Origin: Taxawa tesnikishii (nom. ined.)
Taxonomy: Eukaryota > Ascomycota > Dothideomycetes > Dothideales
Assembly: GCA_030247885.1 (NCBI GenBank)
Contig: JAPDRO010000001.1
Coordinates: 2,764,031-2,828,030 of the forward strand
Direction: 5' to 3'
DNA length: 64,000 bases
Shown here piece by piece: positions 1-64,000 of the stretch (positions are counted from its first letter, which is position 1; the number at the start of each line of letters is the position of its first letter). The notes under the pieces were generated by a model. The model saw only the letters and a list, made by a program, of their open reading frames with translations, was not told where the DNA came from and did no database searches. The translations under genes were made by a program, and so were the position numbers.

Positions 1-1350
1 GCCGCTGGCATGAGGGTGCGTACTACGCCGCTCACGCCGTTTGCACCTTGCGAGTCCCTGTCAAGATCTTTTTCTGCCCCGCCTCTGGCAGGTGTTTCCG
101 TTGGGCTTGAAAGGCCAAATACATGAGTCGACCTCGGCGGAGATCGAGGCTTCTTCGCAGAAGACACTGCATGATGGTCTTCCACGACCGTCTCATCGAT
201 CTGATGCGGTGAACCTGCTCTCCTACGACGCGTTGTTTTTGGAGTAGGTTCTGGGATAGGTGGCGGGCTGCTATTGATCTGCGGTTGCTCAGGTTCTCGT
301 GAAGGTGAGGGCATGCCTTCTCCTGCTATGAATTGAACGTCTGCTTCACCATCTGAATATGCTTCCGGCGTCCGAGTGTCTCGTTTTTCACGGTCTGAGA
401 AAAGTCAGATGAACCAGCTGCCAGTCCAGGTGGCTCATGGCCCAGACGACGTCTCTTTGACGCCTTGTTGATTAATCGCTCAAATGCTGCGTCCGAGCTT
501 CCGACATGTGTGGTAGCCTTAGGTGGTCGCGAGGACTCCCGAATTGACAGACCCTCATTGCGCGCCTCCGCAGTGTTCTCCCGTATTCTTCGTGACCGTT
601 CCTGTATGCCTCTACTTCTGACTGTCACCCGGGGAAGGACAGATATTGCAGCTGCTTTGCTCCTCTGGGCCAACGGACTTGGCGAGGGTCCCTTTACATC
701 CCCACATAGATCTTCCATGTCTTCGTGTACTGCCCACTGGTGAATGCTCCACGATGCGTACGCCTGGCTCTCAGTGCCATTGTTCCTAGACCTAGTCTCT
801 CCGGACTTGCTGAAGGGACCCTTCAGCGCAGCAGAGGCAATGAAGAGCGGTTGGCCTTGCAGATAGCTTTGTCCGAGCTTCTCAATCTTCCGTCTTTTAG
901 CTTTTTCTGTGCACCATCACGCTCCTCGTCTGACCCTTCAACCAGTATCTCAGAGCGCCTCACGATGAGAGGCGCATAGGTGAGCGTTCGGTAATTTTCG
1001 TGTTGAAGGAAGTCTGAACCGCTTGTTGGCCATAGCCAGCGCCTCGTATCAACCATGTCCTCTACCGGCTCGTACACACCTCAGGGTGCGCGAGGAACGA
1101 GGCATGGAGGGGAAGATGCTTCCGTTCGGGAAAGAGCAGCTGAGGGCGGCAAGCGGAAGTGGATGTTTGCAGGTGCAGGATAGTATCGTGCGTTCCTCAC
1201 CAGGTGCTCTTTTAGAGGTCCATAGGTCTTGCGCGCATTGTGCACAGTCGCAGTCGAAACACTTTCAGGCCATGATGGTGTAGTCTTCACATGCAATCCA
1301 AAAGCCGGAGTCGGGGAGAAGTCGCATATCTTGCATAACTCATGTACAGG
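1..1350 (-). CDS. Unrecognised protein, partial at window edge, reading frame interrupted
   Basis: I do not recognise this protein. Coding-like sequence runs leftward and off the window. It passes through at least three frames: about 1350-1081, 1077-826, 850-400 and then 400-1. The joins fall at short homopolymers: a GG at about 852 and a TTTT at 399-402, each one base too short to keep frame, and a cluster around the in-frame TGA at 1081-1083. Allowing for these gives one continuous Ser/Pro/Arg-rich, probably disordered protein with basic patches such as KKPRSPPRS and a run of Glu/Pro near the left edge. No domain, signal peptide or membrane segment is visible. The gene is divergent from NUD1, with the two starts separated by only about 300 bp. 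The true start was not found. It may be a real conserved gene with sequencing indels or a decaying one; the shared pattern with other genes here favours the former. Confidence 0.45.
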
Positions 1351-1648
1351 GATTAACCCTCATCGGCCAATCAAATGGTCGGTTGCTCCAGCAATGTCTG
1401 TGTCCTACTTGTTTCTTGATTGTGGAGGCGGATAACAATCGGGTGGTCAACTCCAAGCGGCCCGTTAGTGACGAATTGATACATCCAAATATCAGCCTCA
1501 AACACTGGAAACATCTATTCATTTACCTCTTGACACTCTCCTCTGCTCTTCTCAGCAGCACCACTTGACGCATTTACTACGAGCAATTGCATTCATGTCT
1601 GCTTAGACAACACTTTACCACTATTTGATATCCACCGCGACAACAACA

Positions 1649-4600
1649 ATGCCAGCAACAGTCGCACCTTGGCTCGCAGACCTCGACGAGGACTGGGTCC
1701 AGCCTGCCACGGTCCCTGCCAATCCCACATATACCGAATTGACCTCCGCCAGCCATGATGCTAACTCGCTCGGTGGAAGTGTCAACCGCAGCAGAATCCC
1801 CCGACGAAGCAGCAGCGGTCAAAGCCAGATAACACCTTCAGGAGCTTCAAGTCAAAAGCGGAGGATGCCACTGTCGCAACTCAACAGCAGCGCCAACAAC
1901 GCCATGAGGGAAGCGTCTTTAGGATCTCAGACAATTGGCGCAAGGTCTGTATCTGTGGCCTCCGCTGACTCGGTGGTCCACTATGATACCATGGCAAGGT
2001 CTAAGAGCGCATCCCCTCGCAAACAACCGACATTAGAATGGAAGAAGAGACTGGTCGGGGGAGAAGTGGGCTACGGAGATCAGACGGATCTATTTGGCCC
2101 CTCTGGCTTAGAGAACATCTTCCAATCGCCCGCGCGCCGATTTAGCTCTCGTCCTAGCTCCCAAGACAAGTCTATCTTGCCATCGTTCTCGCGCACGAAG
2201 CAGCAAGTAATCATGCCCTCAAGTCCTCCGCCCTGGCCTTCCAACGTCGATCTCACCCTTCAATCTACTTCCGATGGAGCAGATTTGGCAAACAGTCTCA
2301 ACGCAGTGGAGGAGGAGCTTCTGGACGAGCTTTTGGAGGATGAAGAGGCGGTTCAAGGAAGTGTTCGACACGTAAGAGCTGCTGAAGAATCACCTCACGC
2401 AGTGGAACAGAGTAGACTGGATGAACAAAGCGGGCTGCAAGACCCAGATGTGACGGATAACAACGACAGCGTCAGTAAACCCAGCTTTGGAGTCAAATCA
2501 ATTCAGAGGAGTACCTGTCGTACTGTCAGCGGCGAAAGCGATCTGCAGCATGAGGAACTGAGCCCAGTTTTTGTTTCCAAGCATACCACAGTCAGCGGGA
2601 CAATTGGGTACACACCGCTGGATTCGAACCTGGTAAAACAGATGGAAGCAATGGACCTTCGCTCACCCAGACCACTGCTCAACAAGCAAAGTGGCTCTCG
2701 GAAGATTGAGGACTCGATTGGGTTTGAAGACACAGACCTTCCTACTGGCACACCACCCTTGACCAAGTTGGGTGAATTTGTGAACGTCAGAAGGGGAGGT
2801 CTGTCAAATCATGGGTCATTCAAGAACCGTCCCTTGAGCCCTTCGCCTTCGGAACACCCATCATTTTCTGCTGTGGAAGAACCAATGGCGCAGAGCACGA
2901 TCGAGAACAGAGCACCTGCCGAATTGGCCATCGGCGAAAGACGCAAGAACACAGTGGATCAACCAAGCAGCCCACTTCTCACACCTACGACTCCGGTCAT
3001 TGATTGTGAGCAGTCGAGACTCAGCCCACGTAAGACACGCGGCTCAGCCAGCCCACTGAAACTCTTCTCAAATCACGACACATTCACCAACAATCGACTG
3101 TTGCGTAGAATGAGTCAGCTGGAGGATGTCGACCCGGATGAACCACGCGGCAAGTTCGCGCAAGAGATCGTTGAGGAGTCTGCAATTGATGATGCTGGAG
3201 ATGACACGGTAGCCTCTCGGTCACTGGCAGGAAGCCGTGTCAACTTGCGACCTGGGTCTTTGACAGAATCACAGTCACGCAACGCATCCAAGTTGAGCAA
3301 TTTCGGCGAAGGCGAGCTCGATGAGCGTGATTTCGAAGCGGACTTTTCCTTCTCAACCGGCGTTGAGTTGAGGCTGGAAGAGCCCAGCAGTGAGGGATCT
3401 CCGTTACCCGAGACAGTACCGCCCGGGAGCAGAACACCATTCCGTTTCTATGTAGATCAAGCCTCGCAGGAGTTCAAAGAGACACTTCAGCTGAAGCGAA
3501 AGTTCTCGAAGCGTAGCACCATCCGATCACAGCTCTCGGATGATCGCGAAGATAACGTTTTGAACGGATCAAGCGCAGGAGACGCTACAGCAACTCACGA
3601 TCACGGCACTCAAACGCAGGAATTCATCGACTACACGGAAGGAAAACGACCCCAGAGTTCACCTATCAAGGCGCCAACACCAAAGAGGCGGCGGACACTC
3701 CACGCCCTAGAGCAGGATGACGATGATGACTTCGGATACGGATCAGTGGCCTACCGCAAGCGAGAAAGCGTTCACATCGAGGTTACCCGCAGGAGTGAAA
3801 AGCAGACCACGAAGAGCACCCATCACTTCTCTACCTTCGATACTGACAGCGTTCCGCAGAGGCAGGTCTCACGACCACGGAATCCGACACCTAGCCAAGC
3901 CCGTCGTCAACAGGTGGAGGCTGAGATAGAGGAGGCCACAGCCGAATTTATGGCATCTTCGCCGCGTCTGGAAGCTATAAAGGAGCAAATTGAAGCAAGT
4001 GAACTGCCTGGGGACTTCAACCTTGCGGAACAGGCCAAAGCTGTAGCCAGCGAGGTCGCCGCGTTCACCCTCAACGTTTCTAAGGCGAACACTGAAGGCG
4101 AACGCAAGCGATCCATCACTACGCAGGACTTCTTGGACGAGGCCATGCACATAATGTCTATGATCCGTGCGAGGGGCAGGCCACAGAGCGGACTCGGCAG
4201 TCTGGAAGAATCCGACGCTGAAGAAGTTTATGGAAAACACCTTCATCCAGAAGACGTATCATTCCAGCGGTCACCGTCACCACTGCGGCTGTCAAGACCG
4301 CCATCTCGTGAAGGCCAGACAAGCGGTTGGCGGCCAAGAAGCGAAAACTCACAGGACCCCAGAGTAGTCAGCCAACTCCGCCGCTTCGCAGAGAAAGACG
4401 ACATAGATCTTGTTGACACCTCGGTTCGATCACTACACTTCGATGAAGCACCTTCCCACAGGCCCGAGGAGGATGAGATTTTCGTGGAACCATCAATCAA
4501 TATCCGGATCAGCGGTCCTCGTTCGGAGCGCTCTCGTGAGCGTGGAGAATCCAACGCATCTCAGCCAACTCAATCAGACTCTTTCAAGAGCCACGCATCC

Positions 4601-7461
4601 AACCCGTCGATCGACTCGTCGAGTGGCAGGACGGTAAATACTAGCTCCACTCGCCGATCCGAGAACGTAGCGACACTCGCGCCTGAGACTGTAGCGCATC
4701 TGATACCAGAGGAGGTGGCCGGCATGACCTTTGACAGGGACAAGCAAAAATGGATCCGAGCGAGGAGCACCAAACGGTCGCAGCGAGCAACACCTACACC
4801 ACACTCACCAACTCCGACGAGCAATGTTACCAGTGACGATGACCCCTTCGGCGACATTCCTGACCTCACGGTGGACGAGGTCAAAGAACTGCATCATATC
4901 CAGCACGCGTGCAACTCCCAGGCGCCAACTGCCCTCCAATCCAGTAAAATTTCCGCCCATGATCAAGCTCCGGATGTGCAAGAAGGCAGCACTGCAGTGG
5001 AAAACCGTACGACGTCCCAGGAGACGGTAGTCGCCCGTCCTGTCACGAGCGATAGCAAGGCCATTCCCCTTTCAATTCCAGTTCTGTGCCTTCCAAGAAC
5101 TCAGCCTTTGAATCCAGTGAGCCACAGATTGAGACGAGGGCAACCTCATGGAGCAACGAGGAGCTTGCATGTTTGCAGAGGAGGGGCCCGGTGCTGCCCC
5201 AGTTTGCGGAGGTATCTACAACGCAAATGACTTGCACCGCATCTGTTGAGTCTGCAGGACCTACTCCCGAGGAAGAACATAACGAGACCAAATACGGTGA
5301 GACCACTTTCTCAGCTATCCAAGATGACTCGCTTCCGCTTGATGATTCCGACACGGAAGAGCTTCCAGCTTTGCCTCAACACCGGGATCTGCCACCTCAT
5401 CCTGTTTTTCCAAGCTCTGCTTCTGTATATAGAGGTGCTGCGCGCAATGTCACCCGCAACATGTCCCTGCGCAGGCAAACTCTGGACCGTGGCTTCTATG
5501 CCAACGTTCAGCACGACCAAAGCGAGCTGTCTCTTATCGCCGAACTGCCTGACAAGCGACTCATGAGCCTTTCTTTGAGCGTGTCTCGGCCATCCGGTCA
5601 GAGCCAGGAGCTTGCTCTACCTTCTTCTCCCTCGACGAGGGTCGACGCTACGTTATATCTCAGCGATCTGCCTGATTTCACCATGCATCAGATTGATGAG
5701 GCCAAGCCCTCCGAGCAAGCTCTCGCGAAGCGCGTTGCCCAGCATGAGATGCAGGCAGCCAGTGACCGTTACTCTCTGTCAGTGCAGGGGCTTGTGAAAA
5801 CCCTGACGGACGTCGAGCCTGATGAGCCCTACTGGGAAGACATCAAGGCCTTGAACCTGCACGACAGAAGTCTTGGTTCTTTGCACGGTCTTGAAGATTT
5901 CTGCACGCACGTGCAGGATCTGAATATTTCGAACAACGAGGTGTCGCAACTGAAAGGAGCTCCTGCTTCCATCAGGCGCCTCAATGCGAGGTCGAATGCT
6001 CTCAGCAGCTTGACGGCCTGGGGTCATCTGATGAATCTTCAGTACTTGGATATCTCTTACAACAACCTGGACAGCTTGGATGGTCTTTCTTGTCTCATTC
6101 ATTTGAGAGAATTGAGAGCGGATGGCAACAAGATCACCTCGCTGAGAGGGATTATGGAGCTGGACGGGTTGTTGAAGCTCAGGTTACGGCAGAACAATGT
6201 CGTCTCTGTGGATTTTTCAGGGTGTCAACTGTAAGTTCTTCACGAAAAGTGGCCGTATGCTCGAACTGTGCTGACTTCTCGCAGTAAACGCTTGGAAGAG
6301 CTAGATCTTAACGGTAACGGGCTTACGGACGTTCGCAACACTTGTGCTCTGCCGATGCTGGAGCGAATGATTCTAGGTACGTCAATCACTCAGCCGTCCA
6401 ACGTGGACCTTGACTGACAACATACAGACGACAACAATTTGGAGTTGTTCTCCACAAGCGAGCACTCAAAGCAAGAGTGTCCTCGAATAAAGTCTGTATC
6501 CTTCCGAGCGAACAGACTTTCTTCGCTTGATGTTTCTGCATATCCAGGCCTACACTACCTCAACGTGGATCAGAACCGACTTGCAACTGTTCACGGCCTC
6601 GAAGGCCTGCAGCATCTCAACACTCTTTCGATGCGCAAGCAGGGCACATCAAGCGCCACGCCATCAAACGCCGGTTCTATTTTCATGCAACAAATCCACG
6701 TACGCTCCCTCCATCTCTCCTCAAACCTCATTCCATCCATGGATCTCCCACACTCCTATCACAGCATCCAGCACCTTGAGCTCGCATCTTGCGGCCTCCG
6801 AGACCTGCCCTCAGATTTCGGTCTCCGCTTCCCAAACCTGCGATCCTTGAACCTCAACTTCAATTCCTTGCGCGACGCGCGTCCTCTGCTCAACATCGAG
6901 CATCTCTCCTCGCTTTACCTAGCCGGCAATCGCCTAGACAAGCTCCGTAAAACCATTGCCACGGTCTCCAAAATGTCGCATCTGCGCCTTCTAGATGCAC
7001 GCGACAATCCCTTCTCGCAAGGCTTTTACCCTCCCACCTCCGCAGCGTCAAAGGATCGCCAACTCATCCCCTCGCGGACCTTCGCGCACGCCGTCGAAGC
7101 CGACTCGGACGATGAGAGGAAGGTGCAGCAGATCGCAGCACGCGCGTACTTGCTCCCTCGAACAGACGTGGCTGCAGATGCGGAACACCTCGCACGTCTG
7201 GACTCAGACCGTCGTCTGCGCCGCAAGGTTTACGAGCTCCTTCTCGCGAACAGTTGCAACAAGCTCGCGGAGCTGGATGGTCGGGCCTTCGACTGTAGTG
7301 CCGCGCTGGTCAAGGATGAGACGTGGGTGCAATTGATTAAGATTGGGGTGCTGAGGAAGTCGGGGTCGTTGCAGAGACCGGACAGCGCGGCGAGCCGAAC
7401 TAGAGAAGAGGGAAATGACACGGTGGCGAATATCGTAGAGGGGTATGGAGATGAAGAGTAG
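1649..7461 (+). CDS. NUD1: Nud1/Cdc11-like leucine-rich-repeat scaffold of the septation initiation (mitotic exit) network
   Basis: Orthologues of this family anchor the septation/mitotic-exit kinase cascade at the spindle pole body. The start ATG at 1649 opens with the family-like N-terminus ATVAPWLADLDEDW. About 1,300 residues of Ser/Pro-rich disordered sequence follow, then a C-terminal leucine-rich-repeat array from about residue 1,390 to 1,700 (repeats such as LQYLDISYNNLDSLDGL and LEELDLNGNGLTDV). Two introns split the LRR region: 6231-6284, with a branch CTGAC, and 6377-6427. The first exon changes frame near 5059-5060, where GG in AAGGCC appears one base short: upstream frame ends ..SDSK and the other frame resumes ..HSPFNSSSV. 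No small intron satisfies the phase well. Restoring one base gives exactly 1,903 codons including stop, about 1,902 residues, which is long for the family but usual in filamentous fungi. Identity rests on architecture and the N-terminal motif. Confidence 0.85.
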
Positions 7462-7923
7462 GACTCGACGCAGATGTGCTTGTATTTGTATTGCAGTAGG
7501 GAGGCGCAGTGGATTGTTTAGACAGAGTAGGCGGCGGACCGGACTACGAACTAATGACTGTAAATTCCTCACCTTTCGTTGTTTCCATATGGCGAACAAT
7601 GTCTATAATTTCATATGCTCGTCTCAAACTTTCGATCGGCAGTTTGATGCTTGTATATCTCACTTGACTATATAAACTAGATGACTGACAAAGCGGTTGC
7701 ACAAACATTAGCACTTCTCTTTTGGAATATACCAGGTAACAGTACCGTGTTGAATAATTCACGTTTGTGTATGCGATAAAGAAACACTTACAGGAATAAG
7801 ACATAGAAGCCCGCGTTTGAACATTTTCCTAATGAGCCAAAGAACAAACACTTCTGCTACTTTAGCTAAGAAGGAAAAGAAACCCCTCCAAGACCAAACC
7901 AGGAAGCCTTCTGCGCCGCAGTT

Positions 7924-8475
7924 ATGCCCGCCAGAATCGACGCAGACTCCAGTCTCCGTTTCCTCTACGCCTGCCTCAAACACTCCAACTGCACAGTGGT
8001 ACGTTCCAACGTCCCCTTTGCACCCGAACCTTTGCCCCTTCAACTATTCCTCCCCTCACGTTCCATCCCTCCCGAACAGAGCAATGATGGAGCTGAACCG
8101 CTGTAGATTGACTACGCAAAGATAGCCGAACAATTCGGAATCAAAGCCCCCGCGGCACGCATGCGCCTGATGCGACTGAAAGCGACGTTAGATCCGGACG
8201 CCCCGCTGCCGACCAGGGACGGCACGGGTGGGAAGAAGAACAACAACAAGCGTGGAAGGCTGGGCAAGCACAAGAGCGGAAACAGGGATACCGCGACGAA
8301 CGAGGAGAAAGCATGCTTCATGAATGGTCGAGGGATCGTTGAAGGTATGGAGGATGATGAGGAGGTGGTGGGCTCTGAGAAGAAGGGATTGAGGATGGTG
8401 GAAAGGGAGGCAACAGCGATGGGGAGCCCGGTTCCTTCGGATGCGGCATCGAGCGAAAAAGACGAGCCGCTTTGA
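7924..8475 (+). CDS. Small Myb/SANT-like nuclear protein of the fungal family with a repeated ~25-residue helix motif
   Basis: Exon 1 encodes MPARIDADSSLRFLYACLK and is joined across intron 7999-8106 (donor GTACGT, acceptor CTGTAG) to IDYAKIAEQFGIKAPAARM. This matches the pattern of short Pezizomycotina Myb-like proteins: a hydrophobic 'FLYAC' helix, then 'IDY..IA...GIK..AARMR..RLK'. The remainder is a Lys/Glu-rich tail containing KKNNNKRGRLGKH, consistent with nuclear localisation. The reading ends at TGA 8473-8475, giving about 147 residues. The same frame stays open beyond this stop to 8688 and looks coding, with an acidic Lys/Glu-rich end (EEKVKVEPEI), so the stop may be an error or a mutation. 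DNA binding is inferred from the family, not demonstrated by conserved tryptophans. Confidence 0.6.
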
Positions 8476-8802
8476 AAAAGGGTAAAGAAGTTGAGGGGAT
8501 TGGAGGTAATGAAGAAGGAAGAGGAGGTGAATGAGAAACGGGCGTTCATCAGGCAGGCCGCGATGGGCGGAGTGGATCGGGAATATGACTTGAAACCGGA
8601 CGTCTCGAAGCTCCATCTCACAGAGCCGGTAATAGCAAAGGCAGAACAGGACGAGGAAGAGAAGGTCAAGGTAGAACCCGAGATTTGAGTGGGACCACAA
8701 CGACCCAGCATTTCCCTGAAGGTGGCTGTACGCGACGTGACAGGGAGCCGTCGACAGATGCCGCATGAAAAGACCGTTTCCATAAAGACATCCCTGACCC
8801 TT

Positions 8803-11793
8803 TCAGGGCCTGTACTCCGGATCCACCTTACTCTGCTTGAACAAACTCTTTCCCTTCAACCACTGCCCGTATGCCTTATACCTCTTCTTCCCACCATCCT
8901 CTTCCCACACCATCAACGGGTCTTCCCTCACAGCAAGGAAGTCCTGAAAATCCAACACCTCCTCTTCCGTATCCCAGAGCGTGCTCTCCGCGCCTTCACG
9001 ATCGTCCCTGCCACTGTTCACATACAACACGAAATCCAGATTCGTATCGGACGGCAGCTCGGACGAGACGACGAGGGGCAGGTTGAGCGGGTGCGAAACG
9101 TAGCGGTCGTACTCTTTCGCCTCGCTCGGCGTCACGGATGGATTGAGCGAGTTCTCATGGAATTGGTTCAGCGTCCATTGGGCCATCAGGGCCTTGTCGG
9201 CCGGCTTCCATTCTTTGCCCCTGGCAAAGTCCTTCTCTGCGGTCGGCTCGCGGAGAATGCTTTCTGGCAGTGCTGCTTGGCGGAAGTCCGGATTGGCCGG
9301 CGGCAGGGGCGCCCTCTCGTTTTCACTGCTCGGGTCAATGATCTTGACGCCCTTGCGCGGCGGCTTCTTCTCCGGTGAGTCGAGCGAATGCCTGTTCGGA
9401 TCCACGCGCGGTACGAAAGGGCTGAAGTCGAACCTGCTGTCTCTACGTGGTCGTTCTGGCAAGTAGCGGCTCGTTGAATTGATACGGTAGGAATAGACCT
9501 TCAGGAAAGATGATACCGCCAGTGGGCGATAATACTCCAGCCAATAGTCGTCGAAGCTAGCCACTCCCTTCTTGGCAAATCGTTCTCGGTATCGCTCGGA
9601 GGGTGGCGGCAGTGTTCGCTTCTCAAGAAATTCTGGCGTATACCACTGTATGTAGTCTCTTCGGTTCCTGTCAAGCCACGCCTTCGGGTCGCTATGGTGT
9701 AGGTAATAGTCGGTTGCCAAATCCCACAGCATAGGTTGACCCTGAGCCCAGATGTAGTTCCCGAGGAACAGGTTGTAGGCTTCTTGACGCTGCGCGTCGA
9801 GGAAGGAATTGTGATAGTAGCGCTTGAAGCTCTCTACCATGTCCCTGGAATGGCTTTGCCAGTGGTTGATTTTCCTGTAGGTAGCCATCGTATTGACCAG
9901 ATGCGACCCACCATATTGAATGGCGATAGTGTCTCCGTGGTCGTGAAACATGTGGGTAAATATGTTCACCGCATCCGAGTCATACTCTAGATCGGCAGTG
10001 GCAGTGACACCGAGGGCCTTCAACTGATGCCCGAACGCTCGCTTGCCGATCACGAACTGCGCAGCATTCGTTCTGTCAAGGCAGTCGATGCAGTTCGTGC
10101 GCGCGACACCGTTCTGCACTTGAGGCAAGTTGTCTTCAAGATTTCCATTGTGGAAGAAGCCAGTCCGGTCCATGATCTCCTCGGCAATGGTCTCAAGGGT
10201 TCCGATAACGTCGCCGCCCCGCGTCTTCGATGCTCTGCTCATATCAAAAGCCTGGTATTGGATCTTCTTGTCCTCCGGAAGAAACTGATTCAGATATGCA
10301 ATGCAGTTCTGAAATTCGTGAAGTAGCTTCGACTCACGTGGTGTCCTTTCCCGTGCCTTGATCAGATTCAGCACATATATAGGACACCCGTATCGCTCGA
10401 ACAGGTTGTCAAAGTGAAGGGCGGCGGGCTGATAGAATGGATCGAGCAGGTTCAGGTCTATGTCCGGTTTCGGAGTGACTCCGCTATTGTCCTGAGTCCA
10501 GTAGAGCGGAATGCTGCCTCTATGGTGGACATAAGACGTATACGTTGGGTTGGAAAACAACCGCGGCCCTGGAGCGTGGAAGGACGTGGTGAGCATGTCC
10601 GATACGATCTGTTCCGTCTCGACGTCGTTGGCAACATATCCGAGGTCATTGGCGCCACGTTTCAGGAACCTTGCTCCTGCAAAGAATCTTGAGCGTCTGC
10701 CTATGATTGTGATGTATATGCTGCGCCCGAAGACGTCCATTAGGGCCTGATCAATGAAGCCGTAGATGATAGGTAGGCACCAGTCAAATGCATTCTTCAA
10801 CGCCTTGAGAGCGGGGCTGAGCAAGTGATGGTTCCAGACGAACATATCATTGTAGTCATGGCCAAGATCCTCATACCCTTCATTGACAGCAAGGCGGTGA
10901 CGAACGATGTTGTGCTGCAACGTTCTCGTGATGTCGTAAGAATAACTAAAGTAAAAGGAGCGCGTCAGGTCAAGGTTGTTCAGGATGTTCAGGAATCTGC
11001 CCTCCTCCGGGTTGCGATCGCGGGCAAACCGAGTGCTGACGCCCGAGGTCAGTGGCACCAGCTCCGTACCGTCAATCTGATATACATAGTGACCACCAAT
11101 CATGGCCACCTGCTGCCGTTTCGTGATGAGAAGCATGTAGTACGATTCCGTGAACCGGATGAAACCCAGCAGACCCCAGAAACTGCATCTCACCCGCAAG
11201 CCGCCAGTTGCTTTGTTGCCATCGTCTATAGTTGTTAGTAACTGAGTCACTTCTTTCTTCGTATAAACAATGTCATCCTCGAACAGCGCAAGCTGGCCGG
11301 GTGGGGCAGTCCGATCTATCTTCAGCACTTTGAAGTGCTTGTCGGTGATATCCGCTCCGGTTATATAGTAGCGGACGTTGGTCTCGTAGAGTGTGAAGCG
11401 GTGCATCCGGCGAGAAACAGGCTGATCTTCGTCTTGGACCGGAATCGGCTTTTCATTCTCTCCTTTCACGCTGCCGAAATGTGCTCCAGGAACAAATGGC
11501 TCAGTGTCGTCTGCGAAAGACTCCTCGAGGTCGACGCCGTCAGGCACGAAGTCCGCGACCGTCTCTTCCCTCGAACCATCTTCTGTCACGATGGTGGCGG
11601 TTTCCGCTGGTTCCTCTTCTGTCGCGTATCGTTGGTCGGTGACAGATGACGTATTACCATCCAGATTCATGTCGGCGGTATCGTTGTGTTCAGGCTGGTG
11701 TTGGAACGAAGCATCCCTGCCCGTCCCTCGTGGACCCGCCAGGACATCGGCAGCACCAAGATCGGGAGACGCATCCGTCGAAGTTTCCGCCAT
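8803..11793 (-). CDS. FIG4: Fig4-type SAC-domain polyphosphoinositide phosphatase
   Basis: Removes the 5-phosphate of PI(3,5)P2 on the vacuolar membrane, acting in complex with Fab1 and Vac14 (family knowledge). The single uninterrupted frame codes 996 residues from the ATG at 11793; a GTG 23 codons upstream is in frame but less likely. After an acidic disordered N-terminus comes the SAC N-terminal lobe (RFTLYETNVRYYITGADITD). The catalytic Cx5R(T/N) loop is visible as CIDCLDRTNA, followed by family blocks such as QYGGSHLVNTMATYRKI. The C-terminal extension contains WTLNQFHENSLNPS, a conserved segment of fungal Fig4. No intron was needed. It is tail-to-tail with the Myb-like gene, and unlike many neighbours its frame is intact. 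Confidence 0.93.
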   Translation of the reverse strand: MAETSTDASPDLGAADVLAGPRGTGRDASFQHQPEHNDTADMNLDGNTSSVTDQRYATEEEPAETATIVTEDGSREETVADFVPDGVDLEESFADDTEPFVPGAHFGSVKGENEKPIPVQDEDQPVSRRMHRFTLYETNVRYYITGADITDKHFKVLKIDRTAPPGQLALFEDDIVYTKKEVTQLLTTIDDGNKATGGLRVRCSFWGLLGFIRFTESYYMLLITKRQQVAMIGGHYVYQIDGTELVPLTSGVSTRFARDRNPEEGRFLNILNNLDLTRSFYFSYSYDITRTLQHNIVRHRLAVNEGYEDLGHDYNDMFVWNHHLLSPALKALKNAFDWCLPIIYGFIDQALMDVFGRSIYITIIGRRSRFFAGARFLKRGANDLGYVANDVETEQIVSDMLTTSFHAPGPRLFSNPTYTSYVHHRGSIPLYWTQDNSGVTPKPDIDLNLLDPFYQPAALHFDNLFERYGCPIYVLNLIKARERTPRESKLLHEFQNCIAYLNQFLPEDKKIQYQAFDMSRASKTRGGDVIGTLETIAEEIMDRTGFFHNGNLEDNLPQVQNGVARTNCIDCLDRTNAAQFVIGKRAFGHQLKALGVTATADLEYDSDAVNIFTHMFHDHGDTIAIQYGGSHLVNTMATYRKINHWQSHSRDMVESFKRYYHNSFLDAQRQEAYNLFLGNYIWAQGQPMLWDLATDYYLHHSDPKAWLDRNRRDYIQWYTPEFLEKRTLPPPSERYRERFAKKGVASFDDYWLEYYRPLAVSSFLKVYSYRINSTSRYLPERPRRDSRFDFSPFVPRVDPNRHSLDSPEKKPPRKGVKIIDPSSENERAPLPPANPDFRQAALPESILREPTAEKDFARGKEWKPADKALMAQWTLNQFHENSLNPSVTPSEAKEYDRYVSHPLNLPLVVSSELPSDTNLDFVLYVNSGRDDREGAESTLWDTEEEVLDFQDFLAVREDPLMVWEEDGGKKRYKAYGQWLKGKSLFKQSKVDPEYRP

Positions 11794-12449
11794 TGCTGTC
11801 CTGGCGAAATCCCTTCTGTAAGCGAAGGTCGTACAAGAGGAAGATGCGCTTGGCTTGCCCACGCGGTGCCTGTCAAACGTTCGCCGCCCCTATACGAAAG
11901 AACAGTTTTCGACAGCGGAGCAAGTGCGGGTTGGCCTACTTCGGGGTCATTATGGGTGAATGTCCGCCAGGAGCGATACCACCATCCGAGTCGTTTCTCC
12001 TAGAATGCATGCTTGACTGCATCATGCTCGTGTTGCGCTTGAAGTTCATGGCCAGGAGTTGGAGGTCGCCGCTCGGCAAAACTTGCCCAACGTGACGCGA
12101 TTGCACCGTGCTGGATCACACCCAACACGTTCCGTTGGTAAGCGGAAGCGAACAGTGCAGTAAAGCTCGATGAGGCTTGACCGAAGCATGAGCGAAGCCG
12201 GAACGATGCTTCTTGAAGTCAAATCGAAGCTATAGTAAGGCTTTGTCGAAGCACAACTGAAGGACAACAGTTGCCGTGCCTCCGAGTATATCAGTGCAGC
12301 AATTGACGTACGTATAGAGATAAAATGAGAGGGTGTCGCTCATTTGCATAGGAGAACTGAGATATGGCAGTGTGCACAGCATCCTATTCATGGCCACCAA
12401 CTCCCTACGGAGAGTCGTGCATTATCGTTTTCTACCTTTTTCATGATCC
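11794..12449. other. Intergenic region between FIG4 and TCP1
   Basis: This is the 5' flank of FIG4 and the 3' flank of TCP1. Short open frames on both strands have no recognisable content. I see no RNA gene or repeat in it. Confidence 0.6.
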
Positions 12450-14315
12450 TTACATATGCCCATGTCCGTCATCCTCCCCTCCACCCCTATTCTCAGGGTC
12501 CAGCTTGATCATGGTATCGATACGCATAATCGCGACACAGGCCTCAATCGCGCTCTTCAGCTGCTTGACCTTGCTCATGCTGGGCTCAAGCACGCCGGCC
12601 TTGATGCTGTCGCGCACCCGACCCGTGCTCAAGTCGAGTCCGTAGTTCTTGTAGTTCTTCTTCTTAGCAAGCGACTTTTCGTCCTCGGTGCTGGAGGCGT
12701 TATGCTCGTTGGAGAGGCGTTGGGACAGGGCGTGGCGGGAGCGCAGTTGCGCGACGAGCTCGGAACTGTCTTTCGCTGCGTTGACGGCGAGCGTAGTCGG
12801 AATTATGAGGAGGGAGGCCGCGAAGGCGCCGATGGCGAGTTGTTCGCGCGAGCCCTGGATTTGAGTCAGCAAGATCTCCGGGCGGACTGTTGGGGGCTGA
12901 TGGGGCGGAGATGGAGAACAAATAGGGGAGTGTAGATACGCACCACAGAGGTAGCCCACTCTTCGAGATAGATGTGCAGCGCCGTCTCCACAGCTCCGCC
13001 ACCAGGCACCACTCTCCCGCTCTCGAGCGCACGCTTGACGGCAGACAAAGAATCATGGACCGAGCGCTCCATCTCATCGAGTGAGTATTCGTTTGCGCCG
13101 CGAAGGATGATGGACGCAGACGTGTGCGCCTTGGTGCCCTTGACCAGGATGCACTCGTCGTCCGATATCCGCTCCTGCACCACCTCCTCCGCATGACCCA
13201 GGTTGCTCGTCTCAAATTTCTCGTCGCCGTTCAAGTCTGACAGTGCGCTGACGAGCGTCGCGCCCGTCGCCTTGGCTATCCGTCGCAGATCTTCCTTCTT
13301 GCATCGCCGCACTGCCATTGCGCCCTTGTCGACGAAGTGCTTCAGGCACAGGTCGTCAATGCCCTTGGTCGTGAAGATGACGTTGGCGCCGGACTTAAGG
13401 ATCATCTCTACCCGCTCGATAGCGATGCCGGCTTCCCTTTCCCGAATCTTCTCAAGCTGTGCAGGGTCGTCGATGGTGATGTGCACGCCCAACTTCATCC
13501 TCTCCTTCTGCAAGTTGATGTCCAAACACGCGATCTTCGCATCCTGTATCCTCGTCTGCATGGCCTGACTTGCAACCGTGCAGTTCAGCGCATACCCCTT
13601 GACCAGCACACTCTCCGTCGCACTCTTTCCATGTGCCTTAAGCACGTTGACCGCTTTGACCGGGTACTTGACTTCGTTTCTGTTGTTAATGCTCTTAACA
13701 GATTGCATAGCGTCGACGACCATGTTAGCGAAGAAGTCAGAGTCCGCTCCGATGATCTTGGACGACATAGACGTCTTGGCAATATTGATGAGCGATTCCC
13801 GTCCCAGTGTCTCCACCTTGGTGCTAATGTTCTCGTTCATGTACCGCACGGCTTCGCGCAGCGCCAGCCGGTAGCCTGTAATGATGGTCGTGGGGTGTAT
13901 CCGCATCTTCATGAGCTCGTTGCCCCGCCGTAACAGCTCCGCTGCGATGAGTACCACGCTTGTTGTGCCATCACCCACTTCTTTGTCCTGTTGCTGTGCG
14001 AGGTCTACCAGGATCTTGCCTGCGGGGTGTTCGATGTCCAGGAGTGAGAGGATAGTTGCGCCGTCGTTTGTCACTGTCACGTCTCCGATGTCATCCACCA
14101 TCATCTTATCGAGCCCGGATGGACCAAAGGAAGTCCGGACGACATTAGCGATTGCTTGTGTTGCGAGGACGTTCTGATCACGAATGTCGGCACCGCTGAT
14201 CTTGGTTCCGCCGAGGACTGCAAAAGGTTTAGCATATTGTTCAAAGGCAGTTGTAGCGTTCTTGAAACATACAGAGGGTGCCCGCATTGCGAGGCTGTTC
14301 GAATATGCCGGCCAT
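12450..14315 (-). CDS. TCP1: T-complex protein 1 subunit alpha (CCT1), cytosolic chaperonin subunit
   Basis: A subunit of the hetero-oligomeric CCT/TRiC ring that folds actin and tubulin in the cytosol. Three exons: 14273-14315, 12944-14217 and 12450-12854. Introns are 55 nt (GTATGT..TTTTGCAG, branch TGCTAAA) and 89 nt (GTGCGT..ATCCAG, branch GCTGAC). Spliced length is 574 codons, normal for the family. The short first exon gives [15 protein letters not shown], joined to [16 protein letters not shown]. Group II chaperonin signatures are present: the nucleotide-binding [15 protein letters not shown] near the N-terminus, and the apical-domain segment [13 protein letters not shown]. The last exon resumes with [11 protein letters not shown] and ends in a Gly/His-rich tail, as in alpha subunits. 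A TATATAAA sequence lies about 20 nt upstream of the ATG. Confidence 0.95.
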
Positions 14316-15581
14316 CGCGTGTTCTTGCTGGTATATAAAACACCCTGCGTCGTTCTGGAAATCTTTCAGAGAGCGACGCGTTTGGAGCAGACCCTGCCGA
14401 GATTCTACCGATGACGGCGTTTATATGTATAATGATAATGAGCTATCATCCCAATTCAAGCACAGTTCTGGACAGGGTTTATAGGTACTTGAGTTCTCGA
14501 TGTTCTTCGACGTAAGAGGCCCTACTTCAAGGGAAGGGTAATCAACCAAACCTTCTTTCGAGACTTGTAGTAGGTATCAAGGTTCGGTCATAACTTTCTT
14601 GCCTTGTAATAGCGACTATTGTTTGAAAACCATCGCTTGAGAGTACGAATTACTATAGTTCTAGGCGAGCCTCCGTCAAAAGGAGAGTGGCATAAGGAAG
14701 TCTACTCTCAAAATTGACGACGCGTACGAAGGCATTTTCGTGTTGTTGTTGACTTGCAATACCAATCCCGCGTTTCTGGACTGTTCGCTTGAGAGCACAA
14801 GTTACCATCGTTGTGTACGGGCCTGCTTACTCTACAGAGGGCAATAGAAAACCTCCCTTATCTTCTGGATCTCTGTCAGGTGCATAGAGTGTAGTAGAAT
14901 CCATGCTGCCGTGTAACATCGGCTATTATGGAACAGGGAAGCGAGCAAATCGTTATTGCTCCCATCCTCATCGGGCAAACCACACATCGAGCGTTACAAA
15001 AGCGATCAGAATAAACTGAGAAGAAGGAAAAAGCTTCGTATGGGTACGGAGGTTTTGAATAATAATTGAGGGCATGAAGACGATTACCCAAAGGTGAACT
15101 TGACAAGCCTCTACACGATACGGCTGGGTCACTATCATTCCAAATGGCCCAGCAAGCCTCACAATACCTCTTCTCCAGCCGCAGTATACGCTACGTGTCA
15201 ACTACTGTATGATCTAGCATAGTGAGATTCTTCTAGCACGGTAGCTCACTGCCCTACCAGATTACCTTCTCTGGTTGATACATACATCCTTCTTCTACCA
15301 CCTCTTCGCCTTGTATCATCCGGTATCCCCTGCGGCGTGTCTTGACTGGATACTCGTCGTAAAGCTCCATCAGGTACACCAGTTGAAGACCTGATACATG
15401 AAGGAAGGCCAAGGTCCGAGTGATCGCACCAGCTCTCAGGCTGATCCTCGAAGGGACACGACCAGAGCTGCCATATGCGTAACTAGTATGGGTTGCACTA
15501 ATTCGTGATGTTGAAATCCTCGTGTGAATGCGGCATGCCATTTATCAGCTCGCCTAAAGTTAAGCAATACTTTCACCACAC
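14316..15581. other. 1.27 kb intergenic region, no gene seen
   Basis: Contains TCP1's promoter and the 3' flank of TYW1. The only open frame of note (minus strand, 15254-15541) has no recognisable motif and an Arg/Ser/Tyr composition expected by chance. No tRNA box or repeat was recognised. Confidence 0.55.
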
Positions 15582-17988
15582 TCAAATCTCAACCACGCGT
15601 CCCCCACCAACCTTGATCGTCCCCTCTTCCTTCTTCCTGCCCTTCCTATCCACCCTCTCGTCCTCCGGATTGAACCCTCCTTGACCCCACTGACTCCACT
15701 CCGGGTTCCTCTCGCCCACATAATCCTCAGGTCCAAACTCCCTCCCACTCTCCAGACACCGGAAAAACTTTTGGTAATCAATGAGCGTGTGCCATCCATC
15801 CTCCTTGTAGAACCGTTTCCGATCAGCGATGAGTATGCAACAGCTATGCGCGTGCTCGGCCGCGATACCATAATCCAACCCGCGACGGCCTAACGCCGCG
15901 ACCAAGCTCTCGACAAACGCGCAAACCTCCTCGTAGAAGGGGACATTCTGCATTGTGAGTCCCGCGGATCCCGCGGTCGCAGTCCCGCAATACGTAACCC
16001 CCTTGACCTCGACGAAGCCTGGTAGCGCGCGCTCGACCAGGTCTGCATATCCTTCGGCCTCCTCATCAATGTTGAAGCCCTTGACAAGCGTCAACCTAAA
16101 AACAGTCCTCTGCCTGAACCGTTTCTCGCGCAGGATGTCCAGACAGCGCTGAAAGCGCTCCCAGAAATCACGATGGAGGGGCGATCGATTTTGCGCAAGG
16201 CCTCCTTGTTCGACGCGTCGATGCTGACGTAGAGCTGCGTGACGGGCTTGAGAGTCGCGAGTTGTTCCGGGTGTTGCGCGTTGCAGACCAGGAAACTCGA
16301 GATGTGTTCCGCATGCAGCATGGCCGTGAACTCATTGATATGTGGATAGAAGATGGGTTCCCCACCAGACTCAGCGCGCAATGCCGGATTTGCATCGCTT
16401 CCGCGAATCGCTCGGCCCGGACTCCGGGGACGCCTTTCATCATCTTGATTTTCTTATAGTGGCCTTCTTTGACGCCCGCGAAGATCATCTCGGGCGGATC
16501 GACTTGCCAGCGCCAGGTGGTGCCGACGGGGTTCGTGCCGTGGCGCCAGCAGAAGACGCATTTGTTGCTGCAGGAGAGCGAAGGGGTGGTTTCCATGCAG
16601 AGGTGCGAACGGATACCGTAGAAGGAGAATTTGTAGCATGAACCTCGGCCACGCAGCGCAGATTTAGTCCAGCGGCAGATTTTGACGCCGGAGTGGGAGC
16701 CCACGATCGTGTAACCTTGCTTGGTAAGCGCGGTGTAAGTGGGTGAGGTCTTGGGGACCATCTCCTTCGGTGTGAAGACAGGTTGAGTGGATTTCTTGTA
16801 GGTGGTGAAATCGATGGCTAGAGGAGTGCCACCGGCCTTGGTCTTCCCGAGATCCTCCACATCATCCGTCTTGCCGCTTTTCTTTCCCGGTTTTCTTGTC
16901 TTTTGAACAGCGTCTCCTTCCTCCCCGCTGTCTTCTGCAAGGTCATCCTCGTCACTCTCAGCAGCATCTCCACTGCCCGGGACACCTTCTCCAAGTCCTT
17001 TACCCATTGTGAGATCTTTCAAGACATCCAGAACTCCGAGCCTCCATTCTTGTAATCTTTCCCTGGCGTCGCTCTTTACGTCGCCCATGCCCAGCGGAAA
17101 TGCGCGCCTCTTTCCCGTCAACCTAGCCATCCACTTGTCCACCTCCTTCGCCTGTGAGCAGAAGCCTTCTTCTTCCGTAGGCCAACCTTCCTTGTCTCCG
17201 AATCCAAAAACAGAGTATCCCAGGAGCGGCGACAATGGCGCGGTATCGATGCGGAAGTCATTGTGCGTTTCGGACAGGTGGTCCAGGAAGTTGCTGAGCT
17301 CAGTATCTATGTTATATGATGGCAGGAGGATCATATAGAAGTAATCTGTTGGAACTCCGGATTCATGCTTCTTCGGCGGTGAGATGAAGTAGTCGTCGTA
17401 ATCCAGATTTGCGAGATCGTGCAGTCGAGGCTTCAGGCATTTGTGCATGCCTGCTTTTCCCACATCTGCTTCCCACGCTCTAGTAAGTTCTCCTACTAGC
17501 TTCTGGGCCTGACATTCGGTGGTCCCGGCCAGGGAGTAGTAGAAGATCAACGGCTGGATCTGTGCTCCTTCATTGCGCAGCGTGAAGTTGGGTGACTGAG
17601 AGGAGCTCGTGCGCTTCGTCCCAGTAACGCGTTTCGGTCCTACCTTTGGTCGAGAGGCTGGCAATTCTTCGGATGCAATGTCAACGAGATGATCGGAATC
17701 CCGCAGTTCTATCTTATCCTCCTCGGGCGGTATTGATTCGGCCTGGAGCCTTTTCTCTTGCGGTTCCGCGGGTGGTGATGCAAGAGGTGTCAAGGCAACC
17801 TTCGCACGACTACTCCTCCACCGTACTGTCAACCGGACCAGGGCGATCACGACTGCGGCAGACAACAAGACCCCGACACGGTGCTCGTGCCACAGGACCA
17901 GGAGCTCTGGAGGCTGTTAGCGTGGGGTTCAACATGTAGATCAGGGAGGCGCACCGTGAGGGAGGCGTAGAAGATATGCTGCCTCCAT
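15582..17988 (-). CDS. TYW1: Tyw1, S-adenosylmethionine-dependent tRNA 4-demethylwyosine synthase
   Basis: Makes the tricyclic core of wybutosine at position 37 of tRNA-Phe from N1-methylguanosine and pyruvate. Exon 1 (17955-17988) is joined over a 48 nt intron (branch GCTAAC) to the main exon. The N-terminus carries one hydrophobic membrane segment (about residues 20-36, SAAVVIALVRLTV), matching ER-anchored fungal Tyw1. A flavodoxin domain starts at IFYYSLAGTTECQAQKL. The radical-SAM CxxxCxxC is CSNKCVFC. Downstream come LVGEPIFYPHIN-like, TQLYVSIDASNKEAL and LTLVKGFN blocks. The frame breaks twice: CCCC at 16360-16363 (+ strand) and GGGG at 16178-16181 are each one base short. With both restored the gene closes to exactly 787 codons, the usual length, so sequencing error is more likely than pseudogenisation. 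Confidence 0.9.
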
Positions 17989-18112
17989 GACGGTGTCTGT
18001 ATCGTCTGGTCAAAGTATGAGATGGATATAGTTGGAAGGTGCACACGGGTACCGATACATAGAGCGTTCCACTCTCCCCCACTGCCCCTCTATCAAAATT
18101 CGCTCTCGCAAA

Positions 18113-18415
18113 TCAGCGGACAGCGGACAGCCGACAGTGGTCGAGATTGCGGGGTTGGCGCCGGCAATGTCCGCTGCTCCGCCGCGCCTAAACCAGGTAA
18201 GGAGACGCGACTAGTTTACTAGTAGTGACTGACTTACATCAACAGCCATCACCTTCCGCGGTCCATGCGCGCTGTACACGGCACACGCTGCACGGCACAC
18301 GCAACACAGTACACGCTACACATCACACGCTACACCGTACACCGCACACCGTACACCGTATACGGCAAGGCAAGGTAAGGGAAAGCAAGGCAAGCCAAGG
18401 CAAGGCAAAGCAAGC
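18113..18415. repeat. Low-complexity tracts in the TYW1 / PQ-loop divergent promoter
   Basis: Three short imperfect repeats follow one another: GGACAGC-type units around 18115-18135, CACACGCTACAC-type units from about 18270 to 18360, and AAGGCAAGG-type units from about 18362 to 18412. They lie upstream of the PQ-loop gene start and are probably slippage-derived. No coding potential is seen. Confidence 0.6.
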
Positions 18416-18534
18416 GCTGCCCGCACGACAAACGGCCATGTAGTCGACCCAAGACGACCTACAGCATCCCTTGTGCCTTGAACACCCAAACTCCTCCAAA
18501 CGACTTCACTCCTTGAAACTCTCACCAACAAAAG

Positions 18535-19742
18535 ATGGACCCATATTGCGACCATCTCGCGTCGCCAAACGGCTGGACGCTGGGCCTTTCCATGTACGCA
18601 GACCCTCAACCACGTATACCAACCACACCACGTCTGACAGAAGACGCGCAGATTTCTCGTCGCCGGCATTCTCTTCTCTTACCTACCGCAGCATTACAAA
18701 ATCATCTCCAATGGCTCCTCCGCCGGCCTTTCCCCGTGGTGGGTTCTGCTGGGCACGCTTTCCAGCATCACGGCCATCGCCAACATCGTCACTTTGCCCA
18801 CGAGCCAGCATGACATGGCCTGCTGTCGCGACATCTCCGGCGCGGCTTGCGGCGCAGCGCTGCTGGGCGTGGTTCAAATCGGCGTGCAATGGAGCTGCTT
18901 CATGGCCATGTAAGATGCCGCGTGATAGAACACGGTCCATTCTATTCGAAGCCTTAGACGCTGACCGTTGGGGGAACAGAATGGTGCTCTTCCTCATCTA
19001 CTTCCCACGTCAACGCGACGAATTACCGCTTCACGCTGCACCAGACTCCAACATCCCACGCAAATCCGACGCCATCATCGTAGGCTGTGCCTCACTCGGC
19101 GCACTCCTCGCTGTCGGCATCGGATCGCTCGTTTTCCTGGTTCGCGCGCCCGCGCTTCTTCTCGCCTGGGCGAATTTCCTTGGCATCACGTCCAGCACGC
19201 TGGCTTGCATTCAATACATCCCGCAGATCTGGACCACCTATCGGACGCGCAAGGTTCTGAGTCTCAGCATCGTGACTATGCTCATTCAAGTCCCCGGCTC
19301 CTTCGTTTTCGCCTTGTCGCTGTGGCTGCGTGTGGGATGGCAGGGATGGAGTTCGTGGACTGTCTATTGTGTGACCGGAGTCTTCCAGGGATGTTTGCTC
19401 TGTATGGCCATGTACTTCTCGCTGCAGGAGCAGAAAGCCGCAAAGGCGGCGGAAGAGGAGGAAGAACATGATGAGGCCGAGCCGACGGAGACTGACAGAT
19501 TATTGGGACCGCGAGTGGGAAGCCAGAGACGGAACATCAATGGTTCGACGAAGCGAAACGGATCACATAATAGGCACGACCATTTGAGCATGCTCTACAA
19601 CGCCACACCGCCAGACCGTAGTTCGTTCGCTAACGATTCGACGTCGAGTCTGGATGGTACGTTGGAAGAAACGGAGCCGCTGCGGGCGGATGGGAACAGG
19701 GATCCCCGAGGCCGAACTTCCCAAAGAAGCAGAGGGTCTTAG
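18535..19742 (+). CDS. PQ-loop repeat membrane protein (vacuolar/lysosomal transporter type)
   Basis: Seven-helix PQ-loop proteins export amino acids such as cystine or cationic amino acids from vacuoles, or act as receptors. Three exons, 18535-18593, 18652-18909 and 18980-19742, give 359 residues. Both introns have good signals (GTACGC..GCAG with branch CTGAC; GTAAGA..AACAG with branch GCTGAC). The first PQ motif is in SYLPQHYKII and the second in QYIPQIWTTY. Hydrophobic segments include WWVLLGTLSSITAIANIV, AALLGVVQIGVQW, IMVLFLIYF and ALLAVGIGSLVFLV. A cytosolic Glu-rich tail (EEEEEHDEAEPTETDRLL) contains an acidic-dileucine-like ETDRLL, a plausible vacuolar sorting signal. Substrate cannot be read from sequence. 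Confidence 0.85.
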
Positions 19743-20805
19743 GAAGCGGAACTGCATTCTTTGAGGGAACCTAACTTGAGTATACAACACTCTCTTTCGA
19801 GATGTTCGTGGCGTCGCTTGCGGGAGATTTCTTCCATCTTCCCTATTAAAGAAGACCCCATAGAAGGCTGATGGGCGATCTTGTACGCGGTAGGCTCCAT
19901 TTGTGTTACGATCGAGAATGGAAGTCGTCCACTCATAGTCCTCGACTGGTACGAGCCGGTACCTTCCGCAAAGGCTCACAACGAGTGCAATGCATATCCC
20001 CCATGCAGCAAGCTACGACTGTCCTTTCTGTGAGATTGGCACCTGACACGGAAAGAAGGTGACTCTTACCCTCGACTACCGACGGACAGCGAAAACGCTT
20101 CACATTGTGATAGAACGCTTACCTGGTGTTGTCCCTAGAGCGAGCAGCACCAACGTGGCTTTCCCCGCGGGCCTCCGTGGGCTGCGGGTTGGGTGAGAGG
20201 CATCAGATTTCCCTTGAATACGCAACTATCGTTTGAGCACGAAAGAGTCCCATGTTGCGACAATTCACTACGCGCGTATCCCACTTCCGATCGGGAGAAA
20301 AGATTGCGATCTAATAACGCCCGGCAGGCACTGCAGTGGTGGTGCCGCGCCCTGTTACTTGACCACGTGTCATCCCGTTGCTCGTCGTAGTTGGAATAAA
20401 GGCAAAGAGGCCGTATATGTCCATACCCAGCGAGCCCACGCCAACGAAAGCTGTGAAGCTCGCGTGACTCGACACATCGGCCACTCCTGCAACGACCCGT
20501 CGACAGCAAATCAGCAAATCGGCAAACAAAGAGCAAGAGGGACAAAATAAAGTGATTGAAGCCCAATCTTTTTTTCCATTAATCTAACTACCCTAACCCT
20601 CTCACCCAAGAATCGAATAGGCGTCAGTACATCATGTATAGAAAGGAGCGTGGTGTCATTCGTCTCAGTATTCTTTCGCAAAATAGAACTCCAGATGTAA
20701 CCTTGAACGTTTCTCTCCTTGGAATCGAATCAACCATCGCGGTCTTCATCCCTCTCTTCCAGCGCTTACGCGCAATCAGTCTGGCGTTTGGGAACCAAAA
20801 GGCAT
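19743..20805. other. 1.06 kb intergenic region, no gene seen
   Basis: Three-prime flanks of two convergent genes. Open frames here are short and of chance composition. A CCCTAACCCT stretch near 20592 resembles 1.7 telomere units but is too short to call an interstitial telomere. Confidence 0.5.
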
Positions 20806-23078
20806 CTACCATCCGCCGGAGCCGTAGCCGCCATCAGTGGTGGAGCAGCGCTTGCTCGACCCGGTAACAGTAGTGGTATATTTGGCTTTGGAGACGTAGC
20901 GGGTGACGCTGGCGGATGGGGAGCTAGCGACAGTCGTAACCGTCGCGCTACCGACCGAGGTCGAGTAGTCGGTGACGGTGACGGGGATCGTGGTGGTGCC
21001 GGAGAAAGTGCTCGTGCTGACGCCTGAGCTGACGCTGGTGCTGTAGCTGGTGCTGTAGCCAGTCGTGGTACCTGAGAGGGGGAGGTCAACATAAGGTACT
21101 ATTACAATGCAGGCGTCTGACAGTGGAGGAAGCATGCGCCAGCGTTTCAAGAAGCCGTCGAGCGGACAGAGAAACCCTCTGATGGGACGATCCGTAGAGG
21201 ATTGGTCCGAGGATGCGAGTGTTTGCCACATGCCTGGACAAAACTGTGACACAGCATTGCGGCAAGCACTCGACGATCACTTCCGACGGCCTGCTGACAG
21301 CACCCGGCATGCGATGGTGGTTTATTGGATGACACAAAAACGTACCAGTAACCGTCTGCACGATCGTAGTGGTGTATACGTATGGGCTGGTGTAAGCGGA
21401 GCTGTAAGTTGAAGTGTACGTGTTCTTATCAAATTGTCAGCTTCCATCGTCGTCGCTGTCAATACAAAGTGACATACCGTGTAGGAAACGGGAGTCTCGT
21501 AAGAAGTGTAGCCGGTGAAAGTTGATACAGCGTTGTAAGGTACGGAAGTTGTTGTCGGGACGGTAGTCGTGTATGTAGTCGGCCGGTAGACTGTTCTTGT
21601 GCTATACACGGTCGTCAAACGGTGACCAATGGAGGTCTTGGTGAAGGGGATCCAGCTGCAGGTGCTACCATGCGATGTAGTCGTGGAGCTGGTGCCTAGC
21701 AGGAGTCAGTATACTATCAGGATTCTTAACTCAGCTCACTGGGTCAGGATGCTTTCGTTCTCAACAAGCCGTCTACGGGTGAACCGCCGTCCGAAGTGGC
21801 CGTTCACAGAAGCGCAATGTGTCAGATAGACATCTGCTCGCTGCCCGTTGCAATTACGGTCAAGGGCATTGTGGCAAGTTACCAAATGATCCGACGGACG
21901 ACATGTTGAGAACGTGATGCTTGGCATGTTTTTGTATGTAAAACTTACTCGGGGTAGACGAAGTTCCAGTAGTGGTCGTGTGGGTCGTGCTGCTGCTGGT
22001 GGTCACAGTGGTCGAAGAAGAGGAAGTCTTCGATGTTGTAGTTGACGTGCTGGTGGTGCTGGTGGTGCTGGTGGTGCTGGTGGTGCTGGTGGTGCTCGTA
22101 GTGCTCGTAGTGCTCGTAGTGCTCGTGGTGCTCGTGGTGCTCGTGGTGCTCGTGGTGCTCGTGGTGCTCGTGGTGCTGCGGGTGCTCGTGGTGCTAGGGG
22201 TAGACGACGTGGAAGTCGTGGAAGACGAGGAGCTGCAACCGTGACCACCATAACCACCAAGGCAAGTGGTCGAGCTGCTGCTGGTGGTAGGAGGGTGACC
22301 AGGGGTGGAATAAGTGGTCGAGCTGCTGGTGGTGGTGGGAGGGTGACTAGGGGTGGAAGAAGTCGTCGACGAAGACGTGGTACCTGGCAGAGGTTAGAAG
22401 ATTACGAAAATTCTCGGCATAGCTCAACGGATTCGTTAGATGCCAGTGTTCAACATATGCCGTCCAGCGGATGGAAGCTCCGCTTGGAAGACGACCTATA
22501 AAAAGGCCAGTCCATCATACAGCCATCTGCTTGCCGCCTAGTACAAATTCTCGTAAGGAGGCATTGCGCGGCAAGCAGTCAACCGAACGGCCTGCCAGAA
22601 ACACCGACATCTAACAACGCTCTGTCGGATGCAACATACTGGTACTGGGTGGGCCTGGAGGGGTGCTATAAGTTGTCGACGATGTTGTTACAGACGTGCT
22701 GGGCGTGCTGTAACTATGAGAGTACGACCAAGTCGTACTGCTCGTGCTTGGCGGGCCTGGAGGGGTGGAATGAGTGGTCGACGAAGTCGTAACAGAAGTG
22801 CTGGAAGAGCTGCTGTGACTGTGGCTGTACGGGGTCGAGGTTGACGAAGTGCTGGGCGGGCTAGCAGGGGTGCTGGGAGTGTGAGTCGTAGATGGAGTCG
22901 ACGAAGAGTGGGTGGACGACGAAGATCCACCGTAACCGCCTCCACCATAACCGGGGAGGGTGGAGGAGGAGGAGGAGCTGGAGCTGCCGTAGCCTCCGTT
23001 GCCATAGCCCCCTGGTGCGGCGTTGACCATGCCAGAGGCCAGGAGAGCCAGAACGGCGAAGTTGGTGGAGTACAACAT
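20806..23078 (-). CDS. Secreted Ser/Thr-rich cell-surface protein with long structured introns
   Basis: No named family is recognised. The start ATG at 23078 opens with a signal peptide (MLYSTNFAVLALLASGMVNA, then APGGYG). Five exons: 22640-23078, 21949-22383, 21478-21695, 21346-21424 and 20806-21071. They sum to 479 codons with consistent phases. The mature protein is almost entirely Ser, Thr, Pro, Gly and Tyr, with GYGGGGYGGSSSS stretches, a Ser-Thr-Thr repeat array in exon 2, and few cysteines, consistent with an O-mannosylated wall protein or adhesin. The last residues (KRCSTTDGGYGSGGW) are not hydrophobic, so a GPI anchor is unlikely. Three of the four introns (256, 253 and 274 nt) are much longer than others in the window and related to each other. 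The fourth, 53 nt, seems to end in AAG rather than CAG/TAG. Confidence 0.75.
21072..21345 (-). mobile_element. Introner-like intron D (274 nt)
   Basis: Lies between exons 4 and 5, donor GTACGT, acceptor CTCTCAG. Carries GCCGTCGAGCGGA (near 21153), GAGTGTTTGCC (near 21217) and GCATTGCGGCAAGCACTC (21253). The last two pair as a hairpin, with the outer stem changed to GTG:CAC where intron A has CTG:CAG, a compensatory substitution. Confidence 0.62.
21696..21948 (-). mobile_element. Introner-like intron B (253 nt)
   Basis: Lies between exons 2 and 3, donor GTAAGT, acceptor GCTAG. Shares with intron A the blocks CAAGCCGTCTACGGG (near 21765), CATCTGCTCGCTGCC (near 21829) and GCATTGTGGCAAG (21866), in the same order. 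Distance between outer blocks is about 117 nt. Confidence 0.6.
22049..22193 (-). repeat. Nine-base coding repeat (Ser-Thr-Thr)n in exon 2
   Basis: About fifteen tandem 9 bp units, written on the + strand as GTGCTGGTG or GTGCTCGTG with some GTGCTCGTA. They are in frame with the surface-protein gene and encode Ser-Thr-Thr or Ser-Thr-Thr-like triplets. The unit changes from GTGCTGGTG to GTGCTCGTG partway, suggesting two rounds of expansion. Confidence 0.85.
22384..22639 (-). mobile_element. Introner-like intron A (256 nt)
   Basis: Lies between exons 1 and 2 of the surface-protein gene, donor GTATGT, acceptor CTGCCAG. On the + strand it has three blocks shared with introns B and D: GCCGTCCAGCGGA near 22459, CATCTGCTTGCCGCC near 22526 and GCATTGCGCGGCAAGCAG at 22561. 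The second and third blocks form a perfect 11 bp inverted repeat (CTGCTTGCCGC / GCGGCAAGCAG), so the RNA should fold into a hairpin. Confidence 0.65.
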
Positions 23079-25232
23079 CTTGCTGGATAGGCAGATTGTC
23101 CTTGAAAAGATACGAACGGATGTGTGTATGAAAGATGGAACGAGTGATTGAAGCGAGGGCGGTCTACCGATCAACTGTATCTATTGCGAGAGCGATGCTG
23201 CTGATGCTCTGCTCGAAGAATCAGAGGAAACGACAGAAGCTTTATACCTCCTCGTTGCTGTCCTGGCGACGAAGCAGCTCATGCAGGAGGACTGCCCTTG
23301 ACCATGGTGGTTTTCGTGCCGTTTCCTAGTGCCGACATCACCCGGCATCGAGCTGTTCTGTAAGTAGCAACTCCGGACACTCGTTCATGCAGAGCAACGT
23401 AGTAAACAATAGTGGCTGACGACCTCGAGGTGGAGGAGATAGAATCCATGTACAGGCCATAGCGATAATGTTCCCCACAGCGGGACGGTATACCAGGACA
23501 CTCCCGGGAGAAAGATAATGCAGTAAGCCATTGGTGGTGGCCAAGACCTGGTACCATGTGCTCGTGGTGAAAGCGATCGTCGGGACGTGATCAGTGTCTC
23601 GGGCAACCAAGCATCGTGGCACGTCAGCCAGGGTAAATTGATGTGCTCGTAGCGTCTATAGTGATGGCCAGCTGCTGCAAGGCGGAATCCTTTACGCGCA
23701 AGGACCAGCGTGCTTTGTTTTCACGGCCTCTATCAGTTTTAAGAGGTTCGCTTTAGCAAAAACGGCGACAACGTAAAGGCTGTATCAGAACTTGCAACAC
23801 GTAATTCGACCTTGAAATATTGTTTCCGCCTTGCGATAGCAATTGTTCAAGATCGCACCGGCTCGAGTGTGACTTAGCATCGTTGCAAACCGATCCGATG
23901 TGCACAAAATCGCATTATAGCGGGCTTGGAACTGAACCCCAGCGACATGCGGGCAGGGATACCGAAAGCGGGTTTGAAGGCATATGTGCCTGACTGTCGG
24001 ACGCCAAACTACCCTTGTCATGGGACGCCTGGATCCAGGAACAGCATGTGAAGCAGGAGGTTGCTACGCCAAGCATGGTGGGAAGCCGTAGCACGATCTC
24101 CAATGGCGTGCCGCATCGGGAGCATGATCCCAAATTTGGACCTTGATGGGTGTCTAATGAGATATGCGCGATCTACTGGAAGACGTCCAATCGTCAGGTT
24201 CCGCAAAGCTTATTGAAAAAGTTAAAACGCATTCCACGTTTGAGGTGAACGATGGACGAGGATGACTGGATCGGCAATGTAACATCGTCAGTCGGTTGAC
24301 ATGTAACTACGCACTTACCACTGTTCCCACAGAATTCCTCGCACGACGCCCACTGCACGCTGAGCCGTGTGGAGTAAAAATAGGGTGAGACTTGATTGCA
24401 TGAGCTGGACGCATGTGCCTGGGGTGCCTGCATGTACTGGTGGGGTACAGATGGCGCGAGGGGTAACGGGAGTCGATTGGGCGAACCCCGAGGGGAAAGC
24501 CATGTACCCCTGTAGTACTTGGTTACCAGCGACTCGTTTTTGCCGTCGTTCCGAAACATCCTGTTTCTCAGATTATCGAGAACCCGACGTGCTCAGTGCA
24601 TGTAGAAATGGAGGTTTGCAGTGCAGCCTTTCGTTTTCCGCTATTGACACGCAAAAAGTCCCTCAACAGCTGTACGAATTGCGTGCTTGCACTGAACTGC
24701 TGCCGGTTGCACGTTCGACGCCCCGCCGTCTGCTCGATCTGCACAGTGACTGCATGGCGTATGCGCATAAGATGAAGAGTCTGAATCCTCCTGCAAGTGC
24801 AGCCGGACAACTGTTGAGCAAATAAAAGTCGAAAGGTTCAACTCGTCAGCGGCAGCTGCATCGTGATGATGTATCGCATGAAGCTATCAACTCAACCCTA
24901 TGCGACACTTCCCTGTACATTTGTCAACACGACTGCTCTCTCCACTTTCTGTGCTTACTGAGCACTGCGTCCTGTTCGTCGCCCAATTCAAATGGAAAAA
25001 CGCCTCGGTATACCCACTTTTTGGTCGTGAATACGAAGAATGGCTTGGCACGTTAGCCAGGTACTGCCTTGAACGACCCGACATGTGGTCCTCGATTGGC
25101 GTGTTGTTTGTGTAAGCTTCCAAGCAGAGCACCCGTTCGCCGAGCAACGCTTGGTTGAATGTCTCGTAACTTAGTGTGTCGCGGACGAGGCGCCTTTCCA
25201 CCCGAAGCAGGGTATTGCGACTCTTCTCTTGT
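23079..25232. other. 2.15 kb region with no confident gene
   Basis: The promoter of the surface-protein gene lies at the left. The rest has open frames up to about 150 codons on both strands (for example + strand 24367-24825), but none shows a domain, a credible intron structure or family resemblance. Base composition is normal, so this is not RIP-affected DNA. A lineage-specific gene cannot be excluded. Confidence 0.4.
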
Positions 25233-26446
25233 CTACCTCGAGAAGAAAAACGCGTTTCCCTGCACATCCTTTCTCCCGCCCTTCGTGTAGTCCTTGGTTG
25301 GATCGAAGTCCTCCCAGGTACTCGCAGGAAAGATGTGTTTGTTTTTCTCGTACCATCGCCTGTCGACAACCTTGGTAATTGCAGGATCATCTCCAAACCC
25401 TTCCAGATCAGAATCAGGCACGAGTGGAGGCGGCGCCCGTGACTTGTCTGTCTTTGCCGACGGATTTGGCACAGCAAGACCACCAGCCGGGGTGGAAGGC
25501 GTCGAAGGTGTTGCTGGAGTAGCCGGCGTTGGCTCCGCAGAGTGTGGAAACAGCGTCCCGTTGTAGCCAATAGTCTTGTTGACCATGAAGTAGTAGAACT
25601 CATAGTGCTGGATCCTGTCAGCCTAGACTCTCAAAGATTTGTCCCTCGCGGCACTCACGTGTGGTATGATGAGATCTCCTCTGACCAGCATCAGATCGTC
25701 TACACTGACTCGTGCCCATCCCTTCCGACTGTCTGCGTTGCTCACACCCAGCTCTGCGCCTACTTTGCGCGCACGGTCGAGGAAGACCCAAATAAAGTCG
25801 CCTTTCTTGACGCGGCATATACCCCCAGGAATATTAGTCCCGTCATAGAAGACAAACGGCACCACGAAGTCCGTCGCCTTGACCGCCTCCTGCATCACCA
25901 GAAACTCTTTCCGCAGCTGCTCGCGCTGTTGGGCATCGCGCAACAAGGCAGACTTGGTCATGGACTTCGCGGTGAATCCAACACTTGCATTTGCTCCAAG
26001 TTTTTCTTGACCACGGGTGCATCTCCCTCTTCAGCAGCGGGAGTCGACGCGCCTGGCTTTGCGCTTTCCAAGGGAGTATTGGCACGCGATGTTTGTGTAC
26101 TGGTCACCGATACGGAATCGTCCCCTCCTCATCACCGAAGGAAAGACCACCTTTTTCACGGCTTTCTTTTTCTTCTTGAACTTTGGCGCTGAATCACTGC
26201 ACTTTAGCCATTAGCATTGTTCGTGTCGCACGCGACACCGTAGACCTACCCCTCTCTCGGTGTGGACGCACCGCTCACGGGAGTATCCAGAGCTTCTGCG
26301 CGACGCTTGCGAAAGTCATCTAGGGTCACTAGACCGACAGTTTGGTTCTTGAGCAGGTCCTCGGCGGTGGAATTTTGTGAGGTGAAGCGCGGATTGGGCG
26401 TGGACGAGCGCGACGGCGAGGCTGAAGAGGGCAGGGAGCGGTCCAT
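25233..26446 (-). CDS. XAP5/FAM50-family nuclear protein
   Basis: Conserved nuclear protein implicated in splicing and transcription control (the family includes plant XCT and human FAM50A); it is absent from budding yeast. Three exons: 26250-26446, 25659-26196 and 25233-25607, with 53 and 51 nt introns (branches GCTAA and GCTGAC). Diagnostic blocks are [31 protein letters not shown] and the hallmark [16 protein letters not shown] near the C-terminus. The N-terminus has the family motif [16 protein letters not shown]. Exon 2 contains three frame breaks, at TTTTT 26152-26156, CCCC 26122-26125 and TTTTT 26001-26005, each cured by one extra base. Restored length is exactly 371 codons. The gene is divergent from the TPR gene across a 258 bp promoter. 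Confidence 0.88.
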
Positions 26447-26704
26447 CTCGGGGTATCTCCGCCGCGCGCGCGCAGTTGTGGTGTTTCTAGAGATCCTATA
26501 CAGGAGATGGTGTTGGTAGAAGGTGGCAGGTGCAAGGTACATAGACCACGATCTCCAGGAACATCCCAATTCCCACTCTCGGTAACGGGATTTCCTTGAT
26601 TGGTAACGAAATCGGTTGATCAATTTGCTTGATTTGCATGTGATACGACGTCACCCTATGAGCCGCGACCCAACCTTTCAAGCGATACATATCTCACTAC
26701 AAAC
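26447..26704. promoter_or_regulatory. Shared promoter between XAP5 and the TPR gene
   Basis: These 258 bp separate two divergent start codons. No TATA box stands out. The spacing implies a bidirectional promoter; this is inference from layout only. Confidence 0.5.
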
Positions 26705-27684
26705 ATGGCGGTAGACAACGATTACCCGTCCGATGACGACCAGAGCTTCAGCTCTGCCCGGTCAAGGCACGACGACGAACATGCAAAATTACAGCCCTTG
26801 CGGTTCCCGCCAGAAGAGGAAGCAGTATGCCACTCCCTCCAAACACACACACGTAACCCGACTAACACACCTCAGGCCTTGCTAGACGAATCAAACACGC
26901 TCAAGACCTCCGCGAACTCGCAGTTCGCCCACGGTGCCTTCAGCGAAGCCATCCAGACCTACGACCGGGCCCTCTCATCATGCCCCAACTATCTGGACTA
27001 CGAGATCGCAGTCTTACAATCGAATATCGCCGCGTGCCACCTCAAGCTTAGCGATTGGAAGGAGGCGATAGAAAGTGCGACGAAGGGTATCGATGCGCTG
27101 GAACGGATAGACCCGTTGCCGAAGCCGAAGCAAGGTCGGAACGATGCCAGTGGCACAGCTGGGCAGCAGGAAGCGCAGGGCTCGGTCGAAGAGATCGATG
27201 ACGAGACGGCCGAAAAGATCGAAGCGTTGGAGAAGAGTGGACACACGCGTGATGAGGTGCAGAAGATCCGGGTGAAAGCGTTCATGCGGCGGGCGAAGGC
27301 AAGGATGGAGACTGGAGGATGGGCCGCTCTACAAGGCGCAGATGAGGGTGCGTATAATCTCCCCATCCCCTTCCTCCCTCAACCTACGACCCTCTCGATC
27401 CGGTTGAGCGGATTCATGTGTTGACATGCGTTGCAGACTACAGATATCTGGCCACGGTACCCGATCTAGCGCCACTGGACCGCAAAGCCGTGCAGAAAGC
27501 ACTTCGAGAACTCCCACCACGACTGAACACGGCAAAGGACAAGGAGATGGCCGAGATGATGGGAAAACTCAAGGGCTTGGGAAACAGCATTCTCAAACCG
27601 TTTGGACTCAGCACCGAAAATTTCCAGTTCGTCAAGGATGAGAAGACGGGAGGTTACAGCATGAACTTTAACCAGAACCGATGA
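26705..27684 (+). CDS. TTC1-like tetratricopeptide-repeat protein
   Basis: TPR adaptor, probably a cytosolic Hsp70/Hsp90 cochaperone type. The ATG sits in a good context (AAACATGG). Three exons: 26705-26824, 26876-27347 and 27437-27684; introns of 51 nt (branch GACTAAC) and 89 nt. The 279-residue product starts acidic (DNDYPSDDDQSF). TPR segments follow: ESNTLKTSANSQFAHGAF with AIQTYDRALSSCP, then YEIAVLQSNIAACHLKL, and later VKAFMRRAKARMETGGW. The C-terminal block MGKLKGLGNSILKPFGLS is the conserved TTC1 tail. The frame is intact. Confidence 0.85.
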
Positions 27685-28078
27685 CATTCTGGTCCGTGGG
27701 GAGCTCGCCGAACCACTATCTGGAGTGGAGTACGCGTGATTTGATGGGTTTGTTGATAGGGGATCTGAATTCACTTCCACCATGCAAAGCTCTGCTCGAG
27801 CCACCTCATGCGAGGGAGGGCCACTGTGGCCCACAAGCCAACTCCAGAAGGAAGAGATCATCCACTCATTCCCAATTGACGTGAAGGCTCCTCGGAGACA
27901 CCGACTCGAAAAGAAGAATGGAAAAAGCTCGGAGAAGCCAACATCAACAATCAAGTATCTTAAGTCTATCAAGAGTCTAGTCTAGCCCTTTAGCCATGTC
28001 TATGTCTACATCTACCATTAAACGTTCCAACCTCGTGAAAGAAAGAAAAAGATTCATGCAAGGTTTTTCCAAAGAAGG
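27685..28078. other. Convergent 3' flank, TPR gene and DHA2 transporter
   Basis: About 390 bp between two stop codons. Short open frames appear to be chance. No terminator-like or repeat element is distinguished. Confidence 0.5.
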
Positions 28079-29947
28079 TTAAGTAACATGCTCCTTCTCC
28101 TCCTCCTTCTTAATCTTGACGAACGCCCCCGTGATCAACGCACCGATCAGCGCCGAACCGAGCGCGAACCACCAAATCGCTTTCAATCCTTTCAAGCCAA
28201 TCTCTCCGTCTCCGTCAGGGCCCTGAATGGTCTCGACCTGGGCGCCAATCGCATCCGCCACGCTGGCCCCGATCGCAGACGACAGGTTCTGGATCGTGAC
28301 GAGCAGGCTGCCCGCGCTGCCCTGGTACGAGCGGGGAACGTTGGAGGTGATGAAGATGGACGCCGCGGCGAAGGAAAGGTCTGGGCCGAAGGTAACGAGC
28401 GCGACGCCGGGCATAGAGAGCGCCCAGTACGGCGTGCCTGCCGTTTGCGGGAGGAACAACGCCGGACCGAGCGCGAACGCGACCATGGACGTCAGGTAGA
28501 TGTAATGTCCGGGCACGAGGTGTACGACGCGGGAAACGATCCATGTGGCCAGAACGCCCACGAGGGCATTCGGGAGGAGGTAGAGAGCGACGGTCATGGC
28601 GGAGGCGTGCTGTATGCGTAACCAGAACTGTACGGCGTAAAACTGCCATCCGCCGCAGAAAGTGCCGAAGCCAAGGAAGTACGCGATCATGAGCGGCGTG
28701 AAACCCTTGATCCTCCAGAGTTGATTCGGAATTAGCGGACGCGCAACGCGCGATTCGATGTAGAAGAACGCAACCATGCAGATTAGCCCCACTGTGATGA
28801 GGGCGTACGTGTAGGGAGACCAGTGCACGGCGCTTCCCTGCGTTAGACCAAAGAGTAGAGAAACGCAGCCCACGACCGCGCACATGGCGCCGTAGTAATC
28901 GAAATTGCGCATCGATGGCGCCTCCTGTCCCGCAAAGTCGGCCTCTGGCTTCAACGTCGGCATCGTGTAGATTGCCGCTACGCAGCAGAGTCCAGACAGC
29001 ATGGCGTTAGTCCCAAAGATCCACGGCAGATGATTGCTCAGCGCACCGCCTTGGATGCCGCCCAGCCAGAACCCGAACGGCCCTCCAGCTGCGATGGCGC
29101 TGAACACACGTGCCTTGCGTATTCCCGGCCTGTATACTCGGCCCAGGATGCTCATGGATCCGGACACTAGTACGCCGATGGCCAGTCCTTGCATTGCGCG
29201 CATGAAGAAGAAAAGAGTGCTGCGCGAGGGCGTGATGCAGAATGCACCGATGACGTTCCAGACCGCGAGCCAGGCGAACGCACCAACCATCAGTGTCTTC
29301 GGCGGCGCCAGATCGCAAAGAGAGCCGGAGATCACGACGGACAGAGCGTTCGCAATCATAAAAGCGCCCATCAACCAGGGTAGCGCGGTTCCAGAGATGC
29401 CCAGCGCAGACTTGAATTCTTGCTGGTTGACAGTCACATCACCAAGGAGGAAGGAGTAAAGTAGCAGTCCGGTGCCGCAGACGAGAACGAAGATGATCTC
29501 GGACGCCAGACCGCGCAGTTCGGGCGGCACTCCTTGAGAGGTCGACTTCTTGGGCAGGTGGGCTTCTTCCTCTACGATGTCGACGGGCATGGCAGAGGGC
29601 CGACGTCGGCTCACAACTCTGCCCAATTCGAAGCCCTCAGCGTCTTGCAAAGCTTGAGCATTGCTCAAAATCTTGGCAAGGCCGTTGGGATCGAAGTAGT
29701 CTTTGCGTTCTCGCTGGCCCAGGAGAGGATCCGGGGTCTGGGTGCCGGTGATGGGAGTCTGGGTGCCTGTGATGGGAGTTTGCCAGCCCGTGCCCGGGGT
29801 TTGTCCACCTGTGATTGGTGTTGGGTATCCCTCGTCCGAGTCGTCTCTGGACGGCTGGCGAGAGTGTCCCTGCCGGACCACGTAGACTCCAGCGGGCATT
29901 GTCGGCGCCTGCGCCTGCGACATGAGCTCTTCGACGCGGCGAGACAT
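28079..29947 (-). CDS. Major facilitator superfamily transporter, 14-helix DHA2-like
   Basis: Single-exon gene of 622 residues. A cytosolic N-terminus of about 150 residues contains a short degenerate repeat, WQTPITGTQTPITGTQTP. About fourteen hydrophobic segments follow, beginning with IIFVLVCGTGLLLYSFLLG. This helix count and the motif GSLCDLAPPKTLM after helix 2 (motif A region) fit the DHA2 family of proton-coupled drug/boron or aminotriazole exporters in fungi. The fifth-helix region reads GPFGFWLGGIQGGAL, resembling the antiporter motif C (gxxxGPxxGG). Lys/Glu-rich C-terminus. Substrate is unknown. Confidence 0.85.
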   Translation of the reverse strand: MSRRVEELMSQAQAPTMPAGVYVVRQGHSRQPSRDDSDEGYPTPITGGQTPGTGWQTPITGTQTPITGTQTPDPLLGQRERKDYFDPNGLAKILSNAQALQDAEGFELGRVVSRRRPSAMPVDIVEEEAHLPKKSTSQGVPPELRGLASEIIFVLVCGTGLLLYSFLLGDVTVNQQEFKSALGISGTALPWLMGAFMIANALSVVISGSLCDLAPPKTLMVGAFAWLAVWNVIGAFCITPSRSTLFFFMRAMQGLAIGVLVSGSMSILGRVYRPGIRKARVFSAIAAGGPFGFWLGGIQGGALSNHLPWIFGTNAMLSGLCCVAAIYTMPTLKPEADFAGQEAPSMRNFDYYGAMCAVVGCVSLLFGLTQGSAVHWSPYTYALITVGLICMVAFFYIESRVARPLIPNQLWRIKGFTPLMIAYFLGFGTFCGGWQFYAVQFWLRIQHASAMTVALYLLPNALVGVLATWIVSRVVHLVPGHYIYLTSMVAFALGPALFLPQTAGTPYWALSMPGVALVTFGPDLSFAAASIFITSNVPRSYQGSAGSLLVTIQNLSSAIGASVADAIGAQVETIQGPDGDGEIGLKGLKAIWWFALGSALIGALITGAFVKIKKEEEKEHVT

Positions 29948-31347
29948 GGCGTAGGTGAAGCCAGGTGGAACGGCGTGCGCGCCTTGTCACTGTGGTACTG
30001 AAGGGTTTGTCAGGTCGCGACGACACACCGCGGCGACTTTGGTTATATGTGTCGGAGGGTGACAATCTCTGCCTTGTGGCGTGAAGGAAAACTTGTTGCT
30101 TGTCCCGTACCACGAATACAAAAACGGTCATGACGAATTGTGGACCCAGCAGATCCTTCCTGGTGCTCAAACATTGTGGTTGTTCCTTGAATGTGGCGGC
30201 TTTCCTGTAGCGTGTAGTTCATGTGCCTGCATTCTCAACGCATACGGGGGCCGAGATGCAGCCGTCGCCGTGGTTATCAACCCTCTCGCGCAAGCAAAGT
30301 TCCGATCTGTCATGCTCACGCTCACAGGTGGCAGCGTGCAGCGACGTGAAGGCAGGGCCACCGGAGTTACAGTGCTTGCACCGACGAACGACGTGTAGGC
30401 TAGGAACGGGTTGGGGGAGGGCAGAGAGGCGTGGAGGGAAACTTCGCACGATTGACCCATTTCGATCCCGCACGGCAGGTCACGGCGAAACTTACCGAAA
30501 TCGGGCAAAATCCACCGTGTGAGCCGACAACTTCAGATTTCAGCAAGATGGTCGGTCTCATCGGTGGAGGATCTGCCCGTCCGTCTATACCAGACCCTTG
30601 ATGAGGTGCCGCGTTGCGCGTTTTCTGGAGCGAGTGCGGCCTGTGACACCCAGTGGGAGCGTAGGACACTAGCCCATGAGTGGAACAAGCGAAAAGCAAG
30701 AAGCGAGAAGCGAGCCCTGATAGGCAAGCCACCAAACCTCACTGCCTCTGTCAGCGCAGTTCTACCGTCCATGCGCAGAGCTCTCATCCTTCCCTTAATG
30801 CCTGACCGTCAATTCTATCAACCTACTAATCGATCGATGAGTAAACCAACCTCAGTATCGCATGATCAACAGTCCACCGTGCATCATGAGAGGGTAGCAG
30901 GAAAGCAGGAAAAATAGGAAGGCCGGTCGATGGCACGGAACCCGTGGTCTCGCTTACTTGCTGTCGTTCGAAGATGCGAGCTATGCTATACTTCTGTGTG
31001 TCCGAACCCGCTGAACCCTCTGTCCGCTTCCGTAAGAGCTCCGTAGGATCTGCAGGTTCTGGCCTCAAATCGCGCGCCAATAATCTGCTCATGGACAATG
31101 ATGCTGCCTCGAGGCGCATATGCTTCCCCTTCGAGGACGGATGTAATGCATGCTGTTGGCGCTCGTATGTAGCACGCTGATGTCGATCCGTCACGCCACA
31201 CCAGTAAAGGAACAGAGCTCCGGCTGTATCTGCTCTTGCTTACTGGCTCCGTGGATCTCTCGCAGTGAGAGAGTCACACATGCGCCCGGAAGAATCTCTT
31301 TGCCGGATGGAGGCGGGCAAGCCACCTCTGCTTCTCCTGTCCTCGTC
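29948..31347. other. 1.4 kb intergenic region, no gene seen
   Basis: Head of the DHA2 transporter and tail of UPF3. Open frames up to 177 codons on the minus strand overlap the transporter 5' end and have no family signal. A CAG-rich tract near 31404-31420 belongs to the UPF3 C-terminal coding region rather than here. Confidence 0.45.
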
Positions 31348-33227
31348 TCACGTCCCCTCTTTCGCCGTCGGCGTCGGCGTCGCAGCAGAAGAAGAAGAAG
31401 GAGCAGCAGCAGCAGCAGCAGCAGCGACCTCGCCAGCAGGTGCCGCACCACCCGCGTCCTTCTGTCCAACAGCTCCAGCAGCAGCACTCATTCCGCCTCT
31501 CCCACCTCCACTTCCCCTTCCCCTCTCCCCTAAATCCTCCCCCTCTGCCCCTACCACCATCAGCACCACTCGCTTTCCCCTCCGAGACCTCCTCCGGCGG
31601 CCTTCTCCCTGAATTCAAGCATCTCCACCGCACCCTGCGCTACAGGCACACTCTTCTTCTCCAGCGCCTTCCTGAATCCCTCGTGGTCCGCGAACTCGGC
31701 AAGGGCAGTGCCTTTGCGCTTGTCGATCTCCACTTTCACAACCTGACCGAAGGAGGACAGGGCGGTTAGGAGTAGGCCTTCGGTTATGCCTTGCGAGGCG
31801 TTGGCGTGCTTGAGGTAGGCGCGTGTCGCACCCGGTGTGGGTGGAGGCGCGGGGCGCGGAGCCCGAGTGTTCGGAGTATTGGCGGCGGAACGAGTGGGTG
31901 CGGGGGTAGGAGAGGGTGATGCGGGTACAGGTGGTGCGGCGGCGGCGGATGGGGCGGGTGAGGCGGCTGCCCTGCCGCGAGGCCCCTTGGGGGTCTGGTG
32001 TTGCGCGGGCTGGGGTTTCTTCAGGATGCCGGTCGGGGCTGCGGGAGCGGGTTTCGTGGTCTCGGACGAAGCGGATTGGCCGTTGGCCTTTTCTGTCAGG
32101 GGGTCTTGCGCTCTGTTTTGGGTGATCGAGGAGCTTTGGCGTTGCGTTGGTTTCCTGTAGCTTGTGGCGCTGCAGTTGACGCTGCAGGACCAGACTGAGA
32201 TGATGTTGCTGTGTTTTCTGCTGCTGCGGCAGCTTGCTTCGCACCCCGCTTAGATGGCTGGTTGAGCCCGAGATCTCGCTGCAGCATGTTCTTGATCGCA
32301 TTGGGGGTCACGCGCTCGCGTTTCCGGTCGGGAGCTGGAGAAGGAGAGGCTGCCTGTTTTGCTGGAGCTGGCGACGCCGCGCGAGCCTTTGCGGCTTGCT
32401 TGTTCAACACCTTGACCGCGTCTTTGGTAGCGTGCTCGAGCTTGTTCGCGCCCTTGGCACCACCGTCGCCCGCAACTTTCGCTGCCTTTCCCGTCTTCTT
32501 CTCGGCAGCTTTGTCGTCCTTGGACTCGGCCCGAGCGGGCTTAGCGGGTTTGGCGGCTGCTGCCTTGGCCTTGTTTGCCTTCTTTTCTCTCAAGTCGTCG
32601 ATCAGAGGTGTGGAAGTGACTTTGTCTTTCGGTTTCTCGGTGGCGGTGTCGAGCGCGGCCGGCTTAACGACGGGCTGTGTCTCAGCCTCGAGGAATGCTA
32701 TAAACTCAGGGTCCTGGTCGATAGTGCCCTGTCGTCCATCCACGCGCTGTTTCTGATTCGGAATGCGCTGGTTCGGTGCGAAACCGAGCGTAGGCGGCAG
32801 ACCCTTTAGGTTGGGATCTCTGTGAGAGCCTTTGGCGTCTTGGAAGGCGATGGAGAGGAACTTTGCCTCGAAGGCTTTGATGTAGGCTTCGTTGGTAACA
32901 TGGACGTACGCGCGCGACTGCTCCGAAGGCTTTCCAGGGCTAGGGGAGTAAGCAGGTATGTCCAGCCAATGTAACACATCGAGCGCACCTCTTCACCTTG
33001 CCTGGTCGGTATTCCAGCCAGTCAATCTTCCCGGCGCCGACTCTCCACTCATCACCAAATGCGTCTTGAAACTCGTCTTTGGTCAAGGAGGGAGGCAGCC
33101 TTCGAATCTCCAGCTTCAAACGGAGAGAGCTCTTCGCTGGCGGGGTCTGAAGAGCGGCGGGGTTGACGGGGAGGACCCCAGGTCCATTTAGATTCCTTGC
33201 GACAGTAACGGGGCTTTTGGGAGGCAT
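31348..33227 (-). CDS. UPF3: Upf3, nonsense-mediated mRNA decay factor
   Basis: Bridges exon-junction or ribosome-bound complexes to Upf2 and Upf1. Exon 1 (32989-33227) begins MPPKSPVTVARNL and carries the Smg4/Upf3 RRM start LRLKLEIRRLPPSLTKDEF. A 49 nt intron (32940-32988) joins GKVK to SPGKPSEQSRAYVHV, exactly where the family is conserved. The family block GRQGTIDQDPEFIAFLE follows, then a long Ala/Lys/Pro-rich linker. A second RRM-like stretch near the C-terminus reads TRAYLKHANASQGITEGLL with FGQVVKVEIDKRKGTALAEF. The tail is Gly/Arg-rich and then poly-Ala. The frame breaks at CCCCC/GGGGG 32099-32103 and at CCCC 31577-31580; one base each restores about 610 residues. A further pair of shifts would make the tail a cleaner RGG box. 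Confidence 0.87.
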
Positions 33228-33454
33228 TATCGCATCGTGTATGACTTTGTAGAACTGTGGGGAGTATTGTCTTAGACTGCACGATGAGTGTATGAGAAGG
33301 CAGAGTTGATGTTTACTGTATAGAGTGCGTGCAGAAGTGACGGGACGTGACGTGCCAGTCTGGGATGGAAGGTGCAGGGCGTCGGTGCCGGTCGCCGTCC
33401 TTTCACCGCCGCGTGGGAGACTGGGAGACGGGGAGACGGGAGATGCTGTTTTCT

Positions 33455-33480
33455 CGCTCTCACTCTCACTCTCACTTTCA
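33455..33480. repeat. Short (CTCACT)n tract
   Basis: About four imperfect hexamers upstream of UPF3. Probably slippage-derived. Confidence 0.6.
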
Positions 33481-33659
33481 CCGAGAATTAACTTCCCCAT
33501 TGCGTTTGTACTAAGCTATGCATCTATCGATGTGACACTTTGCCAACACTCGCAATGCCACAGGCAACTGTCTTTCTCTCTTCCGCATGTATATACGTCG
33601 TAACACGGTAGAATGGATGGATGGGTAGTTACCTCACGTAGAACCAGTGATCCAAGTGT

Positions 33660-33663
<4 letters not shown>

Positions 33664-33720
<57 letters not shown>
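33664..33720. repeat. (TGTTGC)n hexanucleotide microsatellite
   Basis: Nine to ten perfect units followed by degenerate GGCTGT copies to about 33740. It sits about 320 bp before the PPG1 start in the UPF3/PPG1 divergent promoter. An open Val-Ala reading through it has no other support. Confidence 0.85.
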
Positions 33721-34043
33721 GGCTGAGGCTGTGGCTGTGGCTTCCAGGCCTAGATGCCGCATCGCTCGATACCTGGGAATCCTGCATGTGCCCTACTACC
33801 CGTACTGCCTGTACTGCCTGTACTCCACAACCACTGCAGTCACATGTGTCCCACTCAACATAGCATCACTTGATACCAACCCTGCAAGCACTTCCACCAC
33901 CATTCTCCATTCCAGCCCAAACACTGGACCGCTTACTGCACCCTGCCAACAGACCACTCCTCCGCAACTCGTACACCTTATATAACCGTATCGACCACCC
34001 CCGCCTCTTTGACCGCACGACCAGCCACGGTTAGTTCAACACC

Positions 34044-35918
34044 ATGGCGAGAGACAGCGATGTCCCTCAGCCGGGACCCGCACGTCTGGCCCCTGGTGCA
34101 GGACCCGATGAATGGCTTGAGGAGGCCAAGTGCTGCAGGTACCTCCCCGAAGCCGACATGAAGAAGCTGTGTGAGATAGTCAAGGAGCGTCTCATGGAAG
34201 GTATTCACCCCACAACTACAACGCCTTACTTCCTTCGTACACTGGTCTGACATCCCTCCCTGCCGCAGAATCCAACATCCAGCCCGTGAGGACCCCGGTG
34301 ACAGTTTGCGGCGATATCCATGGCCAGTTTTACGACCTCCTCGAGCTCTTCAATGTCGCTGGCGGCATGCCCGCTACCGCAGCAGCACCCACTGCTGCTC
34401 CCGAAGCCCAACCTACACCTGGACCTACCTCTCCGCTCCCGAAGACCATCACAGCCGCCGATATCGAGCCGCCCAGCCAGATCACCGACCCCCGCGCCAA
34501 GCGGAAGATGAAGCGACGGTTCCAGCGCGATAGCGCATATACTTCATCCGCCTCCGCTACATCTGCCGACGAAGCGGGCGATGACGGCGGCGACGAAGAC
34601 GACGAAGAGGAGGCTAGGGGCCGCATACGGAGTCGGAGCACTGGAGCTGCCGACCGAGGACCGGAGGACGACGACGACGATAGCACTGATAGTGGAGTTG
34701 GCGTGCGGTCACCACCAAGGAGTCCGGAGCAGACGAGGAGCAAGAAGAACAATAACAACAACGGGAAGCAGAATTTCGTCTTCTTGGGCGATTTCGTGGA
34801 TCGAGGGTACTTCAGCTTGGAGACGTTTACGCTGTTGATGTGCTTGAAGGCAAAGTAAGTGACATCTACATTTTGCAAGGTCCTGAGTACCATGCTGTGC
34901 CTGTTTAATTGCACTACCCGGCTCTGGACGGCACTTGTCGCAGTATCGGTAGCAAACGAGCGCAAAGACCATGGCATCAGTCGGTGGGATGGGTTCAGAG
35001 CGCTAAAGTTCGATGAAGACCCAAAGTGGGCAGAAGCTCGGCACTCGCATCTCTTCTGTACTAACTCACCATTTCCAGATTCCCCGACCGCGTAACTCTC
35101 GTTCGCGGCAACCACGAATCGCGCCAAATCACCCAAGTCTACGGCTTCTACGAAGAATGCCAGACCAAGTACGGCAACGCCTCGGTGTGGAAATCCTGCT
35201 GCCAAGTCTTCGATTTCCTCGCACTGGCTGCCATCGTCGACGGCAAAGTCCTGTGCGTGCACGGCGGATTGTCCCCAGAGATCCGTACGCTCGACCAAAT
35301 TCGCGTCGTGGCCCGCGCCCAGGAGATCCCGCACGAGGGCGCATTTTGTGATCTCGTGTGGAGCGATCCTGAGGAGGTTGAAACCTGGGCTGTCAGTCCG
35401 AGAGGGGCGGGGTGGTTGTTTGGTGATAAGGTTGCGAGTGAGGTGAGCGAGGATCTGTGTCTATTGCCCACGGTCCATATCGGCACGTTGGGAAGGAGCG
35501 GCGGTTGGTATGTAAGAACTATGACTGACACAACGCGCTATAGTTCAACCATGTCAATGGCCTCCAGCTCATCGCCCGCGCGCACCAACTTGTGAATGAG
35601 GGATACAAGGTAACTCCCCTCCCCCCCCCCCCCCCCCAATCCCTTCCTCTCCATTCCACGCCAGTTGCGTCTCGTCTCTTCTCTTTTCGCGCAAACCAGC
35701 CCAAACCGTGTTTAACTCCTACCCCAGTACCATTTCAAAAACCAAGACGTCGTAACCGTCTGGTCAGCCCCAAACTACTGCTACCGCTGCGGAAACGTCG
35801 CCTCCATCATGACGTTGGGGAGGACCTGGAACCGGATTTCACCATATTCAGCGCTGTGCCGGATCACCGGAGGGCCGTACCTGCTGGGAGGGGACGGACG
35901 GGTGAGTACTTCTTGTAA
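34044..35918 (+). CDS. PPG1: PPG1-type PP2A-like serine/threonine phosphatase with a large acidic insertion
   Basis: Catalytic subunit of the PP2A family (Ppg1, STRIPAK-like complexes in fungi). Five exons: 34044-34200, 34269-34854, 35079-35442, 35544-35609 and 35728-35918. Metal-binding motifs are present: GDIHGQ, GDFVDRG (usual GDYVDRG) and RGNHESRQ. Later blocks are [23 protein letters not shown], and [13 protein letters not shown]. The C-terminus [16 protein letters not shown] preserves the methylated PP2A-type YFL end. Between GGMP and NFVFLGD lies an extra stretch of roughly 130 residues, Pro/Ala-rich then Asp/Glu/Ser-rich ([29 protein letters not shown]), not present in canonical PPG1. 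Near 35812 one base appears missing (frame changes inside MTVGEDLEP-like sequence); with it the gene is 455 codons. Intron 4 carries a 17 C run. Confidence 0.9.
35615..35637. repeat. Poly-C tract in PPG1 intron 4
   Basis: CCCCT followed by 17 uninterrupted C, a few bases after the donor GTAACT. This length is unlikely to be read accurately by any method, so the true intron length is uncertain. Confidence 0.85.
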
Positions 35919-36466
35919 TCCAAGAGTGCAACCCTCACGAGGTCTACAAGACTGGGCGGATTTGGGAAAGGACCGAAAACTGAGAATGGGGTATTACGCG
36001 CAGCTTGCGCGGATGCCTGGTGCGTTCGAGGAGCTGGTCGAGAGGGATGGGACGTATCAGGGAAGAGCCTCCGGGAGAAGGTACTGATGGGGTCAGGTTC
36101 GCTTGTGTCTGAGGAACTCTGGAGTGATACGCCATAGTCACGCGCCCGAGGAAATTGGAGGGAGGTCGGATGCATGCGCAGCCATTCATCGCATTCAGGC
36201 GTTCTTTGGAAGCAGTCGCGCGGATGGTGGATGTCAGGAGTTGGGAGTTTCGACTCGATCGACATCCCGTTTTGGGAGGCTTGGAGTCGGACTGTATCAT
36301 ACCATGCGGACAGCACCGCCCTTCGTTGTCTGCGATTACGAATGCCAATGCCGATAAAAACCGCAACGGCAGGAACGTGCCTCTTAACCCATCTACCTTT
36401 CCGTGGTATCGGTTCCTCCTTCCCTCAGAATCTTACCACGTATTTCCCGACAGTCTGCCGCATCGT
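35919..36466. other. Convergent 3' flank, PPG1 and alcohol dehydrogenase
   Basis: About 550 bp between two stop codons. The open frames here are continuations of alternative frames of PPG1. Nothing else is seen. Confidence 0.5.
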
Positions 36467-37588
36467 TTAGCAAGTGCTCCCGAGTTTGAATGAGGGTGAA
36501 AAACCACCAACCTGCTCGAATTTCGCTAATATGTCATTCAGGTCCCCCAGCTTGATAACATGGATCTTCGGCGTCACCTGCCCTCGATCGACAAACCCAA
36601 TCGCCTCCAAGATATCTCCTCTTGTCCCCACCGCGGACCCAACAATTTTCACCCCTTGTTGATACAAACGAACGGGTGGAAGCTGAACGTCTGGTCAGGC
36701 GTCGGTATGCCCACACAGACAAACGTCCCCAGCGGCGCCACCGTCTGCAGCGCCGTCTGGTACGCCTTGATACTCCCCGCCGCCACCACGGCCGCAGAGA
36801 CACCATGCCCACCCGTCAAACTCTTGACATGCTGAGCTGCATCCTCGTGCTCGAGCACATTCACGAACACGTCCGCCCCGAGCTCGGCACAGTACTCCCT
36901 CTTCGCATCCCCGACATCGACCGCTACCACCCGATACCCCATCGCTTTCGCATACTGCACCGCGAACGCACCCACCCCGCCTCCAGCCCCCGAGACCAGG
37001 ACCCACTGGCCCGCGCGCGTTACAGACCTTCAGCGCCTTGTACGCCGTCACGCCTCCGCAGAGAATCGGCGCAATCTCCTCATCCGAGCAGCACGAGGGC
37101 AGACTGATCAGGTACCGCGACGGCACGAGCGCGTACTCGGCGAACGTACCATCCGCCGTCATGCCCGAGTTCTTCTGCTTCTGGCACCAGGTCTCGCCGC
37201 CGTCGGTCAGGCAGGTGGGACAGGTGCCGCACACGTCTCGGATCCAGGCGACGCCGACGCGTTGGCCGAGAGCCACTGAAGAAGGGGAATGGCGGAACCT
37301 AGGCGGACAACGTAGCCTACACCCTCGTGGCCTAGAATGTCATGAGTCGGACCCAGCTTCCCGGTTGCGAGGAGATGTCTGAACCGCAAACGCCTGTGAC
37401 GGAGAGTCTGAGGAGGATTTCCGATGGCCCGGGTTCGGGGATCGGAGCGGTTTTGAAGTCGAAGTGGAAGCCCTTGTCATCTCGCTATACAGAGAAGGAT
37501 TGTCCGTCAATGTTGCCTGTGGCGTGTGGAAGAGTGAAACACGTACGACGACTACTGCTATCCTGTGTTCTTTCGGGAGTTCTTCCAT
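36467..37588 (-). CDS. Zinc-dependent medium-chain alcohol dehydrogenase
   Basis: NAD-dependent primary alcohol/aldehyde interconversion (Adh1-like). Exon 1 (37547-37588, [14 protein letters not shown]) is joined over a 62 nt intron to [14 protein letters not shown]. The catalytic zinc ligands appear in GVCGSD and GHEG, and structural zinc cysteines in CGTCPTC with a following ETWC. The Rossmann motif is [16 protein letters not shown]. Later blocks are VGIPTPDQ and [18 protein letters not shown]. The frame breaks four times: GG 37371-37372, GGGG 37284-37287, CG tract 37012-37019 and CCCC 36653-36656, all shortened homopolymers or dinucleotides. With these corrected it closes to 355 codons, the usual size. 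As written it could not be translated. Confidence 0.85.
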
Positions 37589-38048
37589 GTTACAAACTGC
37601 AAGTCCAACGCTCCTAGATTATATGAGAGAGATGAGGTGAGCAAGAAAGCAACGTTGCGAACGACACGGTTCCTTTCTTCTTTGTGTGTATATTGATCAA
37701 GGAAAGACTGACGGAGAAGCATCGATATATATGAAGCATTATGTGTGTTAGTTACCTTTCCGGGGAGAACGACCCCACCCTGCCCACATTCCCCACAAAG
37801 CTCGCTTGGCAAGTTGCACTTCGGTTGTTGGTGTCGCTGCCGGTTATTTCAATGATTTGCCCCACCAAAAGAGGCACGTTGCAGTCGAGTAGATGTATAA
37901 GCGCTCAAAAGGAAGACCAAAATCAGGACAATCAGTTCGCAGAGATACCGATTGAGAAGTCCAACACCAACCAGAAACCTAGCATCAACCACGATCCCGC
38001 AATCAGGACACTTCCCAATAAGGGCAACATGCCAAAGACCTACCCCAA
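37589..38048. other. Intergenic region
   Basis: Promoter of the alcohol dehydrogenase and 3' flank of the aldolase gene. No gene, RNA or repeat recognised. Confidence 0.5.
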
Positions 38049-39028
38049 CTACAGCAGGAATGATCCTCCCGTCTTCGCGACCTGCTCATCGTAGTAACCT
38101 TGGAAGGCCAACCACCCCTTGTCCGGCCCACCGACCTGTTTGGCCGCATACTCGGCCTCCTCCTCATCGATCATAATCTTGCTCCTCCCACTGCCCGCAC
38201 TCGCCGCATCCGCCAACAGCTGCGCATGACACGTCTTATCCATACTGATGAACCAAAACGCGGCCTCGTCGACGCTCTGCCCCACCGTGAGCAAGCCGTG
38301 GTTCTGCAAGATGACCGCTTTGCCATCCCCCAACGCCTTGCCGATGCGGTATCCTTCCTCGCTATCGAGCACGACGCCGCGGAAGTCATTGTACACAGCA
38401 TGCGATTTGTAAAAGCGCAGGGCGTCTTGCGTCATCATGTCCAACTCGCGCCCAAAGACCGACCAGGCCTTGCCGTACACGCTGTGGGCATGGCAGGCGG
38501 CGTGCACGTCCGGCCGCATCTTGTGGATCGCCGAGTGGATGGCGAAGGCGGCCGCGTTGATGGGTTCGTCGCCCTCGACCACGTTGCCATCTTCGTCGAC
38601 TAGGATCAAGTCCGAGACTCTGATTTGCGAAAAGTGCGCGCTGAGTGGGTTAAGCCCTGTCTCTACTGTTAAAAAAACTTCCTGCCCAGTTCACAATCGT
38701 GGTTTTGGTTTAGTCACCCGATGGGTAAGGGGCACGCACAGAAATGATCGGTAAGGATAGGATCCCGAACAGAGATGTGTCCCGCTACGCCCTCGTCGAA
38801 GCCTCGGTCCGCGAAGATGCGGAACGCGGCCGCGAGGTGCTGTTTCCGGTACAAGCGTTCTTCTTCCAACTTCTCGAACTTGGGATATTGTCGGATCTTG
38901 AGCGTCTTGCCCGTCTTTGTCTTTCCAATGACTTGGACCTGTGTCGGCTCTGCCGGTCTCTCTACGCCATTATGCTTCTTTGCGTCAGACACTGCTGAAG
39001 ATTCGAGGACTGCGACTGAGGGAGCCAT
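38049..39028 (-). CDS. Class II aldolase/adducin-fold protein
   Basis: Zinc-dependent aldolase/epimerase fold, substrate unassigned. Two exons, 38740-39028 and 38049-38656, split by an 83 nt intron (GTGCGT..GAGACAG), give 298 residues with an intact frame. Start MAPSVAVLES. Fold signatures: FADRGFDEGVAGHISVRDP near residue 75, the metal-binding HAHSVYGKAW (His-x-His), and the later ILQNHGLLTVGQ that supplies a third histidine. This is the fungal adducin-like subgroup that lacks the extra adducin tail. The ATG at 39028 is preferred over an upstream in-frame ATG because the family N-terminus begins near here. Confidence 0.88.
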
Positions 39029-39636
39029 AGTTGCCGTGTCTTTCAAAGTCCGGTAAATCTGTCGGGATGGGGAAGGATTGGGCGGAAGCGAGTCAAGGTC
39101 AAGAAACGTGACTCTCAAAGGCAATAACAGGTCAGGCAGGTAGAGGCTATTCCTTCAGAAAGATCTGGTAGGTAAAGGGGAGAACAAGATGAGGTTCTGG
39201 ATGGGGAGAAGTGATTTACTTGAGGACTTGGGGTCTGAAACGTGAAGAGCGGAATGAACAAGTACTGTAGGTCGAGTGATTTTATTGTCCCCCCGGGTTT
39301 AAGGTGATCAACAGACTCTCATCTCCATGCGTGGCGACGCCGCCCGGGAGCGGGGTTGAAGCTGGAGTATTTATATGCCGACATTGCCGAATGCATACAT
39401 CCTTCCGTGATAGCTCCCAATAGCATGCTCAGGGTCATCACGTTGAACAAACGCGAGTATCGCACCTTTCGAAGGAACCTACGAAGTAGATTAAATTTAT
39501 CGCTGACCGCTGTCCAGAGATACGCGACCGAAGACTTAGGAAACGTTTAGACACTAAAGATGCCCGAAACCTCAGGACAGAAGGGGTGCTCCTACCGGCA
39601 ATACACAACACTGAACAGGCTTAGTCCGCGGTCCCT
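39029..39636. other. Intergenic region
   Basis: Aldolase promoter and MFS 3' flank, somewhat AT-richer from about 39480. A short + strand frame (39356-39550) has no recognisable content. Confidence 0.5.
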
Positions 39637-41192
39637 CTACTCCGTCCTCTTCGTTGTCCTAGACAGGCCAATCCAACATCCCAGCATAACGGCAAAGAGC
39701 GCAATACACACAGGATGCAACACAAAGGTGCCCACAGCCTGAGCCAAGAGACCAGTAGTGAACGGAGCCACCGCACCACCGCTGCTTCCCGCCGAAGACA
39801 TGAAAGCCAGAGATGTCATTTGAATGTTTGCCGGTACAGCCCTGACGAACACTGTCGTGAAGCAAGGATACACGGGACCCAACAGCAGTCCTAAGAACCC
39901 AACCGCAACAGCATCTCCGATGACGTTCGGAACGAACCAGATCAGCAGCTGGAAGGCGATGGAACCGGCGACTAGGAAATAGACGAAACGCTTCTCGCCG
40001 ATCTTGAGCGCGGCGTGTGAGAGCACGAAACGTCCGAGCGTGATTCCGCCCCAGAAGCCGGATGTCACGTATCCGACCTTGGACGGATCGCCGCCGCGGT
40101 AGCTGATGAGGTATGAGATGACCCATCCGGAGATGGAAACCTCGGCGCCCTGGTACGCGAAGAGAAACAAGGCGCCGATGAAGGTGCTCTTGTTCTCGAG
40201 CGCGCTTGAGCAGCTGCAACTTCGATGGCTCCCCGTTCTCCGAGGCCCGTTGTCGGCTCGCCAGCCTTTCCAGGCTCACGGAGAACTTGCTTGTAGGCTC
40301 CTGTTCGTAGCCTCGGTACGCCCAGGCCGCGAACGCGAAGCACACGACTCGGATTGCGAGCGTAATGAGGTAGAAACGCGACCATCGAATGCCATGCGAT
40401 GCCAACGCCGTCGCCATGATCGGCCCAACGATGCCTCCGATCCCGTACGAGCCGTGCGCTGCCCCAAGGATGACGGTCGAATTGGCCAAGTTGGCGCAGA
40501 AGATATTGTTCAGTGCGAGGTTGAGCGCGTAGCCCAGTCCAAGGAGCAGGAATGCGGCGACCACGGCTCCGAAGGGCGGAGTGCAGACTATCATGATGTA
40601 GCCGGCGATCATGATGGTTTCGGAGAGCATGAGGCTGCGAGCGCGGCCCAGTTTGGCGAGGATGCTGTCGGTAGCGAAGGCCGTGAGAATGAAACCTACG
40701 GCGTTGGTCACGAAGATCAAAGAGACTATGGCGTAGCCGATGTGGTAGTCTTCCTCCATGTATGGAATTAGCGCGCCCGGTGCTTCACGTCGTCAGCCCG
40801 CGTTCTGTTTGATCGTCAAGAAATTCGTGGCCTACCCGCGTCGTTCATCCCATTCCCGAAATACGTCACACAAGCACAAAGCACCCTCCACTTGTTCGTC
40901 GATGGATAGGACCAACTGGGTACGACAACCGTTGCTGTGTGCTCTTGCGGAGTCGAGGGGTAGCTGGATTCCAACTCGTTAGGAGTTTTTGGTGTCTGAG
41001 CCTCAGCCGCCGCTGGTGTTTGCGTCTCGTGTGGCGTGTGGGCTCCTGCTGGTAGGATTGCATGGTTGTAGGGTTTGCGTACTATACGGACTTCCTGGGG
41101 AAATTGTAGTTGTCAACTTCGATTGGTGCGGGTGCTATGGCGTCCTTCTTATGAGCTGCTGGAGGAGATGTGATGCTTGGGGTGGAAGTCAT
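39637..41192 (-). CDS. Major facilitator superfamily transporter, fucose-permease-like (12 helices)
   Basis: Sugar or small-solute transporter of the fungal FucP-like subgroup. Exon 1 (40836-41192) begins MTSTPSITSPPAAHKKDA and ends at the subgroup signature VTYFGNGMNDA. A 53 nt intron with branch GCTGAC and an unusual AAG acceptor joins to PGALIPYMEEDYHIGYA. Helices follow, including IVSLIFVTNAVGFILTAFAT, ILGAAHGSYGIGGIVGP and VISYLISYRGGDPSKVGY; the last half holds PVYPCFTTVFVRAVP. The frame breaks twice: GGGG at 41097-41100 (one base short) and a CG tract at about 40198-40205 (two bases short). Corrected length is 501 residues. Confidence 0.83.
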
Positions 41193-41979
41193 CTCTAACC
41201 CTGCTGCGAATGCGTAGCTAGCCATGGTGCAGGATGCAATCGGCGTGTAGGTCTCCTGTTTACTTTGTGTAATCTCAATGAGGCTGGGAGTTCGATAATG
41301 AAGATGGGTGATTCATGGACAGAGCACAAGGAGAGGGTATATATCAGCCATAACTACAGTGCAGACGAACGGAAAAGATGAACCCTTCCATTACAAATCC
41401 ATAGTGAAGACAACTCGCCGACCTACCTCACCGTGACTCCCTGAGTCACCGGCGGTTGCGACGAATCTGGCAGAGCCGCCGACCCGCCTTGAGGATCAAC
41501 AGACGTACTGTAGTAGCATTTGTTCCTCTGTCAGCTATTGGTTATCGCCATGAAAAGTTGCGCGAGGAGGAGATGATGGGCGTTGAAACATGTAAGAGGA
41601 GTTTCGGTCAGCGGGGATTATTAAATGGGAAGGTTTCTCCGAAATTGATCTCGGCCAGCGAACAAGGAAGCTATCTCCGACAGCGTGTCTGGTCCTGACT
41701 ACCCTGCTCTCTTACCTACCTACAGCAATTTGACGACGCTCTGACCCAGCTGTCTTTGTCTCTCGCCGGATCTACAAGATGCTTAGACTGGGGGATGCGA
41801 TTGTCTAACGTTCACGGCCGAAGTGCGCGTCCAGCCAGTGTCTACTTCCCTTTGGTACGTTCCCCACAAGTTCTTCCTCGTCATCTCTTCGTGAACATGC
41901 GGATCTAGAGTCTGACGAAACGAGGTCTCAGGCACGCCTTTTGGATGTAGCATCGGGAAATCATGCACGATCGGCATGA
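41193..41979. other. Intergenic region next to the HET fragment
   Basis: MFS promoter on the left. The right part may hold the decayed upstream half of the HET gene, but I could not align it to the family. Nothing else is seen. Confidence 0.4.
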
Positions 41980-41982
41980 GTG

Positions 41983-42223
41983 AAATGCAAGGATCACTTC
42001 GGCCGCTTCGTAGGCTTGAGCTATTGTCGGGGAGTCTTTGTTACGATACACGCAAATTTAGCTAAGCATATCGAAACTATCCAGCCTGACGTGCTTCGAA
42101 AGACCTTGCGTGATGCAATTCACGTCACCAGAAAATCAGGAGTCCGGTTCTTGTGGGTTGATGCACTGTGCATTGCACAGGACGACAAGCGCGACCGGGA
42201 TATCGAAGCGGCGAAGATGCATC
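41983..42223 (+). pseudogene. HET-domain fragment (heterokaryon incompatibility), truncated
   Basis: About 80 residues match the core of the fungal HET domain: GLSYCRG (family ..LSYCWG), FVTIHANLAKHIETIQ, LRKTLRDAIHVTRKSG and RFLWVDALCIAQDD. It stops at EAAKM, after which the frame enters the 3' end of the oppositely oriented CSC1 gene. No start codon or upstream exon was found. The invariant Trp of YCWG is Arg here. Full-length HET proteins are several hundred residues, so this is a remnant. It may reflect a transfer or rearrangement that placed the CSC1 tail against it. Confidence 0.65.
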
Positions 42224-42260
42224 TGAAAACATACACACGACACTCATCACACCAATCCTC

Positions 42261-45200
42261 TCAGAACTCCACCCTTTCCTCCCAAACCGGCGCGCCCTTG
42301 ACATCCCTCTGGTCCCATTCAACCCTCGCTTTCTCATCGAACTTCGCCCCCTCATCCGTAATCTCCACCCCCACCGCCTTCAGAACCTTCTCGCACTCCT
42401 CGACCTCTTGCCGACTCACTCCCACCTCATCTCTAGCAAACCACAACTTCGGCGGCTTGACGGTGATGGCAGGATGATGATATGCGTGCTTGATGGTCTC
42501 TTCTGCCAGCTTTGGCGTCGGCTTGCCGGGGAACGCGTCCCAGAGCTGCCGCCGTATACCGGGATAGTTCGACCTGGATCCGTTGAAGAGGAAAGGAGCA
42601 AAAACCACCGCGCTTCCAGTGGTTGACGACTTTGTCCGTGGGCGTGTTTTCGTTGCGAGTGTTGGGTGCTCGGGGCTGGATGTCGTTGGTGCGGCCGTCG
42701 ACTGGGGCTGCGCCTAATTATCGAGTCAGTAGTGTATCGATTTTAAGACGCGTCCAATAAGCTCACCTTCGTCGCTCGCTCGCGCAAGAGCTTCTTCCTC
42801 GTGTTCGGCCATAAGCTCGTCTGATAGCGTGTTCGTGAGTGGTGTGAGCACCATGTTGAGGTAGGTCTGATAGATGATTGTCAGGATGAGGAGGAGAACC
42901 ATGAGAGCCGTCGGTCCTTGGGCGCCGCGGGCTGCCATGAGGCCTATCAAGCAGAGCTCGGATAGGTAGACGCCCGTGGCGAGGTGCTGCATCGCGCGGC
43001 CGTAGGCGTCGCCTTTCGTGTCGACGGTCATGGTGAGGACGTAGAATACGTTGTAGCGGAAGGCTGTGTGAAAGTGACGTAAGCAGACGGTTACTGGCTG
43101 ACATTGACGCCGACGAGAATGGGTTTTCCAGGTCGAAACTTACCTAGGTAAAGGAAGTATATGCCGAGGGTGGCGAATCCGAGGACCAGGGGAGCAATAC
43201 ACGAGTATGAGATCGCTGTGGCGGTTAGCTACTATTATTACAGGTTGAACTGAACGAAGTGCATACCGATGACGGCGAACAAGGTGAACTTAGGATACGT
43301 GTCACCCCAGCTTAAGCCGGAAAGTGTGATCCAACGTTCGAACTTCTTGCGAGGAGAGGTGTCCAGATACGGCGACGCAATGTTGAAGATCAGAAACGGA
43401 GCGACCTGGAATATGGTCGAAGCGGTCACAGCCACACCCTGGAGGACGAAAAATGATAAGTAGAAGGTGGACGCTTTGGGAAGGTTTTCCGCGAGAAGCG
43501 TTGGAGCTTGAGTCGGATCCTGCAAGATTTGCTCTACTTGTGCGTCAGTTGCTTCCGAAACGTCATCTTGACAGGACGCACTCACTGGCAACTGAAGCCG
43601 CTCCGGAACTGAACGTGGTGATTAAAAAGACTTGAACGACTTGGAAAGCGAAATACCATCCTTGCGTTCTCAGCTCCACCTGCGACAGTGTGACGGAACC
43701 AGCTTTTCTGGCAGTGACTGATCGAATATCAGTCCGTACTCTTGATCGCACCTCGGATGAAACTCACATCGACAGATGATAGGCACGAGCGCCAAAAGTG
43801 CAGAGATGAGTATGGTAGGAAGCAGGCCACTAACGACACCACCTGCTGACGGAGGCAGTTTGGCGAGGAAGCTCAGCGGAGGAAAGTTTTGCGCCAGGCT
43901 GTCGATGTCTGCAAGAGATCCAACAAGGCCGACTGGGATGGACCAGAAAATGATTAAGAGGACGATGACCGTATTCGCGATGATCGTTCGAATCCAACGT
44001 TCCGGCTTGCTGATGGCCAGGTTTGCCCAAATGATCTCATTCGGAGACGCGATACTAATACAAGCTGGTTCCATGTTGCCTGGCTGTCTCCAGAACGGCT
44101 CGGAGTACGCTGCTTGTGCTGCACGTTGAGTCTCAAATTCGACAAAGAGAGCCGGAAGTAGTTTCACATTTCGGTCAACATGTCGTTCCTGCAGAAACTG
44201 GACTTGAGGAACCAACGTCTTGAGCTGATCACGGTAGTACTCGATGGTGTCGATCTTCCTGCCCAGTAGAGGGATCACGCGCTTATAAGGTCTCTCTTTC
44301 TGCGCTACCCATTTCCCGGTGGCAGTACCTGCGCGCTCCGGATCGTCGGAAAAATGCTTCTCTCCCTTTAGATGCTTCTTAGTTGCAATGGTGGACAGCT
44401 TGATCTCGGCATCCTCCAGGCTCATCGCGGTATCCTTCATGGTGTTCACGAGTGCCTCGAGTTCGGTGCAATCGGTAGCAGTCCAGACACGCTTGACTCC
44501 TTGAAAGTCAGCTTTGATCCATCGCTCATGGCGGAACTCTTCCGGGACGCCTGTAAAGAGCACCACACGGGTAGAGATCCGGGAAACGTTCCGTGGGGTA
44601 GTCAGGTAAGCCTGCCGAAGGTTGATGTAGTAGATGGTCTCCCTGGTGATGATGTACATAACGAATCCTGTAGTTATCTGAATCAGCCATGCGTCCATGA
44701 AGTATGCTAAAACTAGAAACAACCCACCAAGGAAGATCCACGAACACACAGCATGCCACCAGTACTGATTGGGATCAGAGACATTGCTGAAAGTGAATTG
44801 ATCCAGTTCAGACTGGCCGCCTCCACCCTTGGAATTGACCCAAAGCAGGACGACCCAAGTAATGACAGTGCCCACGAGACAGATCAGACTGATCATGCGG
44901 AAGTAACGAATGAACAAATAATTATCGAGAGATTGATGGTTCAGCGTAAACTCATCTGGCAATTTGCGGAATTCGGAGATCCAGTTGAACATGCCAAATG
45001 CTGGCTTGGGCGTTTTCTCGCTGATACCTATTTAGCAGCCTTGTGGTCGGATGGTATGGGCATTACTTACTCTTCTTTCAGCACATCGAGGAAGGTCCGG
45101 GGAGCGTACACGCGGTGTTGCTTTTGTCGTAGATACAGAAAGGCGAGAATCATGGGAATGGAGATGATGAGCAATGGCACGATGGTGGAGATGAGTTTCA

Positions 45201-45375
45201 TGTAGCCTGCTGAGCCGCCACGGTTCTCGCCTTCTTGCTGAATGCCTTCTCTAGAAGTCAGTACAGCAGTGCTTTCGACATCCTGGCTTGCTTAACCGAG
45301 CTCACCGATCATGTTGCCCGCATGCAAGAGCTGGTACTGGGCAGCTGCCAATACGTCCTGTTTGTAAGAGGCCAT
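42261..45375 (-). CDS. CSC1: CSC1/TMEM63-type osmosensitive calcium-permeable cation channel
   Basis: Plasma-membrane hyperosmolality-gated channel of the OSCA/TMEM63 family. Eight exons: 45306-45375, 45071-45248, 43768-45020, 43586-43717, 43267-43533, 43144-43215, 42767-43063 and 42261-42713, with 47-80 nt introns in consistent phases. The N-terminal helix is STIVPLLIISIPMILAFLY, followed by APRTFLDVL, LNHQSLDNYLFIRYFR and the cytosolic domain with EIIWANL. Pore-region segments include AFQVVQVFLITTFSS and PTLLAENLPKASTFYLS. Near 42600-42604 an AAAAA run (TTTTT in sense) is two bases short; restoring it gives 908 codons, normal for the family. The first exon (MASYKQDVLAAAQYQLLHAG) is the least certain part; an additional upstream exon cannot be excluded. 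It is the last core gene before the RIP block. Confidence 0.86.
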
Positions 45376-45830
45376 GATGACTGTCATGCGTGCGTGTTTG
45401 TTACAACGACAAGATGGCACCTTTACAGAAGTGGTGGAAAAACATGGATCTCTTCCAAGAAATCCTCCCGTCGCGTTCGCGCTGGTGACGGGACATGACG
45501 CAACTAGGCTGAGCCGCGTGCACTGCCTGGGAAGGGGCTGCCAAGGCCTGACACGGCAGGATCAGTCGCTATGAAGCTGGTATATGCGGCATACATCTTG
45601 TAGAATATCAAGACAAATATGGATGCGAACCAACGAGGAGAAGACTTTCCAGGATGAGTTTAGCAGCGCATCGCCAAAGGGGCCTATCTCTTCCGAGGTT
45701 GACATGTCGGATGTGTTTTAGTTTAAGCTAATCCGGTTAGCGCACGAAACGAAATCCGAGACAAACCGGTATCCGTCGCCAACTTACTAATTCCTGCCTT
45801 ACTCTACAAAATTAACCTTAAGTATTTTTT
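45376..45830. other. CSC1 upstream region and transition to AT-rich DNA
   Basis: Normal composition until about 45790, then an abrupt switch to TA-rich sequence. A minus-strand open reading from ATG 45705 (MSTSEEIGPFGDALLNSSW) followed by a hydrophobic stretch in another frame might be an extra CSC1 exon or a separate small gene, but neither is supported well. Confidence 0.35.
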
Positions 45831-45955
45831 AAATAGAAGTTCTAATTAGAAGCTATTAATTATATAAAGAAGTTTAATAGTATTATAAGCTATTAATAAG
45901 TAAAAGATATATACTTTATAACTTATATTAAAACTACTAATATACTTAAGTTATA

Positions 45956-47802
45956 ACGTGTTTTATAAGTAAGTCGGCTACCTAAGTAAGTTAACTACCT
46001 CGCGAAACTAGAATACTTATATAGTAACATTACGTAATACCTTAATAATATAACGTATAATATACTTATATTAAAGGAAATATATACTTTATTATCTCTA
46101 ATATTATATTTAAGTAAATTTAAAGTAAGAGACGTACTATAGTAGTATATACTATATTTTAATTAACGCTATAAGACTAACGCGTTAAATAGCGCTTTTA
46201 ACGTAACTATAAGCTAAAATTAAAGCGCCTTATAAAACTAGAAGAAAAAGTAATAATATAGCGTATATTAAATAAGAGTTTACGTAGCGTATTACCCTTA
46301 AAGGGAAACGTATAAAATATAGCGAATAAATTACTAAGAGAGCGTAATAGGAAGTCTATTAGTAAGAACTAAGTTAATAACTTTATTAAGTATATACTTA
46401 AGTTATAAATATAATAAAGCTATTCGTACGATTACTAGTAAGCTACTTATAAGGATCTAGTAGTTATTTAGCCTTAGTTTACGCTTATCTAGTTAATAAA
46501 GGCGAAGTATAATATCTTAAATAAGGATACTTATAACTTTAATAAATCTAGCTTTTTAATAAGTAAAATATTATCTTAACTAGTTATTATAAGCTTAAAG
46601 AAACCTAGTAAATAAAAGAAACTATAGCCTAGTAATTATAAGTAAGTTACTTTAATATAAAGTATTAAGGCTATAAGGCGCGTTATCTTACTCTTTATTA
46701 TCTTTATAAGTAAAGTCCTTATCTTAACTTAGTTTAATAATTTACCTTATAATTAAATTATTAAGGTCTCCTCTACTAGTTAGACTAATAATAAGCTCGC
46801 ACTTACGTAACTTAAGTACTTTAATATATATACGAAGGCTTATACTATTAGAGTATATAGGCTACTTATTATTAATAACTATAAGAGCTACTACTTAGTC
46901 GAATTTTAAGATTACTATAAGGAAAATAATATTATAGCTCTTTATATACTTTTATACTCCTTATACTTACTATAGTTACTTAACGTCGTTTATTACTTAC
47001 TACTAAAGCGCTTATATAGTAACGAGATCTTAGCCTTAGTATATAGTTACGTTTATTATATTATAAAAGAAACCTTTTTAACTACCTTTAAAGTAACTTT
47101 TAAGAAGGCGTTTATATAGGAAAATATCTACGTAAAGTTTCGAGGTACTAGGCTAGTCTTATATAACTTAAAAGCTACATTATTAAAGCTAAATATAAGG
47201 CTACGTACGCTAACGCTACTTATACTAGGTATAGTTAAATAGGAGGCGAAAATACTACGTAACGCTAGCAAAATAAAGGCGTAGTTAATACTAATTTAAA
47301 ATCGTATATAAAAACATTAAAGGTCTCTAGTAAGCTCTTTAAATAAGTAAGTTAAGTAGTTAACTAAGGGCGCTTAGTAGATAGCGTATAAGATAGTATT
47401 AATACGCGAAGAAATAGCGCGTCTATAAGACGTAATTAAAGTAGCTATAAAGCGTAAGAACTATAAAAGGTAATATATATAAATAGAAGAGACTTTAATA
47501 GTAAGTAAAGTAACTAATCTAGTTACTACTAAGGAGGGTAATAGTAGTAATAATAGTAAGAAGGCTACGAAGAAAGTACGCGTAAAGTAGCGTTATAATT
47601 ATTATAGTAAGACTAAGTATAACTCCCGTACCTATAAAGTAGAAATAAAGGATATAAAAAATAGTAACGTTTCTAAATAATTATATACTATTTTATAGAC
47701 TACTATAAAGTATTATAGTATTACGTAATGTTACTAAGTAAGCGTTCTAGTTTCGTAAGGTAGCCGACTTACTTAGGTAGTTAACTTACTTATAAAATAC
47801 GT
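45956..47802 (+). mobile_element. TA-flanked TIR DNA transposon, copy 1 (RIP-inactivated, Fot1/pogo size)
   Basis: Ends in inverted repeats of about 85 bp, outermost ACGTRTTTTATAAGTAAGT at the left and its complement ACTTACTTATAAAATACGT at the right. TA flanks both ends, consistent with a TA target duplication. Length 1,847 bp, TIR structure and TA target match the Fot1/pogo branch of Tc1-mariner. Each TIR contains an internal repetition of TACCTAAGTAAGT-like sequence. The transposase is unreadable because of RIP. Orientation is assigned arbitrarily. Confidence 0.75.
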
Positions 47803-49750
47803 TATAAGTAAATTAATATCTTAGATAATATTCCTAGTAATATATTAAAGGTAATATTAGTAACTATTAATTCTTACGCTACTCTTAGAAGATAAAAATC
47901 TTAAGTTAAGATATTTAAATTATATTATAAAGTAACTCTTAAAGTTAAAGTTAATAAGTTAAAATATTTGCTTTATATAAGTCGAGTTTTTACTATAATA
48001 TCCTCTAAATTAGTCGAGCTTATAACTATATTTTATAGTAGAATACTACTTAATATATACTAAATTATAAGTCTATACTTACGATAATAATATAATAGTA
48101 AGTTAATAATATATATATTAAAGAGTATAATTAAGCGTTATAAGTAAAGTTAAAGTTAATTTTCCTCGTATTATACTTAAGTAACTACCTTTTACGCGCT
48201 AGTTCCTTAGACTACTATTAAATCTATATAAAGTACTAAGCGTAATATAAATAAGATATAAAAGGTAAGATTATATTCTAAAGTATCTTAATTACTATTA
48301 TATTCCTAGTAGTAGTATTAAGGGTAAAATCGACTATAAATAGTAATAATAAAGGATCTAACTATTAAGTAGTTATAAATAGTTTCTATTATCTCTTTAA
48401 AATTAATTCTTAGTATTATATTATTATATATTAAAGTTACTAGTATATAATTATATCTTCTTAAATAAGAATATATTTATAGATTTATTATAAGTATCTT
48501 AACTTATAGTAACGTAGTAATATTATTTCTAAAGTTAAAGGCTTATTTAAGCTTATTAAAGTCTATATAAATATAGTTTATTTAAAGTTAAATAAGTCCC
48601 TTATAGTTAGCCTTTTACTTTACTTTAATAGTTTAAAGTACTATAGAACTAATAGTTAAGATAATACTTACTCTTACGTATATTATATAATATATAAAAT
48701 ATAAGAGTATTATAAGTAAGGTTATAATTAAGTAAATTAGTAAAAGTATAAAAGTAATACTTACTTAAAACGAATTTATACTACTAATAAGATCTAAATA
48801 GATAATTATACTTATTAGTATTTCTTTAAAGTTAAAAGTTAATAAAAGTACTTTAAAGTTTAAGTAGTAAGCCTAGAAGTTTATAGTTAGAGGTAAGTTA
48901 GTTACTAGTATAACTTCTTTTAAATATAAGAAAAGATATTCTTTAAGTAAAGCGTAATATTATATTTAAAGCTAATTACGTCCGCGAATTTAATAAGTAC
49001 TAGTTTACTATAATATTATAACTTAAAGAAACTAGTATTATCTACTATATTTATAGCTTAAAGAAAGACAAAATCTAAGTAGTAATTACTATACTCTTAG
49101 AAGACAAAGTATATTTTCTATAAGTAATTATTAATATAATAGAAGATATACTTAGAGAAGTATATAACTAGTATTTTAATAGGCTTAATAATATACTTAC
49201 TTAATTATATTACGTTATCCTTAGTTAGTTTTAGTTATTATAAGTTAAGTTAATTAGGAAGGTTTAACTATTTAACTTATATAAAGAGCCTAGTACTCTT
49301 AAGGTTTACTTTAAGTTAGTAGTATAATTCCTATTATACTTTAAGTAAGTAGTAATTTATAATAAGTACTATTTTAGTACTAACTTAAAGGAAACAATTC
49401 GACTAAAAGATATTATTAAACTAACAAATAAGTAAAGGATAGTCTAATATAAGCTTTATTAGTTAGTAAAATAGAAAGTAATAAGCATAAATAAAGGAGT
49501 TAAGAGCTAATTAAGAGATAAGTTAGTCGAGTTATAAATACTTATTATTTATTATATTATAAGAGTCTAATAGTACTACTTACTAATATTAAGCTTCTAT
49601 ATTATACTAAGTATTAAGCCGTCTACTTAAGGCTAAATAAAACCTAGTAACTTTAATAATAGTCTATTTATAATAATATAGGTTATATAGTTACTAATTA
49701 GTTAAACTAAGTACTTAACTATAATTTAATATATAGTAAAACTAACTATA
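47803..49750. other. RIP-degraded sequence between the two transposon copies
   Basis: Same TA-rich composition, no open frame. It may be the left part of an element that copy 2 later inserted into, with the remainder continuing after 51594, but no terminal repeats were found to prove this. Confidence 0.45.
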
Positions 49751-51594
49751 ACGTATTTTATAAGTAAGTCGACTACCTAAGTAAGTTAGTTACTTTACGA
49801 AACTAAAACGCCTACGTAGTAACATTACGTAATACTATAATACTTTATAGTAGTTTATAAAATAATATATAATTATTTAGAAACGTCGCTATCTTTTATA
49901 TCCTTTATTTCTACTTTATAAGTATAGGAGTTATACTTAGTTTTGCCGTAATAGTCGTAACGCTACTTTACGCGTATTTTCTTCGTAGCCTTCTTACTAT
50001 TATTACTACTACTACTCTCCTTAGTAGCGACTAAATTAGCTACCTTACTTACTATTAAAGTCTCCTTTATCTATACGTATTACCTTTTGTAACTCTTACG
50101 CTTTATAGTTACCTTAATTACGTCTTATAAACGCGCTATTTCTTCGTATATTAATACTATCTTATACGCTATTTACTAAGCGCCCTTAGTTAACTACTTA
50201 ACTTACTTATTTAAAGAGCTTATTAGAGACTCCTAATGTTTTTATATATAATTTTAAATTAGCGTTAACTACGCCTTTATTTCGCTAGCGTTACGTAGTA
50301 TTTTCGCCTCCTATTTAACTATACCTAGTATAAGTAGCGTTAGCGTACGTAGCCTTATATTTAGCTTTAATAATGTAGCTTTTAAGTTATATAAGACTAG
50401 CCTAGTACCTCGAAACTTTACGTAGATATTTTCCTATATAAACGCCTTCTTAAAAGTTACTTTAAAGGTAGTTAAAAGGTTTCTTTTATAATATAATAAA
50501 CGTAACTATATACTAAGGCTAAGATCTCGTTACTATATAAGCGCTTTAGTAGTAAGTAATAAACGACGTTAAGTAACTATAGTAAGTATAAGGAGTATAA
50601 AAGTATATAAAGAGCTATAATATTATTTTCCTTATAGTAATCTTAAAATTCGACTAAGTAGTAGCTCTTATAGTTATTAATAATAAGTAGCCTATATACT
50701 CTAATAGTATAAGCCTTCGTATATATATTAAAGTACTTAAGTTACGTAAGTGCGAGCTTATTATTAGTCTAACTAGTAGAGGAGACCTTAATAATTTAAT
50801 TATAAGGTAAATTATTAAACTAAGTTAAGATAAGGACCTTACTTACGAAGATAATAAAGAGTAAGATAACGCGCCCTATAGCTCTAACGCCTTATATTAA
50901 GGTAACTTACTCGTAATTACTAGGCTATAGTTTCTTCTATTTACTAGGTTTCTCTAAACATAATAACTAGTTAAGATAATATCTTACTTATTAAAAAGCT
51001 AGATTTATTAAAGTTATAAGTATCCTTATTTAAGATACTATACTTTATCTTTATTAACTAAATAAGCGTAAACTAAGACTAAATAACTACTAGATCCTCG
51101 TAGGTAACTTACTAGTAATTATACGGACGACTTTATTACGTTCGTAACTTAAGTATATACTTAATAAAGTTATTAACTTAGTTCTTACTAATAGACTTCC
51201 TATTACGCTCTCTTAGTAATTTATTTACTATATTTTGTACGTTTCCCTTTAAGGGTAATACGCTACGTAAACTCTTATTTAATATACGCTATATTATTAC
51301 TTTTTCTTCTAGTTTTATAAGGCGCTTTAATTTTAGCTCGTAGTTATATTAAGAGCGCTATCTAGCGCGTTAGTCTTATAGTATTAATTAGAATATAATA
51401 TATACTACTATAGCGCGTCTCTTACTTTAAATTTACTTAAATATAATATTAGAAATAATAAGGTATATATTTCCTTTAATATAAGTATATTATACGTTAC
51501 GTTATTAAGGTATTACGTAATATTACTACGTAGGTATTCTAGTTTCGTAAGGTAGCTAACTTACTTAAGTAGCTAACTTACTTATAAAATACGT
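49751..51594 (-). mobile_element. TA-flanked TIR DNA transposon, copy 2, inverted relative to copy 1
   Basis: The same terminal repeats (ACGTATTTTATAAGTAAGT and complement), flanked by TA, 1,844 bp. Its right interior is the reverse complement of copy 1's left interior (for example ACCCTTAAAGGGAAACGT in copy 1 and ACGTTTCCCTTTAAGGGT in copy 2). The two copies form a large inverted pair separated by about 1.95 kb. RIP differences between copies are scattered. Confidence 0.75.
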
Positions 51595-54500
51595 TAACTT
51601 ATTAATTAATTAAGCTATTTATAATAGTAACTAAGAAATAAAGAAATTCTTCGCTTAGCTTAATAGGTTATATAACTATCTATTTAGACTAGGTAGCTAC
51701 TATCTTATAATATAATCTTTTATAACTATACTTATAAAAAGTAGTAATATAAACTACGAGGAAGTTAACTAAGTAGAAAAGTTAACTACTTAAACGTAAC
51801 TCTTTTATCTTTAAATATTCCTATTATTAACTATAAGCGCTTTTATACTTAGTAAGTCGACTTATTTTAAAGCTAATATCTAGGATATTATTACTACTTT
51901 TAAAAAAGAAATATACTTCGATTCGATAGGTAGCTAGCGTATTTAAGATCCCTTATAATACTCTATATAATCGAATAGTAAAATATAGATTACGCGCTAT
52001 AGTATATAAAATAAAGTAGATTCTCTTAAACGTAAAGAGAAAATATTAGTACGATAAATTATACGTCTTATATATACTAGATTCCCTACTTTACTTACGT
52101 TAGTTATATAAATAGTTAAAGAAGTTTAACGCGAACGTATATAACTATTAAAGACTTTATAATTATCTTCTTAACTAATTAGTAAGAAGTAGCTTAATTA
52201 CTTTAAGACTCGTTATCTTAAGATCTTAAGTATTTAGACTTATTAAATTAAGAGTACGCGCTTTAATACGATAAGTTATAACGCTATAAAGAGGTAATTT
52301 AACGTAGTAATAGAGCTTTTATAAAATATAATTACCCTCTAAAGCGCGTTTATAATATAAACAAATTTAACTTTACTATTAAAGTAAGCTAAATATTAAG
52401 AGTATTAGTTAATATACGCAAGGTATTTAGCTAAAAGGTAATTATAAGTTATTAAGAGTAAATAATAGTAATTAAGTATATATTATAAAATCCCGGATTA
52501 TAGTATTAGTAGTAATACTACTAATATTACTTATACTAATAATACTACTTATACTAAATGTTATAGTACTTACTACGTATACTAGTATATATAGTAATTA
52601 CTATATATACTAATAATTCTAGTATATACTAGTATATTTAACTTATCTTACTAGGCAAATTATTAAGCGAATTACGCTTTAACTTAATACTACGTATATT
52701 TTTATAAGCTTCGAGTAATAACTTTATTTAAAGCGATTTAATAATACGTATCGACTCGTCTATATAAACCGATTTGTCTATTTATATTAAGTCGGTTATA
52801 TATATTAACTCGTCGATATCTATTAAGTTAATAATACGCTACTATTAAGTTACTTAAATTAACTAAGTTATACGTTTTAACTTACTAGTATATATTAACT
52901 TATTAGCTTACCTCGACTTACTAATATATATTAGTCTTCCTCGACGTAAAATATATAATATATATAGATTCTAGTAATATATAACGTTAGTATAAGAGCG
53001 TAGCCTAGTATATTTATTCTATAGTATTTACTTATTTATTAACTTTATCCTTACCTTTACCTTAGCCTTTTTCTTCTTAAGTTAAAGATCTAGTAATTAC
53101 TTCTAAATCGCTTTAAAACTATCCTTATTAAACGGGCGATTATTTTTACCTTATAGTATAAGTATAAGTTTATTAGCCTTAGCGTAAATACTATATAATT
53201 ATAAGTATTAGCCTCGTAGTAGTCTTAACGTTAACTATAGGGAAGCGAGATAAGTAAGGAAGCGAGATAGTTAGCTTAATATAACTTAGTTTATTTTCCT
53301 TCGAGCTAAAGTTTCTCTTTTACTAGGCTCTTAATTACGTAGATAGGCTTAGTATCTTACTTCCTTACTTATCTTACTTTCCCGTAGTTTACGTTAGTAT
53401 ATTTAACGTCCTTTTTTAACCCTTACTTATAAAGTACCTTTATAAGTAAAGGTTATTACCTTTAGCGTATACTTCGATTACCTTCTAGTTTACTATTATC
53501 CTTAAGTATTTATAGATAGTTACGTAATAAATAATAGTAGGGAAAATAGTAAATTACTTAATAATTACTATACTATACTTCTTACTATATTAAACTATTA
53601 TTTAAGGGAATACTCTACTTTAAGTAAGCTCTAAAACTCTTACTCTTATAGTAGCTTTAATTACGTTACTATATCCCGACTCGTTAAATTATTATTTAAC
53701 TTTATATCGTCCGACTTACGGAATATAGCGTAGTCTATAGTAACTCTATAGCTAGATTTTAATAAAGAAGATAATTATTCCTTATAAAGATTAACTTTAT
53801 TTAAATCTTTACTACTATTAATTTCCTTACTATTTAAGCTCTCTTTAGAAGTTAGTTTAGTAAGTATATTTACTTATTTCTATATATTTATTACGTTAAC
53901 GAATTTATTTATATATAAGTCCTTCTTAAGGGTCGCTAGTATAGCTTTAGTAAGGTAACTTTAAATTAGCTCCTAACGTTTTAAATATTAAGTTAACTAA
54001 GTCCTTTACTTTTCCTTAAATAGTTTTACTACCTCGTTTAAGTTAAAGTCTAAATATATTAGCTTACTAGTCTTATTAGATCTATATATTTTAATAACTT
54101 AACTATTAAGGAATAACTATAAAGTAATATAGACTAATATTATAAGGAAGGGTAATAGTAGTTAAAATAACTTAATTATTAATAAATAAATACTAACTTA
54201 GCTTACTTTAAAGTATATAGACTAAATACTCTTTATTATTAAATAGCTAGTATACTTTTAAACTTACGTTCGAATTAGCTTTTAATATTTAGTAAAGAAT
54301 AACGTTAATATACTTTTCTTATCCTTATATTTAAATAAGGCGTTTAGTATATACTTATAAGCTTATTTCTTCTTAAATATAATACTACGATATTACGAGT
54401 AAATTAGCCTTTTAAGTATAGCCTTAATTAAAGTAGTAGTAGTACTCTTACTCTTATAAATAGTTTCGCGAAGCTAGTATACGCTTAGTATTATACCTAT

Positions 54501-57500
54501 TCCGTCGGTCTTTTAATATCTTACCTTAAATCTTATACCTTTATATATAGTTACTAAAATACTTTATAGAGAGTTAGTCTTTAACTTTTTATCTCGGACT
54601 TTTACTTACTTACCCTCGGCTATCTCGAGAAGTATAGCTTCTACTTATAAGGTAGGAAATATTAACTATTTATAGTATTTATTATACGTACGAGTAATAA
54701 GTTATATATATACTTCTAAGTATATCTCGCGCTAGTCTAGTAGTATTACTTATCCTTTTCTTATATTTACGCTATAGTATCTTAATTAGTTTAGTATACT
54801 ACTATCTTACGAGCTACTTACTTAGTTACTAAATTATAAAGAACTAATATTAATTACGTTAACGCTAGCGCCTATTATACTTATATCTTATTTTCTTTTT
54901 TAACTAGAAGGTATTTCCTTAAAGAACGTAAGTAATAGCGCTATTACTAATAGTATACTTACTTACTTCCTCTTATATTACTTCGGAAAGACTAGAGATA
55001 TATAATTAGCCTTCGCTTTTATTAGTACTATTAAGTATAATATTAACGTATATTTATTAAATACGTAGTTACTTATTATATATCTTAAACTCTCCTAGTA
55101 CTATACTACTAAGATATTATATTTATATACTAGTAAGATAGTAATATATAGACGTAAAGTACTACTTACTTTCTTAATATTAGTTTAAAGTAATAGTAGT
55201 AAATATAATATAAACTTTTATCAAACTAGGTACGTACGAATTTAAGTTAAGTCTAGTAGTTTTAGCGTACTAACTAACGTAAGGGAACATTATCTTTTAT
55301 AAGAAATTATTAGTTAACGCAATATTATATAAAGTCTAGTTCGTAGGATATAACTAAGCTAACTAGCGTTTATTTAAAGTAAGCCTAGTAGTTAACTTAC
55401 TATACTATTATTTAATATATAAAGTAGTTTTCCCTACTAGTAGGAAGCTAAGTATAAATATTAGGGCCTAAGTCTTTAGTAATATCTAATAATCCTAGCC
55501 TTCTAAGTACTAGAGTATTTAATACTACTAATCGTATTAACGTTAATATAAGTTAAGCTTTAAGATACTATATAGCGAGTAGTATTACTTAATAAAAGAG
55601 ACCTAATAGACTTATATTTAATTAGTTAGTTATCTACTTAGTTAACTCGGAAATTAATAGGGACTTTATTTCTATTTAACTCGAAACGTAAATTATAGAG
55701 ATTATTAACTTAGGACGCGAGTTACTTATATTATTAAATTACTATAAATGATTTAGTAATCTCTTATAAGTTTACGTGTTTATAGTAAGTAGCGACGTAT
55801 CGAAGGACTTAAGTTTCTTACCTTTAATTCCTTACTTATATACTTTATTATATCTTCTAAGCCTTAACGGCATTTCTAGTTAAAATAATATACTTTTATA
55901 TAAACTATTTATATAGATACTCTCTTCTTTATATAATACTCCTTTGTCTATATACTTTACTTAATTACTCGACGCGACTTAGTAGAAATAAGTAGTAGTT
56001 TAATAATATACTTACGTAGTAGCTTTATATAGTTATAAATCTTATTATTATTTAATCTATTAAGATTAATCTTCTTATTAGTTCTAGTATTTAGTTTATT
56101 TAAATAGTCTTATATACGTCTCTTAAATCGTACTTCTTATAGCCTAGTAAGCTCTTTTATATAGGCTTCTTTAATACTATTTCTATTAATAGTTTATAGC
56201 TTCTTTATAACTATCTCTAGTTAAAATACGCGATAGTTTACTTAGTATTACTACTCGAGAATAAGCAAAAAAGGCGTCGACGAGCTAATAACTTTTATAA
56301 ACTAACTAGATATATAGGCTATTTATAGCTCTAAATATTTTAACGTAGTTAGTACTAGTAGTATAATAAAGAAAGTTAAAAGTTACTTTAAGAGTATCTT
56401 ATATATTAAAACTACCTTCTATTACTACTTATTATCTATTAAAGGGTAATCTCTAATTTAATTATTATCTTATTCGAGGAAATTAGCCTCGCGTTAGAAA
56501 CTATAGTTAAATTTTAATATTAATATAAATATATCCTAGTTTAAATCTTCTATTATAATTACGCTAGAAGAAGTACTATATAACTAACTACGCGCTAGTT
56601 CGTAAGGTTAATAAAGCGCTTTAAAAGTACCGTCCCTTTATATAATTAATATTATTCCTTATTACGTCTTATATTTTATAGTTACTATAAAAGTTTAAGG
56701 AGTATTAGTAAACAAATAAGTATTATTTAGTAAGTAGTATTTTAGCTACGTATCTTTCTCTCCGTTTACGTACTTTATATCCTTACTCTTAGGGAGTCCT
56801 TTATATTATTATCGGAAGTTTATACTTATATAATATACTAAGTCTCGAAAGAGTACTTAACTCTTCTTTATTTATATAATTTTAACTATATTTAGAAAGT
56901 AACTTTAAGTCTACTTAGACGTAAAAATATACGTAAATATTTCTTTATATATAGCGTTCTTTTTAGAAATCGAGTAGAATATTTACTTAAGTAAGCCGCT
57001 TTATATAATCTTATATTCTACGCGTATATAAAATTCTTTATAGTTATTATTATCTAGACTAAGACCCTCTTAAAGACTACTATATTTAAGTTAACTATCT
57101 AGCGACTAAGTAAATATAAGTTTAGTAATTTATGTTATTATTATCGTCCGAGTCGTCTTACTTAAAGTAGCTAGTTTATTTAAGTTAATATTATATTAAC
57201 TAATAGCAAAAGATCGTAGTTATATCTTATTAAAAAACGAGGTAAATATTAGTATAATATAGTTAGATCTATTAATCGTATAGCCTCGTTATACTAATAT
57301 ATTATATAAAGTATAGTAGCTTAATATAAAGGGTTACTATTATATATACTATTATATTTGGCCTAGATCTTAATATTCTAGGTTATTATTATACGTATAT
57401 ATCCTTATACTTATTACCTCGAGTTAATAGGACTATGCTTACGTTATATATAAGTTAACTAAGGTTACTTATATATATACTCTTAAAAAGTAACGTTAAC

Positions 57501-57665
57501 TTATTACGCTTTTCCTTATTATCGAAAAGAATACTCTATAAATATAATAACTTCGTTTAATATTAGCTTCGATAATAGTAATATTTAGGCGTATAGTTTA
57601 TATAATTACTCTCTTTTACTTATATATAATATCTCTATTACTAGATACGCTAAACTATAGTAAAT
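51595..57665. other. RIP-degraded sequence, probably former retroelement(s)
   Basis: Six kilobases of TA-rich DNA without reading frames. Palindrome-rich TA sequence lies near 52490-52650. No intact LTR pair, primer-binding site or polymerase motif could be recognised by eye. Confidence 0.45.
53225..53396. repeat. Small inverted-repeat element (MITE-like), about 170 bp
   Basis: Arms of roughly 54 bp face each other: left contains GGAAGCGAGATAAGTAAGG and right contains CCTTACTTATCTTACTTTCC, its complement with a few RIP-type differences. The central spacer is about 65 bp. Size and structure suggest a miniature inverted-repeat transposable element; the family is unknown. Confidence 0.6.
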
Positions 57666-58131
57666 CTAAACGGCCTACTCGTAGAAGTCAAACGAATGGC
57701 CACGATTCGTTTGCTTTTGCGTGGGCTATAACCCTAAGGGTTAGAGGAACGACCACGATTCGTTTGCACCTGTTGACCACGATTCGTTTGCCTTCCCGAG
57801 CCCCAACCTTCTCGAAACCCACACACTATACTGTCATAAGGTTATTCTCTCTGCATGCCAAACACCACTCATATATATGCCATATACATGGAACATCAAG
57901 GGCGGCGGTCTTAAAAGGAAAAAGATGAGGCGCCTTGTGCATAGGCCACTCCCGCATTTTCGCAGGGCGGCCTCTCCAAACAAAGACCAGCCCTGTGTCT
58001 ATGCGACGTGATCAGTACGCTCTAAACAATTGATCCTGAGCATCACATGGATCCTTTAAATCCTTAGAAAGGTAATATAGCTATGTCTGGCCTCGCAAGT
58101 ATGGCAGCCGTGAAGGCAAGCCAAGACTCAG
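57666..58131 (+). promoter_or_regulatory. Region upstream of the telomere-linked helicase with repeated motif and telomere-like palindrome
   Basis: Composition returns to normal at about 57668. The motif CCACGATTCGTTTGC occurs three times (57700, 57753 and 57777), the first preceded by its partial complement CAAACGAAT so that CAAACGAAT..ATTCGTTTG forms a hairpin. Between the first and second copies lies TAACCCTAAGGGTTA, two telomere-type half repeats head to head. These sit 340-430 bp before the helicase start and could be protein-binding sites; that is inference. Confidence 0.55.
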
Positions 58132-61100
58132 ATGGATGATTTTCATCGTCTCTTCCAAGTAGTCGCCCAGCACCGCATCCTTGTTTGCATCCATTGTCAG
58201 TATGCAGTCGTACCTTCGCAGCTCGCCAAACATCTTCGTGTGCATCACAAGCGTCTCAGCTTACAACAACGGCGGGACATTATTGCCAAAGTCGGGTCTT
58301 TTACCGAACTTGCGCAAGTCGAGGCAGATGTCATCTATCCAGCAGCAACAGAGCCTCCCGTAACGGGACTTCCGGTGTACTTCGACGGCTTGAAGTGTGG
58401 CGGGAAAGATGGCGAAGGCAGGCTTTGTCCCTATATATGCCGCACTCCGCGTGGCATGCAAGATCATTGTGAGCGGCAACACGGCTGGGTCAACGGACAG
58501 AAGCGAGGCGGCGATGCTCGTTTGAAGCAGGTCCATACCCACAACAAGCTGTGGTCTTGCGACCGCGCCTGTCAGCGTTTCTTCAAGGTCGGAAGCTGGC
58601 AGAGGTACTTCGAGGTCCAAGTAGCGGACCTGGAGATTTGCGGTCGGAGGCGAGCCGGTCACCAGCGTGACTTCTTCCGGACGCAAGAAGAAGACATCCT
58701 TCAGGCAGAGCGCGACGCCGCATCTGCGGCCAACCGTGTCCGCGGATTCGACGAGCATCGTTCTACCGTGGTACCATGGCTCAGAGAGACCGGCATCGTC
58801 GACCATGTCTGCGGCTTGAAGAAAGACGAGATCCGAGCAGCGATCGCCGTGCCCTCGCGAGACGAAGGATGTCCTCTGCGGACGATCGTCGATGCGATGG
58901 AGGACGTGCTCAGGGAGGCGCACGGCTGGTGTTTCGACGGACCCGACTGTATGCTCACTTGGCCATGTCGCGTCGTTCTCAGTCGGTTCCAGTCGTCGCA
59001 GGTCGAGTCGATTGGGAAGGTTCGGCCGTTCGATCCTTACAAGGAGCCCGGCACGCTCAAGGTCTACTTCAAGCTGGCGTCACAGTTCCTGTCGTACCTG
59101 GAGCGAGTGGCGATCTGTGACGAGTACCACTTCAGTGCTGACTCGGAGGAGACGATCCGGCCAGAGGACGTGATCGAACCGACGGACAAGCAAAGGGTGG
59201 TGTGGCATAACCTCCGTCGGTTAGCAGAACGGGGAGCGACGGGCACGGGTGAAGGGATCAAGGGCCAACTGAGAGATGGGCTGGTTGAGTTATGGATGCT
59301 CGTTATCCGTCACACTACCGGAGCCCGACGGTACCGCTCGCCAATAGTGAGCTTCTGCGCGATGCTAAGCATCAAGCCGTCTACGCAAGGCTGGATGGAA
59401 CCCGGCAACTTCAACAGCAGTCTGTCTGCGATGATATGGGTCGCGCAGCTGCTGATCTTCTATGACTGTGCTCGCAAAGAGCGGCAGGGTGGGGAGAAAC
59501 GCTCGCGCTCGTCAAGGAATGCTGTGAGAGTTATCTGCAGCAGACGGCCGAGACGCCGATGGGGAGATACTCCGCTGGCGCCTGTTGCTGTTTCGCATCT
59601 CGAAGGACAGCGTGGGTGATCATGAGGCCTGTTGGGACGAAAGCGAACAGGTCCTGACATACGAAGATACAGAGCTGCGTATGGACCAGATCCCCACGCT
59701 ACTGCTCTCCGAATACCGTGAGTGCGAACGGCTACTGTACGACGACTTGCTGCTGGGTCAGAAGGACCTACGCCGCATGCAGTCTTGGGCGCTTAGAGAT
59801 AGCGGCAACGTCGATACCGTCGGCTGGAGCTTGATCCAGCATCGTGACAACGCTCTCCTGCTGAGGGGACGGACAAAGCTCTGTTGGCCGCCGTTGAGCG
59901 TTCCGAGCAACTGTGCCGCCTTTTCCTTCAGCAAGACCGTCGATCAGCGAGCGGCTTCGTTTGGAGGGACAGTGCGCTAGCCGGCTACGAGGCAACTGTG
60001 CAGGAGTTCTTGAAACGCTTGTGTGTCCTCGTTCACATCAGTGGCGGTCAGCCCATCCGCGAAAGCGAGTTCTTCTCCATGACCTGGCGGAACACGCAAC
60101 GACGACGATCCATCACACTCCGCCACGATCGTGTCATGATACATGTCAAATACCACAAAGGTCAGCAGCAGACGGGCAGGTACAAGGAAAACATCCGGTT
60201 TCTCGCCAATCCGGTGGGCGACCTGTTGCTGGATTACCTCGTCTATGTCGTGCCGCTACGACAGGTCTTTCTGCGGCAGCAATCACCAAAGGCACTGCTC
60301 TCCTCGTTCTTGTGGGAGAAAGACGGAAGGTGTGGGGCGAAGGACGGTTGAGTCGTTGTCTGGAGGAAGCCAGTGCTCGGGCGTGCACACCCCGGCTTCA
60401 CGTTTCCAACTGGCGCCAGATGAGCGTGGCCATCGTCAAGACCAAGTTTGCGAGCAACATAGGCTGCTTCGAAGTCAACGAAGACGACGAGGACGCCGAG
60501 GAGATGGAGGAGGATATCCGAGCGATGACGAGACAGCGCAACCACAAGACACGCACGGTCAACAGGGCGTATGCCAATCAGACGGGAGCGACCTTCGGCA
60601 ACGTGTGGGACGGGCTGATCCGAATGGGACTTCGCGCGTCAACGTTGTGGCAGGACTTCTGGGGAGTGGAGACGATGCTAAAAGGCAAGAAGCGAAAGAG
60701 GGACGGAGAAGAGTGTCGACTGAAGGAACGACTTGCCAAGGGTGTCTATCGGCCCCGCAAACCGTGGTCGGCAGAGGCTCTGCTGGAAGGGCTCAGAAAG
60801 CTCTACGGCAACCAGAGAATGATGTGGAAATCGAGGGAGCAGGAACAGACCCTCACCACGATCATGTCGTGGACGGAGCAGGTGGTGGCCATCTTGCCAA
60901 CCGGAGCCGGAAAGAGCCTGTCCTTCATGTTGCCGTGTACGCTGCCTGATGCCGGGATCACCATCCTCATCGTGCCGCTCGTATCCCTTCGGGCAGACCT
61001 GCTTCGGCGGATACGGGAACTGAACATCGCTCACCTCGAATGGTTGCCGGGAGAAAGTCGAGAAGCATCGCTGATAATCGTCAGCGTTGAGGCTGCGGCC

Positions 61101-62563
61101 ACAACACACTTCACGAAATACGCACGAAGCCTGATCGTCCAGCAGAAACTCGATCGAATCGTGATCGACGAATGCCACCTGACGGTGACTGCCGTTGACT
61201 ACCGATCGAGCATCGTCGACCTTACTGCGGTCCGCAATCTCAGGACGCAGTTTGTCTACCTGACAGCCACACTGCCTCCGTCCATGAAGAGGAGTTTGAG
61301 GAGCGCAACTACCTCTACCGTCCGACAACCATCAGAGCATCGAGCAACCGACCCAACATATTCTACATGGTCCGCAGGGCAGACCCTCGCAAAGGCAGCC
61401 TTCTGGAGCAGAGTGCGGTCGAAGCGCAAGACGCGTGGCGCGACTCCGACCTGTTCGATCATTCCCGTGACAAGATCGTCCTATACGTCCGAACGTGTGA
61501 GGACGCGGACAGCCTGTGCCAACTGCTTGGTTGTGCTGCATACACCGCAAAGAGCGGAACGCCGGAACAGAAGAAGCTCATCGTTGATCGCTGGATCCAT
61601 ACCTCCGACCGCCCGTATCTCGTTGCCACGACCGCTCTTGCCGAAGGCTTCGACCACGCTCATGTACGTCTGGTCATGAACGTAGGGGAGCCGGACTCGT
61701 TGGTCACCTTCGCGCAGGAGTCGGGTCGGGCCGGCCGCGACGGGATGGAGGCGTACTCGATGGTTCTCCTGCCGGCGACGTGGCAGGCACAGCTCGAAGA
61801 CGACGTCGACGTCGGTTCGGAGCAGACGGGCAGCTGCAGGGACGACGTGTCACTTCGCAAGCGACGGGACAAGCAGGCCGTGCACAAGTACTTACGAGGC
61901 GAGCAATGTTTCCGAACTTCGCTGAGCGAACACCTCGATCTCGCTCAGCACCGAAGGTGGTGCATGCCGGAAGACGTGGCTTGCGACGTCTGCAAAGCGG
62001 CTCACGAGGATCCAATCGCAGCCTCGGACGCGACAAGACGGCAGACCGCCCACACCGGACTCGATCTCATCCAGCAAGAGCGGCTGCAGGCTCACTCCGA
62101 ACTTGTCAACTACCGTCTGGACCTGGCCAGCGTGCGCGGGACATGCTTGCTCTGCCGTGCGATGGACGAGGAATGGAAGCACGAGTTCTCCAAGTGTGCC
62201 CGGCGGCATGAGGTGTTTCACGAGCGCAGTCGAGTACGGCAGCGGCACGAGACACGCGGACGAAAGTGGTTGCGTCCGTACACGAGCTGCTTCTGGTGCC
62301 TAAACCCTCAGTCCATCTGCCAAAGGGCTGAGCTCAGCAAGACCAGTAAGGAAGAAGCGTGTGAGCACGGAGACGTGGTCCTGCCGCTCTGTTACGGGAT
62401 ATTCGTGAGCGCCGGAGGAGCCAGATGGCTAGAGGACCACTTCCGGCGCAGATTCGCCGGGGTGGAGGATTTCTTTGACTGGTTGGGAGAGGAGACAAGA
62501 TTTGGAGGCGGAATGGCGGTACAGGGAGTCAGAGTAGCGGCAAAGGCTTTATTGTCGTTCTAA
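58132..62563 (+). CDS. Telomere-linked RecQ-type helicase (TLH) with N-terminal zinc fingers and recombinase-like middle domain
   Basis: Subtelomeric DNA helicase family found beside fungal telomeres. The N-terminus has a C2H2-like finger of the DUF3505/OrsD type (CIHCQYAVVPSQLAKHLRVH) and a second CPYICRTPRGMQDHCERQH. A middle domain of about 250 residues precedes the helicase. Helicase motifs: Walker A LPTGAGKSLSF, Walker B/DECH box IVIDECH, motif III LTATLPP, motif VI QESGRAGRDG. A Cys-rich tail follows (CDVC, CLLC, CFWC). Five single-base losses break the frame, at GGGG 59491-59494, 59561-59564, 59864-59867, 60333-60336, and AA 61286-61287. With these restored it is 1,479 codons with no stop, so it may be functional. 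GC content is normal, so it has escaped the neighbouring RIP. It is transcribed towards the telomere. Confidence 0.88.
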
Positions 62564-62604
62564 GATAGCGAGGTCAGAGACAACTAATAGCAACGACCTA
62601 TAAG

Positions 62605-62707
62605 AAAAAACAGAAGAAGTAGTGAAGGAAAAAACAGAAGAAGTAGTGAAGGAAAAAACAGAAGAAGTAGTGAAGGAAAAAACAGAAGAAGTAGCGAAGG
62701 AAAAAAA
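62605..62707. repeat. 24 bp tandem repeat downstream of the helicase
   Basis: Four exact or near-exact copies of AAAAAACAGAAGAAGTAGTG-AAGG plus a partial fifth; the fourth copy has AGTAGCG. The unit length is a multiple of three but no start or frame supports coding. Confidence 0.85.
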
Positions 62708-63840
62708 TAGATAATAGCTTAAGAGGTAAATACGTTAGGTCCTTACTAGCTCCGACAAGCAAGAAGAGTCCTAACAAAAAGTAAACGCCTAATAATAAGT
62801 TAGTTAGAGTAGTTAAGAAGAAGTCTAATAGATAAGGAAAGTAACTTAGTTAAATAGACTTAAGCTAAGTTATAAAGAAGTTAAGAAAGAATCCTAAAGT
62901 ATAATAAAGTTCTTCTTAAACCTTAGGGATTATATAGGATAATATAGAACTAAGAGTTAGGGTTTAGATAAATAAGGGTAAAAAGTAAGTATATAAATGA
63001 AGAAGACGATAATCATAGAAAAGCTAAGTTTTAAAGAAAGGAACAATATTTCTCTATATAGGATTTTCAAAAAAAAAAAGGTAATATTTCTCTCTATAAC
63101 AAGTATAATATTTTAAAGAGAAAAAGATATATCTCTTAAGATAAAAAAAGATAAAAGAAAGAAAAAGAAAAACTAATAGATTTAATAGTAAAGTAAAAGA
63201 AATTAAAGTAAAATAGTGGAATATAAAAGAAAAAGGAGATTAGTTAAGAATAAGAGAAAAAAAGTAAAAAGGAAAGTAAAGTAAGGGAGGATAATATAAA
63301 AGAAAAAGAAGATAATAAAAAGAAAAGGTAATAAAAAGAGAAGGAATAAAATAAGTAAGTTAGAAAATAAGAGTTATAATAAGGAAGGAATAAAGAAAGA
63401 AAGTTTAAGTAATAGGGATATAATAATATAGAAATAGAATAAAAGTAAAAAATAGGAAAATAAGAAGAGATAAAATAAAAGAAAGAAAAGAAATAAAAGA
63501 AAAAAAGTTAAAATAAGAGATTTATAGTAAAAGATAAGGAGTAAAGTAATAGAGATATAGTAATATAAGAATGGAATAATAAATTAGTAGAGTTAAAGTA
63601 ATATTTAAAAAAGAATAAGAAAGTAATAAAAATATAGTAATAAAGTAATAAAATAATAAAGTAGTAAAGTAGTAAAGTAATAAAATAATAGAGTAATAAA
63701 ATAGTAGAGTAATAGAATAGTAGAGTAATAGAGTAGTAAAGTAATAAAGTAGTAGAGTAATAAGATATAAGAAGAATAAAAAAGTAGAGAGATAAAATAG
63801 AAAGAAAGAAATAAAGTAGAAAGAGAAAAAACATTGAAAA
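62708..63840. repeat. Subtelomeric purine-strand simple sequence
   Basis: After about 63000 the written strand is almost free of C and mostly A and G, broken by TA and GTA. Degenerate GTAATARA-type repeats fill about 63640-63770. Open frames on the complement consist only of Leu/Tyr/Phe/Ser runs and are artefacts of the skew. No gene is seen. Confidence 0.75.
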
Positions 63841-63934
63841 AGAGAGTGAGTGAGTGAGAGTAAGAATGAGTAAGAATAAGAGTGAGTGAGTGAGTGAGTG
63901 AGTGAGTGAGTGAGTGAGTGAGTGAGTGAGTGGG
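63841..63934. repeat. (GAGT)n tetranucleotide tract next to the telomere
   Basis: Interrupted GAGT/GTAA units to about 63880, then uninterrupted GAGT up to the first telomere repeat. Its place directly against TTAGGG marks the junction. Confidence 0.85.
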
Positions 63935-64000
63935 TTAGGGTTAGGGTTAGGGTTAGGGTTAGGGTTAGGGTTAGGGTTAGGGTTAGGGTTAGGGTTAGGG
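63935..64000 (+). repeat. Telomere, eleven TTAGGG repeats
   Basis: Perfect hexamer array running to the window end with the G-rich strand 5'-3' toward the right, the orientation expected for a right-hand chromosome end. Confidence 0.98.

Follow-up and report, generated by a model that had tools for sequence, protein, structure and literature searches.

Three introns in one gene of Taxawa tesnikishii belong to an old, dispersed introner family that may derive from a TA-target MITE

Introners that behave as DNA transposons and co-opt splice sites were reportedly described by Huff in 2016. Within the Dothideomycetes, the introner-like elements of Fulvia fulva, Dothistroma septosporum and Zymoseptoria are described, in the part of PMC4457414 available to us, as similar spliceosomal introns that lie in unrelated genes and are longer than ordinary introns, as are the elements reported here. 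Two such elements sometimes occur in one gene, and degeneration with lower identity is noted for D. septosporum in the same partial text (PMC4457414). Inverted repeats or stable structures, together with a preference for AG/GY sites, were noted in earlier work on fungal introner-like elements (excerpts of PMC8469720); a G-TA target would fit that preference. DNA-transposon introners, as outlined in the accessible sections of PMC9860276, have terminal inverted repeats, with one splice site borne by the element and the other completed at the target, and in both respects resemble the family described below. Most of the non-ascomycete introner families in those sections carry terminal repeats or target duplications, and the ascomycete families stand there as outliers with neither (PMC9860276). 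The symmetrical stwintrons of the Hypoxylaceae and Xylariaceae are likewise fungal introns found at dispersed sites, with inverted repeats at or near their termini (PMC8469720 and PMC12403724, each available in part); the accessible text of the 2025 account gives 288 stwintrons with terminal repeats, without target-site duplication and without exon bias (PMC12403724).

The window analysed here, i.e., the whole stretch of 64,000 nucleotides, contains a repetitive gene for which a preliminary description had reported three related long introns (A, B and D). Four introns are predicted in this gene, and removal of 22639-22384, 21948-21696, 21477-21425 and 21345-21072 leaves one open frame of 478 codons for amino acids, from ATG to stop. 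The product is rich in Ser and Thr, and its N-terminus appears to be a hydrophobic, signal-like stretch. The features of the gene used below are as follows.

20806..23078, minus strand: host gene, 478-aa Ser/Thr-rich product, four predicted introns; ATG at 23078, stop ends at 20806
22384..22639, minus strand: introner copy 1 (A of the preliminary description), 256 nt, GTATGT...CTCTGCCAG, phase 1, a full-length family member
22586..22612, minus strand: 5' arm of the internal inverted repeat of copy 1, placed by hand on the sequence, its stem scored across the family
22438..22464, minus strand: 3' arm of the same repeat, likewise hand-placed and scored across the family
22381..22383, minus strand: exon GTA downstream of copy 1, the G read as the element's last base and the TA as target TA
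21696..21948, minus strand: introner copy 2 (B), 253 nt, GTAAGT...CCTGCTAG, phase 1, a family member
21693..21695, minus strand: exon GCA downstream of copy 2, with no TA at that site
21425..21477, minus strand: ordinary 53-nt intron, required for the host open frame, outside the introner family
21072..21345, minus strand: introner copy 3 (D), 274 nt, GTACGT...CCTCTCAG, phase 1 by the spliced frame, a family member
21069..21071, minus strand: exon GTA downstream of copy 3, in line with the family-wide bias

The 53-nt intron gave no match to the family profile in a scan of the window. Its acceptor, ATAAG, has A at position -3, which is unusual in fungal introns. Elsewhere in the window, the contig terminates in telomere repeats of the TTAGGG type (63931-64000). 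About 1.3 kb of A/G-rich sequence lies before them, with a GC skew of 0.43 and an AT skew of 0.36 over 62001-64000. The block 46001-58000 has 21-28% GC compared with 50-59% over most of the remaining window, a composition such as repeat-induced point mutation would leave.

Local alignment confirmed that the three long introns are related: the pairs scored 29, 28 and 36, whereas dinucleotide shuffles averaged 11.4-11.8 with a maximum of 21, and none of 1000 shuffles per pair reached the observed score. The shared blocks quoted in the preliminary description are present in the window sequence; their spacing, put there at 117-122 nt, came to 102, 98 and 100 nt when counted by hand from start to start. 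The family profile detects the three introns at 4.7e-50, 2.3e-42 and 6.9e-39, all three having been training rows, and a profile built from six copies finds additional copies along all or nearly all of its positions. Full-length relatives running from GT to AG were found in different genes of the same genome, so that the name introner-like elements proposed at the outset was upheld. That the three window introns are members of an old and dispersed family of look-alike introns is, in our judgement, close to certain.

Further copies were found genome-wide, giving at least 69 in 29.37 Mb (34 contigs). A first set of 61 distinct elements on 19 contigs came from pattern and consensus searches (E < 1e-6), seven more non-coding elements from a search with a non-coding consensus, and one more from a pattern of the element end. 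The non-coding consensus search returned 15 places, namely its own three, the seven new elements and five known introners. Because candidate scoring covered the best 40 of 50 in one search, 69 is a lower bound; capture-recapture among four patterns gave a rough 38-120 copies from hand-counted inputs, and 13 of the 14 matches of one search pattern were family members. Elements are about 259 nt long. A strict filter for length, GT and AG was passed by 42 of the 61 elements of the first set, which form the curated set and are alike over the whole intron, ending at GT and AG (the acceptor of one was set by hand). The 19 omitted are three non-coding copies ending in CAC and 16 that are partial, dimer-like or lack clear splice sites. 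At C23:1570212-1570600 and C29:1337287-1337700, two partial family copies each lie about 220 bp apart in equal order, and these pairs could be a longer, dimer-like subfamily.

Excision of the element joins an open frame of at least 150 nt on each side in 33 of the 42 curated copies, compared with 483 of 1950 random excisions of equal size in the same regions and with 13 of 42 in antisense; the frame is therefore kept on excision, as in introners. Phases scored across the 33 open copies numbered 11, 13 and 9. The third window copy is counted among them in a frame other than the true one, the automatic frame scan having chosen a different frame because of the 53-nt intron just upstream. Ten spliced fragments, chosen by hand from the 33, were scanned against Pfam, and domains span the junction in seven (Abhydrolase_1, TauD, Patatin, IBR, HET, RSN1_TM and p450), the TauD domain crossing by five residues only. 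A DEAD domain stops before the junction in one of the other fragments, and two fragments have no family. The DEAD-box fragment reads VGG|MDM over the junction, which we take to be conserved in Rrp3-like helicases. With seven Pfam families across junctions and 19 contigs occupied, the host genes are unrelated. Pairwise identity among the 42 curated copies averages 0.559 with a maximum of 0.716. Introners in the wording of PMC4457414 (as partly available) are near-identical copies in their hundreds; with a mean of 56%, a maximum of 72% and at least 69 copies, the present elements are introners in a wider sense only, i.e., a degenerate family, alike over its full width and not active.

The exon that follows these introns is biased at its first bases. 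Across the 42 curated copies the downstream exon has G in 34, T in 36 and A in 35 at its first three positions, then C or T in 37, and the base preceding the intron is G in 31. TA at exon positions +2 and +3 was found in 29 of 42 copies versus 2 of 23 controls, introns from the same regions picked by a heuristic of splice pattern and frame rather than from annotation (Fisher p 2e-6); the bias was measured independently of the non-coding set. The introns themselves start with GTA in 41 of 42 copies, the G being one that selection on GT forces. The C or T that follows GTA in 37 of 42 is left unexplained by a TA target alone. When intron start and downstream exon were matched locus by locus over the 42 copies, agreement did not exceed that of shuffled pairings; a fixed TA cannot show up in such matching, so a duplication is left unproven by it. 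A locus-specific duplication of four bases, GTAC, was considered and rejected, as the fourth base matches in 13 of 42 copies against 16.6 expected and five of six readable non-coding ends have no G before TA.

A second group of copies lies outside coding sequence. The three first recognized appear, from our reading of the translations, to sit between or upstream of genes, their setting having been judged on flanks of about 600-1500 nt and without a family search. They start ATACGTGG, ATACGTGG and AAACGTGG and end CCAC|GTAA, CCAC|GTAC and CTAC|GTAG. In three non-coding copies (C31:619582, C12:373413 and C32:629326) TA adjoins both ends, a fixed TA for which duplication would be demonstrable only with an empty site. 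Among the seven further copies, four end in ACCACG, followed by TA twice, CA once and CG once, and three end in CAGG or TAGG. The TA at the non-coding ends is thus imperfect, with one copy starting AAACGTGG and two having CA or CG after CCACG. The four ACCACG copies, which lay outside the training of the consensus, end in CACCACG or TACCACG; the consensus itself was built from the three first copies, and the introner consensus served to break its ties. An additional copy in L108 starts TACGTGGTGG, but the search pattern already contained those letters and the start is therefore not independent support. The possibility that the CAC-ending copies are AT-AC introns was rejected, since they appear to lie between or upstream of frames, one of three lacks an AT start, and the end is shared in the non-coding clade.

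In an unrooted FastTree phylogeny of the 42 curated and ten non-coding copies, the ten form one clade (support 0.984) with long tips. Mean identity is 0.577 among the ten and 0.504 between the non-coding and curated sets. Intron-like open frames accompany one of the ten, versus 33 of the 42 curated copies (p 1e-4), which is what would be expected of unspliceable insertions surviving outside exons. Seven of the ten have no AG at the end and, as they stand, could not have multiplied as spliced introns. The base before TA in six readable non-coding 5' ends is A, A, A, C, G and C, so that G occurs in one of six, a count that omits the AAAC copy and four copies with unreadable 5' ends; if that G were borne by the element and decayed in 27% of cases (an assumed rate), P would be 0.007.

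The ends of the non-coding subfamily, TA|CGTGGTGG on the left and CCACG|TA on the right, the latter with no 3' splice site, look like terminal inverted repeats that adjoin TA. When TA is excluded, the left end of the non-coding consensus (CGTGGTGGTCGACAAAATAATATCAGA) and the reversed right end (CGTGGTAGAGGTCAGAATATCATCAGA) match at 20 of 27 positions, a value that none of 20000 shuffles reached. The ends of the introner consensus, which contains no non-coding copy, match at 17 of 27 positions in the register predicted from TA, one of the 17 being an appended exon G. Two of 20000 shuffles reached 17, and eight slid registers gave 2-10 matches. Since both tests compared consensus sequences with simple letter shuffles, terminal inverted repeats, as known from DNA-transposon introners, are present here at the consensus level only (17/27 and 20/27), and those of the introners themselves are weak.

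Altogether, these observations make it probable that the window introns are all decayed members of a single introner family, and that this family moved as DNA, either as a TA-target (Tc1/mariner-like) MITE itself or as a derivative of one. For the more specific proposition that the family is itself a TA-target MITE whose subfamilies differ by a single base of the right repeat (CCACG versus CCAGG), with a donor composed of target G, TA and CGT, we lean only slightly towards acceptance. The branch site in question, CTGAC, is of the fungal type. Under this scheme, a transposase acting in trans would move the family as DNA, and insertion at a TA preceded by G would create the donor GTACGT from the target G, the target copy of TA and the element end CGT. 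The right terminal repeat would supply the branch site CTGAC, and a change of one base from C to G, turning CCACG into CCAGG, would create the acceptor CAG|G, after which the exon would begin G-TA. Since the element's last G would replace the target G in the mRNA, the original reading would be restored on excision. Insertions with CCACG, or at a TA without a preceding G, would be unspliceable and would survive only outside exons.

Two other routes by which the family might have spread were weighed against movement of a MITE as DNA. Excised intron RNA may have been reverse-spliced into other transcripts or into transcribed DNA, a route favoured for fungal introners by earlier authors (PMC9860276 and PMC8469720, in the parts available) and consistent with element ends that fall exactly at splice sites and with junctions that keep frame. 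Taken alone, such a route gives no reason to expect the GTA bias of the downstream exon, a subfamily that lacks an acceptor and yet multiplied in non-coding DNA, or terminal repeats in register with TA. Unless every one of them acquired its present end only after insertion, the seven splice-incompetent, long-tipped copies must have multiplied unspliced, which favours DNA movement, and we regard the RNA-based route as unlikely. Less likely again, in our view, is that the introners spread by some other route, the non-coding subfamily having split off late and acquired its CCACG end and repeat-like termini by change and chance. The tree, being unrooted, would accommodate this, as the three of ten non-coding copies that end in CAGG or TAGG branch beside those ending in CACG, and either end type may be the ancestral one. 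The introner consensus itself, however, has the in-register repeat matches described above, and the exon TA bias was obtained without recourse to the non-coding set.

The internal features of the window introns bear on two further explanations, one of their origin and one of their structure. The preliminary description suggested that the introns were gained recently or copied from one to another within the gene, and a repetitive gene with all three introns in phase 1 and two downstream exons starting GTACCACG could have given rise to them by duplication or gene conversion. Mean identity within the trio is nevertheless 0.523, below the 0.559 average over all pairs of the 42 curated copies, and each copy has its nearest relative at another locus, copy 1 at C12:974561 (identity 0.673), copy 2 at C15:204662 (0.589) and copy 3 at C9:196018 (0.611); the best rank of one window copy in the relative list of another is 11th of 41. 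Being less alike than an average pair, the window copies lend no support to copying within the gene, which we consider very improbable. Clustering of three is not peculiar to the host gene either, as two more trios, each within 2 kb, were found at C11:498677-500288 and C16:56013-57081. In the tree, tips are long and inner branches short, a pattern that we read as the trace of an old burst.

As for structure, the introns had been said to carry a covarying hairpin with a compensatory change in its outer stem, and the hairpin, or inverted repeat, is real. It could be an RNA structure selected for bringing the splice sites together, in keeping with single-intron folding energies of -79 to -95 kcal/mol (without a shuffle control) and with a named 19-pair stem that is paired in 80.8% of cells over the 42 copies, four outer pairs having been excluded as misaligned, when slid stems are paired in 21-49% only. 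The covariation, in contrast, did not hold up, for stems with shuffled partners retain 80.1 +- 0.5% pairing (60 of 500 equally high) and cells changed on both sides number 22 versus 17.6 in shuffles (58 of 500 equally high). RNAalifold gave no consensus pairs over the 42 copies, and Rfam at gathering scores gave no matches in the whole window. Covariation beyond relatedness, the mark of a conserved structured RNA, was thus absent from these tests, and an ancestral inverted repeat decaying independently suffices to account for the pairing. Selection for an RNA structure is accordingly judged improbable; the hairpin is a decaying inherited inverted repeat with no clear sign of upkeep through paired changes.

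If the family moved as a MITE, its transposase would have come from elsewhere. Of 195 candidate matches to DDE_1 (Fot1/pogo-like), 150 were scored; contig C2 carries about 120 of these, and four of the 150 were read. Those four are about 1.85 kb long and TA-flanked, with 24-30 of 30 matching end bases starting ACGT. They are thus like the introner family in their TA flanks and in terminal repeats that begin ACGT, but differ in length, in carrying a transposase frame and in repeat sequences unlike CGTGGTGG. No partner transposase with the family ends was found among the four elements read of the 150 scored, and a 29-base end pattern searched for a partner element gave two matches, both of them family copies. 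The DDE_1 elements show that TA-flanked DDE transposons exist in this genome, not that any of them mobilises the introner family. Many of the matches on C2 (1,163,921 bases) have open frames of 500-700 aa, and this contig looks like a transposon-packed contig or an accessory chromosome. Twelve DDE_1 matches share a score of 95.7 bits, and seven of the twelve are no more than about 45 kb from a contig end (C4:32086, C9:681485, C10:690127, C14:646634, C16:9808, C23:41622 and C32:15303), like a subtelomeric set.

That these elements are introners is ordinary; the transposon signature is what is unusual. From the families of PMC4457414 the present one is set apart, going by the descriptions in the accessible text, by identity of at most 72%, the GTA exon bias and the unspliced, TA-adjacent sister subfamily. 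Stwintrons are reported, in what is available of the accounts cited above, without exon bias and without target duplication, whereas the present family has an exon bias and is not a twin intron. The ascomycete families of PMC9860276 are reported, in the sections available, to have neither terminal inverted repeats nor target-site duplications; in the present family, the donor would be made up with a fixed TA and a target G. Under the method given in those sections, a match common to all introns is treated as ambiguous, and a fixed TA would on that basis go uncounted as a target-site duplication (PMC9860276). Among the titles and abstract openings listed in searches of the open literature, none reported that an ascomycete introner originated from a MITE or a TA-target element. 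A possible reason for missing such an origin is that a fixed two-base target does not look like a duplication and that old intronic copies retain the repeat only in degraded form.

The mode of intron gain in fungi is an open question, and fungal introners have been ascribed to reverse splicing (PMC9860276, as partly available). TA flanks, terminal repeats and a splice-incompetent branch that multiplied would together place ascomycetes under the transposon model. If the proposed origin is true, reverse splicing would not be needed to account for the 'seamless, random' insertion of fungal introners, and a single point change would suffice for an ordinary MITE to begin generating introns.
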